Assembly: GCF_025263685.1 (NCBI RefSeq)
Contig: NZ_CP092109.1
Coordinates: forward strand, 3,287,001-3,351,000
Direction: 5' to 3'
DNA: 64,000 bases
DNA from: Geoalkalibacter halelectricus
GTDB lineage: Bacteria; Desulfobacterota; Desulfuromonadia; Desulfuromonadales; Geoalkalibacteraceae
Shown: piece after piece, positions 1 to 64,000 of the stretch
Layout: every line of letters starts with the position of its first letter
Numbering within the stretch: the stretch's first letter is position 1
Notes under the pieces: model-generated
What the model saw: the letters and a program-made list of their open reading frames with translations, nothing else
Told to the model about the DNA's origin: nothing
The model's database searches: none
Translations under genes and position numbers: made by a program

Positions 1-249
1 TGCGGACGCGGTTTTCATGTTCAGTTCGATCCTCCAGCGGTTGCAAGCGTCTGCGATGGCTGTGGGGGCGCTTTGGTTCAACGCGACGACGATCGCGAAG
101 AGACAATCCGCAACCGTCTCAAGGTTTATGGCGAGCAGACCGCGCCGCTCATTGATTACTATCGGGGCAAGGGTGTGCTGAAAGAGGTTGACGGAATGGC
201 GGGTATCGCCGAAGTGCAGTCGAGTATTCTCGGGCTGGTGCGGACATAG
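1..249 (+). CDS. adk: Adenylate kinase, C-terminal part (partial at window start)
   Basis: Reading from base 1 gives 82 residues and a TAG stop. They fit the end of adenylate kinase, which interconverts ATP+AMP and 2 ADP in the cytosol. The Cys at the first visible codon and the pair at visible residues 18 and 21 are spaced like the zinc-binding LID of Gram-positive-type adenylate kinases; the first Cys of the site would lie outside the window. The following segment, with R-N-R-L-K-V-Y and then L-I-D-Y-Y-R-G-K-G, is typical of the region after the LID. map follows after 4 bases, as in many ribosomal-protein superclusters. The N-terminal P-loop is not visible. Confidence 0.9.
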   Translation, partial: CGRGFHVQFDPPAVASVCDGCGGALVQRDDDREETIRNRLKVYGEQTAPLIDYYRGKGVLKEVDGMAGIAEVQSSILGLVRT

Positions 250-253
250 TGGC

Positions 254-1000
254 GTGATTCCGCTGAAGTCCCCCCAGGATCTGGCCGGCATGCGGCGGTC
301 AGGTCAAGTCGTCGCCGAGGTTCTTGCTCTTCTAAAGGAAATGGTCAGGCCTGGTTTAACAACGCTTGAGCTTGATCGGGTTGCCGAAAGGGAATGTAAG
401 AAAAGGAAGGCGCGCCCCGCATTCAAGGGGTATGGCGGTTTTCCTTTTACTATTTGCGCTTCGCCCAACGATAAGGTTGTTCACGGCTTTCCAACGGCCG
501 ATCCCTTGGTTGAGGGGGATATTCTGAGTGTCGACTTTGGCGTTGAGCTCGATGGCTTTTACGGCGACGCAGCGATTACCGTTGCCGTGGGCAGCATCGA
601 TCCTCACCGCGTGCGGCTTTTGCAGGTGACGGAAAAATCCTTAGAACTCGCCATTGCCCAAGCGCGGGTCGGCGGTCGCCTGTCGGATATCTCGCATGCG
701 GTTCAGGATTTTGTGGAAGGGCAGGGCTTCAGCGTGGTGCGCGAGTTTGTCGGTCACGGCATTGGGCGCCAGCTCCATGAGTCGCCCCAGCTCCCCAATT
801 TCGGTCCCCCCGGACAGGGGCCGCGCATCAAGGCCGGCATGACGCTTGCCATCGAGCCGATGATCAATCTCGGCGGCCCAGGTGTAAAACTTCTGGCGGA
901 TGGGTGGACCGCGGTGACCGCGGATGGGCTACCTTCGGCTCATTTTGAGCACACGGTGGCGGTTACGGAGAATGGAGCCGAGATCCTTACCCGGCTCTAA
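254..1000 (+). CDS. map: Type I methionine aminopeptidase
   Basis: 248 residues. It removes the initiator Met from nascent cytosolic proteins using a dinuclear metal site. I start at the GTG just after the adk stop because the protein then begins V-I-P-L-K-S-P, matching the usual N-terminus; a longer in-frame reading to base 188 lies inside adk. Expected ligands are visible in V-D-F-G-V-E-L-D-G-F-Y-G-D-A (two Asp), G-H-G-I-G (His), A-I-E-P (Glu) and the late S-A-H-F-E-H-T segment. The usual partner infA is not between this gene and rpmJ: only 69 bases separate them. Confidence 0.97.
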   Translation: MIPLKSPQDLAGMRRSGQVVAEVLALLKEMVRPGLTTLELDRVAERECKKRKARPAFKGYGGFPFTICASPNDKVVHGFPTADPLVEGDILSVDFGVELDGFYGDAAITVAVGSIDPHRVRLLQVTEKSLELAIAQARVGGRLSDISHAVQDFVEGQGFSVVREFVGHGIGRQLHESPQLPNFGPPGQGPRIKAGMTLAIEPMINLGGPGVKLLADGWTAVTADGLPSAHFEHTVAVTENGAEILTRL

Positions 1001-1069
1001 CCTTTGGCTGCTTAGCTTGTGCGTAGCTGAGAATATGGTTAAAACTCTACTAAGTTAAGGACGAAGGAC

Positions 1070-1183
1070 ATGAAAGTTCGAGCTTCGGTGAAGCGCATGT
1101 GCGACAAGTGCAAGGTGATTCGGCGCCAAGGCATCATCCGTGTCATCTGCGAAAATCCTAAGCACAAACAGAGACAAGGTTAA
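1070..1183 (+). CDS. rpmJ: 50S ribosomal protein L36 (bL36)
   Basis: A 37-residue gene beginning [15 protein letters not shown]. It is a small zinc-ribbon protein of the large subunit; the C-x2-C pair plus a later Cys (I-C-E-N-P-K-H-K) are the zinc ligands of the canonical Zn-binding form. A purine-rich AAGGACGAAGG precedes the ATG. It sits at its usual place directly before rpsM, 20 bases away. Confidence 0.97.
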
Positions 1184-1203
1184 CGGATCAGGAGGGTCGA
1201 ACA

Positions 1204-1572
1204 TTGGCACGTATTGCTGGAATAGATTTGCCCCGCAACAAGCGGATGGAGGTCGCTCTGACCTACATTTTCGGGATTGGCAGGACTCTTGCCAACGAAA
1301 TTCTTTCCAAGGCCGGAGTCAGTCCCGACACGCGCTCCGATGACCTTGCCGAGGCCGAAGTCGCTAAAATTCGCGAGATCATCGACCGGGAATACCGGGT
1401 CGAAGGCGATCTGCGCCGCGAGGTGACCATGAACATCAAGCGTCTCATGGATCTCGGTTGTTATCGTGGGCTGCGGCATCGCCGGGGACTGCCCGCGCGC
1501 GGCCAGCGAACCAAGACCAACGCCCGGACACGCAAGGGGCCCCGTAAGACGGTCGCCGGTAAGAAGAAATAA
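1204..1572 (+). CDS. rpsM: 30S ribosomal protein S13
   Basis: 122 residues, normal length. S13 sits in the small-subunit head and contacts the P-site tRNA and subunit bridges. The start [10 protein letters not shown] and the basic C-terminal tail with [10 protein letters not shown] are diagnostic. The start codon is TTG, six bases after an AGGAGG-like site. In E. coli the alpha operon is autoregulated by S4 acting near the S13 start, so a weak start here may matter, but no pseudoknot was tested. Confidence 0.98.
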
Positions 1573-1583
1573 TTGGAGGAACC

Positions 1584-1979
1584 ATGGCTAAGCCGGGTAA
1601 GAAAACCGTAAAGAAGAAGCAGGAAAAGAAGAATATCGCTAAAGGGGTCGCGCATATTCAGGCCACCTTTAACAATACCATCATCACCATCACCGATATG
1701 GCGGGCAACGTCGTCTCTTGGGCGACTGCTGGTGGGATGGGCTTCAAGGGGTCGCGGAAGAGTACGCCTTTCGCCGCGCAGATCGCTGCTGAAACCGCTG
1801 CGAAAAAGGCTCAGGAACACGGCATGCGCACGGTTGAAGTTTACGTGAAGGGTCCCGGCTCCGGTCGTGAATCCGCAGTGCGGGCTCTGCAGGCCGCCGG
1901 ATTCAGCGTTGCGCTGATCAAGGACGTGACGCCGATTCCCCATAACGGGTGCCGTCCCCCCAAACGTAGAAGAGTTTAA
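1584..1979 (+). CDS. rpsK: 30S ribosomal protein S11
   Basis: 131 residues, ATG start with GGAGG upstream, 11 bases after rpsM. S11 lies on the platform of the 30S subunit and lines the mRNA exit channel. The core [12 protein letters not shown] and the end [14 protein letters not shown] are the family signature. Cotranscribed with rpsM and rpsD. Confidence 0.98.
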
Positions 1980-1999
1980 TCTCAGAAGGAGGAAGAACC

Positions 2000-2629
2000 T
2001 TGGCCAGATATACCGGTGCCGTCTGCCGCTTTTGCCGTAGAGAAGCGACCAAGCTGTTCCTTAAAGGGGACAGGTGCCATACCGATAAGTGCGCTGTGGA
2101 GCGACGCAATTATGCGCCCGGCCAGCACGGGCAGGGACGTGTGAAAGTGTCCAACTACGGGGTGCAGCTGCGGGAGAAACAAAAACTTAAGCGAACCTAT
2201 GGCCTGCTCGAGGGCCAGTTTCGCTCTCTTTTTGAAAAGGCCGATCGTATGCGCGGCGTTACCGGGGAAAACCTCTTGGTTCTTCTCGAGCGGCGCCTCG
2301 ACAGCATTGTGTATCGCCTGGGGTTCGCTACGTCTCGGAACGAAGCCCGCCAATTGGTGCGCCACAATCATTTCATGGTCAACGGCCGTAAGGTGAACAT
2401 TCCCTCCTACCTGGTGCGTCCTGGCGATGTTGTTGAGTTGCGGGACAAGAGCAAGCAGGTGGCGCGCATCAATGAAGCCCTTGACGGGGTCATGCGCCGG
2501 GGCGTCCCCTCTTGGCTCGAACTGGATCGCGCTGCCTGCAAGGGCAGTTTGAAGACATTGCCGGTTCGTGAAGAGCTTACCACTCCTGAATTCCAGGAGA
2601 AACTGGTTGTCGAGCTCTATTCCAAGTAG
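2000..2629 (+). CDS. rpsD: 30S ribosomal protein S4
   Basis: 209 residues, full length. S4 nucleates 30S assembly by binding the 5' domain of 16S rRNA and represses the alpha operon in E. coli. The N-terminal part carries a C-R-F-C-R-R and a later C-H-T-D-K-C-A, four Cys spaced like the zinc-binding S4 variant. The S4 RNA-binding domain covers about residues 98-160 ([11 protein letters not shown]). Like rpsM it starts at TTG, preceded by AGAAGGAGGAA. It ends 47 bases before rpoA. Confidence 0.98.
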
Positions 2630-2676
2630 TGGCCGCGGAAGTTTCCGGTCATAACCGTGCAAGGGAGGATTGGCGA

Positions 2677-3693
2677 ATGTATAAAAACTGGAGAGACCTG
2701 ATCAGGCCCAAGCGTCTTCAGGTCGAATCGGACAGCCTCAGCGACACCTTTGGTAAATTCACTGCTGAGCCGTTCGAGCGTGGATTTGGAACAACCCTCG
2801 GTAACTCGCTGCGGCGTGTATTGCTCTCTTCGTTGCAAGGAGCGGCAATCGCCTCAGTGCGTATCAAGGGGGTTCTGCACGAGTTCTCCTCCGCGCCTGG
2901 AGTGACGGAAGATGTCGCTGAGATCATCCTGAATCTCAAAGGGGTGCGTTTGCGGTTGCATGGCAACGAGACGCGCAACATCCGGATAGTTAAAAAAGGT
3001 GCGGGGGTGATCACCGCTGGTGACATTATCACCGATTCCAATGTCGAGATCATGAACCCTGAGCACTACATCGCCACCTGCGGCGATGACGCGGATCTCG
3101 AGATTGATATGGTGGTCAAGATGGGCAAGGGGTATGTGCCCGCCGAACGCAACCGGGATGAAAAGGCGCCGGTCGGCACCATTCCCATTGACTCGATTTT
3201 CACCCCCATTAAAAAGGTCAATTTTACTGTCAGCAACGCCCGTGTCGGACAAATCACCGACTACGATAAGCTTGTTCTTGAGGTGCATACCGACGGAAGC
3301 GTTCGTCCTGATGACGCTGTGGCCTTTGCCGCCAAGATTCTCAAGGAGCAGTTGCAACTCTTCATCAATTTCGAGGAGGGTCACGAACCCCTTGAAGAGC
3401 AGGTTGAAGAAGAGAGTAAGAAGATCAACGAAAACCTTTACCGTAGCGTGGATGAACTCGAGCTTTCCGTCCGTGCCGCGAATTGTCTGAAAAACGCCAA
3501 CATCGAGCTTATTGGCGACCTGGTTCAGCGCAGTGAGGCCGAAATGCTCAAAACGCAAAACTTCGGCCGCAAATCCCTCAATGAGATCAAGGACATCCTC
3601 GCTGAAATGGGGCTGTCTCTTGGAATTAAGCTCGACAATTTCCCCGATCCCGAATATCTGCGCATGATCCAGAAGGGTGACGAGGAAGACTGA
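2677..3693 (+). CDS. rpoA: RNA polymerase alpha subunit
   Basis: 338 residues. The N-terminal domain (about 1-235) dimerises and nucleates core RNA polymerase; the C-terminal domain (about 260-330, ending near [11 protein letters not shown]) binds UP elements and activators. ATG at 2677 was chosen because it follows AGGGAGG and gives [12 protein letters not shown], the expected start; the frame stays open further upstream without family similarity. Its place between rpsD and rplQ is canonical. Confidence 0.98.
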
Positions 3694-3728
3694 TTGAACC
3701 GCAACTAAGAAAGTGAGGATTTTGGGAA

Positions 3729-4262
3729 ATGCGTCACAATAAAGCAGGAAGAACGCTGGGTCGGAATTCCAGCCATCGCCGGGCGATGCTGCGCAACATG
3801 GTGACCTCCTTGCTCGATCACGACCGGATCACCACGACGGATGCTCGCGCCAAGGAATTGCGCAAACTGGCGGACAAAATGATCACCCTCGGCAAGCGGG
3901 GTGATCTGCATGCTCGGCGTCAGGCCCTGCAGGTTATTCAGGACAGAAAGGTTGTCGCCAAGCTCTTCGACCGCATCGGGCCACGTTATCAGGATCGTCC
4001 CGGCGGCTATACGCGCATCATTAAGCTTGGAACCCGTGCCGGGGATAATGCCTCGCTCTCGATTATTGAGTTGGTCGAAGAAGAATTCACCCCTCGGCCG
4101 CGCAAGGTTGCTGCGGTTGAATCGGTTGCCAGTGCACCCGCTGCCGCAACCGCCGCCCCCGAAGTTGCTGCAGAGGCGGACCCTGAGGTGGTCGAGGAGC
4201 CTGCTAGCGAAGTTTCGGGCGAAGACAGCGCTGCACCGGAAGAACCTAAGAAAGACGCGTGA
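3729..4262 (+). CDS. rplQ: 50S ribosomal protein L17 with long acidic Ala/Glu/Pro tail
   Basis: 177 residues. Residues 1 to about 118 are the L17 core ([13 protein letters not shown], then [11 protein letters not shown]), a large-subunit protein near the exit tunnel. Typical bacterial L17 ends at about 115-130 residues; here a low-complexity tail of about 58 residues rich in Ala, Glu, Pro and Ser follows and ends E-E-P-K-K-D-A. The tail is probably disordered; its function is unknown. Last gene of the ribosomal operon, followed by a strong terminator. Confidence 0.97.
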
Positions 4263-4277
4263 TCGTTTAACTTTTAA

Positions 4278-4325
4278 CGCAACGCAAAAAGGCAAGGGAT
4301 GTGTCCCTTGCCTTTTTGCGTTGCG
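4278..4325 (+). terminator. Strong hairpin terminator after rplQ
   Basis: A perfect 22-bp inverted repeat (4278-4299 with 4304-4325) with a 4-base loop TGTG. The stem contains A5 on the left arm and T5 on the right, so it could act on either strand. It separates the ribosomal operon from the trp operon. Confidence 0.9.
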
Positions 4326-4356
4326 GGGGACGGGCGTGAGTGGAGCGTCGCGAGGC

Positions 4357-4386
4357 TTGACGAGGCCGGGATGAGCGTGCTAGCCT
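4357..4386 (+). promoter_or_regulatory. Candidate sigma-70 promoter for the trp operon
   Basis: TTGACG at 4357 and TAGCCT at 4381, 18 bases apart, lie between the rplQ terminator and trpE. The -35 is good and the -10 is weak. The leader before trpE would be only about 20 bases, too short for a peptide attenuator, and I see no Trp-rich leader peptide. Confidence 0.35.
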
Positions 4387-4410
4387 TGTCCGATTTTTTT
4401 AGGAGCACGC

Positions 4411-5892
4411 ATGTACCACCCCAGTCTCGAAGAATTCCGAGCTCTTACCCGCCAGGGCAACCTGATTCCCATCTATCGCGAAATTTTTGCCGACATGGAA
4501 ACGCCTGTGTCGGCTTTTCGCAAAATTGATGACGGTGATCATGCCTTTTTGCTTGAAAGCGTCGAAGGTGGCGAGAAATGGGCCCGTTACTCCTTTCTCG
4601 GCAGCGGAGGGGGGAGTCTGTTTCGTTCCCGCGACAATCACTTTGAAATCCTTGAGAACGGGTGCGTGGTCGAGGCAGGTCACTGTGATGACCCCCTGGC
4701 GCGAATGCGCCGCTGGTTGGCGCCTTTTCGCCCGGTGGAATTGCCGGGTTTGCCGCCTTTTTGCGGGGGCGCGGTCGGGTTTCTCGGCTACGACATGGTG
4801 CGCTTCATCGAGGATCTGCCCAGTCTGCGTTCCCGGCAAATCGGCGCTTTCGACAGCTGCTTTATGCTGACCAACGAATTGCTGATCTTTGACAATATGA
4901 GTCACAAGATCAAGGTCTTGGCCAATGTGAATGTGCATCCTGGCGATGATGTTGAAGCCGTTTATCGCGAGGGATGCGCGCGGATTGAAGCACAGATCGC
5001 CCGCCTGCGCACCCCCTTTGCGCCATCTTACCCCAGTGCGGAGGAGCGCCCGGCACTCGTATTCACCTCCAATTTCACCCGCGAGCAGTTTCTGGCCGCG
5101 GTCGAACGCTGCAAGGAATACGTGCGCGCCGGCGACATCATTCAGGTTGTGCTGTCGCAGAGATTCACCGGTGTCCTCGATGTTGACCCTTTTGATATCT
5201 ATCGGGCACTGCGTACCATTAATCCATCCCCCTATATGTTTTATCTGCGCTTTGGCGAAACCCTGGTGGTGGGTGCCTCCCCGGAGGTGTTGGTACGCAA
5301 GGAGGGGGAGTCGGCTGAAGTGCGGCCCATCGCCGGTACCCGGCATCGCGGCCGCAACCCCGAAGAAGATCGCTGTCTGGGTGAGGAGTTGCTTGCCGAT
5401 CCTAAGGAACGCGCCGAGCACATCATGCTCGTCGATCTGGCACGCAACGACCTGGGACGCGTGTGCCGCACCGGCAGTGTCGAGGTCAGCGAACTGATGC
5501 AGATCGAGCGCTATTCCCACGTCATGCACATTGTCTCCAATGTGCGTGGGCGCCTGGAGGCCGGCTGCGATGCTTTCGACGTTTTTCGTGCTGCTTTTCC
5601 CGCCGGCACCCTGAGCGGTGCGCCAAAAATACGCGCCATGCAGATCATCGAGGAGATGGAACCCTGTCGGCGCGAAATATATGGCGGCGCGGTCGGCTAC
5701 TTTTCCTTTTCCGGGAATATGGATATGGCTATTGCCATTCGCACCCTGGTGGTTCAGGACGGCATGCTTCATTTGCAGGCCGGCGCGGGGATTGTCGCCG
5801 ACTCCTGCCCGGAAGCCGAGTATCAGGAAACCGTCAACAAGGCGCAAGGGGTGATCAAGAGTATTGAAACCGCGCGGCAGGGGCTGGACTGA
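4411..5892 (+). CDS. trpE: Anthranilate synthase component I
   Basis: 493 residues. It makes anthranilate from chorismate with ammonia supplied by TrpG. The C-terminal chorismate-binding domain shows the family signatures I-A-G-T-R-x-R-G (about residue 308), the [12 protein letters not shown] segment and [10 protein letters not shown]. The N-terminal region has [16 protein letters not shown], the motif tied to Trp feedback binding in TrpE. Preceded by TAGGAG. First gene of the operon; trpG starts 2 bases after its stop. Confidence 0.96.
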
Positions 5893-5894
5893 AT

Positions 5895-6461
<567 letters not shown>

Positions 6462-6471
6462 GAGGCCGCGC

Positions 6472-7545
6472 ATGATCAAGGATGCCATTGCCCAGGTAGT
6501 GGACGGTCGGAATCTGAGCGAAGTCGAGATGGTGGAGGTCATGGGCGAGATCATGGGTGGCGAGGCCACACCGGCACAGATCGCCGCCTTCATCACCGCG
6601 CTGCGCATGAAGGGCGAGACCGTTGCTGAAATCACCGGCGCCGCGCGGGTGATGCGTGCTCACGCCACCCCGATTCGCGTCGGCCGGGTCGTCGATCTGG
6701 ATCGCGACGACATCAATCTGGACCGTGAGAGCATTCTCGATACCTGCGGTACGGGGGGCAGCGGGACCAAGACCTTCAATGTTTCAACCACCGTGGCGTT
6801 GGTCGTGGCCGCCTGCGGCGTCAAGGTCGCAAAGCACGGTAATCGCAGCGTTTCCTCGGCCTGCGGCAGCGCCGATGTACTTGAGGCGCTGGGAGTGAAC
6901 CTCGATGTGGCACCGAGTGTCGTGGAAAAATGTGTCAACGAAGTCGGCGTGGGCTTTCTCTTCGCTCCGGCCTTGCATGGCGCCATGAAGCATGCCATCG
7001 GCCCGCGGCGTGAGATCGGCATTCGCACGATTTTCAACATCCTTGGCCCCTTAACCAACCCGGCCGGCGCCAATCGCCAGGTGCTTGGTGTTTACCGGCG
7101 TGATCTGGTGGCGCCCCTTGCGCGGGTGCTGGCCAATCTTGGCTGCCAACGCGGATTTGTCGTCCATGGCGAGGATGGCATGGATGAGGCGACTCTGACC
7201 GGCAAAACCTATGTCGCTGAAATCGACGGCGAAACCATCCGCGAATATTCCCTGGCGCCGGAGGATTTCGGACTGCAGCGTTGCGTTCTGGCGGACCTGC
7301 AGGGTGGCGATGCGGTAGTCAATGCCCGGATTGTGCAAGGCGTTCTTGCCGGAGAACCCGGCCCGCGGCGTGATCTGGTGCTGCTTAATGCCGCCTTGGC
7401 TCTGGTGGCCGCCGATGCCGCCGCTGGAATGCCCCAGGCCCTGGATCTGGCACGCCACGCCATTGATAGCGGAGCGGCGCTGGCCTGTCTGGACAACCTG
7501 GTGCGTTTGACCAACGAAGGACATGCCGAAGGGGAAGGGTCGTGA
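6472..7545 (+). CDS. trpD: Anthranilate phosphoribosyltransferase
   Basis: 357 residues. It transfers the phosphoribosyl group of PRPP to anthranilate. The diphosphate-binding loop [15 protein letters not shown] and the following K-H-G-N-R-S-V-S-S are conserved, as is [10 protein letters not shown]. The last codons overlap the GTG start of trpC by four bases, indicating translational coupling. Confidence 0.96.
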
Positions 7546-8321
7546 TTCTTGAGCGTATCCTTGCGCGCAAGCAGGAGGAAGTCGCCGCGGCGCGCGCGCG
7601 CGTTTCCCTGGATGAATTGCGCGCACGTGGTTCCGATCTGGAACCTTGCCGGCCCTTTGGCGCGCGTCTGCGTCAGCGCGCCGCCGGGGGAACGGCAGTC
7701 ATTGCGGAGGTCAAAAAGGGTTCACCCTCCAAGGGGATCATCCGCGCGGATTTCGACCCGATCGCCATCGCTTGCGCCTATGAACGGGGCGGGGCCGCCT
7801 GCCTGTCGGTGTTGACCGATGAGGATTTTTTCCATGGGCGCCTCGACTATCTGGCCCAAGTCCGTAAGGTTGTCGCCTTGCCGTTGCTGCGCAAGGATTT
7901 CGTCGTTGATGCCTATCAGATTCACGAGGCACGGGTGGCCGGCGCCGATGCGGTGCTGCTGATTGCCGCTGCTCTGGACGATGGCCGCCTGGAAGACTTC
8001 TCATGCCTCGCCGCGGAAATTGGGCTGGAGGTTCTGCTCGAAGTGCATGACGAAGAGGAACTGGCGCGCGCCCTGGCGACACCGGCGGCGCTGATCGGCG
8101 TCAACAACCGTAATTTGTCCTCCTTTGTGACCGACCTGGGGATTTCCGAGCGGCTGATGCCGCTGATACCATCGACGCGCTTGCGCGTGGCTGAAAGTGG
8201 CATCCATGACCGTGCCGACCTGCAAAGGCTCAAGGATGCCGGCGCCGATGCCTTTCTCATCGGTGAGAGTCTCATGCGCGAGGCCGACATCGAAGCCAAG
8301 CTCAGAAGCCTGATCGATTGA
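7542..8321 (+). CDS. trpC: Indole-3-glycerol phosphate synthase
   Basis: 259 residues, a TIM barrel closing the indole ring of CdRP. Starts at GTG overlapping the trpD stop (GTGA). Visible conserved pieces are [13 protein letters not shown] (catalytic Lys and phosphate contact), [14 protein letters not shown] and V-A-E-S-G-I. It is a stand-alone enzyme, not fused to TrpF, which is encoded two genes downstream. Confidence 0.96.
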
Positions 8322-8341
8322 ATATTTCAGGAGAGAAAAAC

Positions 8342-9697
8342 GTGCAGACCAAAATTCTTCTCAACGATAGTCAGATTCCCAAGCGCTGGTACAACGTGAT
8401 TCCCGATATGCCCGGGCAGATGGCGCCGGTCATCCACCCCCAAACCGGAAAACCGGCGGCGCCGGAAGATCTTGCCCCGATTTTTCCCATGGAGTTGATC
8501 GAGCAGGAGGTCAGCCGCGAGCGCTGGATCGATATCCCCGAGGAGGTGCTCAAGGCCTACCAACTCTGGCGCCCCTCGCCCCTGTATCGTGCTCACCGCC
8601 TGGAAGCGGCGCTGCAAACTCCCGCCAAAATCTATTATAAATACGAGGGCGTATCCCCTGCCGGCTCGCACAAGCCCAACACCGCCATTCCCCAGGCCTG
8701 GTACAACAAGCAGGCTGGCATCCGGCGCCTGGCCACCGAAACCGGCGCCGGGCAGTGGGGCAGTTCCATGGCCCTGGCGGCGGGTTTTTTCGGCCTGGAC
8801 GTCACGGTTTACATGGTGCGGGTCAGCTGCGAGCAAAAGCCCTATCGCAAAAGTCTGATGGAGGTGTGGGGCGCCAAGGTGATTCCCTCGCCCAGTCCGC
8901 AGACGGTCGTCGGGCGCAAGATTCTCGAACAAACCCCCGATACGCCCGGGTCCCTGGGCATCGCCATCAGCGAAGCGGTGGAAGATGCCGCCAGCCATTC
9001 GGATACCAACTATGCCCTGGGCAGCGTCCTCAATCATGTCTGCCTGCACCAAAGCGTGATCGGGCTCGAAGCCATGGAGCAGCTGCGGCTGGTCGGTGAT
9101 TATCCCGATGTGGTCCTGGGGGCCTGCGGCGGCGGCAGCAACTTTGCCGGCATCGCCTTTCCTTTCGTGCGAGACAAGGTCAACGGCAAGCAAGTGCGCC
9201 TGGTCGGGGTGGAGCCGGCCTCCTGCCCGACCCTGACCAAGGGGGTCTATGCCTTTGACTACGGCGATACCGCCAAGCTCACGCCCATCACCAAGATGTA
9301 CACCCTGGGACATGATTTCGTGCCGCCCGGAATCCACGCCGGCGGGTTGCGCTACCACGGGCAGAGCGCCCTGGTCAGCCAACTCTATCACGAAGGGGTC
9401 ATCGAGGCGCTGGCCTACCCGCAGAACACTTGCTTCGAGGCGGCCCTGCTGTTCGCCCGCAGTGAAGGCATCGTGCCGGCTCCTGAGTCCTCCCATGCAA
9501 TTCGCGGTGCGGTGGATGAGGCCATCAAGTCTCGTGAGGAAGGTCGCGAGCGCACCATTTTGTTTTGCCTCTCGGGACATGGCCATTTCGACATGTCCGC
9601 CTATGATGCCTATCTCGCCGGGCAGCTTGAGGACTACGAGTACCCCGAGGAAAACATCCGCGCCTCCCTGGCCAATCTGCCGCGGGTTGAGCTCTAG
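8342..9697 (+). CDS. trpB2: TrpB2-type tryptophan synthase beta-like PLP enzyme
   Basis: 451 residues, clearly longer than ordinary TrpB (about 395). The N-terminus with W-Y-N-V-I-P-D-M-P and the [10 protein letters not shown] motif mark the TrpB2 group, known mainly from archaea and from some bacteria that also carry TrpB1. The PLP Lys is in P-A-G-S-H-K-P-N-T and the phosphate-binding loop is G-G-G-S-N-F. TrpB2 proteins convert indole (or O-phosphoserine in some archaea) plus Ser to Trp without the usual TrpA contact surface. The GTG at 8342 follows AGGAGAG. Role beside TrpB1 is inferred: salvage of free indole. Confidence 0.92.
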
Positions 9698-9711
9698 GGA
9701 CGGCTGTTGGG

Positions 9712-10329
9712 ATGGCGGGGGTGCGGGTCAAGATTTGCGGCATCACCAACCGGGATGACGCGCTGCATGCCGTCGCCTGCGGCGCGGATGCCCTGGGCTT
9801 TGTGTTTTACTCGGAAAGCCCGCGTTGCGTGACGCCCGAGCAGGTTCGTCCCATCGTGGTCGCGCTGCCGCCATTCGTCAGCGCCACCGGTCTGTTCGTC
9901 AATGCATCCCAGAAAAGCATTATCCAGATTGCTGAATTTTGCCGCCTGGATGTGCTACAGTTGCATGGCGACGAGACGCCCGCGGATTGCCGCTTCGAGG
10001 GGCGCCGGGTGATCAAGGCGCTGCGTGTGCGTGATGCGGATAGCTTGAACCAGGCAGCGGCTTATCCCGTGGCGGCGCTGCTTCTGGATGCCTGGGTGCC
10101 TGGGCACTACGGCGGAACCGGCGAATGTTTCAATTGGGCGCTTGCCGCAGAGCAGGCGCGCAGCCGTCCCATCATTCTGGCCGGGGGCCTGAACCCTGAG
10201 AACGTAGCCGCCGCCGTGGAGACGGTGCGGCCCTTCGCCGTGGATGTGTCAAGCGGGGTAGAGTCGGCGCCAGGACGCAAGGACCCGCGGCGTGTCGCCG
10301 ATTTCATTCGCAACGCCAAAAGTGTTTAA
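9712..10329 (+). CDS. trpF: Phosphoribosylanthranilate isomerase
   Basis: 205 residues, TIM barrel catalysing the Amadori rearrangement of PRA to CdRP. The start R-V-K-I-C-G-I-T-N carries the catalytic Cys; the catalytic Asp lies in [15 protein letters not shown]; the end [10 protein letters not shown] is the phosphate-binding element. I keep ATG 9712, though GTG 9721 is an equally plausible start. It lies between the two trpB genes. Confidence 0.96.
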
Positions 10330-10384
10330 GGCGATCGACCAGAGCGCCACCAAGTTCGCGCGCCGCGTCGACAAAGGATCTTGT

Positions 10385-11578
10385 ATGAGTAAATATCCAG
10401 ACCAGCGGGGCCATTTTGGCCAGTTCGGCGGTCGCTATGTCGCCGAAACCCTTATGCCGGCCCTGCTCGAACTCGAGAAGGCTTATGGGGAGGCGCGGCA
10501 AGATCCCGCCTTCATGGCCGAGTTCAACGACTATCTAAAACATTACGTTGGGCGCCCCTCGCCCCTGTATCCGGCCAAGCGCCTTTCCGAGCATTTCGGC
10601 GGCGCCCGTATTTTCCTCAAACGCGAGGATCTCAACCACACCGGAGCGCACAAGGTCAACAACACCGTCGGCCAGATTCTGCTGGCCCGGCGCATGGGCA
10701 AAAAGCGCGTCATCGCCGAGACCGGCGCCGGTCAGCACGGTGTGGCCACCGCGACCGTGGCGGCGCTGTTCGGCCTTGAGTGTGAAATATTCATGGGCAA
10801 GGAAGATATCCGTCGCCAAGCGCTCAATGTTTTTCGCATGAAGCTCTTGGGTGCGCGGGTCCACCCCGTGACCAGCGGCACCGCGACCCTCAAGGACGCC
10901 ATGAACGAGGCCCTGCGCTACTGGGTGACCCACGTGCGCGACACCTTCTACGTCATCGGCACGGTGGCCGGACCTCATCCCTATCCGCAATTGGTACGTG
11001 ATTTTCAGGCCGTGATCGGCGAGGAAACCCGCGCGCAGATGCTCGAGACGGAGGGGCGCCTGCCTGATGTCGCAGTGGCCTGCATCGGCGGCGGCTCCAA
11101 CGCCATGGGCATGTTTTACCCCTTTCTCGACGATACTCAGGTGCGGCTTATCGGGGTTGAAGCCGCCGGCCTGGGCATCGCCAGCGGCAAGCATGCGGCC
11201 TCCATCAGTGCCGGCCAAGTCGGGGTTTTGCACGGCAACAAAACCTTTCTGCTTCAGGATGAGGATGGCCAGATTCTCAACGCCCATTCCATCTCGGCCG
11301 GCCTCGACTATCCCGGTGTGGGCCCCGAGCACGCCTTTCTTCATGAAATCAAGCGCGCCGAATATGTCGCCGTGACCGATGACGAAGCCCTGGAAGCCTT
11401 TCAGTTGATCACTCGCCTCGAGGGGATCATTCCTGCCCTGGAGAGTGCGCACGCCCTGGCCTATGTCGCGAAATTGGCCCCGACTCTGCCGCCCGAGGCC
11501 GTCATTGCGGTGTGCCTCTCCGGGCGTGGCGACAAGGATATGCACAGCGTCGCCGAGGCCATCGGCGTGGAGCTGTAA
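10385..11578 (+). CDS. trpB: Tryptophan synthase beta chain (TrpB1)
   Basis: 397 residues, canonical length. Condenses indole with Ser in the alpha2-beta2 complex. PLP Lys in H-T-G-A-H-K-V-N-N; phosphate loop G-G-G-S-N-A-M-G; the catalytic Glu is in [11 protein letters not shown] 10385 follows AAAGGA and gives [18 protein letters not shown], the typical start. The frame is open upstream into trpF without similarity. Its partner trpA is about 2 kb downstream, not adjacent. Confidence 0.97.
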
Positions 11579-11628
11579 CCCCATTTTAAGCAGTTACAAC
11601 GAGAGAATCCTTTTTCGACAGGATAGGC

Positions 11629-12903
11629 ATGAAATTCACAGAACTCGACCTGCCACCGGAGGTGCTCAAGGGCATCGAGGCGGTCGGTTTTACCGACCTG
11701 ACCCAGGTGCAGGAAGAATCCATTCCCCTGGCTTTGGCAGGACATGATGTCACCGGCCAGGCCCAGACCGGTACTGGAAAAACCGCCGCCTTTCTCATCT
11801 CGCTGTTCACCCGCATGCTGCGTCAGCCGCGGCAAACGGGCAGCGATCCGCGTGCCTTGATCCTGGCGCCGACGCGCGAGTTGGTCGCGCAGATCTGCGA
11901 GGATGCCAAGGGGCTGGGTGCTTTTGTCCCGTTCAAGGTGCAGCCCATTTTCGGGGGCATCGACTATCAGAAACAGCGCGACGCTCTGCGCGGCGGGGTA
12001 GATGTCATCGTGGCAACCCCGGGACGGCTTATCGACTACGCCAAACAGAAGGTCTTTAGTTTCGGGCGCATTGAATTTCTGGTTATCGATGAAGCCGACC
12101 GCATGTTCGATATGGGCTTTATCAAGGATCTTCGTTTCATCCTGCGGCGCCTGCCCTCCTTTGAGCAGCGCCAGACCATGCTTTTTTCCGCCACCATGTC
12201 GCATCGGGTGCGCGAACTGGCCTATGAGTTCATGAATGTCGCCGAGCGCGTCGAGGTTGAACCCGAGCAGGTCACGGCCGAGCGCGTCGAGCAGATTCTC
12301 TTCCATGTTTCTCGGCGGGAGAAATTCCCCCTGCTGCTCGGCCTGCTGGCCAAGGAAGCGCAGAGCCATCGCGTTCTTATCTTTGTCAACACCAAACGCG
12401 AGGCTGAGCATCTGACCGAGCGACTGAGGGTCAACGATTTTCGCGCCGCGGTGATTTCCGGTGACATTCCGCAGCAAAAGCGCATGCGGATATTGACCGA
12501 ATTCAAAAAGGGGCTGCTGCGGTTTTTGGTGGCGACGGACGTGGCCTCGCGTGGCATCCACGTGGACGAGGTCACGCACGTGGTCAATTACGATCTTCCC
12601 CAGGACCCCGAGGACTATGTGCATCGCATTGGTCGCACCGCGCGGGCCGGCGCGGCGGGCAAGGCCATCTCCCTCGCCGATGAGGAGCTGGTTCTGCATC
12701 TCGGCGATATCGAGGAATATCTCGGACGGCGTATTCCCAGCGCCATCCCCGGCGAGGACGATTTTGTCTGGGACTATAAGCGCCCGCACCCGCGCAAAAA
12801 AGCCCCGGTTCCCGAAAAGGCCGCGGCGCCTGGCGAACGCAAGCGCCCGCGGCGGCGCCGCCCGCGGCGTAAACCTTCCGGCGGTGAACCGGCGCCATCC
12901 TGA
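11629..12903 (+). CDS. DEAD-box RNA helicase (RhlB-like)
   Basis: 424 residues. Q motif near F-T-D-L-T-Q-V-Q, motif I A-Q-T-G-T-G-K-T, motif II D-E-A-D, motif III S-A-T, and motif VI H-R-I-G-R-T-A-R-A-G are all present, so both RecA-like domains look active. The last 50 residues are very basic (R-K-R-P-R-R-R-R-P-R-R-K), a likely RNA-binding tail. It lies inside the trp operon between trpB and trpA, 50 bases after trpB; probable ribosome-assembly or RNA-decay role, not Trp synthesis. Confidence 0.93.
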   Translation: MKFTELDLPPEVLKGIEAVGFTDLTQVQEESIPLALAGHDVTGQAQTGTGKTAAFLISLFTRMLRQPRQTGSDPRALILAPTRELVAQICEDAKGLGAFVPFKVQPIFGGIDYQKQRDALRGGVDVIVATPGRLIDYAKQKVFSFGRIEFLVIDEADRMFDMGFIKDLRFILRRLPSFEQRQTMLFSATMSHRVRELAYEFMNVAERVEVEPEQVTAERVEQILFHVSRREKFPLLLGLLAKEAQSHRVLIFVNTKREAEHLTERLRVNDFRAAVISGDIPQQKRMRILTEFKKGLLRFLVATDVASRGIHVDEVTHVVNYDLPQDPEDYVHRIGRTARAGAAGKAISLADEELVLHLGDIEEYLGRRIPSAIPGEDDFVWDYKRPHPRKKAPVPEKAAAPGERKRPRRRRPRRKPSGGEPAPS

Positions 12904-12917
12904 AATCGAGGCAGGGG

Positions 12918-13445
12918 ATGTTGAGGAAAGTTCTGCTCTGTGTCGTCGCGCTGCTTTTAGCTTTTGCCGTCATGATGGCAACTACCGGGCAGGCAGAATT
13001 CTTTCTTGAGGACGACCTGGTTCTGGCCTCGTCGCCCGCGGAGGTCTGGGAGGTTTTGTCCGCCGTTGAAGATTGGCCGCGGTGGTGGCCCGGGTTTGAG
13101 TCCGCCAAGGTCACGCCGGCCCTGCAAATGGGGGCGCGGTTGGATCTGGTGCTCAAGGGCGACCCAAGCAAACGGCCCGCCACGGTCGAGACGGTGGTGA
13201 ACGGGCGCAAGATCAGCTGGGTTCGCGACGGGATTCTGGGCAGCACCACCCACACCAGCCTGTGCCTTGACGAACAAGGGGGGGAGACGCTGTTCGTTAT
13301 TCAGAGCCGCATCCGGGGACCCCAGGCCTTTTTGGCCCGCCTCACGGCCAGGAATCAGTTCGCCGACTATCATCAGGCGCTGCTCAGATCCTTGCAGTTG
13401 CAGCTCGCGGAGGATGCCGCCTCACCCTTGCCGCAGGATTCTTAG
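12918..13445 (+). CDS. SRPBCC (START/polyketide-cyclase-like) protein with N-terminal membrane or signal segment
   Basis: 175 residues. Residues about 4-22 are hydrophobic and could be a signal peptide or anchor. The rest has the SRPBCC look: A-S-P-A-E-V-W-E-V-L-S-A-V-E-D-W-P-R-W-W-P-G-F, then alternating strands and a C-terminal helix with A-D-Y-H-Q-A-L-L-R-S-L. Such folds bind hydrophobic ligands; no ligand can be named. It starts 14 bases after the helicase stop and is probably cotranscribed with it. Confidence 0.75.
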   Translation: MLRKVLLCVVALLLAFAVMMATTGQAEFFLEDDLVLASSPAEVWEVLSAVEDWPRWWPGFESAKVTPALQMGARLDLVLKGDPSKRPATVETVVNGRKISWVRDGILGSTTHTSLCLDEQGGETLFVIQSRIRGPQAFLARLTARNQFADYHQALLRSLQLQLAEDAASPLPQDS

Positions 13446-13537
13446 GAAGGTTTTGCCGGCAGGAACAACAAGGCGGTTGCAATGGTCGGCGAATTTTTCT
13501 ATAAAAAAGGCAAATTTTTATTATTCCAAGGACCGAT

Positions 13538-14341
13538 ATGGGCCGTATTGCAAAAACTTTTGCACGCCTCAAGGCGGCCGGTGAAGTTGGCTTGATTCCC
13601 TTCATCACCGCTGGTGACCCGGATCTGCGCACCACGGAGGAACTGCTTTTCGCTCTGGTCGACGCAGGGGCGGATATCATCGAGTTGGGCGTGCCTTTTT
13701 CCGACCCCATGGCGGATGGGCCGACCATTCAACTGGCGAGCGAACGCGCCCTTGCCGGAGGAACCACCTTGCAGGGCATCCTCGATATGGTGGCGCGAGT
13801 GCGCTTGCGTAGCCAGGTTCCCGTGGTGTTGATGGGGTATTTCAATCCCGTGTTTCGCTATGGCGGCGAGCGCTTTGCCCGCGACGCGGCACGCGCCGGG
13901 GTCGACGCCGTGCTGCTGGTTGATCTTCCCGCCGAGCAGCGTGATGAGATCCATCCCCATCTACGCGCGGCCGGAGTCGATTTTATTCAGCTTGTGGCGC
14001 CCACCACGCCGCCTGAGCGCATGAAGGAGTTGGCCGCCCTCGGCGAGGGTTTTCTCTATTTCGTCTCGATGACCGGCGTTACCGGCGCCAGTCAGGTCGA
14101 TACCCATGCCATAGCACCTTTGGTTGAGGATTTGCGTGCTCTGAGCCCGGTCCCTGTCGCGGTGGGTTTCGGAATCAATACCCCCGCCGCGGCGGCAGCC
14201 ATCGGCCGCCATGCCGACGCGGTGGTGGTGGGAAGCGCCTTGGTCAAAATCATCGCCGAACATTCGGTGTCGCCCGACTTGTTGGAGCGGGTTTGCGCCT
14301 TCGTGCGCAGCCTCAAGCAGGCATTGCCCGCGCGAGGTTGA
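13538..14341 (+). CDS. trpA: Tryptophan synthase alpha chain
   Basis: 267 residues, TIM barrel that cleaves indole-3-glycerol phosphate to indole for TrpB. Catalytic Glu in I-I-E-L-G-V-P-F-S-D-P-M-A-D-G-P and Asp in A-G-V-D-A-V-L-L-V-D-L-P; the phosphate site G-V-T-G-A and V-G-F-G-I are conserved. Preceded by 92 AT-richer bases, so it may also have its own promoter. Followed by accD and folC, a pairing common in bacteria. Confidence 0.97.
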   Translation: MGRIAKTFARLKAAGEVGLIPFITAGDPDLRTTEELLFALVDAGADIIELGVPFSDPMADGPTIQLASERALAGGTTLQGILDMVARVRLRSQVPVVLMGYFNPVFRYGGERFARDAARAGVDAVLLVDLPAEQRDEIHPHLRAAGVDFIQLVAPTTPPERMKELAALGEGFLYFVSMTGVTGASQVDTHAIAPLVEDLRALSPVPVAVGFGINTPAAAAAIGRHADAVVVGSALVKIIAEHSVSPDLLERVCAFVRSLKQALPARG

Positions 14342-14466
14342 TCTTTTTTTAGGGGAGCGTGATTGCGTGCGCGACTTCTTTATCGGTATCCGGACCGGCG
14401 CCTTTGGCCGACCGGACATTTACGCTGTTCACTCATAGCCGTTGCGCTGCCGGCGAGGATAGATTC

Positions 14467-15315
14467 ATGGCCTGGTTTCTGAAAAAAAAGGCGCCCATCG
14501 CGCCCGTGGAGCAGAAGCAGGTGCAGATGCCTGAAGGGGTCTGGACCAAGTGCAAAAACTGCAACGAAATCATTTACAGCAAGGAAATCGAACGCAACCA
14601 TAATGTCTGCCCCAAGTGCGATTACCATTTTCGCATCAGTGCGCGGGAGCGCATCGAGTTGGTGCTCGACACCGGCTCGTTCGCGGAGATGGACGCCGGC
14701 ATGCATTCCGTTGATTTCCTTGAGTTCAAGGACAGCAAAAAATACAAGGATCGCATCAAGGCGACCATGAAGAAGACCGGCATGGGTGATGCCATCGTGT
14801 GCGGTTCAGGAACCATCGATGGGCTGCCGGTGGTGGTGGCCGTGTTCGATTTCGGTTTCATGGGAGGCAGCATGGGCTCGGTGGTGGGGGAGAAGATCAC
14901 CCGGGCCATCGAAAAAGGCCTTGAGGAAAAAAAGCCGGTCCTGGTCTTTTCTTCTTCCGGTGGCGCGCGCATGCAGGAAAGCATTCTGTCGTTGATGCAG
15001 ATGGCCAAGACCAGTGCCGCCCTGGCCAAACTCAAAGCGGCGGGATTGCCTTTCATTTCCGTGCTGACCGATCCCACCACCGGCGGGGTCACGGCGAGTT
15101 TCGCCATGTTGGGCGACCTTAATATCGCCGAACCGCGCGCTCTGATTGGTTTCGCCGGCCCGCGCGTCATTGAGCAGACCATTCGGCAGACCTTGCCGGA
15201 GGGCTTTCAGCGTTCCGAGTATCTGCTCGAGCACGGCATGGTCGACATGATTGTGCGCCGCCAGGAGATGAAGGCGCGCCTGTCCCAGGTGCTGCGCATC
15301 TTCACCAAGAGCTGA
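14467..15315 (+). CDS. accD: Acetyl-CoA carboxylase carboxyltransferase beta subunit
   Basis: 282 residues. With AccA it transfers CO2 from biotin to acetyl-CoA, the committed step of fatty acid synthesis. The zinc ribbon is visible as C29-x2-C32 and C48-x2-C51. The crotonase-like core has [12 protein letters not shown] and [12 protein letters not shown] 14467 gives M-A-W-F, the usual start. Ends 4 bases before folC. Confidence 0.97.
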
Positions 15316-15319
15316 TGCG

Positions 15320-16591
15320 GTGCCCTTCCGCGAAACTCTTGATTACCTCTATGGGTTGCAGCGCTTTGGCATCAAGCTGGGCTTGACCAATACCCAGCAC
15401 CTGCTGGCGCGTTTGGACCACCCCGAAAGATGTTGCCCGGTTATCCACGTCGCCGGCACCAATGGCAAGGGCTCGGTTTGCGCCGGCCTCGCCCGTGTTC
15501 TGGGCGAGGCCGGTTTGCGTGTCGGCCTCTATACCTCCCCCCACCTGCATTGCTTTACCGAACGCATCCGCATCAATGAGCGCTGCATCGACGAAGCTGA
15601 GGTCGTGCGCTTAACCGACGAGCTGCGTACTTGCGCCGAAGATCTGCCTCTGACATTTTTCGAATTCACCACCGCCATGGCCCTGCAATATTTCCGCTCC
15701 CGGCAGGTGGACTGCATGGTGCTTGAAACCGGGATGGGCGGGCGGCTGGATGCGACCAACGTGGTGCTTCCGCGGGTTTCGGTCATCACTCCGGTATCCG
15801 AGGATCATGCCGAGCACCTCGGTGCCGACCTGGCTGCCATTGCCGGGGAGAAAGCCGGCATCATCAAGCCGCGGATTCCCCTCGTCCTTGGGCGCCAACA
15901 ACCCGAGGCCCTTGGCGTTCTGAAGCAGCGCGCCCGGGAGCTAGATGCGCCGGTGCGCGAGGCTGGGGTCGATTTTCATCCAGTCCACCATCCGGAGTGT
16001 TTTGATTTTGTCGGGCGCAACGTCCAGCTTGAAGGGTTGCGGCCGACGCTGGCCGGGGCCCATCAACGCGACAACCTTGCCGTCGTGCTGGCGGTTGCCG
16101 AACAGCTCAGGGAGCAGGGCTGGGATTTGCCCGATCACGCCTTGCGCCGCGGGGTGGAGAGTCTGACCTGGCCAGGGCGTTTGGAGCGCTGGCCGTCAAA
16201 CCCGCCGGTCCTGCTCGATGGCGCCCATAATGCCGCCGGCGCGGCGGCTTTGGCCGCCTACTTGTCCGGGCAGGGATTGGCGAATCTTCCGTGGGTGGTC
16301 GGACTTAGCGGCACGCGGCGCCCCGAACAAATTTTCCTTCCCTGGCTGCCCCTGATGGGGATGGCCTATGTCGCCGAACCGGGTGTCGATAAGGCCGTGC
16401 CCGCCGAAGCCGCGGCCGCCTATTTGCGGAGCCAGGGGCGTGCGGTGCGCGTTTGCACCTCGCCGACGGCGGCCCTGGCCCAGGCCCTGCACGATTGCCC
16501 CGACGCCCCCCTGGTGGTGGCGGCGGGCTCACTCTACCTGATCGCCGAGGTGCGCGCTTGGCTTAGAGCCCACAACGAGGTGTCGCGATGA
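15320..16591 (+). CDS. folC: Bifunctional folylpolyglutamate / dihydrofolate synthase
   Basis: 423 residues, Mur-ligase fold. Adds Glu to dihydropteroate or folates. ATP loop H-V-A-G-T-N-G-K-G-S; second motif L-E-T-G-M-G-G-R-L-D-A-T-N; C-terminal L-L-D-G-A-H-N. Starts at GTG 4 bases after accD and its stop overlaps the lptD ATG (ATGA), so all three are likely translated from one message. Confidence 0.95.
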   Translation: MPFRETLDYLYGLQRFGIKLGLTNTQHLLARLDHPERCCPVIHVAGTNGKGSVCAGLARVLGEAGLRVGLYTSPHLHCFTERIRINERCIDEAEVVRLTDELRTCAEDLPLTFFEFTTAMALQYFRSRQVDCMVLETGMGGRLDATNVVLPRVSVITPVSEDHAEHLGADLAAIAGEKAGIIKPRIPLVLGRQQPEALGVLKQRARELDAPVREAGVDFHPVHHPECFDFVGRNVQLEGLRPTLAGAHQRDNLAVVLAVAEQLREQGWDLPDHALRRGVESLTWPGRLERWPSNPPVLLDGAHNAAGAAALAAYLSGQGLANLPWVVGLSGTRRPEQIFLPWLPLMGMAYVAEPGVDKAVPAEAAAAYLRSQGRAVRVCTSPTAALAQALHDCPDAPLVVAAGSLYLIAEVRAWLRAHNEVSR

Positions 16592-18687
16592 GGGGACTTT
16601 CCCGGCACCTCGCAACCCTGTGCGTTGTTCTGTTGCTGGTCTTCGGGCCGGGTCAGGGCCGCGCCGAGCAATTCGCCGCGGGGCCTCGGCCCGGTCAGAC
16701 TCCGGTGGAAATCGAAGCGGATTCCCTCAGCAGCGATCGGCGCGCCGGGACCTATCTGGCGCGCGGCAACGTGCGGATTCGCCATGGGGACCTGACCCTG
16801 CTGGCGGACGAGATCGAATGGCACCCCCAAAGCGGCGAGGCCCGAGCCCCCGGCAGGGTGTCCCTGGTCGACGCCGAGGGAACCCTGAGCGGCGAGGATT
16901 TGGTCATCAATCTGGAAACCGGGCAGGGGCATTTGGCGCAGGGACGGTTCTTTCTGGCCGAACATAACCTTTACGTCACCGGCGAAGGTATTGAACGGAT
17001 CAGCACCAACCAATACCGCCTCGCCCGGGGCACCTTTACCACCTGTGACGGCGAACGGCCGGACTGGAGCTTCAGCGCCAGGGATCTCAAGGTCGATCTG
17101 GGCAGTTTCGCTCGCGGCCGCCATGCCCGCTTTCATCTCAAGGACGTTCCGGTTCTCTACGTGCCGTATTTTTTCTATCCCGCCAAGACCGAACGCGAGT
17201 CGGGTTTTCTCATGCCGCGCTATGGCTATTCCGATCGCCGTGGCTGGGAAGTCTCCTTGGCTTACTATCAGGTCATCGCAACGAACCAGGATGCGACTCT
17301 CTACCTTGATTACCTGACGGAACTGGGGTTGGGCAAGGGGGCGGAGTACCGCTATGTCTTCGAGGCGCACGAAGGCGAGGCCCTTGTCTACCATATCAGC
17401 GGCAGCGGCGACCAGGGCGATGCCTACGCGATTGAATGGCGCAATGACGGTCAACTCGCGGGAGCAACGCGCTTTGGCGCCGACATCGAATACGTCAGTG
17501 ACCGCGACTACTGGCAAACCTTCGGTGAGGCGGCCGGTGAATACAACCGCGACAAGACCGAGTCGAAACTCTTTCTCAGCCGCTCCTGGGAACAGCAGAC
17601 CCTGGGCGGGCAGTTGAAATATCTGAAAAATCTTGATGATCCCAGCGATGCCACCCTCCAGCGGCTGCCGCAGGTGCGCTATTCGCTGGTTCCGGTGGAG
17701 TTGGGCGAATCCCCTTTGTATTTCGGCTTCGACGGCACCTATGACCACTTTTGGCGGCGTGAGGGCACCAAGGGGCAGCGGCTGACCTTGCGCCCCACCC
17801 TGGCCGCTCCCTTTCGCGTCGGTGTGCTTGAGGTGGCCCCCGAGCTTGCCTATCGGCAGCGGTTTTACTCCGCCTCAGGTGCGGAAGATGATTTCTCCCA
17901 GAAAGGCATGGCGGAATTCACGACCCGGCTGTCCTCCTCCTTTGCGCGAGTCTATTCCCCGCAAGGGCAAAGGGTCAGGCGGATTCAGCATGTGGTCGGC
18001 CCCGATGTGGTTTATTTTTACACCCCGCCAACTGTTCAGGGACGTTTGCCCAGCTTTGACGCCGAAGACCGCATCGGCCCGCTGCACCGTCTCTCTTATG
18101 GCTTGATCAATCGGCTTACGGCACGTATCGAGCCTGCGGATGGTCCGGCGCGGTATCGTGAATTTTTGTATTTTCGGCTCTCCCAGGACTACGATATCCG
18201 CGAATCACCGCCTGACCCCCTCAACCCCCGCGACAACCTGCGACCTTTCTCCGATTTGCGCGCCGAGTTGTTGGTGCGACCCACCCGGTGGGGATATCTG
18301 GATTTCGATGGGCGCTACGACCTGCAAACCAGGGACGGCAAGCGCACGGGGTTTGCAACTCTAAGCCTGGACGCCGGGGTGGACGACGACCGCGGTAATG
18401 GTGCCGTCCTGGGCTATCACTACCTGCGCGAGGATCTGGAATATTTTCAGGCCCGTGTGTATACCGCGCTGCTGCACCCCGTGCACGCGCAACTGCAGTA
18501 TCGCCATGACCTGCTGACCTCCACGACCTTGGAGACGGTCCTCGATCTGGAATACCGCTCGCAGTGCTGGAGTCTGTTCCTGACGCTGAGCGATCGCCCC
18601 GGAGAAACCCGCTATCTGGTGTCCTTTGCCCTCACCGGAGTCGGTCGGGTCGGTAAATTCGGCGGATCCCTCGACCGCACCGATTGA
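16588..18687 (+). CDS. lptD: LPS-assembly outer-membrane protein LptD
   Basis: 699 residues. Cleavable signal peptide (about 1-26, ending G-R-A-E). Residues about 38-140 form the OstA/LptA-like beta-jellyroll (I-E-A-D-S-L-S-S-D-R-R-A-G-T-Y), then a large beta-barrel with alternating aromatic and polar residues and a conserved late segment around R-Y-R-E-F-L-Y-F-R-L-S-Q-D-Y. With LptE it inserts lipopolysaccharide in the outer leaflet. Cys remain in T-F-T-T-C-D-G and S-Q-C-W-S; whether they pair is untested. Shows a true LPS outer membrane. Confidence 0.93.
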   Translation: MRGLSRHLATLCVVLLLVFGPGQGRAEQFAAGPRPGQTPVEIEADSLSSDRRAGTYLARGNVRIRHGDLTLLADEIEWHPQSGEARAPGRVSLVDAEGTLSGEDLVINLETGQGHLAQGRFFLAEHNLYVTGEGIERISTNQYRLARGTFTTCDGERPDWSFSARDLKVDLGSFARGRHARFHLKDVPVLYVPYFFYPAKTERESGFLMPRYGYSDRRGWEVSLAYYQVIATNQDATLYLDYLTELGLGKGAEYRYVFEAHEGEALVYHISGSGDQGDAYAIEWRNDGQLAGATRFGADIEYVSDRDYWQTFGEAAGEYNRDKTESKLFLSRSWEQQTLGGQLKYLKNLDDPSDATLQRLPQVRYSLVPVELGESPLYFGFDGTYDHFWRREGTKGQRLTLRPTLAAPFRVGVLEVAPELAYRQRFYSASGAEDDFSQKGMAEFTTRLSSSFARVYSPQGQRVRRIQHVVGPDVVYFYTPPTVQGRLPSFDAEDRIGPLHRLSYGLINRLTARIEPADGPARYREFLYFRLSQDYDIRESPPDPLNPRDNLRPFSDLRAELLVRPTRWGYLDFDGRYDLQTRDGKRTGFATLSLDAGVDDDRGNGAVLGYHYLREDLEYFQARVYTALLHPVHAQLQYRHDLLTSTTLETVLDLEYRSQCWSLFLTLSDRPGETRYLVSFALTGVGRVGKFGGSLDRTD

Positions 18688-18713
18688 TCCCCGGGCCATC
18701 CCGCAAAACTTCG

Positions 18714-18743
18714 TTGACCCTGTTTCCTATGCTGTGCTAATCC
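18714..18743 (+). promoter_or_regulatory. Candidate promoter for the ComEA-like gene
   Basis: TTGACC at 18714 and TAATCC at 18738, spacing 18, about 80 bases before the chosen start and downstream of the lptD stop. Confidence 0.4.
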
Positions 18744-18819
18744 TATGCTTCGGGAGGGGCCGGATGGCTATTTCAATGTTTCGTTTGAGCTATCTGTAAG
18801 CGAGGGAGGATCTAGTCCA

Positions 18820-19116
18820 ATGAAAAATGCTGTTTATGTCGTTTTGTTTGCGTTTATGATTGTGCTTGGAGGGGTGATTCAGGCGTCGGCGCAAGAGCAG
18901 GTCACCCAACAGGTTGCCCCGGCAACCTTGATCAATATCAACAAAGCATCGGCTGAGCAACTGCAGGCGCTGCCCGGCATCGGGGCCGTCAAGGCCCGCA
19001 GCATCGTGGCCTATCGGGAAAACCAGCCCTTCGGCGCGGTGGAAGAGATTTTGGCAGTGGATGGAATCGGCGCGGCGACCCTGGAGCGAATCCGCAACCA
19101 GATAACCGTCGACTAA
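18820..19116 (+). CDS. ComEA-family helix-hairpin-helix protein, secreted
   Basis: 98 residues. ATG 18820 follows GAGGGAGGA and gives a clean signal peptide (residues 1 to about 24, V-I-Q-A-S-A-Q). The mature part starts L-I-N-I-N-K-A-S-A-E-Q-L-Q-A-L-P-G-I-G and continues to the second hairpin V-D-G-I-G: the (HhH)2 fold of ComEA that binds DNA without sequence specificity in natural transformation. Many short ComEA-like proteins occur in bacteria not known to be competent, so a transformation role is unproven. Confidence 0.88.
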   Translation: MKNAVYVVLFAFMIVLGGVIQASAQEQVTQQVAPATLININKASAEQLQALPGIGAVKARSIVAYRENQPFGAVEEILAVDGIGAATLERIRNQITVD

Positions 19117-19219
19117 TTCCGAGGGCCGGCTCCCTCCCGCTTTTCGGCCTTCCAGGAAAACTTTTCACACCGAGCGCTCCCGTGGTCGCCGCACGGCATC
19201 CTCTGAAGACGGATCACCC

Positions 19220-19576
19220 ATGGCCGCCGACGAAAAAGAAAATACAACTTCCGCGGGCTTTTGGCGTCCATCCAAGTGGATGTTTGTGGCGGTGGCGGTT
19301 TTGGTCGGTCTGGCGCTTTTCGGGGAACGCGGGGTTCTCAACACCCTGCGCATGCACCAATACAAGCAATCCCTTCAGGAAAAAATAGCCGAAATCGAAA
19401 CCGACAACGCGCGCTTGCGGGCCGAAATCGAGGCCTTGCGCAACAACTCCCGTCACCTGGAAGGGGTTGCCCGCAAGGAGCTGGGGATGGTGAGGGAAGG
19501 GGAGTTGGTCTATCAGTTCCGCACCGCCCCCCGACCGGACCCGCCGTCCTTGGCCGCCGAAGAAAGCGCCCCTTAA
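19220..19576 (+). CDS. ftsB: Septum formation initiator FtsB/DivIC
   Basis: 118 residues. A short cytoplasmic N-terminus, one membrane helix (about residues 17-32) and a periplasmic coiled coil with heptads (K-I-A-E-I-E-T-D-N-A-R-L-R-A-E-I) ending at the conserved V-A-R-K-E-L-G-M-V-R-E-G-E-L-V-Y. Members form the FtsQLB divisome complex. The gene pair with argS and a SPOR protein suggests a small envelope/division group. Confidence 0.87.
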   Translation: MAADEKENTTSAGFWRPSKWMFVAVAVLVGLALFGERGVLNTLRMHQYKQSLQEKIAEIETDNARLRAEIEALRNNSRHLEGVARKELGMVREGELVYQFRTAPRPDPPSLAAEESAP

Positions 19577-19633
19577 GCGCGTTTGTTACGATGTGCAGCG
19601 CGCATTAATAATCGTCGAGGAAGAAAGACCTTC

Positions 19634-21298
19634 ATGAGAGATCGCCTCAAGGCCCAGATTGAACAGGCCCTGCGTCGCTGTTACGACCAGGGTCGCCTGC
19701 ATTCGGGGGAGATGCCCGAAATCGTTCTCGAAGTTCCCGCTCATGCCGAGCATGGGGATTTTGCCACCAATGTCGCCATGCTGTTGGCGCGCGCCGAGAA
19801 AAAGGCGCCGCGCAAGATCGCCGAGGAGTTGCTGGCCGCGCTCGGCGAAGGCGACGGTCTGTGGCGTCAGGTTGAAATTGCCGGACCCGGTTTCATCAAC
19901 TTTTTCCTGACCAATCGTTGCTGGTACGCGGTTCTGGACGATATCATGCGTTCCGGCGCCGATTTCGGCCGCAGCCGGTGCGGAGCCGCTAAGCGCGTAC
20001 AGGTCGAATTCGTCAGTGCCAATCCCACCGGGCCGCTGCACATTGGCCACGGACGCGGTGCGGCCACCGGCGACGCGGTCGCTGCTTTGCTGCAGTACAC
20101 CGGCTACCAGGTTGACCGCGAATACTATATCAATGATGCCGGCAACCAGATGAACACCCTGGGGCTGTCATTGTATCTGCGTTATCGGGAGCTGCTTGGC
20201 GAGAGCATCGAATTTCCCGCCACCTGCTATCAGGGCGATTACATTCGCGATCTGGCGCGCGAGGTGGTGAATCAGGAGGGGCGCCGGCTGCTCGAACTTG
20301 GTGAGGAAGAGGCGTTGGCCTATTTTGCCCGCTTTGGCGGCGAGCGCATCTTGGCGGGTATCGATGAAGATCTTCAGGCTTTCGGGGTGCGCTTCGACCG
20401 CTGGTACAGCGAGCAAAGTCTCTATGACCGCGGCGAGGTGGAGCGCGGCATCGAGCTGGTGCGCGAGCGGCAACTCGCCTACGAGGAGCAAGGCGCCCTG
20501 TGGTTTCGCACCACGGCCTTCGGCGACGACAAGGATCGTGTTTTGGTGCGCTCCAACGGCGCCACAACCTATTTTGCCTCGGATGTGGCCTACCACAAGG
20601 AAAAATTCGATCGCGGCTATGAGCTGGTGATCGATGTCTGGGGTGCCGATCACCACGGATACGTGCCGCGCATGAAGGCGGCGGTGACCGGCCTGGGACG
20701 CAGTCCCGAGGATTTGCAGGTCATTCTGGTGCAATTGGTCAACTTGCTGCGCGGCGGCCAGCAGGTGGCCATGAGCACTCGCAGCGGCGAGTTCGTCACC
20801 CTGCGTGAGGTTATCGATGAAGTCGGTCGCGATGCCTGCCGGTTTTTCTTTCTCATGCGCCGCTCCGACAGTCAGCTTGATTTCGATCTCGAGTTGGCCA
20901 AACAGCAAAACAACGATAATCCGGTCTATTATGTACAATATGCCCATGCGCGGGTGTGCAGCATCAACCGCACCGCCGCGGAGCAGGGGTTGGAAGTGCC
21001 TGCATTGGGCGAAGTCGATTTTGACCGGCTGCTGTTGGCCGATGAACTGGCCCTGGCCAAGCATCTCGCGCAGTTTCCGGAAACCCTGGTGGCGGCGGCC
21101 CAGAATTTCGCGCCGCATCGCGTGGTGTTCTACCTTCAGGAGCTGGCGGCACAGTTTCACAGTTACTACAACCGCAACCGCGTGATCAGCGAGGACTTGG
21201 AGACCAGCCGTGCGCGCCTCTATCTGGTCAACTGCGTGCGCATCGTGCTGGAAAATGCCCTGCGGCTGCTGGGTGTTTCGGCTCCGGAAAAGATGTAG
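19634..21298 (+). CDS. argS: Arginyl-tRNA synthetase
   Basis: 554 residues, class I. HIGH motif in P-T-G-P-L-H-I-G-H-G-R-G; the KMSKS-like loop is V-A-M-S-T-R-S-G, a degenerate form seen in ArgRS. The N-terminal Add1 domain and C-terminal DALR anticodon-binding domain (R-V-I-S-E-D... A-R-L-Y-L-V) are present. ATG 19634 is chosen over an upstream in-frame codon because it matches the family start M-R-D-R-L-K. Confidence 0.97.
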   Translation: MRDRLKAQIEQALRRCYDQGRLHSGEMPEIVLEVPAHAEHGDFATNVAMLLARAEKKAPRKIAEELLAALGEGDGLWRQVEIAGPGFINFFLTNRCWYAVLDDIMRSGADFGRSRCGAAKRVQVEFVSANPTGPLHIGHGRGAATGDAVAALLQYTGYQVDREYYINDAGNQMNTLGLSLYLRYRELLGESIEFPATCYQGDYIRDLAREVVNQEGRRLLELGEEEALAYFARFGGERILAGIDEDLQAFGVRFDRWYSEQSLYDRGEVERGIELVRERQLAYEEQGALWFRTTAFGDDKDRVLVRSNGATTYFASDVAYHKEKFDRGYELVIDVWGADHHGYVPRMKAAVTGLGRSPEDLQVILVQLVNLLRGGQQVAMSTRSGEFVTLREVIDEVGRDACRFFFLMRRSDSQLDFDLELAKQQNNDNPVYYVQYAHARVCSINRTAAEQGLEVPALGEVDFDRLLLADELALAKHLAQFPETLVAAAQNFAPHRVVFYLQELAAQFHSYYNRNRVISEDLETSRARLYLVNCVRIVLENALRLLGVSAPEKM

Positions 21299-21316
21299 CA
21301 AGGAGGCATTAGGGTC

Positions 21317-22024
21317 ATGAATCGGGACGTGAAATCGCGCAGCCAGCGCCGCATGGAGAAAAAGCAGGCACTGCTGCTTCTGGTGCTGATGCTGGCCGTT
21401 TCCCTGGTGAGCTTTTCCCTGGGCGTCATGGTCGGCAAGAGTGGTTCCTCTGAACCGGCGATTCCCGCGGCAAAATCCGAAACGGAGCGCATCCAGGTGG
21501 TTCAGCAGGACCGGCCCGCCGTACCCGCTCCCGCCGCGCCGCCGGCTGCGGCGCCACCGGCCGAAACCGAGGCGGAAAAGCAGCCCCTGACGTTTTTCGA
21601 TACGCTGCCGCGGGGGCAGGAACCGCCTTTGGGCACCGGCATCAACCTGCCGCGCCCTGCGCAGGACCAAGCCGAACCGGCGCGCGAGGAGCGGCGCACC
21701 CCGCCTCCGGAAGCGCGTTCCGCCGCCCCGGCGGCACCCGCCCCGGCACCCGCGCCCAGCGTCGCGGATGCTCCTCGGGCGACATCCGACGGCCGCTTTG
21801 TCGTCCAGGTGGGCTCCTTTCGGTCCCCGGATGATGCCCGAGTGCTGAGTGATCGGCTCAAGGCCAAGAACTACCCGGTCTTTGTTCAACAGGCAGACCT
21901 TGGCGAGCGAGGCACCTGGTATCGGGTGCGACTCGGTCCCTATGCCCAGTCGGCCGAGGCCCAGGGGGTGGTGGCGCGCCTGAAGAGCGAAGAGAAAATC
22001 GACGCCTTCGTGGCTAATCGCTAG
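21317..22024 (+). CDS. SPOR-domain membrane protein
   Basis: 235 residues. Basic N-terminus, one membrane helix (about 17-38), a Pro/Ala-rich linker of about 100 residues and a C-terminal SPOR domain (about 158-235: G-R-F-V-V-Q-V-G-S-F and G-T-W-Y-R-V-R-L-G-P-Y). SPOR domains bind denuded peptidoglycan at septa, so the protein probably localises to division sites (FtsN/DedD-like). 18 bases after argS. Confidence 0.88.
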   Translation: MNRDVKSRSQRRMEKKQALLLLVLMLAVSLVSFSLGVMVGKSGSSEPAIPAAKSETERIQVVQQDRPAVPAPAAPPAAAPPAETEAEKQPLTFFDTLPRGQEPPLGTGINLPRPAQDQAEPAREERRTPPPEARSAAPAAPAPAPAPSVADAPRATSDGRFVVQVGSFRSPDDARVLSDRLKAKNYPVFVQQADLGERGTWYRVRLGPYAQSAEAQGVVARLKSEEKIDAFVANR

Positions 22025-22092
22025 AGGGTTTTCTTGCTCGAAGGGCTGCCGCGGCGGGAAATTTCACTCCCTGGGGCCTGGAAAAAAATCTC

Positions 22093-22121
22093 TTGACTTG
22101 GTTTTGGAATTTGGCTACCTT
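22093..22121 (+). promoter_or_regulatory. Promoter of the tRNA pair
   Basis: TTGACT at 22093 and TACCTT at 22116, spacing 17, placing the start of transcription just before the first tRNA at 22135. Confidence 0.55.
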
Positions 22122-22134
22122 CCTGTTTCCGTGA

Positions 22135-22212
<78 letters not shown>

Positions 22213-22249
22213 AAAATTCGTGCTTCCTGTGTCGAAGCCTTTGATTTTC

Positions 22250-22326
22250 GGCGGTGTAGCTCAGTTGGTTAGAGCATGCGGCTCATATCCGCAGTGTCCG
22301 GAGTTCGAATCTCTGCACCGCCACCA
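22250..22326 (+). tRNA. tRNA with CAU anticodon (elongator Met or Ile2)
   Basis: 77 bases with encoded CCA; acceptor GGCGGTG pairs fully with CACCGCC, the anticodon stem TGCGG/CCGCA encloses CTCATAT. A CAU anticodon means elongator Met, or Ile if TilS turns C34 into lysidine. The acceptor stem has G4-C69 and G5-C68, unlike the E. coli forms of either tRNA, so it cannot be assigned by eye. tilS lies 88 bases downstream. Confidence 0.9.
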
Positions 22327-22332
22327 ACCGCA

Positions 22333-22374
22333 AGAAAGACCCTCTCCGGCTTCGGGGAGGGTCTTTCTGTTTTG
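22333..22374 (+). terminator. Terminator after the tRNA pair
   Basis: A 16-bp stem (22333-22348 with 22353-22368, one G-T pair) with loop GCTT, followed by GTTTT. It ends the tRNA transcript before tilS. Confidence 0.85.
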
Positions 22375-22413
22375 GGCTCGGATTGCCGCGCATGCAGGTT
22401 GTCCCCATGAAAG

Positions 22414-23781
22414 ATGATTGAGCAGGTTCACGGGCTGATCCTTCGGCTAGGCTTGATCGCACCTGGAGACCGCGTCCTGGTCGCCGTTTCCGGGGGGGCG
22501 GATTCCGTGGCCCTTCTGCATCTGCTTTGGCGCCTGCGTGAACCCCTTGGGATCGCGCTGCACGCCGCCCATCTGGACCACGGGCTGCGGCCGGAGAGTC
22601 GAGAGGAGGCACGCTTCGTCCGGCACCTTTGCGAGGGGTTGAGTGTTGCCCTGCGGGAAGAGCGGGTGCCCGTGGGGGAACAGGTCGCAACAGGGCGCGG
22701 CGGCTTGGAGCAGGTGGCGCGCGACATTCGCCACCGCTTCTTGCGGCAGGCGGCCCAGCGCGCGGGTTGCAACCTCATTGCCTTGGGCCATCACCGGGGC
22801 GACCAGGCGGAGACTCTGCTGCTGCGTCTGCTGCGCGGTACCGGACCTGCCGGACTTGCCGCCATGCGGTACCGCTCCGGGATGCTGGTGCGCCCCTTGC
22901 TGGAATTGTCCCGCGCCGAAATTCTCGCCTATCTGCAAGCGCAGGAGCTGAGTTGGGTCGAGGATCCCAGCAACCGCGACGAGCGTTTTACCCGCAACCG
23001 CATTCGCAATGAAGTCCTGCCTTTGTTGCAGACCTTCAACCCCCGCATCGAGGAAGGCCTGGCGCGCCTGGCTCAGCGCATGGCCCGCGAGGAGGACGGC
23101 TGGAACCAGCACCTCAGCGTGCCGCCACTCGTTGATGGCGAAATCGATTGGCCCCTGAATGACATAAGGCAGCTTCACCCCGGTCTGCGCGACCGCTGTC
23201 TGCGGCGAGCCGTTCAGCGGGTGCGCGGTGACCTGCGCGGCTTGGAGCAGAAGCACATCGAGGCCATCGGCCGCTTGTTGGTGACCAATCCAGGGGGGCT
23301 TAAAGAGCTTCACTTGCCGGGCATGTGGGTTGCCGTCGATGGCCGGCGTCTGCGGTTGCGCAAGGCGCCTCCGCCTGCCGCCGCGCCTTTTGACATGGAA
23401 ATCAGCGCTCCGGGCGAATATGTCTTGCCCGATGGTTCGGTGCTGCGGGTCGCCCTGACCGACAAAAGCCGCGGGGAGAGCCGCTGGGCGGCGGAATTTT
23501 GCGCCGCAGCCGCCTCTTTTCCGCTCCGGATTCGTTCCTGGCGGCCGGGTGACCGCATTCGCCCGGTGGGCATGCAGGGACGCAAGAAAATCAAGGATGT
23601 TTTCCTGGATGCGCGTCTGCCGCGCGAGCAAAGAGCCGGGATTCCTCTGCTGATCGGTGCGGGTCAGGTGCTTTGGGTGGTCGGGTTGCGTCGCTGCGCG
23701 GGCTTGAGGCCCGCGCCGGGGCATAGCAAAATTCTGCGCGTCGTCCTTGATGGCGCAAAAATAGAGACTCTTCGCTTGTGA
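22414..23781 (+). CDS. tilS: tRNA(Ile)-lysidine synthetase
   Basis: 455 residues. Attaches Lys to C34 of tRNA-Ile(CAU) so that it reads AUA instead of AUG. The PP-loop S-G-G-A-D-S lies at residues about 27-32; L-G-H-H-R-G-D-Q-A-E-T and the D-P-S-N-R-D-x2-F-T-R-N-R-I-R segment are TilS signatures. The C-terminal substrate-recognition domain (R-P-G-D-R-I-R-P-V-G) is complete. Next to a CAU tRNA upstream and ftsH downstream; tilS-ftsH is a common bacterial pair. Confidence 0.95.
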   Translation: MIEQVHGLILRLGLIAPGDRVLVAVSGGADSVALLHLLWRLREPLGIALHAAHLDHGLRPESREEARFVRHLCEGLSVALREERVPVGEQVATGRGGLEQVARDIRHRFLRQAAQRAGCNLIALGHHRGDQAETLLLRLLRGTGPAGLAAMRYRSGMLVRPLLELSRAEILAYLQAQELSWVEDPSNRDERFTRNRIRNEVLPLLQTFNPRIEEGLARLAQRMAREEDGWNQHLSVPPLVDGEIDWPLNDIRQLHPGLRDRCLRRAVQRVRGDLRGLEQKHIEAIGRLLVTNPGGLKELHLPGMWVAVDGRRLRLRKAPPPAAAPFDMEISAPGEYVLPDGSVLRVALTDKSRGESRWAAEFCAAAASFPLRIRSWRPGDRIRPVGMQGRKKIKDVFLDARLPREQRAGIPLLIGAGQVLWVVGLRRCAGLRPAPGHSKILRVVLDGAKIETLRL

Positions 23782-23876
23782 ATCCGTGGTCGCTGTGGTA
23801 CTTTTCTTCGATAGTTTAAGGTGATTTCGCCCAGTTGCCGCGGTTTGCGCGAACCAGTCCTGGATCAGGGGGAAAA

Positions 23877-25784
<1,908 letters not shown>

Positions 25785-25787
25785 CCG

Positions 25788-26636
25788 GTGCATAGTCTCA
25801 CCGGACGCTCCTGCCGCCTGGATCTGCGGCGCCCCTGCATCATGGGAATACTCAATGTCACCCCGGATTCCTTCTCCGACGGTGGCCGTTTCCTCGCACC
25901 TCGGGCCGCGCTGGAACAGGCGCGCCTCATGGTGGCCGAGGGCGCCGATGTGCTCGATGTCGGCGGCGAGAGTACCCGGCCGGGATCCCAGGGAGTGAGC
26001 GAGGAGGAGGAACTCGCCAGGGTCGTGCCGGTGATTGAATTGCTGGCGCGCGAACTGCCGGTTCCTCTGTCCATCGACACCACCAAGAGTCGGGTGGCGC
26101 GCGCCGCAATGGTGGCTGGAGCGCATTTCATCAACGACATCAGCGGCTTGCGCTTTGATCCTGGGATGGCCAGAGTGGCCGCGGAAACCGGAGCCGGTCT
26201 GTTTCTCATGCACACCAGCCACCGGCCCGAGCGGATGCAGGCCCATGTGGATTACCAGGATCTGATCGGAGAGATCCTCGACTACCTGCGCCAAGGCATG
26301 GAAGATGCCTTGGCGGCCGGGGTTGAGGTGGATAAAATTGCCGTCGATCCAGGGATCGGGTTCGGCAAGACCCAGGAGGGCAATCTCGAAATCCTGCGGC
26401 GCCTTCCCGAGTTTCTCCGTTTGGGGCGCCCCGTCCTGCTCGGTACCTCGCGCAAGAGTTTTCTCGGCGCCATTCTCGATCAGCCCGATCCCCGTCAGCG
26501 TCTCTATCCAACCTTGGCCACCGTGGCTTTGGGGGTCGCGGCGGGGGTGCGCATCTTTCGCGTTCATGATGTGGGCCCGGCGCGAGAAGTCGCCCTGACA
26601 GCTTTTGCCGTCCATCCCTATGATTCTTCCAATTGA
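25788..26636 (+). CDS. folP: Dihydropteroate synthase
   Basis: 282 residues, TIM barrel joining p-aminobenzoate to the pterin diphosphate; sulfonamide target. I-M-G-I-L-N-V-T-P-D-S-F-S-D-G-G, D-V-G-G-E-S-T-R-P-G and L-G-T-S-R-K-S-F are diagnostic. GTG start right after ftsH. Followed by cdaA, an order (ftsH-folP-cdaA-cdaR-glmM) found in related delta-proteobacteria as far as I recall. Confidence 0.96.
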   Translation: MHSLTGRSCRLDLRRPCIMGILNVTPDSFSDGGRFLAPRAALEQARLMVAEGADVLDVGGESTRPGSQGVSEEEELARVVPVIELLARELPVPLSIDTTKSRVARAAMVAGAHFINDISGLRFDPGMARVAAETGAGLFLMHTSHRPERMQAHVDYQDLIGEILDYLRQGMEDALAAGVEVDKIAVDPGIGFGKTQEGNLEILRRLPEFLRLGRPVLLGTSRKSFLGAILDQPDPRQRLYPTLATVALGVAAGVRIFRVHDVGPAREVALTAFAVHPYDSSN

Positions 26637-26660
26637 TAGTCGTCGGCGGGTTGTGCTCAC

Positions 26661-27440
26661 ATGGATGGAATTTTCGATGTACTAAAAAATATCCGCTGGC
26701 ACGATCTTCTCGATATTGCGCTGGTCGCTTTTATCATCTATCGCATCATCCTGCTGATCAAGGGCACGCGCGCCGTTCAGATGCTTTTGGGCCTGGCGGT
26801 GATTCTCATCGTCTATGTCGCCTCCCAGGTCGGTGGCCTGCGCACCCTGCACTGGCTGCTGGATAATTTTCTCTCTTCCATCATCCTCGTCATCATCGTC
26901 ATCTTTCAGCACGACATTCGCCGCGCTCTCATGCACGTGGGCCGCAATCCTTTCTTCGCCGGGCTTTCCTATCGCGAGGAAACCGAGGTCATCGACGAGT
27001 TGGTCAAGGCCTGCGTCATCATGGCCAATCGCCGCATCGGGGCGCTGATCGTCATCGAGCGCGAAACGGGACTCAAGGATTTTCTCGAGGTCGGGACCGA
27101 AATCGACGCCCGGGTTTCCAGTGATCTGCTGACCTCGATTTTTTTGCCCTATTCCCCTATTCACGACGGTGCCGTGGTCATTCAGCAGGGGCGGCTTAAA
27201 CAGGCAGGCTGTTTTCTGCCGCTGACGCAGAATCCCGACATCAGCAAAAACCTCGGCACCCGCCATCGGGCCGCCATCGGGTTGACGGAGTTGGTCGACG
27301 CCGTCGCCATCGTAGTGTCCGAGGAAACCGGCAAGATTTCCATTGTGGTCGGCGGCCGTCTCACGCGTGATCTCGACGCCACCTCCCTCAAGCGAGTCCT
27401 GAAACGTTTGCTCGAACCGCGCCCCGGCGGCAGGAAGTGA
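26661..27440 (+). CDS. cdaA: Diadenylate cyclase CdaA
   Basis: 259 residues. Three N-terminal membrane helices (about residues 10-95), then the DisA_N catalytic domain with the D-G-A motif in S-P-I-H-D-G-A-V-V-I and the R-H-R motif in G-T-R-H-R-A-A-I-G, both needed to make cyclic di-AMP from two ATP. Membrane-bound. Followed by cdaR and glmM, the conserved regulatory trio of Gram-positive bacteria in which CdaR and GlmM modulate CdaA. Confidence 0.95.
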   Translation: MDGIFDVLKNIRWHDLLDIALVAFIIYRIILLIKGTRAVQMLLGLAVILIVYVASQVGGLRTLHWLLDNFLSSIILVIIVIFQHDIRRALMHVGRNPFFAGLSYREETEVIDELVKACVIMANRRIGALIVIERETGLKDFLEVGTEIDARVSSDLLTSIFLPYSPIHDGAVVIQQGRLKQAGCFLPLTQNPDISKNLGTRHRAAIGLTELVDAVAIVVSEETGKISIVVGGRLTRDLDATSLKRVLKRLLEPRPGGRK

Positions 27441-27450
27441 TGATTCCGTT

Positions 27451-28146
27451 ATGCTTAAAAAATTGACGGAAAACTGGATCCTTAAGCTGCTCTCCCTGGT
27501 GTTTGCCCTGATTTTGTGGTTTTTTGTCATCGGCGAGCGTCAGGTTGAGATCGGCTATACAGTGCCCATTGAATATATCAATGTGCCCCAGGGGATGATG
27601 ATCGCCAACGAGGTGCCCAATCTGGTGGATATCCGCTTGACCGGGCCACGCACCCTGTTGGTCAATCTCAGTGCCGGTGATATCAGCTTCTCCGTGGATT
27701 TGTCCGACCTGCAACCGGGGCTGACCTCCTTTAAGCGCCTTGAGGAGCGTCTCGACATTCCCAGCGGGCTCAGGGTGACGCGTATTTCTCCTTCCTTCGT
27801 CGATGTTCGCCTGGAGCGGGTGCGCAGCAAAACGGTACCCGTTCAGGTGGTTTTCTCCGGAGAACTTGCCGAAGGCTACCAGTTGAGCGATTATCGCGTA
27901 TCGCCCGAGCGTGTGGTGGTCGAGGGTGCCGAGAACGAATTGCGCGATGTGACCGAGGTGCCGACCCAACCTGTTGAAATCGGCGGGGCGCGCGAGAGTT
28001 TTACCCTCATGGTGCCCCTGCGCTACCAGGGGCGCTACACGCGCCTCAAGGAAGATCAGACTGTTGAACTGCAAGTAAGAATCCTGCCGCCGCCACCACC
28101 GCCGGCGGAGAACGAAGATAGCGAGAAAGGTGAGAATCTCCAGTGA
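27451..28146 (+). CDS. cdaR: YbbR-domain protein CdaR
   Basis: 231 residues. One membrane helix near the N-terminus (about residues 9-27) and two YbbR-type beta domains outside ([13 protein letters not shown], then [15 protein letters not shown]). It ends in a Pro-rich acidic tail. CdaR binds and modulates CdaA in Firmicutes; assignment here rests on the domain plus position between cdaA and glmM. Confidence 0.88.
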
Positions 28147-29516
28147 TGAAAAAAAAGCTCTTTGGTACCGATGGGGTGCGCGGCGTTGCCAATATCCCCC
28201 CCATAACCACCGAAACCGCCATGCAGCTTGGACGTGCCGCCGCCTATATTTTTCGTGACGGCAACCGGCGCCACCGCATCGTCATCGGCAAGGATACCCG
28301 GCTGTCCGGCTACATGCTCGAGAATGCCCTGGCCGCCGGGGTTTGCTCCATGGGTGTGGACGTCCTGCTGGTCGGGCCTCTGCCGACCCCGGGGATCGCT
28401 TTCATCACCGCGTCCATGCGCGCCGACGCCGGGGTGGTCATATCGGCCTCGCACAACCCCTATCAGGACAACGGCATCAAGTTTTTCTCCAGCAATGGGT
28501 TCAAATTGCCCGACGAGCTTGAACTCAAGATGGAGGATCTGATTTTCAGCGGCAAGATCGATTCCCTGCGTCCGGTGGCCTCGGAGGTCGGCAAAGCTTT
28601 TCGCATAGATGACGCGGTGGGGCGCTATATCGTATTTCTGAAAAATTCCTTTCCCCGCGACCTGGATCTCAAGGGACTCAAGATCGTTCTCGATTGCGCC
28701 AACGGCGCTGCCTACAAAGTGGCGCCGGCGGTTTTGCGGGAACTCGGCGCCGAGGTTATCCCGCTGGGAGTGAATCCCGACGGCACCAACATCAATGCCG
28801 CCTGTGGTTCTCTTCATCCCGAGATCATTTCCGAAGCGGTCAAGGAAAATCGCGCCCATCTGGGAATCGCTCTTGATGGTGACGCCGATCGGGTCATCTT
28901 CACCGATGAGTTCGGCAAGGAGGTCGACGGCGATCATATCATGGCGATCTGTGCCACCGACATGTTGCAAAACAAGCGTCTGGCCCACAACACCCTGGTG
29001 GCCACGGTCATGAGCAACATGGGGTTGGACATTGCGGTGAAGAAAGCCGGAGGCAAGGTCGTCAAGACCGCGGTGGGTGATCGCTACGTGGTGGAGGAGA
29101 TGCGCAAAGGCGGCTATAATTTGGGCGGCGAGCAGTCCGGCCACCTGATTTTTCTTGACCATAACACCACCGGCGACGGCATGGTGTCCGCCCTGCAGGT
29201 GTTGGCGGTGATGCAGCGCACGGGCAAACCTCTTTCCGAACTGGCGGAAGTCATGGTGTCACTGCCGCAGGTGCTGGTCAATGTCAGGGTCGCCGAGCGC
29301 AGGGAACTTGAAGAAATTCCCGCGATACGCAAAGCCATCGATCACGCCCGCGAAGCCCTCGGTGAGACGGGGCGGGTGCTGATCCGCTACTCGGGAACCG
29401 AGCCGTTGCTGCGCATCATGCTCGAAGGCCAGGACAAATATCAGATCACCGAGCTCGCACACCAGATTGCCGAGGAGATAGATCGCAACCTCGGCGAAAA
29501 GAGGGCGAAAAAATGA
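28146..29516 (+). CDS. glmM: Phosphoglucosamine mutase
   Basis: 456 residues. Converts glucosamine-6-P to glucosamine-1-P for peptidoglycan and LPS. The phosphoserine loop is V-V-I-S-A-S-H-N-P; the Mg loop is A-L-D-G-D-A-D-R; the sugar loop is G-E-Q-S-G-H and the phosphate loop R-Y-S-G-T-E-P. ATG 28146 shares one base with the cdaR stop; a GTG one codon earlier is possible. The stop overlaps pdxJ. Confidence 0.97.
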
Positions 29517-30238
29517 TGCTGCCGCGCTTGGGAGTCAATGTCGACCATGTCGCCACCGTGCGTCAGGCACGCCGCACCAGCGAGCCTGATCCGGTCACCG
29601 CCGCGGCGCTCGCCGAGCTGGCCGGTGCCAGTGTGATCACCGTTCATTTGCGCGAGGATCGCCGCCATATTCAGGATCGCGATGTCGAGGTTCTGCGCCG
29701 CACCATTCAGACCCGCCTCAACCTGGAGATGGCTGCAACGGACGAGATGTTCGAGATCGCCCTGCGTATTCGCCCGGATTGCGTCACCCTGGTGCCGGAG
29801 AAACGTCAGGAATTGACCACCGAGGGAGGCCTGGACGTGGTGAGGCAGCGCCAAACCCTCCAAGAGCCGATGCGGCGCTTGCGTGAAGCGGGCATTTTCG
29901 TCAGCCTGTTTGCCGATCCCGATCTCGCCCAGATCGAGGCGGCGCTGGAGCTGCACAGCGACGCCGTTGAGATTCATACGGGGATTTACTGCGATGCGCG
30001 CACGGAGCAGTCCCGGCGCAGCGAACTGGTCAAAATCGAGCAGGCGGTGCGTCTCGGCCAGCAATTGGGTCTGGCCGTGCATGCAGGCCACGGGCTCAAT
30101 TATCAAAATATCCGGCCGCTGGTCGCCCTCGGCGGCATCGAGGAATTCAACATCGGCCACAGCATCGTCTCACGCGCGGTTCTGGTCGGCATGGAGCGGG
30201 CGGTGCGCGAGATGCTGGCCCTGATCGAGGGGCGCTGA
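29513..30238 (+). CDS. pdxJ: Pyridoxine 5'-phosphate synthase
   Basis: 241 residues. Condenses 3-amino-2-oxopropyl phosphate with deoxyxylulose 5-phosphate in the DXP-dependent vitamin B6 route. [23 protein letters not shown] and A-G-H-G-L-N-Y-Q-N are family signatures. It begins ATGATG, so either of two adjacent Met codons may be used; the first overlaps the glmM stop. acpS starts 2 bases after it, a very common pair. Confidence 0.97.
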
Positions 30239-30240
30239 GG

Positions 30241-30624
30241 GTGGCCGTTGCCGGCATCGGCACCGATCTGGCGCGCATCAGTCGCTTTCGCCGCCTGGTG
30301 GAGGAGGAGAAACACGGGGTGCTGGAGAGGATTTTCACCGCCGGCGAGCGCGGCTATGCCCTGGAGAAAAAGGATCCGGCTCCCCATCTGGCGGCGCGGT
30401 TCGCTGCTAAGGAGGCCTTTCTCAAGGCCTTGGGGCTGGGGTTGCGGCAGGGCTTGCGCTGGCAGGACATGGAAGTCGTGCGCGACGAACTCGGCAAGCC
30501 GTCCCTGCGGCTGAGCGGTCAGGCCGAGGTGGTGCGTCGCGAGCGGGGTATCCAGGGTGTTCATCTGTCCTATAGCCACGATGGCGATTACGCTTCGGCC
30601 GTGGTGGTTCTGGAGACGCCATGA
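30241..30624 (+). CDS. acpS: Holo-[acyl-carrier-protein] synthase
   Basis: 127 residues, GTG start. Transfers 4'-phosphopantetheine from CoA to ACP. The Mg-binding Asp lies in G-I-G-T-D-L-A-R-I and the Glu in F-A-A-K-E-A-F-L-K-A; the terminal segment H-L-S-Y-S-H-D is conserved. Its stop overlaps the nnr ATG. Confidence 0.95.
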   Translation: MAVAGIGTDLARISRFRRLVEEEKHGVLERIFTAGERGYALEKKDPAPHLAARFAAKEAFLKALGLGLRQGLRWQDMEVVRDELGKPSLRLSGQAEVVRRERGIQGVHLSYSHDGDYASAVVVLETP

Positions 30625-32168
30625 GAGTGCTTAGCGCCCAGCAAATGCGCGAGGTCGATCGGCGCACCATTGAGGATATCGGCATCCCCGGGGCGGTGCT
30701 GATGGAGAATGCGGGTCGCGGTGCCGCGGCGCGCATTGCCGCGCGCTATGCCGATGTGTTCCCGGGGCCGGTGCTGGTGCTGGCCGGCAAGGGCAATAAC
30801 GGCGGCGACGGTTTTGTCATCGCCCGCTGCCTGCTGGAGCAGGGCTGGCAGGTTTCCACCCTCGCCCTGGCTGAGCGCAGCGCTTACAGTGGTGATGCCG
30901 CTCTCAACCTCGAGGTATTGCTGCGCTTGAGCGACGCGGTCGGCTTCGCCTGCGACGAAACGCAGCTTGGCAGCGCTCTGGCGGCGGGGGGGAATCCGCG
31001 GCTGGTTGTGGACGCCCTGTTCGGAACCGGCCTGTCCAGTGCGGTGCGCGGACACTTCGCCGCCGCCATCGCTTGGCTCAACGCTCAAAGTGCCGCGGTT
31101 GTCGCCGTCGATATTCCCTCCGGGGTCCATGCCGATAATGGCTGTGTCCTTGGATGCGCGGTGCAAGCCTCCCTGACCCTGACCTTTGCGCGGCCCAAAA
31201 TCGGTCATCTGGTATATCCCGGTGCCGGGTTGGTGGGCGCCTTGGAGGTCGTGGAAATCGGCATTCCCGCCGCTCTGGTCGAGGCCTGTCGGCCGCACAA
31301 TCTGTGGGTCGATGACGAGGCGGCGCGCCGTCTGCTGCCGCCGCGTCCGGCCGGTGGACACAAAGGAACCTTCGGTCATTTGCTGGTCATGGGCGGATCG
31401 ACGGGCAAGTCGGGGGCCGCGGCCCTGGCTGCCGACGGCGCGGTGCGCGGCGGTGCCGGGCTGGTGACCCTGGGCTGTCCGGCCCAGCTTCACGACATTC
31501 TGGAAATCAAGCTCACCGAGCCGATGACGGTGCCCCTGCCCCAGGTCGACGGGGGGCTCAGCCTGCAGGCCCTGGAGAGTCTCCTGGCGCTCTCTCAGGA
31601 CAAGCAGGCCCTGGCCTTGGGGCCGGGACTGGGCCAGGGTGAGGAAACCGGGGCCCTGGTGCGGCGCCTGGTGCGTGACTGCCCCTTGCCGCAGGTCATC
31701 GATGCCGACGGACTCAATGCCCTGGCTGGCCATCTGGAAATTTTCTCCGCCCGTGAGCCGGGCACGACCGTCCTGACGCCTCATCCCGGGGAAATGGCCC
31801 GCCTGGCTGGAGTGGCGGTGGCCGATGTCCAGCAGGATCGGGTGGCCTTTGCCCGCGCCTTTGCCGAGGCGCACGGCGTGGTGCTGGTGCTCAAGGGTGC
31901 GCGCAGCCTGACCGCGACTCCTGACGGACGCCTCTATATCAACGCCAGCGGCAATCCCGGCATGGCATCCGGGGGGATGGGGGACGTGCTCACCGGGCTA
32001 ATCGGCGCTTTTCTGGCGCAGGGGGTCGAAGCCGGGGCTGCCGCCGCGCTGGCCGTCTATCTGCACGGGCGCGCCGCCGACCGATTGGCGCTGCGGCTGG
32101 GTAACGCCGGACTGGCCGCAACCGACCTGCTGCGGGAAATCCCCGCGGCGCGACACGAACTTAGCTGA
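30621..32168 (+). CDS. nnr: Bifunctional NAD(P)HX epimerase/dehydratase
   Basis: 515 residues. The N-terminal YjeF_N epimerase domain (about 1-215) has L-A-G-K-G-N-N-G-G-D-G; the C-terminal ribokinase-like dehydratase domain (about 230-510) has T-P-H-P-G-E-M-A-R-L and N-P-G-M-A-S-G-G-M-G-D-V-L. Together they repair hydrated NADH/NADPH. The pdxJ-acpS-nnr-tsaE neighbourhood is a frequent arrangement. Confidence 0.95.
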   Translation: MRVLSAQQMREVDRRTIEDIGIPGAVLMENAGRGAAARIAARYADVFPGPVLVLAGKGNNGGDGFVIARCLLEQGWQVSTLALAERSAYSGDAALNLEVLLRLSDAVGFACDETQLGSALAAGGNPRLVVDALFGTGLSSAVRGHFAAAIAWLNAQSAAVVAVDIPSGVHADNGCVLGCAVQASLTLTFARPKIGHLVYPGAGLVGALEVVEIGIPAALVEACRPHNLWVDDEAARRLLPPRPAGGHKGTFGHLLVMGGSTGKSGAAALAADGAVRGGAGLVTLGCPAQLHDILEIKLTEPMTVPLPQVDGGLSLQALESLLALSQDKQALALGPGLGQGEETGALVRRLVRDCPLPQVIDADGLNALAGHLEIFSAREPGTTVLTPHPGEMARLAGVAVADVQQDRVAFARAFAEAHGVVLVLKGARSLTATPDGRLYINASGNPGMASGGMGDVLTGLIGAFLAQGVEAGAAAALAVYLHGRAADRLALRLGNAGLAATDLLREIPAARHELS

Positions 32169-32180
32169 AGGAGCCGGTTT

Positions 32181-32630
32181 ATGCTCAAAGCCAAAGACAT
32201 TATGACGCGCGAGGTGATTTCCGTTACTCCCGATACCCGTATCGAAGAGCTGGCACGCCTGTTCATGGAAAAGGGCGTCAATGCCATGCCGGTGGTGACC
32301 GAGGGGGATAAACTGTTCGGGATCGTAACGGAAACGGACCTGGTCGCCCAGGACCGCCCCCTGCACATTCCCACCGTGATCAACATTTTCGACTGGGTGA
32401 TCTACCTGCAGAGCCAGAAGGATTTCGCCGAGGAGGTCGCCAAAATCACCGCCCAAACCGTCGAGCAGATTTGCGCTCAGGACGTGGTGAGCTGCGATCC
32501 TGAAACGCCGGTGCCGCAGATTGCCCAGCTTATGACCGAAAACCAGGCCCATCTGATTCCCGTCGTGGAGCAGGGCAGGGTTGTGGGGGTGGTGGCGCGC
32601 CTCGACATCATCCGCGCCATGGGCAAATGA
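32181..32630 (+). CDS. CBS-domain pair protein
   Basis: 149 residues. Two CBS motifs, M-T-R-E-V-I-S-V-T-P-D-T-R-I-E-E-L (residues about 8-60) and C-A-Q-D-V-V-S-C-D-P-E-T-P-V-P-Q-I (about 98-149), form one Bateman module that usually binds adenine nucleotides. No catalytic domain. RBS AAGGAG. Lies between nnr and tsaE with a 4-base overlap to tsaE; the regulated partner is unknown. Confidence 0.9.
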   Translation: MLKAKDIMTREVISVTPDTRIEELARLFMEKGVNAMPVVTEGDKLFGIVTETDLVAQDRPLHIPTVINIFDWVIYLQSQKDFAEEVAKITAQTVEQICAQDVVSCDPETPVPQIAQLMTENQAHLIPVVEQGRVVGVVARLDIIRAMGK

Positions 32631-33124
32631 GCACTTCAGGTCCCTATGCCGTGGAGACGGATTCTCCCGAGCAGACTCGTGCCTTCGGCCGGCTGCTGGG
32701 GGACTTGGTGCATGCACCCTTGCTGATCTGGCTTTCCGGGGAACTCGGTGCCGGAAAAACCTGCCTGACCCAGGGGTTGGCGCAGGGGCTCGACGTCCCG
32801 GCCGAGGAGGCGGTGACCAGCCCCAGCTACACCCTCATGAATCAGTACCAGGGGCGCTTGCCCCTCTATCATTTCGATCTTTATCGCCTGAGCAGCCCCG
32901 ATCAGCTCGAGGATCTCGACTTTTCCACCTACCTCGAAAGCGAAGGTGTGACCGTGGTCGAGTGGGCCGATCGATTCGCGGTCCAGATCGAGGGGGGGCT
33001 CGCCTTGCGCTTGCAGGTTCTGGACGACCAGCGCCGGCGCATCGAACTGCATCCCGCCGACCCGCACCAGACCTCTTTGGTGGAGCAACTGCTGGCCCGC
33101 TGGGCCGAGGAGGTGATCCCATGA
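32627..33124 (+). CDS. tsaE: tRNA threonylcarbamoyladenosine synthesis ATPase TsaE
   Basis: 165 residues. P-loop G-E-L-G-A-G-K-T; S-P-S-Y-T-L-M-N and H-F-D-L-Y-R-L are TsaE signatures. It energises the TsaB-TsaD complex that makes t6A37 in ANN-decoding tRNAs. tsaB/tsaD are not in the window. Overlaps the CBS gene and lpdA by four bases each. Confidence 0.95.
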   Translation: MSTSGPYAVETDSPEQTRAFGRLLGDLVHAPLLIWLSGELGAGKTCLTQGLAQGLDVPAEEAVTSPSYTLMNQYQGRLPLYHFDLYRLSSPDQLEDLDFSTYLESEGVTVVEWADRFAVQIEGGLALRLQVLDDQRRRIELHPADPHQTSLVEQLLARWAEEVIP

Positions 33125-34518
33125 CCGAATACGATATCGCCGTGATCGGCGGCGGTCCCGGCGGCTACGTCGCCGCTATCCGCGCCGCCCAGCAGGGCGC
33201 CTGCGTCTGCCTGATCGAGGCCGAGCGGGTCGGCGGCACCTGTCTCAACCATGGGTGCATTCCCACCAAGGCCCTCTACAGCACCGCCCAATTGCTGCAC
33301 CGCATGCGCCAGGCCGAGGAGCACGGTATCCTCGTCGATACGCCGCGTTTTGATTTTGCCAAAGCTGCCACGCGTAAGGATGAAGTGGTGAAGAAGCTGG
33401 TGGGCGGGGTCGAGCAACTGCTCAAGGCCAACAAGGTCGAACTCTATCGCGGCAAGGCGTCCCTGGAGGGTCCGGGACGCCTACGCATCCAGCGTCCCGA
33501 TGTCACCGCACGGCTGCGGGCGAAAAATATCATCATCGCCACCGGCAGCCGCGCGGTGCGTCCCGAGGCCTTCGCGGTGGACGGGAGAAATGTTTTGACC
33601 AGCCGTGAAATCCTTGCTATTAAAGAGCTTCCCGAGAGCCTGCTGGTGATTGGCGGTGGCTATATCGGCTGCGAATTTGCAAGTATTTTTGCCGCCTTCG
33701 GCACCCAGGTAACGGTGGTTGAGCAACTCCCCCGGCTGCTCGGCGGCAGCGACCCTCAGGTGGTCAAGGAAGTTGAAAAATCCTTCCAGCAGGCCGGCAT
33801 CGCGGTCCACACCGATACCACGGTCGAGGGCCTCGAGGTCGATAGCGGTCGGGTGCGGGTCAGGCTTTCGGGCCGCGACGAGGTCAGCGTCGAGAAGGTG
33901 CTGGTCGCCGTCGGCCGCACGCCCAATTCCGCCGATCTTGGGCTCGAGGAGGCCGGGGTCAAAACCGAGAAGGGCGCCATCCTCGTCGATGAGGGCATGC
34001 GCACCTCCCAGGCAGGTATATTCGCCATCGGCGATGTGACCAATATCATCCAACTCGCCCACGTCGCTTCCTATCAGGCGGGCATCGCCGTTGCCAACGC
34101 CCTGGGCGGCGATGAAAAAGCCGATTACCAGGTGGTTCCCAGCGCCATCTTCACGCTGCCCGAGATCGGTCAGGTCGGTCTCACCGAGGAGGCGGCGCGC
34201 GAGCGAGACCTTGATTTCGAGGTCGGGCGTTTTTCTTACCAGGCGTCGAGCAAGGCCCTGTGCGATGGGGAAGCCCGGGGGCTGGTGAAGCTTGTTGCGG
34301 CCGCCGATGACGGTCGCATCCTTGGCGCTTCCTTCGTCGGCGAGGAGGCTTCCTCCCTGGTCGCCGAAGCCGCCGTGGCCATGGCCGCGGGGCTCAGCGC
34401 CGAGGCGCTTGGGCGCGTCATCCATGCCCATCCCACTCTGCCGGAAATGGTCATGGAGGCCGCCGAGGACGTTCACGGGCTTGCCGTGCACAAGACCGGT
34501 CGCAAGCGCAATCGTTAA
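33121..34518 (+). CDS. lpdA: Dihydrolipoamide dehydrogenase (E3)
   Basis: 465 residues, FAD flavoprotein. FAD loop G-G-G-P-G-G-Y; redox disulfide in G-T-C-L-N-H-G-C-I-P-T-K; NAD loop G-G-G-Y-I-G-C-E-F-A; active-site base in H-A-H-P-T-L-P-E. It reoxidises lipoamide of 2-oxoacid dehydrogenases or the glycine cleavage H protein. No E1, E2 or gcv genes are adjacent, so the complex served cannot be told. Start at ATG 33121, overlapping the tsaE stop. Confidence 0.94.
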   Translation: MTEYDIAVIGGGPGGYVAAIRAAQQGACVCLIEAERVGGTCLNHGCIPTKALYSTAQLLHRMRQAEEHGILVDTPRFDFAKAATRKDEVVKKLVGGVEQLLKANKVELYRGKASLEGPGRLRIQRPDVTARLRAKNIIIATGSRAVRPEAFAVDGRNVLTSREILAIKELPESLLVIGGGYIGCEFASIFAAFGTQVTVVEQLPRLLGGSDPQVVKEVEKSFQQAGIAVHTDTTVEGLEVDSGRVRVRLSGRDEVSVEKVLVAVGRTPNSADLGLEEAGVKTEKGAILVDEGMRTSQAGIFAIGDVTNIIQLAHVASYQAGIAVANALGGDEKADYQVVPSAIFTLPEIGQVGLTEEAARERDLDFEVGRFSYQASSKALCDGEARGLVKLVAAADDGRILGASFVGEEASSLVAEAAVAMAAGLSAEALGRVIHAHPTLPEMVMEAAEDVHGLAVHKTGRKRNR

Positions 34519-34578
34519 TCCGAAGATAGGCATCTCGGGGCATCCGCCCCGTTTTCTACAACGGAGGAGAAGACAGCT

Positions 34579-35811
34579 ATGGCCTTGGTGGTACAGAAGT
34601 ACGGAGGGACTTCGGTCGGCACCATCGAACGCATCCGCAACGTGGCACGGCGGGTGGCCCGTACCTACGATGAAGGCAACGACGTCATCGTGGTGGTTTC
34701 GGCCATGGCCGGCGAAACCAATAAACTGGTGGCGCTGGCCAACGAAATGTGCGAGTTCCCCAGCGAGCGCGAGTATGATGTGCTGGTGTCGACGGGCGAG
34801 CAGGTGACGATCTCATTGTTGGCCATGTGCCTGCAGTCCATGGGCTACAAGGCCAAGAGCTACTGCGGGTTTCAGATCCCCATCATCTCCGACAGCGCTT
34901 TTTCCAAGGCGCGCATCGAGAAGATCGAGGACAAGAAGATCCGCGAGGATCTCAAAAACGGCACGATCATCGTCGTGGCCGGCTTCCAGGGAATCGACCG
35001 CGAAGGCAACATCACCACCTTCGGGCGCGGCGGCTCGGATACCTCCGCCGTTGCCGTGGCCGCCGGGCTCAAGGCTGATGTCTGCGAAATCTTTACCGAT
35101 GTCGACGGCATCTATACCACTGACCCGCGCATCGTGCCCGAAGCCTCCAAGATGGACAAAGTCTCCTATGATGAAATGCTGGAGATGGCTTCCCTGGGCT
35201 CCAAGGTGTTGCAGATTCGCTCGGTGGAGTTTGCCAAGAAGTATGGTGTGGTGGTTCATGTGCGGTCGAGTTTCAACGATAATCCAGGAACCCTGGTCAT
35301 GAAGGAGGATGCCGATATGGAAGCCGTTCTCGTTTCGGGAATTACCTACAATAAGGATGAAGCCAAGATCTCGGTGCTGCGGGTTCCCGATAAGCCCGGC
35401 ATTGCCTCGCAGATCTTCTCGCCCCTGTCCCACGCCAACATCGCGGTGGACATGATCATTCAGAACGTCTCCCACGAAGGTTTCACCGATTTGACCTTCA
35501 CCGTGCCCAAGACCGATTTCAAAAAGGCCGTCAAGATTGTCGAGGAGACATCCAAGGATGTGGGCGCCGGCGGCGTGCAGAGCGACGAGAACATCGCCAA
35601 GGTGTCCATTGTCGGTGTCGGCATGCGCTCCCACTCCGGCGTGGCGAGCAAAATGTTCCAGACCCTGGCCCAGGAAGGAATCAACATCCATATGATCTCC
35701 ACCAGTGAGATCAAGATTTCCTGCGTCATTGACCTTAAGTACAGCGAACTTGCCGTGCGCGTTCTGCATGAAGCCTTCGGGCTGGCCAAAAAAGACGTTA
35801 AAGCCGAATAA
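34579..35811 (+). CDS. lysC: Aspartate kinase (monofunctional, two ACT domains)
   Basis: 410 residues. Phosphorylates Asp, first step to Lys, Thr, Met and diaminopimelate. Kinase domain (about 1-245) begins [10 protein letters not shown] and has [13 protein letters not shown]; two ACT domains (about 265-335 and 345-405) provide feedback control. Preceded by GGAGGAGAA. Class like B. subtilis LysC and Geobacter-type aspartokinase; the next enzyme, asd, is 23 kb away. Confidence 0.96.
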
Positions 35812-36461
35812 GCGCGGTTCGCGGCGGCCGCTCTTGTCATCAACGGAAACAGCGAGGGCGCGGCCAGGCCCGCCCCCGCCCGGGGAGGGGGTGGAGGGGA
35901 TTGGTTGGTTAATCTATATGTTAACCACCCGCGCGGCGGGACCCCCGGCGGGGCCATTTGGCCCCGGGCGCCCCCCCCCAACCGCCCGGCCCCCCCCCCC
36001 CCCCCAACCCCCCGCCCCCCCCCGTATTTTTTTCCCTCCCCGGCGCGCCCCCCTCACCCCCCCCCCCCCCCCCCCCCCCCCCGGTTGCCGCGGCTGCTGG
36101 CGGCTACAGCGCCCAGGTTCAGGCCCCGGCAGGCAGACCAAACGATTCAGCCGCGGGGCGGTCGACATGGGCAAAAGATGCGACCAACATGAAACAATTC
36201 CGGCTGCGGGGGCTCCGCGACCGGGGGTGACACCGGGAGAACCGCGGCGGCACGGGTTGTTTTCCGTACCTGCCGAAAGAATCTCTCTCTGGGATGAAGT
36301 GCAACCCCTAACCGCCGCCGCCCTTAATTTTCCAGGTCGGCCAACACGCAAAACCACGAACAAGGGAGGTGATGCATAGCGCAGGGCTAGGATCGGTTGA
36401 TCGATGCTCAACCTGAAGTCGAAATCAGCGTTCACGAAATGACCAACCAAAGGGGGAAATT
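35812..36461 (+). other. Gene-free interval with C homopolymers (possible assembly defect) and a structured leader
   Basis: 650 bases without a supportable gene. 35860-36082 is extremely GC-rich with C runs, the longest about 24 bases ending at 36082, and a lone T7; this is unlike any neighbour and looks like low-quality sequence. From 36083 on, composition is normal. One frame there reads P-P-P-V-A-A-A-A-G-G-Y-S-A-Q-V and stops at 36230, which could be the broken tail of a Pro-rich gene, but no start or family can be seen. An inverted repeat at 36395-36413 lies before the next gene. Confidence 0.6.
36395..36413 (+). promoter_or_regulatory. Inverted repeat in the leader of the repeat-protein gene
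   Basis: GGTTGA and TCAACC flank a 7-base spacer, 48 bases before the start codon at 36462. It could be an operator or a leader hairpin. No good sigma-70 or sigma-54 promoter was found in the interval. Confidence 0.35.
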
Positions 36462-38162
36462 ATGTTCAAAAGCAAACTGCTCGCACTGACCACTATCTTT
36501 GCTTTCATCTTTGCCTTCAGTTGCCCGGTTTTGGCCGAGAATACCGCCACGGACAATAGCGACTCTCAAGTAGCCCAAGAGTCATCCTTTGCCATCAGCG
36601 TCAGCGATTCCCTCAACGACAACGATCTGAGCAATAATTCGGACAACAGCAACAATAGCGTCAATACAGCTGACTCTAACAACGACAACAGCGACAACAG
36701 CGTCAACACCGCAGACTCTAACAACGATGCAAGCAATAATGACAGCTTTAACACTTCCGACTCGAACAACGACAACAGCGCAAACACAGCTGATTCAAAC
36801 AACGACAACAGCAACAACAGTGTAAACACAGCTGACTCAAACAACGACCTTAGCAATAACAGCGTCAACACCGCAGACTCCAACAATGATGCGAGCACAA
36901 ATGACAGCTTAAACACCGCTGATTCAAACAACGATAACAGCGTCAACACGGCTGACTCGAACAATGACGCTAGCACAAACGACAGCTTCAACACCTCTGA
37001 TTCAAACAACGACAATAGCGTCAACACCGCTGATTCCAACAATGACGCGAGCACAAATGACAGCTTCAACACCGCTGATTCAAACAACGACAACAGTATC
37101 AACACGGCCGACTCCAACAACGACAATAGCGACAACAGCGTCAACACCGCAGACTCGAACAATGACGCGAGTACAAACGACAGTTTTAACACCGCGGACT
37201 CAAACAACGACAACAGCGTCAATACTGCTGATTCAAACAACGACAACAGCAACAACAGCGTTAACACTGCCGACTCCAACAACGACAACAGCGACAACAG
37301 CGTTAACACCGCAGACTCGAACAATGACGCGAGCACAAACGACAGCTTTAACACCGCGGACTCCAACAACGACAACAGTGTCAACACTGCCGACTCCAAC
37401 AACGACAACAGCGACAACAGCGACAATAGCGTCAACACCGCCGACTCCAACAACGACAACAGCGTCAATACTGCTGACTCCAACAATGACGCGAGCACAA
37501 ATGACAGCTTCAACACCGCGGACTCCAACAATGACAACAGTGTCAACACCGCCGACTCCAACAACGACAATAGTGTCAACACTTCCGATTCCAATAACGA
37601 CAACAGCGTCAACACGGCTGACTCCAACAATGACAACAGCAACAACAGCACAAACGATTCTTTGAACACTGCCGATTCCAACAACGACAACAGCGTCAAC
37701 ACGGCTGACTCCAACAACGACAACAGCGACAACAGCGACAATAGCGTCAACACCGCCGACTCCAACAACGACAACAGCGTCAACACAGCTGACTCCAACA
37801 ACGACAACAGCGACAACAGCGACAATAGCGTCAACACCGCCGACTCCAACAACGACAACAGCGTCAACACCGCAGATTCCAACAATGACAACAGCAACAA
37901 CAGCGTCAATGATTCCAACAACAACAACTCAGTCGTCGAAGCGGCCCTGAGCCAAGTTGCGGCCATGACTGACTCCGCCATGAATTTCACGGGTGCCGAG
38001 GGCGACCAATCCCTCAGCATCGTCAACAGCATCAATGTCAGCGACACCGCAAACGGCTTCGCCGGCATCAACAGCATGAACATGAGCAGCGGCTACTTCA
38101 ACAACGCCGCCAGCCAGACGGTCTTCGGCTTCACTCTCAGCGGAACCGGCAGCATTGAATAA
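36462..38162 (+). CDS. Secreted Asn/Asp/Ser repeat protein, candidate functional-amyloid subunit (FapC/FapB-like)
   Basis: 566 residues. Signal peptide 1-25 (ends P-V-L-A). Residues about 60-489 contain 31 copies of N-T-[AS]-D-S-N-N-D spaced by units of 11, 14, 15, 17 or 18 residues; spacers are made of N-S-V, N-S-D-N-S or A-S-T-N-D-S-F. No Cys or Trp in the mature protein and almost no basic residues. The last 77 residues are different and include G-I-x3-N-M-x-S-G-x2-N-x-A-A at 535-550, resembling the Gly/Asn/Gln repeat motif of Fap amyloid proteins as I remember them. AGGGGGAAATT precedes the ATG. Function as an extracellular fibre subunit is inferred from this motif and the C39 protease and barrel genes downstream; calcium-binding or ice-binding-like repeats are alternatives. 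Confidence 0.6.
   Translation: MFKSKLLALTTIFAFIFAFSCPVLAENTATDNSDSQVAQESSFAISVSDSLNDNDLSNNSDNSNNSVNTADSNNDNSDNSVNTADSNNDASNNDSFNTSDSNNDNSANTADSNNDNSNNSVNTADSNNDLSNNSVNTADSNNDASTNDSLNTADSNNDNSVNTADSNNDASTNDSFNTSDSNNDNSVNTADSNNDASTNDSFNTADSNNDNSINTADSNNDNSDNSVNTADSNNDASTNDSFNTADSNNDNSVNTADSNNDNSNNSVNTADSNNDNSDNSVNTADSNNDASTNDSFNTADSNNDNSVNTADSNNDNSDNSDNSVNTADSNNDNSVNTADSNNDASTNDSFNTADSNNDNSVNTADSNNDNSVNTSDSNNDNSVNTADSNNDNSNNSTNDSLNTADSNNDNSVNTADSNNDNSDNSDNSVNTADSNNDNSVNTADSNNDNSDNSDNSVNTADSNNDNSVNTADSNNDNSNNSVNDSNNNNSVVEAALSQVAAMTDSAMNFTGAEGDQSLSIVNSINVSDTANGFAGINSMNMSSGYFNNAASQTVFGFTLSGTGSIE
36600..37920 (+). repeat. In-frame tandem repeat array (31 units, 33 to 54 bp)
   Basis: Degenerate tandem repeats coding the N-T-[AS]-D-S-N-N-D units. 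Unit lengths are always multiples of three and differ mostly by insertion of one or two 9-base blocks like GACAACAGC. Silent third-position variation between copies (AAC/AAT, GAC/GAT, AGC/AGT) argues for an old array under protein-level selection rather than a recent expansion. Confidence 0.9.
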
Positions 38163-38187
38163 CACGCCAACAGCCCTATTTTTTAAT

Positions 38188-38216
38188 GCGCGAGGGGGAA
38201 TATTTCCCCCTCGCGC
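38188..38216 (+). terminator. 13-bp hairpin between repeat-protein gene and protease gene
   Basis: Perfect stem 38188-38200 with 38204-38216 and loop TAT, preceded by T6 at about 38179-38184 and not followed by a T run on the plus strand. It may act as a partial terminator or a 3'-end stabiliser that keeps the repeat protein above its export genes. Confidence 0.55.
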
Positions 38217-38250
38217 CTGACTTTACCAAAATTCATCAGGAACAAGCGGG

Positions 38251-38958
38251 ATGGGGCGAAAGACAGAAACAATCCTGGCTTTATTCATCGTTTTCATTTT
38301 GCTGGGTGGATGCGCCCCCCAGCCCGACGCTTGGAATGCGCCGGTTGAAATTCGCCTCGGCAACGCCACCGTCACGCGCCACGTTACGCCGCTGCGCGAC
38401 ATGAAATTCAAAAACATCGTGCGCCAGACCAAGGACTACAGCTGTGGCGCGGCCTCCCTGGCCACCATCATGACCTACTATTTCGACCTGCCGAGGAGCG
38501 AGATAGAAATCCTGGAAAGCCTGTTCCTCAACGCCGATCGGGCCACCATCAAGCGGATCAGGGAACGCGGCATTTCCCTGCTTGATTTGAAAAACTACGG
38601 GGAAGCGCAGGGCCTGGTCGGCCAAGGCTACCGCATGGAGCCCCACCAGCTCAAAACCTTGGATCGCCCGGCCATCGTCCTTGTGGATCTCAAGGGCTAC
38701 AGTCATTTCGTGGTGGTGCGCGGCGTGCAGGAGGGACGCATACATTTGGCCGACCCGGCGCGCGGACATTGGCACCGCAGCCTCGAGGAATTCGGCACCA
38801 TGTGGAACGGCATTCTGCTTGCCTTTAAGCGCGCCGATGGGCCCCGCATCACCGAGCACGAATTGGAAATTCGGCCCTTTTGGGCCCATGGCCCCATGGA
38901 TTTGCTGCCGCGCCTTATGCTCGATACGCAATTTGCCTACTCAGCTCAGGAATTTTGA
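38251..38958 (+). CDS. C39-type cysteine protease, lipoprotein (FapD-like)
   Basis: 235 residues. N-terminal lipobox L-G-G-C with Cys21. The papain-like C39 core shows the oxyanion Gln59, nucleophile Cys65 in D-Y-S-C-G-A-A-S, His152 in G-Y-S-H-F-V-V-V and Asp168 in A-D-P-A, so all catalytic residues are present. Unlike bacteriocin exporters there is no ABC transporter part; the lipoprotein form should act in the periplasm. FapD of the Pseudomonas Fap operon is likewise a lone C39 peptidase. Likely substrate is the next gene product, which has a Gly-Gly motif. Cotranscription with 38989-39531 is likely (30-base gap). Confidence 0.82.
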   Translation: MGRKTETILALFIVFILLGGCAPQPDAWNAPVEIRLGNATVTRHVTPLRDMKFKNIVRQTKDYSCGAASLATIMTYYFDLPRSEIEILESLFLNADRATIKRIRERGISLLDLKNYGEAQGLVGQGYRMEPHQLKTLDRPAIVLVDLKGYSHFVVVRGVQEGRIHLADPARGHWHRSLEEFGTMWNGILLAFKRADGPRITEHELEIRPFWAHGPMDLLPRLMLDTQFAYSAQEF

Positions 38959-38988
38959 TTGCCTGTTCGCGAAAGGGGTGAAACAAGT

Positions 38989-39531
38989 ATGAACAGTTGG
39001 CCGGGCATAAAGTTCTGCATCCTTGCCGCCCTGGTTTTTCTGGCCCTGGCCAGACCCGCCGCAGCCGTCGATGCGCTCAACCTTGGCGGTGAGCCCTTGA
39101 GCGAGGCGGAAATGGCCGAAGCTCAAGGGGGATTCACCCTGCCCAATGGGGATTTTCTTTATTTCTCCATGGATTTCATGCGGGTCAACCTGGTATCGCA
39201 CCAGCAACCCGGCGGCGCCGACATCAACGGGTTCGTCAACTCGTTACGCCAGGAAGCCGTCATCGGCAAGGACGGCAGCATTCAGGTCAATGTTGACATT
39301 CTTCAGGCGGGCCAAGGTGACGGCATCGGCCAAAACGGCGGTACCCCCCAACAAATCAATGCGGTGCTGCTCAACAATTCTTTTACCAACTTTCAGGGCC
39401 TGGCCAACGCCAACCTCATCACCGGCAACCACAACGTCGGCTCGATCATCAATGTCATCAATCTGCGGCTCGGTTTTTTCAGCAAGGAGAATTTCAGCGC
39501 TCCGGATTTGCGCGACTTCTTCATGCACTGA
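38989..39531 (+). CDS. Secreted protein with Gly-Gly processing-like motif, candidate Fap-system partner
   Basis: 180 residues, ATG after GAAAGGGGTGAAA. Signal peptide 1-26 (A-R-P-A-A-A). Residues 35-48 read E-P-L-S-E-A-E-M-A-E-A-Q-G-G, the pattern of double-glycine leader peptides cut by C39 proteases (acidic residues, hydrophobic at -4 and -7 side, G-G). The following chain is beta-rich and Asn-rich; residues 137-152 fit G-L-x3-N-L-x-T-G-x2-N-x-G-S, aligned without gaps to the C-terminal motif of the repeat protein. Possible minor fibre subunit or nucleator (FapB/FapE-like role). No family could be named with certainty. Confidence 0.65.
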   Translation: MNSWPGIKFCILAALVFLALARPAAAVDALNLGGEPLSEAEMAEAQGGFTLPNGDFLYFSMDFMRVNLVSHQQPGGADINGFVNSLRQEAVIGKDGSIQVNVDILQAGQGDGIGQNGGTPQQINAVLLNNSFTNFQGLANANLITGNHNVGSIINVINLRLGFFSKENFSAPDLRDFFMH

Positions 39532-39560
39532 GAGAATCGGGAATCTCATTATGGTCCCAG

Positions 39561-39591
39561 GGTCACGGCAACGAGGGGCCGTGGCCTTTTT
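39561..39591 (+). terminator. Terminator after the 180-residue protein gene
   Basis: 9-bp GC stem (39561-39569 with 39578-39586, one G-T pair) followed by T5. It ends the upstream unit and suggests the barrel gene has its own promoter. Confidence 0.75.
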
Positions 39592-39656
39592 ATCGCCACC
39601 CTGGGGCCTAATAAGAAAAATTGCAAAATGGTCCTGCGCAAGTGCAATCCATCGAC

Positions 39657-39662
39657 TATACT
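39657..39662 (+). promoter_or_regulatory. Possible -10 element before the barrel gene
   Basis: TATACT at 39657, about 70 bases before the ATG at 39735; the -35 region (TGCGCA, 16 bases upstream) is poor. Confidence 0.3.
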
Positions 39663-39734
39663 TGGCCCCGAAGCGGTTCGCTGTCCGGGTCAAACTGCTA
39701 TTTGCTTCTTAATCCGTTAGATCGGGGAGGGCAT

Positions 39735-40721
39735 ATGCGTTTCGTGGTCGGGCTTTTGTTTTTGCTGGTTATATTGCAATCGGCGTTTAATTCTTCTTTT
39801 GCTCTGGCGGAGACAAGCGGCGCGGAGACCAGCCTGATCGCCGATACCGGGGGATCCTGGGCGGGAAAGCGCAGCCTGATCATCGAACCCGGATTTCAAT
39901 ACACGCACAACTCCTCAAACCGCATCGATCTGACCGGCCTCACCCTGCCCGGATTGGTCATCGGGTTGATTCAGGTGGAAAAAGTGCGACGCGACATCCT
40001 CACTCCCTCCGTCTCCCTGCGGTTCGGGGTCAGCGAATTTTTCCAGATCAATCTGAAGGTTCCCTACCTCTACCGTTCGGACAAGTTCACCAACCGCCCC
40101 GGGGAGCCGCAAATTCCCAGTCAGCATAATACGGTCAACGATCATGCGTTGGGTGATATCGAAGGCGGCATCCTGTTCCACCTGCTCAAGGAAACCCCCT
40201 CGCGGCCGCAGGTTATCGCCGGACTCAAAGCCAAATCCCGCACAGGTCGCGATCCCTACGGCCTGGCCAGACAGATGGCGACCCCCGGCACCCAGATCCC
40301 CGCCGAGTTGCCGACGGGCACGGGCCACTGGGCACTGGAACCCTATGTGACGGTACTCAAAGTGGCTGACCCGGCGGTGCTGTTCGCCAACCTCGGCTAT
40401 TTCTATCACATGGAGCGGACTATCGACGGGATCGGCAAAGTCGATCCCAGCGACAGCGTCAACCTGAGCTTCGGCATCGGCTACGCACTCAACGACAAGT
40501 TGGCCCTGAGCACCGCCTTCGAACAGAAGATCTACACGCGCGCCAAAGTCGACGGAAGAAAGCTCGCGGAAACCGATCCGGTGGTCGCCACCCTTCTGCT
40601 GGGAGCCACGTACGCCTTTTCTCCACGCACCGCCATGAACCTAACCTTGGGGGTCGGCCTGACCGAGGATTCCCCGGACATGCAGGTCAGCATCAACTTC
40701 CCGATCCGCTTCAGCTTTTAG
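39735..40721 (+). CDS. Outer-membrane beta-barrel protein (phenol-degradation MetA-like / FapF-like)
   Basis: 328 residues. Signal peptide about 1-26 (F-A-L-A-E). The rest alternates hydrophobic and polar residues typical of beta strands (R-S-L-I-I-E-P-G-F-Q-Y, S-V-S-L-R-F-G-V, L-S-F-G-I-G-Y-A-L) and ends I-R-F-S-F, the C-terminal aromatic signal for barrel insertion. The style fits the family long labelled 'MetA-pathway of phenol degradation', to which I recall FapF has been assigned. No N-terminal coiled coil like that of FapF is seen. With the three genes before it, a pore for exporting fibre subunits is a reasonable reading. Confidence 0.7.
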   Translation: MRFVVGLLFLLVILQSAFNSSFALAETSGAETSLIADTGGSWAGKRSLIIEPGFQYTHNSSNRIDLTGLTLPGLVIGLIQVEKVRRDILTPSVSLRFGVSEFFQINLKVPYLYRSDKFTNRPGEPQIPSQHNTVNDHALGDIEGGILFHLLKETPSRPQVIAGLKAKSRTGRDPYGLARQMATPGTQIPAELPTGTGHWALEPYVTVLKVADPAVLFANLGYFYHMERTIDGIGKVDPSDSVNLSFGIGYALNDKLALSTAFEQKIYTRAKVDGRKLAETDPVVATLLLGATYAFSPRTAMNLTLGVGLTEDSPDMQVSINFPIRFSF

Positions 40722-40808
40722 CCCAACGAAGCGGCCAGGAAAGCCGTCGATTTCGCCTCCCAAAAGCGATGCATTGTGCTACAGTGAAGCTTTGGAGAAA
40801 ACTCATCC

Positions 40809-41402
40809 ATGGCTTCACATCCTGACATCCGCGAAGTTGCCTGCCAGCAGGTTCTGCTGGATGACTCATCGGTATTTTCCGTGCAATGGCTGGTGCTACC
40901 GCGTGATCTGGCCGCCGAGGTGACGCCGGAGTTTCTTCTGGAGCGCTACCTGAGCTATCTGCGGCGCTTTACCGCTTCCCTGGTGCGTCCGCAACGCGAA
41001 ACTGAGCGACTGGGGTTTCGGCTGCTCGGCACGCGTCGCAACCTCATCGAATTCAACGCCCCCGAATTCGTCGCGGACGGCGGCCGCCGCTCGGTGATCC
41101 TGACCATTCGCGGCGGTTTTCTGGTCCAGCCCGATCGCTGCGACCGCGGCCGGCTGGAATTCACCACAGAGGAAACGACCGAGGGACTGCGGGTGAGCCT
41201 GCAACTCTCAGACTATTGTCCGCTGCTGCTGGGCAGTGCCAAACCCTCCTGGGTGCGCCGCCGGCTCTACCGCCTCACTCAAGCCGCCATCCACAAAGTC
41301 GTGACGGTACGCTTCCTGCTTGTTTTGTATCGTGAACTGGCCGGACCCCAAGCTTGCGTCAAGGTTGTGCCGGCGCAGGTGCGCAAAGGGCGTCCAACCT
41401 GA
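40809..41402 (+). CDS. Protein of unknown family
   Basis: 197 residues, start ATG at 40809 with GGAGAA upstream. No signal peptide. Mixed alpha/beta composition with basic C-terminus; recognisable stretches are V-I-L-T-I-R-G-G-F-L-V-Q-P in the middle and R-R-L-Y-R-L-T-Q-A-A-I-H-K-V-V-T near the end. I do not recognise the family. It sits between the barrel gene and a metallophosphatase on the same strand, 35 bases before the latter. Confidence 0.75.
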   Translation: MASHPDIREVACQQVLLDDSSVFSVQWLVLPRDLAAEVTPEFLLERYLSYLRRFTASLVRPQRETERLGFRLLGTRRNLIEFNAPEFVADGGRRSVILTIRGGFLVQPDRCDRGRLEFTTEETTEGLRVSLQLSDYCPLLLGSAKPSWVRRRLYRLTQAAIHKVVTVRFLLVLYRELAGPQACVKVVPAQVRKGRPT

Positions 41403-41437
41403 GTCGGCGAGCTGTTGAGACTTTTGAGCGAACATAA

Positions 41438-42124
41438 ATGACGATGAAATTGAATAACTTGAGCGGCCGCCTGCTGGCCGTGGGCGATGTGCATGGCTGC
41501 CTCAGGCCCCTGGAGACACTGATGGACCAGGTGGCGCCGGGGCCGCGAGACCAGGTGGTATTTCTCGGCGACTACATCGACCGGGGACCGGACTCGGCAG
41601 GGGTGGTGGACTATCTGTGCGATTTCGGAAGACGTTTTCCGGCCACCGTGTTTCTCAAGGGCAACCACGAGGCCATGTTTCTCGACTTTCTCGCCGGACG
41701 CGATCGGTACAGCTTCCTCGCCAACGGCGGGCAGGCGACCCTGGACAGCTACGAGCAGCGTGGCCTGGAGATCATACCCGCCGAACACCTGCGCTTTTTC
41801 AACAACCTGCGCCTCTATTACGAAATACCCGACTTTATCTTCGTTCACGCCGGACTGCTGCCCGGCCTGCCACCGAACCGGCAATCCGAGGAGGATCTGC
41901 TGTGGATTCGCAACCAGTTCCTCAGCAGCGGCTACTCCTGGAACAAAACGGTGGTTTTCGGGCACACCCCGCAGGACAATGGTCCCCTGGTGCAACCGGG
42001 CCGCCTGGGTCTGGACACGGGCGCCGTCTACGGCCGCACCCTGACCTGCTGCGAGGTACGCACCCATCGCTTCTGGTCGGTGCCGGCGGGCGAGCCCAAA
42101 CGCAAGCGATTTTTTCTTTTTTGA
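41438..42124 (+). CDS. Serine/threonine-type metallophosphatase (PrpA/lambda-phosphatase-like)
   Basis: 228 residues. The metallophosphoesterase motifs G-D-V-H-G (16-20), G-D-Y-I-D-R-G-P-D-S (44-53) and G-N-H-E are intact, with a later H-A-G and G-H-T-P. These coordinate a two-metal site. Proteins of this form are protein phosphatases or Ap4A hydrolases; the substrate cannot be told. Ends F-F-L-F-stop before the palindromic repeat at 42207. Confidence 0.92.
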   Translation: MTMKLNNLSGRLLAVGDVHGCLRPLETLMDQVAPGPRDQVVFLGDYIDRGPDSAGVVDYLCDFGRRFPATVFLKGNHEAMFLDFLAGRDRYSFLANGGQATLDSYEQRGLEIIPAEHLRFFNNLRLYYEIPDFIFVHAGLLPGLPPNRQSEEDLLWIRNQFLSSGYSWNKTVVFGHTPQDNGPLVQPGRLGLDTGAVYGRTLTCCEVRTHRFWSVPAGEPKRKRFFLF

Positions 42125-42206
42125 AAACTAATTCGCCGGACGTGGGGTTGCGCCCCCAGGCGGTACAACTACTTCGCCAATCCGCGTTCCAGTTTTTCTC
42201 GCCCCG

Positions 42207-42375
42207 CTAGGAGGCTGTCGGACTATCCATGAGCCGGCTGCAAATCCGGCTGTTTGGCCCGGATTCCGGCTCCTTTTCGGCACCTAGCTACGGCTATGCA
42301 CTCTCAAAGGAGCCAAAATCCGGGCTGAAACATCCAAATTTTCGCTTCGGCCCGGATAGTCCGACAGACTCCTAG
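42207..42375. repeat. MITE-like palindromic element
   Basis: 169 bases bounded by near-perfect 21-base inverted ends (42208-42228 and 42354-42374, one mismatch) each including CTAG. Internal arms near 42260-42282 and 42307-42331 also pair (CCCGGATT...GGCTCCTTT), so the whole element can fold into a long hairpin. No coding capacity. Its right CTAG supplies the stop codon of the minus-strand U32 gene. CTAG could be a target duplication or part of the terminal repeat. Confidence 0.75.
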
Positions 42376-43577
42376 AAGACCGGCCTGCGCAGCAGATCGC
42401 CCGGCTGGGTGCCCGGCGGCAGGGCGAGGCGCACCAGGCTGTTGGGTTGACCGGCAGCCAGGGGATCTCCATTCAGAGAGCGAATCGCGCCGACTTGAAA
42501 TCCTTGAGTGCGCATGCCCGGTCCGATGATTTCAAGGTTTTCACCCGGCAAGAAGCGGTTGCGCCCCTGCACCGCCAACGCGCCCTGCTCCTCACGCACC
42601 ACGCCCACGAAATCACAGGCTCTGATATAGGTGGAATCGGCGGCGTGGACACCCGCCTCCTGGCCGCCGAGCAGAAATCCGGTACCGTAGGGACGGTGAC
42701 TGACCTTGTCCAATTCCGCGCGCCAGGCCAGATCCAAACGATAGCCCGCGGGATCGGCGCCATAGGCGTCGAGGGCCGCGCGATAGATGCGCGTCACCGC
42801 CGCCAGGTAATAGATGCTTTTCATGCGCCCTTCGATTTTAAGACTGTCGACTCCGGCCGTCACCAGCGCCGGCAGGTGTTCGAGCAGGCACAGGTCGCGG
42901 CTGTTGAACAGGTAGGTGCCGCGTTCGTCCTCTTCAACCGGGAAATATTCACCCGGCCGGGTTTCCTCCACCAGGGCGTAGCGCCAGCGGCAGGGATGAG
43001 CGCAGAGGCCGCGGTTGGCCTCGCGCCCGGTCAGGGCCGCAGAAAGCAGGCAGCGCCCCGACCAGGCCACGCACATGGCGCCGTGCACGAACACCTCCAA
43101 CTCGCACCTGGTCTGAGCGCGAATCAGAGCTATCTCGTCCAGGGACAGCTCCCGCGCCAGGTTGACCCGGGCAACCCCAAAACCGGCCCAGAAATTGGCG
43201 CCCTGGGCGCTGGTGGTATTGGCCTGGGTGGACAAATGCAGCACGCGATGGGGATCGACCCGCCGCACAGCGGCAATGACGCCGGGATCGGCGACGATGT
43301 AGGCATCAAGATCCAGGGGCCGCAACTCCTCGACAAACGCCTCGAAATCGGGATACTCCGCCGGCCGCAGCCAGGCGTTGAGGGTCAGGTAGAGTTTTTT
43401 GCCGCGCCTGCGGCACAGGTCGCGCGCAGTGGCCAAATCCTCCAGGGTGAAGTTGCCCGCCAGGGCGCGCAGACCGAAGCGCGCGGCGCCGAGATAAACC
43501 GCATCAGCGCCGAAACGCAATGCGGTTTGTAGTTTTTCCAGATCGCCGGCCGGGGCCAGCAGTTCGGGTTGGTGCAT
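42372..43577 (-). CDS. U32-family protein (TrhP/YegQ-like tRNA hydroxylation factor)
   Basis: 401 residues. Starts M-H-Q-P-E-L-L-A-P-A-G-D-L-E-K-L and has G-A-D-A-V-Y-L-G, the U32 signature E-V-F-V-H-G-A-M-C-V-A-W-S-G-R-C and later G-L-C-A-H-P-C-R-W: four Cys likely binding an Fe-S cluster. U32 members TrhP and RlhA hydroxylate tRNA U34 or 23S C2501 with prephenate-derived chemistry; TrhP (ho5U34) fits the length best. The old name is collagenase-like peptidase. The C-terminal beta-barrel domain is included. Divergent from cpoB. Confidence 0.85.
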   Translation of the reverse strand: MHQPELLAPAGDLEKLQTALRFGADAVYLGAARFGLRALAGNFTLEDLATARDLCRRRGKKLYLTLNAWLRPAEYPDFEAFVEELRPLDLDAYIVADPGVIAAVRRVDPHRVLHLSTQANTTSAQGANFWAGFGVARVNLARELSLDEIALIRAQTRCELEVFVHGAMCVAWSGRCLLSAALTGREANRGLCAHPCRWRYALVEETRPGEYFPVEEDERGTYLFNSRDLCLLEHLPALVTAGVDSLKIEGRMKSIYYLAAVTRIYRAALDAYGADPAGYRLDLAWRAELDKVSHRPYGTGFLLGGQEAGVHAADSTYIRACDFVGVVREEQGALAVQGRNRFLPGENLEIIGPGMRTQGFQVGAIRSLNGDPLAAGQPNSLVRLALPPGTQPGDLLRRPVF

Positions 43578-43696
43578 GTCTGTCTTCTCCGTTCACGAAA
43601 TATGCGGCATCATAGCAGAATTTCGCCGCGCCTGGCGAGCCTTGGGTGGGGCTGTGCCCCCGACCGTCCAGGAACGCCCGCAAGCCAACTCGCGAC

Positions 43697-43723
43697 TTGA
43701 CAAGGGCGCAGAAAGCCTATAAT
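43697..43723 (+). promoter_or_regulatory. Promoter for cpoB-lysM genes
   Basis: TTGACA at 43697 and TATAAT at 43718 with a short 15-base spacer; TAATTT at 43720 gives a 17-base spacer. About 60 bases before the cpoB start. Confidence 0.55.
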
Positions 43724-43784
43724 TTTTAGAGAAATTTTCATTTTAAAAAACTCTTACTAATGCTTTTTCCCAGGGAGCGATTCC

Positions 43785-44471
43785 GTGCCGAAAACATTTC
43801 CGACCGGCCTTGCCCTGATCCTGGCGGCCGCCCTGAGCGGCTGCGCGATGCCCGGCCCGCAATCGCCCGCCGCCATCTCCGCCCAGGATATTTCGCGACT
43901 GGAGCAACGCCAGCAACTCCTTGACGCCGAACTCTCCAGCCTGCGCGGCGAATTTGCGGAACTTCAGGCCCAGATGCGCAGCCAGCAGGCACAACTGCAG
44001 GCCCTGGGGGGCAGACCGGGAACAGAAATCGACACCCGCGCCGGTCAAATCACCGCACACGTGCAGCCCATCGCCCCTCCGACACCTCCCAGAGCTGTCG
44101 CTCCCGCCCCCTCTTCGGCCACCGACACGTACCTGCGGGCTTTTTCCGATTACGCCTCAGGCCGCTATTCTCAGGCGATTGCGGGCTTTGAGCGCTTCCT
44201 GGAATCTTTTCCCGACAATGAATATGCGGCCAACGCGCAATTTTGGATCGGAGAATGCTATTACGCTCAGCAAGATTACGAACAAGCGGCGGCCGAATTC
44301 CTGAAGATGGCTGAACGCCATGCGCAATCGGGGCGCACACCCGACGCCTTGTTCCAGGCGGCGTCGGCCTACCAGAAACTCGGGCGTGAAGGCCAGGCGC
44401 GTCAGATCATCGACCTGCTGCGCCAGCGCTACCCGCAAAGCGCCGCCGCGCAGAGAAATCTCGAACTCTGA
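43785..44471 (+). CDS. cpoB: Tol-Pal associated protein CpoB (YbgF), lipoprotein form
   Basis: 228 residues, GTG start after CAGGGAG. Signal with lipobox L-S-G-C at about residue 20, an N-terminal coiled coil (about 36-73, Q-D-I-S-R-L-E-Q-R-Q-Q), a Pro/Ala linker and three TPR repeats (about 107-222: A-F-S-D-Y-A-S-G-R-Y-S-Q-A-I). CpoB coordinates outer-membrane constriction with peptidoglycan synthesis. tol-pal genes are not in the window, so the name rests on the domain layout. lysM gene follows after 25 bases. Confidence 0.82.
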   Translation: MPKTFPTGLALILAAALSGCAMPGPQSPAAISAQDISRLEQRQQLLDAELSSLRGEFAELQAQMRSQQAQLQALGGRPGTEIDTRAGQITAHVQPIAPPTPPRAVAPAPSSATDTYLRAFSDYASGRYSQAIAGFERFLESFPDNEYAANAQFWIGECYYAQQDYEQAAAEFLKMAERHAQSGRTPDALFQAASAYQKLGREGQARQIIDLLRQRYPQSAAAQRNLEL

Positions 44472-44496
44472 ACCTCCACACCGCGAAGAGGACAAT

Positions 44497-45492
44497 ATGG
44501 CTCTGAGAAAAGCCCTGATTCTGGCCGTTTTGCTGCTGACCACCGGCCTGGCGACGGCGGCGGAAGAATCGCGCATCTATGTGATCCAAAAAGGCGATAC
44601 CCTGTGGGGGATTTCCGAGCGCTTCATCAAGGATCCCTTCTACTGGCCGAACCTTTGGGCGACCAACCCGGATATTCGCAATCCGCACTTCATTTACCCC
44701 GGGCAAAGGCTGCGCATTTTCCCCGATCGCATTGAATTCATCACGGACGAGGAACAACCCGTACCGGTCACCCCTCCCACCGTGGAGGAGCCCCCTGTCC
44801 CGAGCGACAGCATCGCCATCAGGGCTTTTGGCGGTCAGGGCTTTGTCGACTCCTTAGTCAGCAACGTCGGCACCCTGGTCGATGCCACCGACAACCGCAT
44901 CATGATGGGCTCCGGTGATCGCGTCTTCGTCGAACTTACCGATCCCGGCCGCGTCGCTCCGGGCGACCGCTTCACCCTGTTTCACCTCGGTGACCGGGTC
45001 CGTCACCCCCACACCAACGAATCCCTGGGCTATCTGGTCACCGATCTGGGCACCATCCAGATCACCGACATCCATCCCCAGGTCGCCTCCGCCGAGATTA
45101 TCGAGGCGCAGCGCGAAATTCTGCGTGGGGCCAAACTGCGTCCCTACCAGGCCCCGAATCGCGAGATCGAACTCAAGGAGGCGGTGGCACCGCTGGCCGG
45201 CACCATCATCGGCAGCGACGATCGCAACCTGGCCCTGGGACAAAACATGGTCGCCTATATCGACCTCGGCGCCGACGACGGCCTGCAACCCGGCAACCTG
45301 ATGATCATCTCGCGGCCGCGCAAGGCCACCGAAATCGCCCAACAAATGCGCACCGGCCCCCTGGAACTGCCCGAGATCGTTCTCGGCGCCGGTGTGGTGC
45401 TGGAAACCCGGGGGCGCACCGCCTCGCTGCTCATCGTCAAAAGCGTCGACGCCATCAATCGGGGCGACCGGGTCCATGCGCAAATGCGCTGA
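44497..45492 (+). CDS. Secreted LysM-domain protein
   Basis: 331 residues. Signal peptide 1-21 (A-T-A-A). LysM peptidoglycan-binding domain at about residues 27-75 (Y-V-I-Q-K-G-D-T-L-W-G-I-S, Y-P-G-Q-R-L). The remaining 230 residues are a beta-rich region with repeated G-D-R-V/F and L-V-T-D-L-G elements, resembling the C-terminal part of other LysM proteins of Geobacter relatives; no catalytic motif seen. Cotranscribed with cpoB, ended by a terminator. Confidence 0.85.
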   Translation: MALRKALILAVLLLTTGLATAAEESRIYVIQKGDTLWGISERFIKDPFYWPNLWATNPDIRNPHFIYPGQRLRIFPDRIEFITDEEQPVPVTPPTVEEPPVPSDSIAIRAFGGQGFVDSLVSNVGTLVDATDNRIMMGSGDRVFVELTDPGRVAPGDRFTLFHLGDRVRHPHTNESLGYLVTDLGTIQITDIHPQVASAEIIEAQREILRGAKLRPYQAPNREIELKEAVAPLAGTIIGSDDRNLALGQNMVAYIDLGADDGLQPGNLMIISRPRKATEIAQQMRTGPLELPEIVLGAGVVLETRGRTASLLIVKSVDAINRGDRVHAQMR

Positions 45493-45547
45493 CCCCACCC
45501 TGCATGGGGTCGCAGCCCCCATGCCGAACGGCTTGGGATTGCGAAGC

Positions 45548-45580
45548 AAAAAAAGACGGCTGACCATGGCCGTCTTTTTT
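45548..45580 (+). terminator. Terminator after the LysM gene
   Basis: 12-bp stem (45549-45560 with 45569-45580) with A7 on the left arm and T6 on the right, loop TGACCATG. Confidence 0.85.
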
Positions 45581-45622
45581 CATGGGCCGCCCACCAGCTT
45601 TTCCTAGGGATTGAATATTCGG

Positions 45623-46606
45623 ATGACCGTTTCTGAACACCCTTTTGAGCGCCTGACCCCCGACTTCGTCATGGACGCCGTCGAGAGCCGCGGATTTCGT
45701 TGCGATTGCCGCACCCTGGCCCTGAACAGCTACGAAAACCGCGTGTATCAGGTCGGTATCGAGGAGGGCGAACCCCTCATCGCCAAATTCTATCGACCCG
45801 GACGCTGGAGCGATGCGCAAATCCTGGAGGAGCACGCCTTCGCCCTGGAGTTGTGCGACCACGAACTGCCCGTGGTCGCGCCCCTGATCGACCACACCGG
45901 CACCACCCTGCTGCATTTCGGCGATTTTCGCTTTGCCCTCTATCCGCGCCGCGGTGGGCATGCGCCCGAATTCGATCATGGCGACAACCTGCTGATCATG
46001 GGCCGCCTGCTCGGCCGCCTGCACCGCATCGGCGCCACGCGCCCGTTTTCCCACCGTCCGCGCCTCGACCTCGACACCTTCGGGCGTGAAAGCGTCAGCT
46101 TCATCCGCGAAAATTTCATTCCGGCCGAATATCATGACAACTACGTGGCCCTCACCACCGAGCTGCTGCACATCCTCGATGAGCTTATCAATGCCGTGGC
46201 GCCCCGGTATATCCGCACCCACGGCGACTGCCACGCCGGCAACATTCTGTGGCGCGAGGACGCCCCCCATCTGGTGGATCTCGACGATGCGCGCATGGCT
46301 CCGGCGATTCAGGATCTGTGGATGATGCTCTCCGGAAAGCGCCGCCGGCAAAGCCTGCAGTTATCCGAGATTCTCGAGGGCTACAGCGAATTCCTTGATT
46401 TCTCGGTCGGGGAGCTGCGCCTGATCGAGGTTCTGCGCAGCCTGCGGATTCTTCATTACAGCGCCTGGCTAGGGCGGCGCTGGAGCGATCCGGCCTTTCC
46501 GCATCACTTTTCCTGGTTCAATACCCCGCGCTACTGGAGTGAACATATTCTCGAACTGCGTGAACAGATCGCCGCCCTTCAGGAACCGCCCCTGCAGCTA
46601 CCGTGA
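45623..46606 (+). CDS. srkA: Stress response kinase A (SrkA/YihE)
   Basis: 327 residues, aminoglycoside-phosphotransferase-like fold. N-lobe S-Y-E-N-R-V-Y-Q-V and I-A-K-F-Y-R-P (Lys for ATP); catalytic loop T-H-G-D-C-H-A-G-N-I-L-W; metal motif L-V-D-L-D-D-A. SrkA is a Ser/Thr protein kinase that protects against stress-induced death in E. coli. ATG 45623 chosen over the TTG 12 bases earlier. Single gene unit. Confidence 0.9.
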   Translation: MTVSEHPFERLTPDFVMDAVESRGFRCDCRTLALNSYENRVYQVGIEEGEPLIAKFYRPGRWSDAQILEEHAFALELCDHELPVVAPLIDHTGTTLLHFGDFRFALYPRRGGHAPEFDHGDNLLIMGRLLGRLHRIGATRPFSHRPRLDLDTFGRESVSFIRENFIPAEYHDNYVALTTELLHILDELINAVAPRYIRTHGDCHAGNILWREDAPHLVDLDDARMAPAIQDLWMMLSGKRRRQSLQLSEILEGYSEFLDFSVGELRLIEVLRSLRILHYSAWLGRRWSDPAFPHHFSWFNTPRYWSEHILELREQIAALQEPPLQLP

Positions 46607-46677
46607 AAAATCTTTGTCTCCTGGACTTTTATTGCATTTTCCCCCTTGCCTTTGCACCAGGGGTCATGATAGGGTTT

Positions 46678-46776
46678 CGACACTAAGCAAGTTTGTGTCG
46701 GCTTTCCTGTCAAACCCTGTACCTACAGGTCGTAAAAGGGTAAAACACACAAACCATGGTGGTTGTGTGTTTTTTT
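46678..46776 (+). ncRNA. Structured leader or small RNA before the cold-shock gene
   Basis: Three stems in series: CGACAC/GTGTCG (46678-46700), CCTGT/ACAGG (46716-46729) and a 12-13 bp stem at about 46742-46773 running into T7, which is a regular intrinsic terminator. It ends 67 bases before the cold-shock start codon. It could be an attenuating 5' leader of that gene, an independent RNA of about 100 bases, or the 3' end of the srkA message. No Rfam family recognised. Confidence 0.5.
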
Positions 46777-46842
46777 GCTTTTTTGGGGCAGCAAAGCCGG
46801 GGCAACGCAATTTTTCCATCGGAACAAAAGGAGCAACAGAAA

Positions 46843-47043
46843 ATGGCTGAAGGTACTGTAAAGTGGTTTAACGACGCCAAGGGTTTTGGATTCATCGAGC
46901 AGGACAATGGTCCCGACGTATTCGTGCATTTCTCCGCGATCGACGGTTCGGGCTTCAAATCCTTGGCGGAGGGCGACCGCGTGTCCTTTGACGTGGTTCA
47001 GGGCCAGAAAGGTCCTCAATCGGCCAACGTGCGCAAAATCTAA
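46843..47043 (+). CDS. Cold-shock domain protein (CspA family)
   Basis: 66 residues, one cold-shock domain. RNP1 is K-G-F-G-F-I and RNP2 is V-F-V-H-F, so it should bind single-stranded RNA/DNA as an RNA chaperone. AAGGAGC lies upstream. The structured leader upstream is what one expects for temperature-controlled csp genes, but most organisms also have constitutive copies. Confidence 0.97.
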
Positions 47044-47071
47044 GCGAAAGCACTGATACTTGCCAAAACCG

Positions 47072-47106
47072 AAAAGCCCTGCGGGAAACCGCGGGGCTTT
47101 TTTTAT
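47072..47106 (+). terminator. Terminator after the cold-shock gene
   Basis: A 13-bp stem with one G-T pair (AAAAGCCCTGCGG / CCGCGGGGCTTTT), loop GAAA, followed by a T run. Confidence 0.88.
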
Positions 47107-47227
47107 GGCGGCGAGTTGCGCCGTGGCCCCGATGCTTTTTTGCGCGCGGATGCACTCAAGAGGTTTGCACTCCGCGCGGATATCGGTTAGATTTTAGGGA
47201 TTTTACCAATCAGGAGAGGACGACGCT

Positions 47228-48421
47228 ATGGGAAAAGTATTGATTATCGGTGCGGGCGGCGTCAGCCAGGTCACCACCTGGAAATGCGCCATGCTGCCCG
47301 AGGTTTTCGAAGAAATCTGTTTGGCCAGTCGCACCAAGGCCAAATGCGACAAAATTGCGCAGATGCTGCCGCGTCCCATCCGCACCGCCCAGGTCGATGC
47401 GGATAATGTTGAGGAGACCGTGGCCCTGATCAAGGACTTCCAGCCCGATCTGGTCGTCAATCTGGCCCTGCCCTACCAGGACCTCAGCATCATGGACGCC
47501 TGCCTGGCCACCGGGGTCGACTACCTGGACACGGCCAACTATGAACCACCGGATACGGCCAAATTCGAGTACAGCTGGCAGTGGGCCTACCATGACCGCT
47601 TCAAGGACAAGGGCATCATGGCCCTGCTCGGCAGCGGCTTCGATCCCGGCGTGACCAGCGTCATGACCATGCACGCCTTGAAGCATCATTTCGACGAGAT
47701 TCACAACCTCGATATCATCGACTGCAACGCCGGCAGCCACGGCATGCCCTTCGCCACCAACTTCAACCCGGAAATCAACATCCGTGAAGTCACCGCCAAG
47801 GGACGCTACTGGGAAAATGGCCAGTGGATCGAAACCGAGCCACTCTCGGTCAAGCGCGAATTCGAGCTCCCGGAAAATCTCGGCACCATGAACATCTATC
47901 TGATGTATCACGAAGAACTCGAATCCCTGGCCAAATTCGTGCCCGGCCTCAAGCGCGCGCGCTTTTGGATGAGCTTTTCCGACAACTACCTCAAGCACCT
48001 CGAGGTCCTGCAGAATGTCGGCATGACCGGCATCGAGCCGGTCAATTTCAACGGCCAGGAAATCATTCCGCTGCAGTTTCTCAAGGCCCTGCTGCCAGAC
48101 CCGGCGTCCCTCGGGCCCCTCACCAAGGGGCACACCTGCATCGGCGTCATGGTCGAGGGAATCAAGGACGGCAAACCGCGCAAGTACTACATCTACAATA
48201 TCTGCGACCACCAGGCCTGCTACGCCGAAGTCAAGTCCCAGGCCATTTCCTACACCACCGGCGTTCCCGCCATGATCGGCGCCAAGCTCATGCTGACCGG
48301 CGCCTGGCGCGGCCAGGGGGTGTTCAACATGGAAGAGTTCGACCCCGATCCCTTCATGGCCGACCTCAATCAATTCGGCCTGCCCTGGAAAGAAGTCTTC
48401 ATGGAAGGCTTCGACAAATAA
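47228..48421 (+). CDS. Carboxynorspermidine / carboxyspermidine dehydrogenase
   Basis: 397 residues, saccharopine-dehydrogenase-like. The nucleotide loop is V-L-I-I-G-A-G-G-V-S-Q-V at the N-terminus; L-G-S-G-F-D-P-G-V-T-S-V and N-A-G-S-H-G are typical of this branch. It reductively joins aspartate semialdehyde with putrescine or diaminopropane. Identity is supported by the next gene, the matching decarboxylase, and by length. AGGAGAGG upstream. Confidence 0.93.
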   Translation: MGKVLIIGAGGVSQVTTWKCAMLPEVFEEICLASRTKAKCDKIAQMLPRPIRTAQVDADNVEETVALIKDFQPDLVVNLALPYQDLSIMDACLATGVDYLDTANYEPPDTAKFEYSWQWAYHDRFKDKGIMALLGSGFDPGVTSVMTMHALKHHFDEIHNLDIIDCNAGSHGMPFATNFNPEINIREVTAKGRYWENGQWIETEPLSVKREFELPENLGTMNIYLMYHEELESLAKFVPGLKRARFWMSFSDNYLKHLEVLQNVGMTGIEPVNFNGQEIIPLQFLKALLPDPASLGPLTKGHTCIGVMVEGIKDGKPRKYYIYNICDHQACYAEVKSQAISYTTGVPAMIGAKLMLTGAWRGQGVFNMEEFDPDPFMADLNQFGLPWKEVFMEGFDK

Positions 48422-48447
48422 TCCTCTATTTTTGCGTCTTCAAACCC

Positions 48448-48479
48448 TGACCCCGGAGTCGCGCCAGACTCCGGGGTCA
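48448..48479 (+). terminator. Hairpin between the two polyamine genes
   Basis: 13-bp perfect GC-rich stem (48448-48460 with 48467-48479), no T run. May attenuate or stabilise the upstream message rather than stop transcription fully. Confidence 0.5.
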
Positions 48480-48523
48480 TTGCTTGGGTCGGGTGCACCC
48501 GGCCCAGTGCAAGGACTGTTCTC

Positions 48524-49684
48524 ATGGATCACCTGTGCGCCCGAAAAATCGACCTGAACACCCTCCACACCCCTGCGTTCGTGGTCTTCGAGGAGGTCCT
48601 GGAAAACAACCTGGCCGTACTCGAAAAAGTCATGGAGCGCAGCGGTGCGCGTATCCTTTTGGCTCTTAAAGCCTTTGCCATGCATCACTGTTTTCCGCTG
48701 CTCAACCAAACCCTCAAGGGCACCTGCGGCAGCGGCCCTCATGAGGTGCGCCTCGGCCGGGAAATGTTCGGTGGCGAGGTACACGGCTTCGCGGCCGGTT
48801 ACAGCGAAGAAGACATTCGCGAAATGGCCCCGGTCTGCGACCACCTGGTGTTCAACTCCATCTCCCTGTGGAAGCGCTTCGGCTCTTTGGCCAAACAGCT
48901 CAATCCCTCCCTGGAATGCGGTTTGCGCTGCAACCCCGAGCACGTCGAAACCGAAGTGCCGATCTACGATCCCTGCGGACCCGGCTCGCGCCTGGGCATC
49001 ATTGCCGAGGAATTCGACGAAACGGCTCTGGAGGGCGTCAGCGGCCTGCACTTTCATACCCTCTGCCAAATGGGCGCCGATGCCCTGGAGCGCACCCTGT
49101 TTCACTTCGAAAAGAATTTCGGGCGCTATCTTCCGCGCATGCACTGGGTCAACTTCGGCGGCGGCCATCACATTACGCGGCCCGATTACGATGCCGAGCA
49201 CCTCATTCGCATCATCACCGATTTTCGCGCCCGCCACCCGCACTTGACCGTCTACCTCGAACCCGGCGAGGCCGTGGCTCTCAATGCAGGCATCCTGGTG
49301 GCAAGCGTGCTGGACCTCACCCGCAACCGCGACACCCGCAACGCCGTTCTCGACACTTCGGCCACCTGCCACATGCCCGATGTGCTGGAAATGCCCTACC
49401 GCCCACAGATCATCGGCGCGGGACAACCTGGGGAAAAGGCCCACACCTATCGTCTGGGCGGACTTTCCTGCCTGGCGGGCGATGTCATCGGCGACTATTC
49501 CTTCGACAAGCCCCTGGCCGTGGGCGATCGCCTGGTGTTTCTCGACATGGCCATTTATTCCATGGTCAAAACCAACACCTTCAACGGCGTCAAGCTGCCC
49601 TCCATCTACTACGGGCGTCGGGACGGCACATTGGAGTTGGTGAAGAAGTTCGGCTACGAGGACTTCAAGAACCGTCTGTCCTGA
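48524..49684 (+). CDS. nspC: Carboxynorspermidine / carboxyspermidine decarboxylase
   Basis: 386 residues, PLP fold-III alanine racemase-like. The PLP Lys is in L-L-A-L-K-A-F-A, the phosphate-binding H-F-G-G-G-H-H counterpart is V-N-F-G-G-G-H-H, and A-T-C-H-M-P-D carries the active-site Cys/Asp. It yields norspermidine or spermidine. With the dehydrogenase this is the SAM-decarboxylase-independent spermidine route; the product depends on whether putrescine or diaminopropane is used. Ends with a strong terminator. Confidence 0.94.
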   Translation: MDHLCARKIDLNTLHTPAFVVFEEVLENNLAVLEKVMERSGARILLALKAFAMHHCFPLLNQTLKGTCGSGPHEVRLGREMFGGEVHGFAAGYSEEDIREMAPVCDHLVFNSISLWKRFGSLAKQLNPSLECGLRCNPEHVETEVPIYDPCGPGSRLGIIAEEFDETALEGVSGLHFHTLCQMGADALERTLFHFEKNFGRYLPRMHWVNFGGGHHITRPDYDAEHLIRIITDFRARHPHLTVYLEPGEAVALNAGILVASVLDLTRNRDTRNAVLDTSATCHMPDVLEMPYRPQIIGAGQPGEKAHTYRLGGLSCLAGDVIGDYSFDKPLAVGDRLVFLDMAIYSMVKTNTFNGVKLPSIYYGRRDGTLELVKKFGYEDFKNRLS

Positions 49685-49702
49685 GCAGGGCGACACGCCG
49701 AC

Positions 49703-49745
49703 AAAAAAGAGGCCGGAACCCGCGCTGGGTTCCGGCCTCTTTTTT
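49703..49745. terminator. Bidirectional terminator between nspC and the cytochrome gene
   Basis: 19-bp perfect stem (49703-49721 with 49727-49745), loop GCGCT, with A6 and T6 at the ends, between convergent genes. Confidence 0.92.
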
Positions 49746-49769
49746 GTTCAAAGCGCTATAAAAGCGCGT

Positions 49770-51110
49770 TTAGAATTTCACCTTGGCCTGCGCCGCGGCC
49801 ATTTCGACGCTGACCACCTCAGGATAAGAGTCACCGGTGAGCCTATGATACTCGTTGATGGTTGCCTGGGTGAAGGAGCGGTACATCAGTCGGGTGTTGA
49901 CCGTGTAATCGCCCTTGGCGGGCAGCTTGATGCGGTAGGTTTCGCTGTCCTTGCCCTTGGCGGGGATGCGCCGGTCGTAGCCAATGCCGTGCGCCCGCCA
50001 GCTCTTGCTGGTCAGATTGCCGTCGGCATCGAGGAACAGCTTGCGGAAGAACACCGCGTCGGGATCCACATGGTTCTCGTTGTCGATGTGCCCGGAGCTG
50101 TACACCACCTTGCCGTTGTTGTCGAGAACCTCGACCTGCAGCCACATTTTGCGGATGTAGGTGGTGCCCGTGGGAATCTTATGGCCGGCGCCGACATTGT
50201 GCACGTCGACGGTCAGTTCCAGGGTGCCGTCCTCGGCGACTTTCTCGGAAAGCTTGACCTCGGCTGCGGCACGCAGGAATTCACGCGCCATCTCGGCCTG
50301 CTTCTCATTGCCCACGGCGTCCTGAACATAGGAGCTGCCGCCGGTGAAGGTGTGGAAAGCGATATGGTCACGCGCCTTACCCATACCGGCGGAACGGCCG
50401 GGGTTCTTGGTGACGCCAGGCGTCGGCGTCATGTGGCAGTCCTGGCAACGGATATTCTGCTGGCCGTATTCGTTGTTTTTCCAGTCTTCCCAGGTATCGA
50501 TGATATGCACACCGGTGAGGGGATGCACGACCATGTGGCAGGAGCCGCAGAAATCCGCCTTGGTGTGGATTTCGGAGAATTTCACCTCATGGTAGAGGGA
50601 CTCACCGTCGCCGCGCGGTCCGCGCTTGACGTTGCTCGGCTCTGAGACATGGCCCATGTTGAACATCTGGTCCACACCGGACACCGTGTGGCAGAAATCG
50701 CAAGAGATCCCCCGGCGCGAGGTTGCGTCGAATTTGCTGCCGTCAGCCGGCGGCAGCAGCCCGGTACGCGCGGCGATGGGGGCGTGGCAAGCGCCGCAGA
50801 GAAGATCGGTGAGGCCGTCGGTTTCCTCGTGGGCCATCATGAAGTCAGGCTGATACCACTTGTTCTCCCAGGCATAGGCGTGCATGGAATGGGACCACTG
50901 GTCGTAGATGTCGGCATGGCAGCCGGCGCAAACCTGGGGATTCTCAAAGGAACCGGGCTCGAACAACTTATCTTTCTCGGTCATTTCCTCAACCGCGGCG
51001 GCTTTATCCGCCTCGGCCGGTGCTCCCGGACTCGAGGCGTTCAACCAACCGCAGCCCAGAAAAATCAAAAAGGGGATTGCCGTCATGACAGTGAGTACAA
51101 AGCGTTTCAT
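49770..51110 (-). CDS. Pentaheme c-type cytochrome, probable lipoprotein
   Basis: 446 residues. Start ATG 51110 follows AGGAGG. The hydrophobic signal ends at F-L-G-C-G (Cys20), a plausible but imperfect lipobox. Five C-x2-C-H heme sites begin at residues 61, 105, 137, 188 and 222; several extra His (H74, H94, H154, H196) may be distal ligands. After residue 260 a beta-rich domain without hemes (V-D-V-H-N-V-G-A-G-H-K-I-P-T-G-T) follows. Such c554-like proteins carry electrons in the periplasm or outer membrane. No quinol or oxidoreductase partner gene is adjacent. Confidence 0.9.
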   Translation of the reverse strand: MKRFVLTVMTAIPFLIFLGCGWLNASSPGAPAEADKAAAVEEMTEKDKLFEPGSFENPQVCAGCHADIYDQWSHSMHAYAWENKWYQPDFMMAHEETDGLTDLLCGACHAPIAARTGLLPPADGSKFDATSRRGISCDFCHTVSGVDQMFNMGHVSEPSNVKRGPRGDGESLYHEVKFSEIHTKADFCGSCHMVVHPLTGVHIIDTWEDWKNNEYGQQNIRCQDCHMTPTPGVTKNPGRSAGMGKARDHIAFHTFTGGSSYVQDAVGNEKQAEMAREFLRAAAEVKLSEKVAEDGTLELTVDVHNVGAGHKIPTGTTYIRKMWLQVEVLDNNGKVVYSSGHIDNENHVDPDAVFFRKLFLDADGNLTSKSWRAHGIGYDRRIPAKGKDSETYRIKLPAKGDYTVNTRLMYRSFTQATINEYHRLTGDSYPEVVSVEMAAAQAKVKF

Positions 51111-51157
51111 GGGACCTCCTGTGGCAGGGTATTTAATGAACTTCACAAACAGTACAA

Positions 51158-51185
51158 AATTTACCCGCACTTGGCCTGCTGTCAA
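51158..51185 (-). promoter_or_regulatory. Promoter of the cytochrome gene
   Basis: On the minus strand, a perfect TTGACA (51185-51180) and TAAATT (51163-51158), spacing 16, about 50 bases before the start codon. Confidence 0.55.
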
Positions 51186-51348
51186 CTAGGCCCCATCCGA
51201 ATTTCTCATTGCAACCCGCCCCCCTGAAAAGCGGACAGGGTTGAGGGTTTCGCAGCGAGGTATTTTCTGCTAAGCTGCCCTGCGTTTGGGAAAAGCGCCC
51301 GCACGATTTTTGACCCGCTCTTTGAGCGCCAACCAGGGAGAGCTTCTC

Positions 51349-51777
51349 ATGCCCCCCCATGCTTCCCCGCAAAACCTGCGCCCCGCGATTCTGATCATCG
51401 ATGATGATCGTGCTTTTCTCAACCATCTTGAGAATTACGTGCGCGGCTGCTGCCCCGATCTCGAGGTGCGAACCTGCGATGATCCGGTCAAGGGCCTGGC
51501 GGCCATTCATCCGGAGCTAGAATTGCTGCTGCTTGATTTGGAGATGCCGGGTCTGGACGGGATGAAGATGCTCGGATATGCGGTGGCCAAGGGGTTGAGC
51601 AAGACACGCATCATCATCCTCTCGGGACGCGATGCCGACTATCTGCACCAGCGCTTTCCCATGGGCAGCTGTCTGGCGGTGCTCAACAAGCACGAAATCC
51701 GGCAGAAGCAAGTTCTCGATATGATTTTTCGTGCCTTGCAGCGCAAGCACGGCGTTCCCGAGGAAAATGCGGGTTAA
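51349..51777 (+). CDS. Single-domain response regulator
   Basis: 142 residues, receiver domain only. I-L-I-I-D-D-D starts the fold with the acidic pocket; the phospho-acceptor Asp is in L-L-L-D-L-E-M-P-G-L-D-G; the later Ser (I-I-L-S-G) and Lys (L-N-K) switch residues are present. No output domain, so it acts through protein contacts. ATG 51349 after CAGGGAG. Its stop shares bases with the stop of the convergent fbpC gene. No kinase gene nearby. Confidence 0.92.
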   Translation: MPPHASPQNLRPAILIIDDDRAFLNHLENYVRGCCPDLEVRTCDDPVKGLAAIHPELELLLLDLEMPGLDGMKMLGYAVAKGLSKTRIIILSGRDADYLHQRFPMGSCLAVLNKHEIRQKQVLDMIFRALQRKHGVPEENAG

Positions 51778-52823
51778 ACGCGCGGGAAAAGCACCAGGTG
51801 GCGCACATCGGAGCGGATGCCGATATGCTCGCCGATGGCGTGGTTGCAGTGACTGGGGACCTGGGCCTGCACCAGTTCGCCGCCGGCCAGACGCAGGGTG
51901 TAGAGAATACTGGCACCACGAAAATTGCGCCGGACGACCTCGGCCTTGATCGGCCAGTCGTCATCGTGCACCACGTCCTCCGGACGTACCAGGACGCTTA
52001 CCGCGCCGCCCACCTCGGTTGCGGCGCTAAAATCGCCTTTCAGCAGTCCCAGGCCCGTTTCCACCTCATCCTTCGTCCGCACCACCCCCGGCAGCAGCAC
52101 CCCCTCCCCGACAAACCGTGCCACAAAGGTATCGGTCGGGCGGTGATAGAGTTCGTGCGGACCGGCCCATTGCAGCATGCGCCCCTCGGACATGACCCCG
52201 ATCTGGTCGGCCACGGCGAAGGCTTCCTGCTGGTTGTGCGTCACGAACAAAGCGGTCGCGCCGTAGGCTTTGAGAATGTCACGCACCTCCAGGGAAAGCC
52301 GCTCGCGCAGGGTCACATCGAGGTTGGAGAACGGCTCGTCGAGCAACAGCAGATCGGGGCGCGGCGCCAGGGCGCGGGCCAGGGCAACGCGCTGCTGCTG
52401 GCCGCCGGAGATTTCGTGGGGGTATTTTTGCTGCTCCTGCTTGAGCCCCACCAGTTCGAGCATTTCGTTGACGCGCACGATCTTCTCCGCGCGACCGAAG
52501 CCGCGCAGGCCGAAGGCGACGTTGTCGAAAATGCTTAGGTGGGGGAACAGGGCATAGTCCTGAAACACCATGCCGATGCCGCGCTTGGCCGGCGGCAGGG
52601 TCTGGCCGGGTCGACTCACCGTGCGCCCGTTAAGACGAATTTCGCCGGCGAGCAAGCTCTCAAAGCCCGAGATGGTACGCAGCACCGTGGTCTTGCCGCA
52701 GCCACTGGCGCCAAGCAGGCAGCCGATGCGCCCTTTTTCCAGGCGCAGGGACAGATTGTCGACCACCAGGTGGCTGCCGTAGGCCTGGCTGATGCCGTCG
52801 AGTTCCAGAACTGTTTGACTCAT
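51774..52823 (-). CDS. fbpC: Iron(III) ABC transporter ATPase
   Basis: 349 residues. Walker A G-A-S-G-C-G-K-T-T, Q-loop in V-F-Q-D-Y-A-L-F-P, signature S-G-G-Q-Q-Q-R-V-A-L, Walker B L-L-L-L-D-E-P and a C-terminal TOBE regulatory domain. It powers FbpB to import ferric iron delivered by FbpA. Last gene of fbpA-fbpB-fbpC; starts 26 bases after fbpB. Confidence 0.93.
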   Translation of the reverse strand: MSQTVLELDGISQAYGSHLVVDNLSLRLEKGRIGCLLGASGCGKTTVLRTISGFESLLAGEIRLNGRTVSRPGQTLPPAKRGIGMVFQDYALFPHLSIFDNVAFGLRGFGRAEKIVRVNEMLELVGLKQEQQKYPHEISGGQQQRVALARALAPRPDLLLLDEPFSNLDVTLRERLSLEVRDILKAYGATALFVTHNQQEAFAVADQIGVMSEGRMLQWAGPHELYHRPTDTFVARFVGEGVLLPGVVRTKDEVETGLGLLKGDFSAATEVGGAVSVLVRPEDVVHDDDWPIKAEVVRRNFRGASILYTLRLAGGELVQAQVPSHCNHAIGEHIGIRSDVRHLVLFPRV

Positions 52824-52849
52824 AGCGCTACACGATCCAGCAAAAAAGG

Positions 52850-54535
52850 TTATCGCTCCGAATGCCGCATGAACAAAATGATGGGAACCAGGCCTGCTAC
52901 CACCAGGGCCACCGCCGGCAGGGCGGCGCGCTCCCATTCGCCCTCGGCGGTCAGCTCAAATATCTTGACCGCCAGAGTCTCCCAACCGAAGGGCCGCGTC
53001 ATGAGCGTGATGGGCATTTCCTTCATCACATCGACAAACACAATGGTCGCCGCGGTCAGCAGGCCGCCGCGCAGCATGGGCAGATGGATGCGCCCAAGCA
53101 GGGCCACACCGCGCAGGCCGGAGAGACGCGCCGCCTCGTCGATGCTTGGAGTGACCCGGTGCATGGCCCCGTCCACCGGTTTGAAACCCGGAGCAAGAAA
53201 CCGCACCAGATAAGCCAGCAGCATAATGATCACCGTGCCCTGGAGCAGGGGGCGCAAACGCCACCCGAACAGGGTCTCGCCAAAATTGATAAGCAGGTTG
53301 TCGAGGGCGGCCATGGGGATGAAAATGCCCACCGCCAAAACCGCCCCGGGCAAAGCGTACCCGAGGTTGGCCACACGCACCAGCCCGTGGGTGAAGGTAT
53401 CGCTATGTCGGCGTGCGGCATAGGAAAGCACCAGGGCGGTCGAGCAGATCAGCACCGCGGCACCCAATCCCAGCGCCACGGAGCGCCCGAGCAGGGCAAA
53501 GTAGCGCACATTGAACTCCGCGGCAAAGGAGCTCAGGGTCCATACGCCCAACTGGAACACTGGAATACCAAAGGCAATCAGCAGCACCGCCCCGGCAAAT
53601 CCAGCGGCGGCCCAGGCGCGCCAGCCCCGCAGGGTCAGGCGGGTGATGTGAGCCGAGGAACGGGCGGTGGAAAAGCGCCGCCGCGCGCGCAGTCGCTGCT
53701 CAACGACGATGAGAATGAATACCAGCAGCACCAGCAGCGAGGCAAGCTGGGCGGCGGTGGTCAGGGAGAAAAAGCCGAACCAGGCCTTGTAGATGGCCGT
53801 GGTGAAGGTTTCATAGTTGAAAATGGAGACGGCACCGAAATCGGCCAGCGCTTCCATCAGCGCCAGCAGCACCCCGCCGGCGATCCAGGGGCGCGCCATG
53901 GGCAGGGCGACCCGGAAGAACCCTTCCCAACTCCCGCAGCCCAGGGACTCCGCCGCCTCCATGGCACGCCGCCCTTGGGTCTGAAAGGCATTTTTGGCGA
54001 GCAGATACACATAGGGATAGAGCGCCAGGGACATGACGATGATGACGCCCGGCGTCGAGCGAATCGGCGGGAACCAGGCCGCGCGTCCGAACCACTCACG
54101 CCAGAGCGTCTGCACCGGGCCGGCAAAATCGAGCAGGCCGACGAAGACAAATGCCAGCACGTAGGTGGGCATGGCCAAAGGAAGCAGCAGGGACCAGGAA
54201 AAAAAGCGCCGCCCCGGAAACTCGCAGGTCGCGGTGAGCCAGGCGAGGCTCACCCCCAAAACCAGGGTCAGGACCCCGACGCCGAGCACCAGCCAAAGAG
54301 TGTTGAGCAGCAGGCGCGCCAGCAGGGTCTGGCGCAGATGCTGCCAGATCTCCGCCGGCGGCGTCAGCCAGGAGAAACACACCACCCCCAGGGACACCAG
54401 AACCAGCAGCGCCACCGCCAGGGTGAATAGCCGCCATCCGTCCCAAAAGCGCAGCTGAAAAGGCCCGGTGCGGACGCCTTTGACAGGCGCCCGCCGCGGG
54501 CCGATGGATGTTGGTGAAACCTTATTGTCGGACAC
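52850..54535 (-). CDS. fbpB: Iron(III) ABC transporter permease (fused two-domain)
   Basis: 561 residues with about 12 membrane helices in two MetI-like halves, as usual for FbpB/SfuB. The EAA loops are visible as M-E-A-A-E-S-L-G-C-G (first half) and I-D-E-A-A-R-L-S-G-L-R-G (second half); these dock FbpC. GTG start after an AAGG. Coupled to fbpA 28 bases upstream. Confidence 0.93.
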   Translation of the reverse strand: MSDNKVSPTSIGPRRAPVKGVRTGPFQLRFWDGWRLFTLAVALLVLVSLGVVCFSWLTPPAEIWQHLRQTLLARLLLNTLWLVLGVGVLTLVLGVSLAWLTATCEFPGRRFFSWSLLLPLAMPTYVLAFVFVGLLDFAGPVQTLWREWFGRAAWFPPIRSTPGVIIVMSLALYPYVYLLAKNAFQTQGRRAMEAAESLGCGSWEGFFRVALPMARPWIAGGVLLALMEALADFGAVSIFNYETFTTAIYKAWFGFFSLTTAAQLASLLVLLVFILIVVEQRLRARRRFSTARSSAHITRLTLRGWRAWAAAGFAGAVLLIAFGIPVFQLGVWTLSSFAAEFNVRYFALLGRSVALGLGAAVLICSTALVLSYAARRHSDTFTHGLVRVANLGYALPGAVLAVGIFIPMAALDNLLINFGETLFGWRLRPLLQGTVIIMLLAYLVRFLAPGFKPVDGAMHRVTPSIDEAARLSGLRGVALLGRIHLPMLRGGLLTAATIVFVDVMKEMPITLMTRPFGWETLAVKIFELTAEGEWERAALPAVALVVAGLVPIILFMRHSER

Positions 54536-54563
54536 TAAAAACCTTCAGATGTTTTTCGGGCCC

Positions 54564-55574
54564 TCAGCGATAGCCGGCGCGATCCATGAGCATGATGGCC
54601 TGGGTCTGGAGTTCACCGGCGCGAGCCACATTGATGGGGTTTTGCTTGAAGGGTCCCCAGGCGGCAACGTCGGGGTGAGGAGTCACCACGGGATTGACCG
54701 GATACTCTCTATTGGCGTCGACGAACAGATTCTGCGCCGCCTCGGAGGACATCCATTCCAGCAGCTTGATCGCCCCTTCGGGGTTGCGCGCGTGACGGGT
54801 GACCCCGGCGCCCGAGACGTTGACATGCACACCACTTTCTTCCTGGTCGGCCCAGAACAGCGCCACCGGAAGATCCGGATTATCCCTGAGCAAACGGCCC
54901 AGGTAGTAAGTGTTGACGATGCCGACATCGCCCTGCCCGGCGGCGATCGCCTCCATCACCGCGTTGTCATTGGCAAAGGGCGGGGCGGCGAGGTTATCCA
55001 CCCAGGAGCGCACGATTTTCTCGGCTTCCTCGACGCCGCGCTCGGCAATGAGCATGGCGACCAGGGACTGGTTATACACTTTTTGCGAGGTGCGCAGCAA
55101 GAGGCGCCCCTTCCACTGGGGCTCACCAAGGGCCGCGTAGGTGGATAGCTCCTCGGGATTGACCCGCTCCGGACTGTAGACGATGGTGCGTGCCCGCAGG
55201 GACAGGCCAAACCACTGATTGTCGGGATCGCGCAAATGCTCGGGAATGTTGGCGGCCAGAACCGCCGAATCTACCGGCTGTAGCAGCCCCTCCTGGGCGG
55301 CATGCCAGAGATTGCCCGCATCGACGGTCAGCAGCAGGTCGGCGCGGGTATTGCGCCCCTCGGACTTGAGCCGCTGCAACAGCGGCCCTTCACGGTCGGT
55401 CACGAAAGTCACCTGAACACCCGTCTCGCGCGTGTAGGCCTCGAACACAGGACGGATCAGATGCTCATTGCGCGCCGAATAGACTACGACTTCCTGGGCC
55501 TGGGCGACAGCGGCCACCGGCAGACCCACCAACACGACCAAAACAGCTAAGAGAGCGATGCGCAGCTTGGACAC
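54564..55574 (-). CDS. fbpA: Iron(III)-binding periplasmic protein
   Basis: 336 residues. Signal peptide about 1-26 (V-A-Q-A-Q-E). The mature start [16 protein letters not shown] matches the FbpA/FutA family, and G-I-V-N-T-Y-Y-L holds the Tyr pair that binds Fe3+. GTG start following AAGGAG. First gene of the import operon; a possible Fur site lies just upstream. Confidence 0.94.
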
Positions 55575-55610
55575 GGTTGAACTCCTTAAAAAAAAAAAAG
55601 ACGTGGATTA

Positions 55611-55625
55611 TGAATTGCGTTTTCA
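55611..55625 (-). promoter_or_regulatory. Possible Fur box upstream of fbpA
   Basis: A 7-1-7 dyad TGAATTG-C-GTTTTCA, 36 bases before the fbpA start and next to a plausible -10 (TATTGA on the minus strand). It matches the Fur half-site TGANAAT only partly, so assignment leans on the iron function of the operon. Confidence 0.35.
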
Positions 55626-55745
55626 ATACTCACCGAAATGGCTCCGCAAAGTCAAGCCTTTTTATCGGTGTACCTATTCACCCGGTGTGGAGTCGCAGGC
55701 GCCAGGCTGAACAGTTACTTGATCGGCTGGATTTTGCGAGGCCGC

Positions 55746-57425
55746 TTAGTCCGCCGCGGGAACACCCGCCGGAAGCTGCAAGCCGGTCTTAACCGTTGCA
55801 CGCCGCGGTGCGCGCGCGATGCCGCGGAAGCAATGGACCAGGTGACGGCTGGAAATTTTTGCCCCCAGGGCGTTGCCGAGCAGGGTGGCGGCGATGGAGG
55901 CGGGCAGAGCCACCACCAGCGGATCCACCACCGCCCAGAGGCTGTCGCCGGCCAGGGAATCGACCCCGAACAGGGCCTGGCACAGCATCAGCGGCCGGGA
56001 CTCCTTGACATGGATGAAGAAAATCCAGAAGAGACTGGTCAGGGTGCCGGTGATAAACCCCGCCCAGGCGCCGGCGCGGGTCATGCCGCGAAAATAGATG
56101 GCGCCGAAGTACATGGGCAGAAAGGCGGCGGCGCAAATACCGAAAAAGATCGCGGTGCCGCGCGCGATGATGGCGGTGCCGCCCTCGAAGAAGAGGGGCA
56201 GCCCCGACGCCAGGGCGTAGCTGATCAGGATGGCCGAAAAAACCGCGACCTTGTTGATCAGCAGGGAATTTCCCTGCCGTCCCAGGGCCCCTTCGTAGAG
56301 ATCGCGGCCGAGGGAAGTGCCCATGGTGTGAAACTGCGAACTCAGGGTGCTCATGGCCGCCGAGAGCAGGGTCACCATGAAAATCGCGGCAAACCACGGG
56401 GGCATGGCCTGGCCGATGTAGAGGGGAATGATGGCGTCGACCTGCCGGTTGGCGGCGAGCAGGGCGATCTGCCCCTGGGTGGCGGGATTTTCGTAGTAGA
56501 AGAACACGTTGGCCAGGGGCCCGACGATAAACGCCACCCCCACCGCGACCAGAATGAACACACCACCGATCAAAACCGCCCGGTTGAGTTCGCGGTCGCT
56601 GCGTACGGTCATGAAGCGCACAATGAGCTGCGGTTGGGCGAGCACGCCGATGCCGACCCCGAGAATGATCGTGGTGACCACGACCAGCCAGTATTCGGAC
56701 ATGAAGGTGGGAAAGGAGGTCCAGCCGGTGTGCCCCTTGGCGCCGAACATGGAAACGGCGATGTCCTTCATGCCGGTGAGGCGCTCATGGGCGACGGTCA
56801 CGCCGCCGAGGCGATAATAGGTGAACACCAGCAGCGTCACCATGCCGGCGAACATGATGCTGCCCTGAAAAGCGTCGGTGTACATAACACCCTTGATTCC
56901 GCCCAGGATGACGTAAACCGCCACGATGAGGGTGAGCACCAGCAGCGCGGCGTGGTAATCCACCTGCAGGATCTGGGCGATGAACTTGCCGCCGCCCATG
57001 AGCACTACCCCGGCATAGAGGGGCATGGCGACAAAGATCAACAGGCCGGCGGCGCCTTGCAGTCCGCGCGATTGAAAGCGCAGGCCGATGAACTCGGGAA
57101 AAGTTTGGGCGTTGAGGTTGGCGCCCATGATCCGCGTGCGGCGCCCGAAAAAGACGAAGGCCACGAAGATTCCGACAAAAATCGTTAAAAAGGTCAACCA
57201 CAGCAAACCCATGCCGAACAGCGCCGCCGCGCCCCCGAAACCGATGATGGCCGAGGTGCTCACGAAGGTCGCACCATAGGACATGGCCATGACAAAGGGA
57301 TGGGTGCGCCGTCCGGCGACCAGATAATCCGCACCGGTGCGGGTTTCACGATAGGCCTTGAGGGCCAGGCCGGCAAGAATACACAGATAGGCGGCGACCA
57401 CGGCGCCGAGCAGCAAGGGACTCAT
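55746..57425 (-). CDS. Sodium:solute symporter (SSS family)
   Basis: 559 residues with about 13 membrane helices. Start ATG at 57425, giving M-S-P-L-L-L-G-A-V-V-A-A-Y. Family traits include D-Y-L-V-A-G-R-R near the start, S-A-I-I-G-F-G-G and the Q-L/I-V-R-F-M-T-V segment. Substrate could be a carboxylate (acetate, pantothenate, proline types are near relatives) but cannot be read from sequence. Follows a 50-residue accessory gene and is divergent from a LysR regulator. Confidence 0.92.
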   Translation of the reverse strand: MSPLLLGAVVAAYLCILAGLALKAYRETRTGADYLVAGRRTHPFVMAMSYGATFVSTSAIIGFGGAAALFGMGLLWLTFLTIFVGIFVAFVFFGRRTRIMGANLNAQTFPEFIGLRFQSRGLQGAAGLLIFVAMPLYAGVVLMGGGKFIAQILQVDYHAALLVLTLIVAVYVILGGIKGVMYTDAFQGSIMFAGMVTLLVFTYYRLGGVTVAHERLTGMKDIAVSMFGAKGHTGWTSFPTFMSEYWLVVVTTIILGVGIGVLAQPQLIVRFMTVRSDRELNRAVLIGGVFILVAVGVAFIVGPLANVFFYYENPATQGQIALLAANRQVDAIIPLYIGQAMPPWFAAIFMVTLLSAAMSTLSSQFHTMGTSLGRDLYEGALGRQGNSLLINKVAVFSAILISYALASGLPLFFEGGTAIIARGTAIFFGICAAAFLPMYFGAIYFRGMTRAGAWAGFITGTLTSLFWIFFIHVKESRPLMLCQALFGVDSLAGDSLWAVVDPLVVALPASIAATLLGNALGAKISSRHLVHCFRGIARAPRRATVKTGLQLPAGVPAAD

Positions 57426-57429
57426 GGGC

Positions 57430-57582
57430 TTAGCCCTCTCCCCGGCCGGCGCGACGGGGGCGCGCCTCTTCGGGGTAGTGCCCGCGGTTCCAGTTGAGCA
57501 CCCCATAAACCACGCAGGCCAGGGCGCTGAGAATGGTGAGGGCAAATCCGAGGGGCACGGCGACGCCTTCAAGTCCGAACAT
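57430..57582 (-). CDS. Small accessory membrane protein of the symporter
   Basis: 50 residues, ATG at 57582 after GGGAGGA, stop 4 bases before the symporter start. One hydrophobic helix (V-P-L-G-F-A-L-T-I-L-S-A-L-A-C-V-V-Y-G-V) followed by W-N-R-G and a basic Arg-rich tail. Such small single-helix proteins are encoded directly before SSS symporters in several bacteria and named symporter small accessory proteins. Easy to miss by size. Confidence 0.85.
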   Translation of the reverse strand: MFGLEGVAVPLGFALTILSALACVVYGVLNWNRGHYPEEARPRRAGRGEG

Positions 57583-57662
57583 GGAAAGATTCCTCCCAGG
57601 GTTAATTTCCTGTTGTTTTTTACACGAAAATCACCCATTGATCCAATTGAACTTTTGAAAGG

Positions 57663-57691
57663 TTGTGTTCGGTTTTTTCGAACGCTATAAT
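57663..57691 (+). promoter_or_regulatory. LysR-gene promoter with dyad between -35 and -10
   Basis: TTGTGT at 57663 and a perfect TATAAT at 57686, spacing 17. Between them lies GTTCG-N7-CGAAC (57667-57683), which contains the T-N11-A core of LysR-type sites. The start of transcription would fall at the ATG (57698). Confidence 0.55.
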
Positions 57692-57697
57692 CAAGGC

Positions 57698-58612
57698 ATG
57701 GAACTCAACCAGCTTAAATCCTTTCTCGCCATCGCGCGCGAGCGCAACCTCACCCGCGCCGCAGACAAGCTGCACCTCAGCCAGTCGGCCCTCTCCACCC
57801 AGCTCAAGCAACTGGAAACGGAACTGGGGGTGAGTCTGTTTCGCCGCACCGCGCGGGGCATGGAGTTGAGCGAACAGGGTACGGAACTGCTGGCGCACGC
57901 CGAGGAAGTCCTGGAGAGTGCCCGCCGCCTGCGTCGCCGCGCCATGCAGCTTCATCAGGGCGTCGGCGAAACACTGACCATCGGCCTCAATGCCGCGCCG
58001 GATTTTTTGCGCGTCGGCGCCCTCAATCGCCGCCTGTCGGTTCTGCACGGCGACCTCAACGTCGTCTACCACACCAGCGAAACCCTGCGCACCGCCGAAC
58101 TCTTGCGTCAGGGCCGCCTGGACCTGGCTTTTTTCTACGGCAACGTCGTCGATGCCGACATCCGGCATCTCCTGCTGAGTTGGGTGCGTATCTGCGTGGT
58201 GATCCCGCACGACCTGGGGACGAAAAACGCGCCGCTCACCTGGGAAGATCTTGCCGCCCTGCCCTGGATCTGGGTGTCCAACGACAGCCCTCTGTACGCC
58301 GCGCTGCTCGACAAACTCGAACGCCTGCGCCTGCAACCCAACCAGGCGGTGACCGCGGCCGATGAATTCATCGTGCGCGAACTGGTGCGCGACGGCCAGG
58401 GGGTGGCGGTCATGCGCGAGGACGAGGCGCGTCCCCTGGCGGACCAGGGCGAACTCATCATCTGGAACGACGGCTGGATGACCCTGCCCCTGAGCTTGGC
58501 CTGGCTGGAAAAAAACGACGCCAAGAAGAAAATCCGCGCCGCGCGCGAAGCCATCCGCCACATCTGGCAGAGCGATTTGGAGGGCGCGGGGGCAACGCCC
58601 ATCCATTTGTGA
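57698..58612 (+). CDS. LysR-family transcriptional regulator
   Basis: 304 residues. N-terminal winged helix (M-E-L-N-Q-L-K-S-F-L-A-I-A, then N-L-T-R-A-A-D-K-L-H-L-S-Q-S-A-L-S) and a two-lobed effector domain (about 90-295). Divergent from the symporter and its accessory gene, so it probably controls them and itself through the dyad between -35 and -10. The effector is likely the transported solute; this is inference. Confidence 0.94.
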   Translation: MELNQLKSFLAIARERNLTRAADKLHLSQSALSTQLKQLETELGVSLFRRTARGMELSEQGTELLAHAEEVLESARRLRRRAMQLHQGVGETLTIGLNAAPDFLRVGALNRRLSVLHGDLNVVYHTSETLRTAELLRQGRLDLAFFYGNVVDADIRHLLLSWVRICVVIPHDLGTKNAPLTWEDLAALPWIWVSNDSPLYAALLDKLERLRLQPNQAVTAADEFIVRELVRDGQGVAVMREDEARPLADQGELIIWNDGWMTLPLSLAWLEKNDAKKKIRAAREAIRHIWQSDLEGAGATPIHL

Positions 58613-58622
58613 CTGACTACGC

Positions 58623-58670
58623 GTAGGGGCGGACCGAGTCCGCCCAGGGCGCACATCGGTGCGCCCCTAC
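58623..58670. repeat. REP-like palindromic repeat
   Basis: 48 bases with inverted ends GTAGGGGCG/CGCCCCTAC and two internal hairpins (GGCGGAC/GTCCGCC and GGGCGCA/TGCGCCC). This form of extragenic repeat recurs in many bacterial genomes; only one copy is in the window. Confidence 0.65.
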
Positions 58671-58688
58671 CCACACCTATCCTTCACA

Positions 58689-58718
58689 TTGTACTTTCCC
58701 CGCCACTTTCGCTATAAT
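58689..58718 (+). promoter_or_regulatory. asd promoter
   Basis: TTGTAC at 58689 and a perfect TATAAT at 58713, spacing 18, 57 bases before the asd ATG. Confidence 0.65.
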
Positions 58719-58774
58719 GCCGGACTGATTTTCCAGCCAGACAAAAGTATCTTCACTCACACAGGGAGAACACC

Positions 58775-59875
58775 ATGAAAGTCGGATTGGTCGGATGGCG
58801 CGGCATGGTCGGCTCGGTCCTGCTCGACCGCATGCGCGAAGAGGATGATTTCCAGGGAATCGAACCGGTCTTTTTCTCCACCTCCCAGGTCGGTGGGCCC
58901 GCCCCCATGGGCGGCGGCACCCTGCACGACGCCGGTGACATCAATAAACTCAAGCAGCTTGACGTGATCATCACTTGCCAGGGCGGCGACTACACCAAGG
59001 AAGTGCATCCGGCCCTGCGCCAGGCGGGTTGGAAGGGCTACTGGATCGATGCCGCCTCGTCCCTGCGCATGGAAAAAGATGCCGTCATCGTTCTCGACCC
59101 CGTCAACCGCCGCGTCATCGACGAGGCCCTGGCGCGCGGCGTCAAGGACTTCATCGGCGGCAACTGCACCGTCAGCCTCATGCTCATGGCCTTGGGCGGG
59201 CTGTTCCGCGCCGGACTGGTGGAGTGGATCAGCACCATGACCTATCAGGCCGCCTCGGGGGCCGGCGCGCCCAATATGCGCGAACTGCTCAGCCAGATGG
59301 GCGTGCTGCACGGCGCGGCCAAGGATCTTTTGGCCGACCCCCGTTCGGCCATCCTCGAAATCGATCAGAAAGTCGCTGCGGCCCTGAACGGCGAGTCGCT
59401 GCCGAAACAGGAATTCGGCTTTCCCCTGGCGGGCAACCTGCTGCCCTGGATCGACCGCGAGGTCGAAGACGGCCAGAGCCGCGAGGAGTGGAAGGGCTTT
59501 GCGGAGACCAACAAAATTCTCGGCACCAGTTCGCCGATTCCCGTCGACGGCATCTGCGTGCGCATCGGCGCCATGCGCTCCCACAGCCAGGCCCTGACCA
59601 TCAAGCTCACCAAGGACGTGCCCATCGGCGAAATTGAAAATCTCATCGCCAACGACAACGAGTGGGTGGAACTGGTGCCCAACACCAAGGCCGATTCCCT
59701 GGCGCGCCTCACCCCGGCCTACACCTCGGGCACCCTGCGCGTGCCCATCGGCCGCGTGCGCAAGATGAAGATGGGCCCTCAATATCTCTCCGCCTTCACC
59801 TGCGGCGACCAGTTGCTGTGGGGCGCCGCCGAGCCCCTGCGGCGCATGCTGCGCATCATAAAGGCGCAAGGCTAA
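58775..59875 (+). CDS. asd: Aspartate-semialdehyde dehydrogenase
   Basis: 366 residues, of the E. coli-type branch. NADP loop V-G-W-R-G-M-V-G-S; catalytic Cys in G-G-N-C-T-V-S; His in [10 protein letters not shown]. Converts aspartyl phosphate (made by LysC) to the semialdehyde used for Lys/DAP, Thr, Met and, in this organism, also as the aminopropyl donor for carboxynorspermidine dehydrogenase. AGGGAGA before the ATG. Monocistronic with its own terminator. Confidence 0.96.
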
Positions 59876-59894
59876 ACTTAGAACAAACGTCTCA

Positions 59895-59934
59895 ACGCAA
59901 AAAGGGCGACCTCCAGGGGTCGCCCTTTTTGCGT
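59895..59934. terminator. Bidirectional terminator between asd and the ABC-F gene
   Basis: 17-bp perfect stem (59895-59911 with 59918-59934) with A5/T5 tracts, loop TCCAGG, between convergent genes. Confidence 0.9.
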
Positions 59935-59953
59935 GCCAAATCATCCGCTACCC

Positions 59954-61588
<1,635 letters not shown>

Positions 61589-61663
61589 GTCTGGACCCCG
61601 CACGAGGAAGGGGCGCGGCATGCCGCACCCCCGGAATCAACATGGATCGTAACAACAGTATCC

Positions 61664-63022
61664 TCAGACACCGCTCTTTTGCGCCTGGGAGCGGCTGCCG
61701 CGGCTGCGGCGACGGCGATTGCCCGCGGCGGGAGGAGCTGCGCTGCTACGCCCGGCGACATCGGGCTGACGACGTTTTTGGCCGTCGCCGGCCGGCTTGG
61801 ACGTCGCCGCCGCACGGCTGGCAGATGCGCCTTCAGGTTTGCGACGCGGGGCGGGCTGGCGGGGCGGCCGGGCAAATTCCTGGTCGCGAACAGGCGCGGC
61901 CACGGCGTAATCAAAAGCAGCGACCGTACGACGCTCGATCGCCTTGCCCAGAGTCCGCTCGATGGCACGGATCATCGCGCCGTCGTCCTCGGTCACCAGG
62001 GTGTACGCGTCGCCGCTGCGCGCGGCGCGGCCGGTGCGGCCGATGCGATGGATGTAGGCTTCGGGCGTGTCGGGAATGTCGTAATTGACCACATGCGACA
62101 CCTGGCTGACATCGATGCCGCGCGCGGCGATGTCGGTGGCAACCAGAATCTGGAAACTGCCGTCGCGAAATCCCTCCAGGGCGGCCTGCCGTTTGTTTTG
62201 CGACAGGTTGCCCTGCAAGGATGCGGCGCGGTAGCCGGCCTTGCCCAGTTGCTCCCCCAACCGCTTGGCGCGATGCTTGGTGCGGGTGAAGACCAGAACG
62301 GACCCCGTATCGGTGCGCCCCAGCAAATCCAGCAACAAGGGTGTCTTGAGGTGCTGCGCCACAGGGTAGAGTGCATGGCTGACGGTGGTGGCCGGAGCGA
62401 CGTTGCCGACCTGCACGGTCACCGGGTCGCGCAGGATTTCCTGAGCCAGGCGCCTGATTTCCGTGGGCATGGTGGCCGAAAACAACAGTGTCTGGCGGTT
62501 GCTCGGCAGGTGCTTGAGAATCCGCCGGATGGCGGGGAAAAAGCCCATGTCGAACATCTGGTCGGCCTCATCAAGAACCAGCACCTCCAGGTGCGAGAGG
62601 TCGATGGTGCCCTGGTCGATGTGATCGAGAAGCCGCCCCGGGCAGGCAACGACGATCTCGGTTCCCTGCTTGAGTTTACTGATCTGGGGATTGATGCCGA
62701 CCCCGCCGTAGACCGTGATGCTGCGCAGACGAGTCTGCCGCCCCAGAGTGATGAAACTGTCGTTGATCTGCTCGGCCAACTCACGGGTGGGCGCAATAAT
62801 CAGCGCGCGCAAGCGATGCGACTTGGCCGGCAGGAGCCGATTGAGAATCGGCAAGGCGAAGGCGGCAGTTTTGCCCGTGCCCGTCTGGGCCAGGCCCATG
62901 ACGTCACGTCCCTGGAGAACCTGCGGGATGGCTTGGGTTTGAATGGGGGTGGGCGCGGTGTATCCGGCGGCGTCGATACCGGCGGCAACTTGGGGGTGAA
63001 ACGAAAACGCGGTGAAACTCAT
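61664..63022 (-). CDS. rhlE: DEAD-box RNA helicase RhlE
   Basis: 452 residues. Q motif F-T-A-F-S-F-H-P-Q-V and T-P-I-Q, motif I A-Q-T-G-T-G-K-T, D-E-A-D in motif II, S-A-T and H-R-I-G-R-T-G-R complete the helicase. The last 80 residues are Arg/Ala/Pro-rich and disordered. RhlE works in ribosome assembly and mRNA decay. A terminator-like hairpin lies 37-65 bases upstream of its start, inside the probable leader. Second DEAD-box gene in the window. Confidence 0.93.
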   Translation of the reverse strand: MSFTAFSFHPQVAAGIDAAGYTAPTPIQTQAIPQVLQGRDVMGLAQTGTGKTAAFALPILNRLLPAKSHRLRALIIAPTRELAEQINDSFITLGRQTRLRSITVYGGVGINPQISKLKQGTEIVVACPGRLLDHIDQGTIDLSHLEVLVLDEADQMFDMGFFPAIRRILKHLPSNRQTLLFSATMPTEIRRLAQEILRDPVTVQVGNVAPATTVSHALYPVAQHLKTPLLLDLLGRTDTGSVLVFTRTKHRAKRLGEQLGKAGYRAASLQGNLSQNKRQAALEGFRDGSFQILVATDIAARGIDVSQVSHVVNYDIPDTPEAYIHRIGRTGRAARSGDAYTLVTEDDGAMIRAIERTLGKAIERRTVAAFDYAVAAPVRDQEFARPPRQPAPRRKPEGASASRAAATSKPAGDGQKRRQPDVAGRSSAAPPAAGNRRRRSRGSRSQAQKSGV

Positions 63023-63058
63023 TTAATCTTTGATCCTTTATTGGTCCGTGCTCCCGAC

Positions 63059-63087
63059 AAAAAAAGCCCCGGAGGATTCCAGGGCTT
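63059..63087 (-). terminator. Terminator-like hairpin in the rhlE leader
   Basis: On the minus strand a 9-pair stem with one mismatch (AAGCCC-GGA arms, 63087-63064) ending in T7. It lies between the upstream region and the rhlE RBS, so it would stop transcripts before rhlE unless read through: a possible attenuator, or the end of an unseen upstream RNA. Confidence 0.65.
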
Positions 63088-63288
63088 ACGAGAGATTCGT
63101 TTTTTCCGGGAACATCTGATGAAACTGTACGCACCATAGCAGCTTTATACAAACGGCGTCAAGACCAAACTCGGTGAAAAATCAACCGATTTAACCCGAT
63201 TGTGCTTTTCTTTGCGGGAAAAAGCATTTACACTTGTATACGGTATATTCAAATTTCCACTTCGCTCGCCCACAAGGAGAGGAGAGAC

Positions 63289-63483
63289 ATGCACGCAGAA
63301 GAGCGTATCAACGTCTGTCAAGCGGTGATGCATGGAAACACACGAACCGTCATGAACATCAAAAATAGTCGTAAAGGAAGGGTGTTGCGCTTCGACGACC
63401 AGGGGTTCGAGGTTGAAGTCGGCGCGGCCCGCGAACGTTGGACCTTCGATGAGGTGCGCGTCGAAACGAAGCTGGAAAATTGA
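63289..63483 (+). CDS. Small protein of unknown function
   Basis: 64 residues, ATG after AAGGAGAGGAG. Sequence is charged with a beta-like second half (N-S-R-K-G-R-V-L-R-F-D-D-Q-G-F-E-V-E-V and W-T-F-D-E-V-R-V-E). Single-domain cytosolic protein; the strand pattern hints at a small barrel but no family is recognised. Lies alone between rhlE and carB, with a strong RBS and its own terminator, so it is very likely real. Confidence 0.8.
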   Translation: MHAEERINVCQAVMHGNTRTVMNIKNSRKGRVLRFDDQGFEVEVGAARERWTFDEVRVETKLEN

Positions 63484-63499
63484 GAGAATTTATTATACG

Positions 63500-63525
63500 A
63501 AGAGGCCCGCACCCGCGGGCCTCTT
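63500..63525. terminator. Terminator between the small gene and carB
   Basis: 11-bp perfect stem (63500-63510 with 63515-63525), loop ACCC, T-rich on the plus side and usable from both convergent genes. Confidence 0.8.
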
Positions 63526-63543
63526 CGCTTTTGCGCGCCAGAA

Positions 63544-64000
63544 TCAGCGAATCAGGGCGTGATATTCCTGTAGGCTGAGCACCTCAGCCACTCCCTGGCG
63601 GCGAGCGGCGATGCCCTTGGCGGCGGCGATGGCCGCCGCGGTGGTGGTGATATAGGGCACCTTGTAGCGGATCGCCGCCTTGCGGATGTAGGAATCATCG
63701 TGAATGCTGAGTTTGCCGATGGGCGTGTTGACCAGCAACTGAATCTCGCCGTTTTTCACGGCGTCGGCGATGTTGGGGCGACCTTCGTGCATTTTCAGGA
63801 TCGGCTCGACCTCAATGCCGTTGGCCCTGAGGAAATCCTGAGTGCCTTTGGTCGCGCGCAGGGAAAAGCCCAACTCGGCAAACCGCCGCGCGGCCTCCAG
63901 GGCTCCGACCCGATCATGCTCGGCCACGGTGATCAGCACCGTGCCTTGCAGCGGCAGGGGCGAGTTGGCCGCTTCCTGCGCCTTGTAATAGGCCAGGCCG
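63544..64000 (-). CDS. carB: Carbamoyl-phosphate synthase large subunit, C-terminal part (partial)
   Basis: 152 codons to the window end. They code the C-terminal methylglyoxal-synthase-like allosteric domain of CarB (T-V-L-I-T-V-A-E-H-D, G-F-S-L-R-A-T-K-G-T, I-Q-L-L-V-N-T-P-I-G), which binds UMP/ornithine in E. coli. The start and both synthetase halves lie outside. CarB makes carbamoyl phosphate for Arg and pyrimidines. Confidence 0.93.
   Translation of the reverse strand, partial: GLAYYKAQEAANSPLPLQGTVLITVAEHDRVGALEAARRFAELGFSLRATKGTQDFLRANGIEVEPILKMHEGRPNIADAVKNGEIQLLVNTPIGKLSIHDDSYIRKAAIRYKVPYITTTAAAIAAAKGIAARRQGVAEVLSLQEYHALIR

Follow-up and report, generated by a model that had tools for sequence, protein, structure and literature searches.

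Four consecutive genes on one strand of the Geoalkalibacter halelectricus genome appear from sequence comparison to be a divergent homologue of the Fap system and not a textbook operon, given that the FapD and FapF scores of two of their products lie well below the NCBIfam equivalog cut-offs. We consider it quite probable that these genes constitute a Fap-type system (fapCDEF, with no fapA or fapB) that exports a surface fibre built on a reduced core, around which a long repeat array would form a disordered brush. Two features go beyond the first-pass annotation of this DNA, namely a subunit with one Fap repeat and a C39-type leader on the FapE-like protein. When the locus is set beside 80 related ones, both a likely target of FapD and a likely position of its cut emerge.

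Organization of the locus

The window (the whole 64,000-nucleotide stretch that was analysed) carries the four open reading frames consecutively, at the place and on the strand originally assigned to them:

36462..38162, + strand: fapC-like gene for a secreted 566-aa subunit, with a Sec signal, a short conserved N-terminal module, an N/D/S/T/A array and a C-terminal Fap repeat
36606..37925, + strand: repeat array, residues 49-488, with 31 copies of NT[AS]DSNND and a main spacing of 11 residues
38037..38135, + strand: one imperfect Fap repeat at residues 526-558 (DTANGFAGINSMNMSSGYFNNAASQTVFGFTLS region), detected with HHalign by comparison to 67 canonical FapB/C repeats and to shuffled controls
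38251..38958, + strand: fapD-like gene for a C39 cysteine protease of 235 aa, predicted periplasmic (NCBIfam NF058616, Pfam PF03412, alignment, tree)
38989..39531, + strand: fapE-like gene for a secreted 180-aa protein, a predicted FapD substrate (directly follows fapD in 80 loci; resembles Pseudomonas FapE over residues 8-59 by profile)
39097..39132, + strand: C39-type leader element LSEAEMAEAQGG, residues 37-48 of the FapE-like protein, predicted cut after G48
39735..40721, + strand: fapF-like barrel gene, 328 aa (NCBIfam NF058560; PDB 5o67/5o65/5o68)

The 180 residues of the FapE-like protein are counted from the ATG at 38989, and a longer open reading frame starts with TTG at 38959. Likewise, the 328 residues of the barrel are counted from the ATG that yields a signal peptide, and the longest frame starts with TTG at 39621. 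Apart from the absence of fapA and fapB, the C-D-E-F order on a single strand is that of the canonical operon, and fapA is often missing in known Fap operons (PMC3792158).

The protease and the barrel

The initial reading of the locus as Fap-like is borne out by profile matches of the protease to FapD and of the barrel to FapF, and by conserved linkage. The protease matches the NCBIfam FapD model NF058616 (E=3.1e-40, 137.8 bits; equivalog cut-off 330 bits) and Pfam PF03412 (E=6.5e-22). The barrel matches the FapF model NF058560 (E=1.6e-52, 178.8 bits; equivalog cut-off 700 bits) and the solved FapF structures (E=1.2e-39). The proteins of a Pseudomonas operon, used as a positive control, exceed the NCBIfam Fap cut-offs. 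The linkage is conserved within the genus and also occurs in a second family of the Desulfuromonadales (G024) and in two Nitrospirota (L072 and L073). Thus, Fap profile matches and conserved linkage, whose joint absence was to count against a Fap assignment, are both clearly present.

The catalytic set of the protease is complete as first described, with Q59, C65, H152 and D168 invariant among 10 homologues in the alignment. Its proposed lipoprotein nature holds in part: the window protein has a lipobox-like LLGGC, whereas nothing similar can be seen in nine aligned homologues, so this is not a conserved property. In the FapD tree, the clade of the window protein (100/99) falls within a group (96/89) that holds all sampled three-repeat Fap loci of Desulfobacterota and Pseudomonadota. 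A single-sequence scan of the genome contigs with the window protease returned no match, and an alignment-based scan was therefore adopted.

The barrel ends in RFSF, as reported at the outset. Its match to NF058560 spans only model positions 113-420, beginning at protein residue 38; there is no N-terminal extension, and the periplasmic coiled coil of FapF is absent. In Pseudomonas, the FapF coiled coil is needed for FapC secretion (PMC5557850). The missing coiled coil, together with the distance of the FapD and FapF scores from their cut-offs, speaks against a fibre-export reading.

Relationship to other systems

The locus and Pseudomonas fapABCDEF share the gene order, a leader-bearing FapE or FapE-like protein after FapD, a Fap repeat in the major subunit, and homology of FapD and FapF across nearly the full shared domains. 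However, the window has one repeat rather than three plus three, adds an acidic array of about 440 residues, and encodes a FapE-like protein that resembles FapE only in its first third. FapD-FapF co-localisation beyond the classical Fap groups has already been reported (PMC6173800). A second, separate FapD clade (Geobacterales, Caulobacterales, Massilia) likewise combines an N/D/S/T-rich secreted protein, a C39 protease, a leader-bearing FapE-like protein and FapF. It also has a small protein that combines a leader with one Fap repeat, and often a sigma-54 activator. Unlike in the window, its FapF is mostly divergently oriented and has a long N-terminal region.

Several other assignments were rejected. 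The FilB/FilC putative pilus (Acinetobacter type, NCBIfam NF050078/NF050079) draws on the same C39 protease and barrel superfamilies, but its models score lower, with 102 versus 138 bits (FapD) for the protease and 57 versus 179 bits (FapF) for the barrel; a literature search on FilA/FilB/FilC found nothing relevant. PCAT/NHLM exporters share the C39 fold and the double-glycine leader register. In contrast, the window protease is stand-alone, secreted and predicted to be periplasmic, its substrate would travel via Sec and the locus has no ABC transporter, so an ABC-exporter peptidase was rejected. Curli (csg) is comparable by analogy in its exported fibre role, but there is no csg gene at the locus, and the barrel and protease are unrelated to CsgG/CsgE/CsgF.

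A subunit with one Fap repeat

The first-pass annotation had noted a single C-terminal Fap-like motif, and profile comparison confirms it as the one detectable Fap repeat, located behind the array. An iterated repeat HMM drifted to Pseudomonas and lost the window repeat, which was therefore examined by HHalign alongside shuffled controls. With a genus-only profile, the score against the canonical repeats is 23.6, a value reached by none of 150 column-shuffled controls; when order-level and Nitrospirota relatives are included, the score rises to 37.2 (probability 94.7%, 0/200 controls). No other part of the protein is as well conserved as this repeat. The pairing of FapB and FapC with three repeats each, seen in 42 Pseudomonas-type loci, is not found here; there is one subunit gene and no second copy elsewhere in the genome. 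These comparisons indicate that repeat number in Fap systems can differ. Published screens have found three repeats to be nearly universal, and those screens require a FapB/C-repeat match, so the window branch would largely escape them. Cryo-EM of FapC reveals one cross-beta layer per repeat (PMC12392863). A one-repeat subunit would add a single layer, and its core may be too small for a stable fibre.

The Asn/Asp/Ser repeats described initially are likewise confirmed and far exceed chance. The array consists of Asn/Asp/Ser/Thr/Ala repeats, lacks K, R, G, P, Q and C altogether, and includes 84 acidic residues. At lag 11 its autocorrelation is 0.47, compared with 0.219 (sd 0.018) for shuffled sequences. 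Selection acts on the repeat peptide: its 31 octapeptide copies are encoded by 26 different DNA versions and have a pN/pS of 0.14, on which grounds a chance low-complexity open reading frame was rejected. We read the array as an enlarged linker in a FapC-type protein that has one repeat. No confident AlphaFold2 model of this protein was obtained (pLDDT 35.6), and it has no direct match among Pfam, NCBIfam or PHROGs models. The mature protein (541 residues) contains no Lys or Arg and would be nearly invisible to tryptic proteomics.

Two other readings of this protein deserve consideration. The Fap machine might have been re-used for a non-amyloid polyanionic coat or stalk, in which a disordered acidic repeat protein is anchored or released (for ion binding, spacing or anti-adhesion) and the Fap-like segment is only an export or docking signal. 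An array that is free of basic residues, rich in acids, selected and predicted to be disordered would suit such a role, as would the lone repeat, only weakly detectable from the genus alone, and the absence of the FapF coiled coil. The array also changes fast among species (e.g., QEGFNTDSS units in locus L009), but the linkers of Pseudomonas FapC vary strongly as well (PMC3792158), and the strong conservation of the Fap repeat in a clade shared with genuine three-repeat fibre loci favors a fibre. We regard the coat or stalk as possible, although on the unlikely side.

Alternatively, the Asn-rich repeats could themselves be the fibre core, as 11-residue units of a beta-solenoid or Asn ladder with the C-terminal repeat as cap or nucleus. 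The strong selection on the peptide and the period of 11 fit this idea, as do the N-x10-N pairs (88 observed versus 53 expected from composition), which agree with a Q/N-x10-Q/N rule that has been cited for both curli and Fap (PMC6173800). For V/L/I/F/M residues, too, 11 is the most frequent spacing, but they number only 34 of 440 and face 84 uncompensated acids. Furthermore, unit lengths vary (11, 14, 15, 17), and AlphaFold2 with a six-sequence alignment places no strands in the array. An Asn-rich core thus seems quite improbable, and a fibre with a reduced Fap core remains our preferred reading.

A C39-type leader element in the FapE-like protein, a predicted FapD substrate

The 180-residue protein had been described as a secreted protein with a Gly-Gly motif. 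Its place in the operon and its N-terminal leader segment relate it to FapE, but it has no direct match to the NCBIfam FapE model or to other models of NCBIfam, Pfam and PHROGs. The Pseudomonas FapE HMM alone misses it (E=0.29), so profile-profile comparison was needed. A profile of the clade matches Pseudomonas FapE at residues 8-59 (P=4.3e-6; reversed control 0.42), and a Nitrospirota homologue matches the NCBIfam model at residues 11-60 (3e-4). The likeness of the window protein is limited to its N-terminal third, and no homology beyond the first 60 residues was detected by profile comparison. AlphaFold2 yields no confident fold for this protein (pLDDT 45.2).

Behind the Sec signal and before the predicted mature domain lies a segment in the C39 double-glycine register (aliphatic at -12, E/D at -8, L/M at -7, G at -2 and -1). 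It reads LSEAEMAEAQGG|F in the window, and its Pseudomonas counterpart is LKDQELANLRGR|Y. Of the 80 FapD-adjacent proteins, 78 carry the element, compared with 1.3% of shuffled sequences. A longer-form leader expression proved too loose, matching 10 of 195 background secreted-like frames (hydrophobic membrane proteins), so the shuffle test and a stricter form were used; the latter (R at -3, F/Y/L at +1) occurs at 60 of the 80 loci and in 0/195 of the background. The FapE-like protein is thus the predicted substrate of FapD.

The target of FapD was left unclear in a 2017 Fap study, which saw no canonical C39 site in Fap proteins (PMC5557850), and its substrate was undetermined in a 2018 review (PMC6173800); a December 2025 review goes no further than to presume that FapD processes FapE and FapF (PMC12822426). 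Where Pseudomonas has Gly-Arg, Gly-Gly is kept here, and the divergent loci thereby expose the leader. The comparison gives a cut prediction at one-residue resolution that can be tested in Pseudomonas.

To our knowledge, an Arg at the last leader position, as in Pseudomonas, is unusual for C39 proteases, and this residue speaks against the leader reading. At -1, C39 proteases as a rule require Gly, Ala or Ser, and Arg or Lys occupies this position in 45 of the 78 leader-bearing loci. Perhaps, then, L-x3-E-[LM]-x4-G-[GR] remains in the mature protein and serves for docking at, or targeting to, FapF or FapD; an F/Y-x-x-x-G stretch behind it is likewise conserved. However, the double-glycine register is exact, and the element always adjoins a catalytically complete C39 protease. 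In Geobacterales, a single FapD lies between a GR protein before it and a GG protein after it. In Pseudomonas, FapC secretion needs the active-site Cys of FapD, and FapE alone among the Fap proteins lacked its N-terminus by mass spectrometry (Rouse 2017; PMC5557850). Retention as a docking element is accordingly unlikely.

Proposed mechanism

Under the favored reading of a leader cut by FapD, all four products would pass the inner membrane via Sec. The FapD-like protease would bind LSEAEMAEAQGG in the periplasm and cut behind Gly-Gly, which might license export via the FapF-like barrel. The repeat protein would leave unfolded by this route, and the C-terminal repeats of separate copies could stack into a cross-beta amyloid core to which each subunit adds one layer rather than three, with the polyanionic array as a brush around the fibre.

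A broader proposal, which we believe could equally well prove right or wrong, is that Fap is not fixed at three repeats, such that a Desulfuromonadia/Nitrospirota branch builds one-layer-per-subunit fibres with a selected polyanionic brush, and that FapD in all Fap systems is a periplasmic double-glycine peptidase cutting FapE after the above motif. Bacteriocin-type leader processing would in that case have been transferred to the periplasm, where it would license secretion across the outer membrane.

Upstream region

Two further features precede the operon:

36167..36379, + strand: possible remnant of a small 'LWDE' protein that related loci encode upstream, reading ERISLWDE (sequence comparison, weak)
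35966..36083, no strand: poly-C junction separating the operon from its expected promoter and activator

The frame of the possible remnant has no signal peptide and no leader. Next to a poly-G tract at about 3.065 Mb of the genome, 258 kb from the operon, lie its promoter and activator, and this separation is probably a misassembly.

A divergent Fap-type locus and its relatives

The window carries a genuine but divergent Fap-type locus. As the first-pass annotation claimed, four consecutive genes lie on the same strand; all encode proteins with Sec-type signal sequences, and their order, C-D-E-F, is that of the canonical fapABCDEF operon minus A and B. The Fap-type interpretation is likewise upheld, both by FapD and FapF profile matches and by linkage kept in relatives. 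For the protease, the Pfam C39 model gives 6.5e-22 and NCBIfam FapD 3.1e-40 (138 bits, under the cut-off of 330), compared with only 102 bits for FilB; its Q59, C65, H152 and D168 are identical across ten homologues. The barrel matches the FapF model at 1.6e-52 (179 bits, under the cut-off of 700) and solved FapF chains at 1.2e-39 (phmmer). Its alignment begins only at model position 113, and therefore the periplasmic coiled coil present in Pseudomonas FapF is absent from the window barrel. A Pseudomonas operon (L095), run as a positive control, yields proteins that exceed the FapB, FapC, FapD, FapE and FapF cut-offs.

Among 58 relatives searched, the barrel occurs in each of the three further members of the genus and in two more genomes of the order (G024, from another family, and G009), with a fragment at a contig end in G049. 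The whole set is linked in the congeners G003 and G001 and complete in G024; in the third congener, G002, a contig end interrupts the protease. Across the class, 29 of 277 genomes are positive for the FapD model, some weak matches being portions of larger ABC exporters. FapF lies near stand-alone FapD proteins in most loci examined and was detected in 72 of 80 loci from named genomes. The nearest relatives beyond the order are two Nitrospirota MAGs (loci L072 and L073). The FapF-like protein of G009 (locus L013) has an N-terminal extension whose DxDxDGIxDxxDxCP repeats are similar to the calcium-binding type 3 repeats of thrombospondin, whereas Pseudomonas FapF has its coiled coil in that position.

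A predicted FapD cleavage site

We consider a predicted FapD cleavage site, which extends to Pseudomonas itself, a more useful outcome than the identification of the locus. The FapD target has been described as unclear and canonical C39 sites as absent from Fap proteins, and N-terminal peptides were missing from FapE alone among these proteins (Rouse and colleagues, PMC5557850). The ORF immediately 3′ of FapD carries a leader element behind its signal peptide in 78 of 80 loci (not all independent, because many are from Pseudomonas), compared with 1.3% of within-sequence shuffles. Counted from the predicted cut, which falls after G48 in the window, the leader is defined by an aliphatic residue at -12, acidic/polar at -8, aliphatic at -7, Gly at -2, Gly/Arg/Lys at -1 and F/Y/L/M at +1. 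Its register is that of the classical double-glycine leader. The element ends in GG in 33 loci, GR in 44 and GK in one; the two misses are L089, whose start is miscalled, and L099, whose VDTAILEGARGGF conforms except at -12. A strict version with R at -3 occurs in 60 of the 80 loci and in none of 195 background secreted-like ORFs.

The leader is also found in Alpha-, Beta- and Gammaproteobacteria, Desulfobacterota, Nitrospirota and one Verrucomicrobia MAG. When profiles are compared, the leader segment of the window FapE clade aligns with those of the Pseudomonas FapE set (P=4.3e-6), Geobacterales FapE-like proteins (1.3e-7) and an alphaproteobacterial set (9.4e-10), against 0.18-0.42 for reversed controls. 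Additional secreted proteins in Geobacterales loci bear similar elements ending in GR or GG. Our search of literature after Rouse and colleagues, which covered papers available without subscription, found none naming the leader.

One Fap repeat and a long array

That the repeat protein has one C-terminal Fap-like motif was borne out by profile comparison with shuffled controls. A C-terminal-domain profile including the window, two congeners, G024 and Nitrospirota matched 67 canonical FapB/C repeats with 94.7% probability and scored 37.2, whereas the best of 200 column shuffles reached 18.0. The probability was 85.0% without Nitrospirota and 61.2% for a genus-only profile, whose score none of 150 shuffles attained. 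The single-sequence HMM match is weak (E=0.03), yet none of 600 decoys equals it. A whole-genome search for further copies of the subunit family found none; in the same repeat survey, 42 Pseudomonas-type loci have exactly 3+3 repeats. The Nitrospirota locus L072 encodes two 134-residue proteins that combine the N-terminal module of the window subunit (NTATNNDGSAVAQ...DSLNDN) with a C-terminal Fap repeat, both without the array. The window subunit looks like such a module with a much expanded linker.

The N-T-[AS]-D-S-N-N-D repeats reported earlier were confirmed, with 31 NT[AS]DSNND copies at a dominant spacing of 11 residues. The array (residues 49-488 of 566) has 84 acidic residues and zero Lys, Arg, Gly, Pro, Gln or Cys; Lys and Arg are absent from the entire mature protein. 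Its copies are not recent DNA duplications, because the 31 octapeptides are encoded by 26 different DNA sequences and identity at codon positions 1/2/3 is 0.89/0.88/0.53 in codons flanking the anchor. The pN/pS is 0.14, an estimate for neighbouring codons since units were anchored on SNND, with synonymous sites near saturation. Selection therefore maintains the repeat peptide. Structure predictions are low-confidence; they predict disorder in the array and otherwise speak neither for nor against the model proposed here. In our best account, taken as a whole, FapD would mature FapE by cleavage at the predicted leader, the subunit would be exported via the barrel, and each subunit would contribute a single Fap layer to the core of a fibre surrounded by a polyanionic brush.

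FapD phylogeny

In a midpoint-rooted maximum-likelihood tree of 50 FapD sequences, the window, G001, G003, G024 and two Nitrospirota sequences form one clade (100/99), nested in an 18-sequence group (96/89). The other members of this group are three-repeat Fap loci from Pseudomonas, other proteobacteria, G009 and the Desulfobacterota loci L103 and L085, the latter a partial contig in which two repeats can be seen. A second clade takes in the other 32 sequences (Geobacterales, Caulobacterales, Massilia and others); many of its loci encode N/D/S-rich proteins together with a small protein bearing one repeat, and a four-repeat protein occurs in at least one of them, Asaia L150. The simplest reading is that the window branch lost repeats within the 18-sequence group, the direction of change being tentative because the root is a midpoint.

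Adjoining FapD in Asticcacaulis solisilvae (L077, 5247-6542) is a gene for a 431-residue secreted protein, 74% N/D/S/T. It resembles the window array strikingly in composition, yet its locus belongs to the other FapD clade; either homology or convergence could explain the likeness.

Regulation and flanking genes

In G003 and G001, a sigma-54 activator gene is followed by a perfect -24/-12 site and then, contiguously, the operon. The activator has Sigma54_activat (2.3e-69) and HTH_8 domains and a PilZ-like N-terminus whose match stays under the cut-off (E=0.014). These elements are separated in the window's genome, where the activator, 77% identical, lies together with its site TGGCACAGGCGTTGC at 3.065 Mb on the opposite strand, and a long poly-G tract comes after them (junction at about 3064900-3065052 of G000:C1, L071). 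This junction is 258 kb from that in the window (35966-36083), where a poly-C tract precedes the operon. The separation is likely a misassembly, as suggested by the homopolymer tract at each broken end, but could possibly be a real inversion.

A gene for a sigma-54 activator with a PilZ-like N-terminus lies upstream of Fap-like genes in L009, L011, L012, L013, L047-L050, L053, L057, L058 and L062. The products start M[PS]R.D.R.KT..., the sigma-54 activator assignment having been profiled only for L009. In these loci, a TGGCAC-N5-TTGC site often precedes the first secreted-protein gene. This arrangement suggests sigma-54 control of the Fap-like genes, and perhaps also control by c-di-GMP.

Adjoining the barrel gene, window 40809-41402 encodes a 197-aa protein that is conserved in the genus and has no match in Pfam or NCBIfam. 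Upstream of the subunit gene, several loci encode a small secreted protein marked by a C39-like leader and the conserved motif [IV]-[IK]-LWDE; in the window's genus it has lost its signal peptide and leader:

L012, 4405-4800: LWDE protein
L013, 3239-3616: LWDE protein
L057, 4551-4973: LWDE protein
L058, 4814-5179: LWDE protein
L062, 5676-5996 (oriented): LWDE protein
L072, 5630-5986: LWDE protein
Window, about 36167-36379: possible remnant of the LWDE protein
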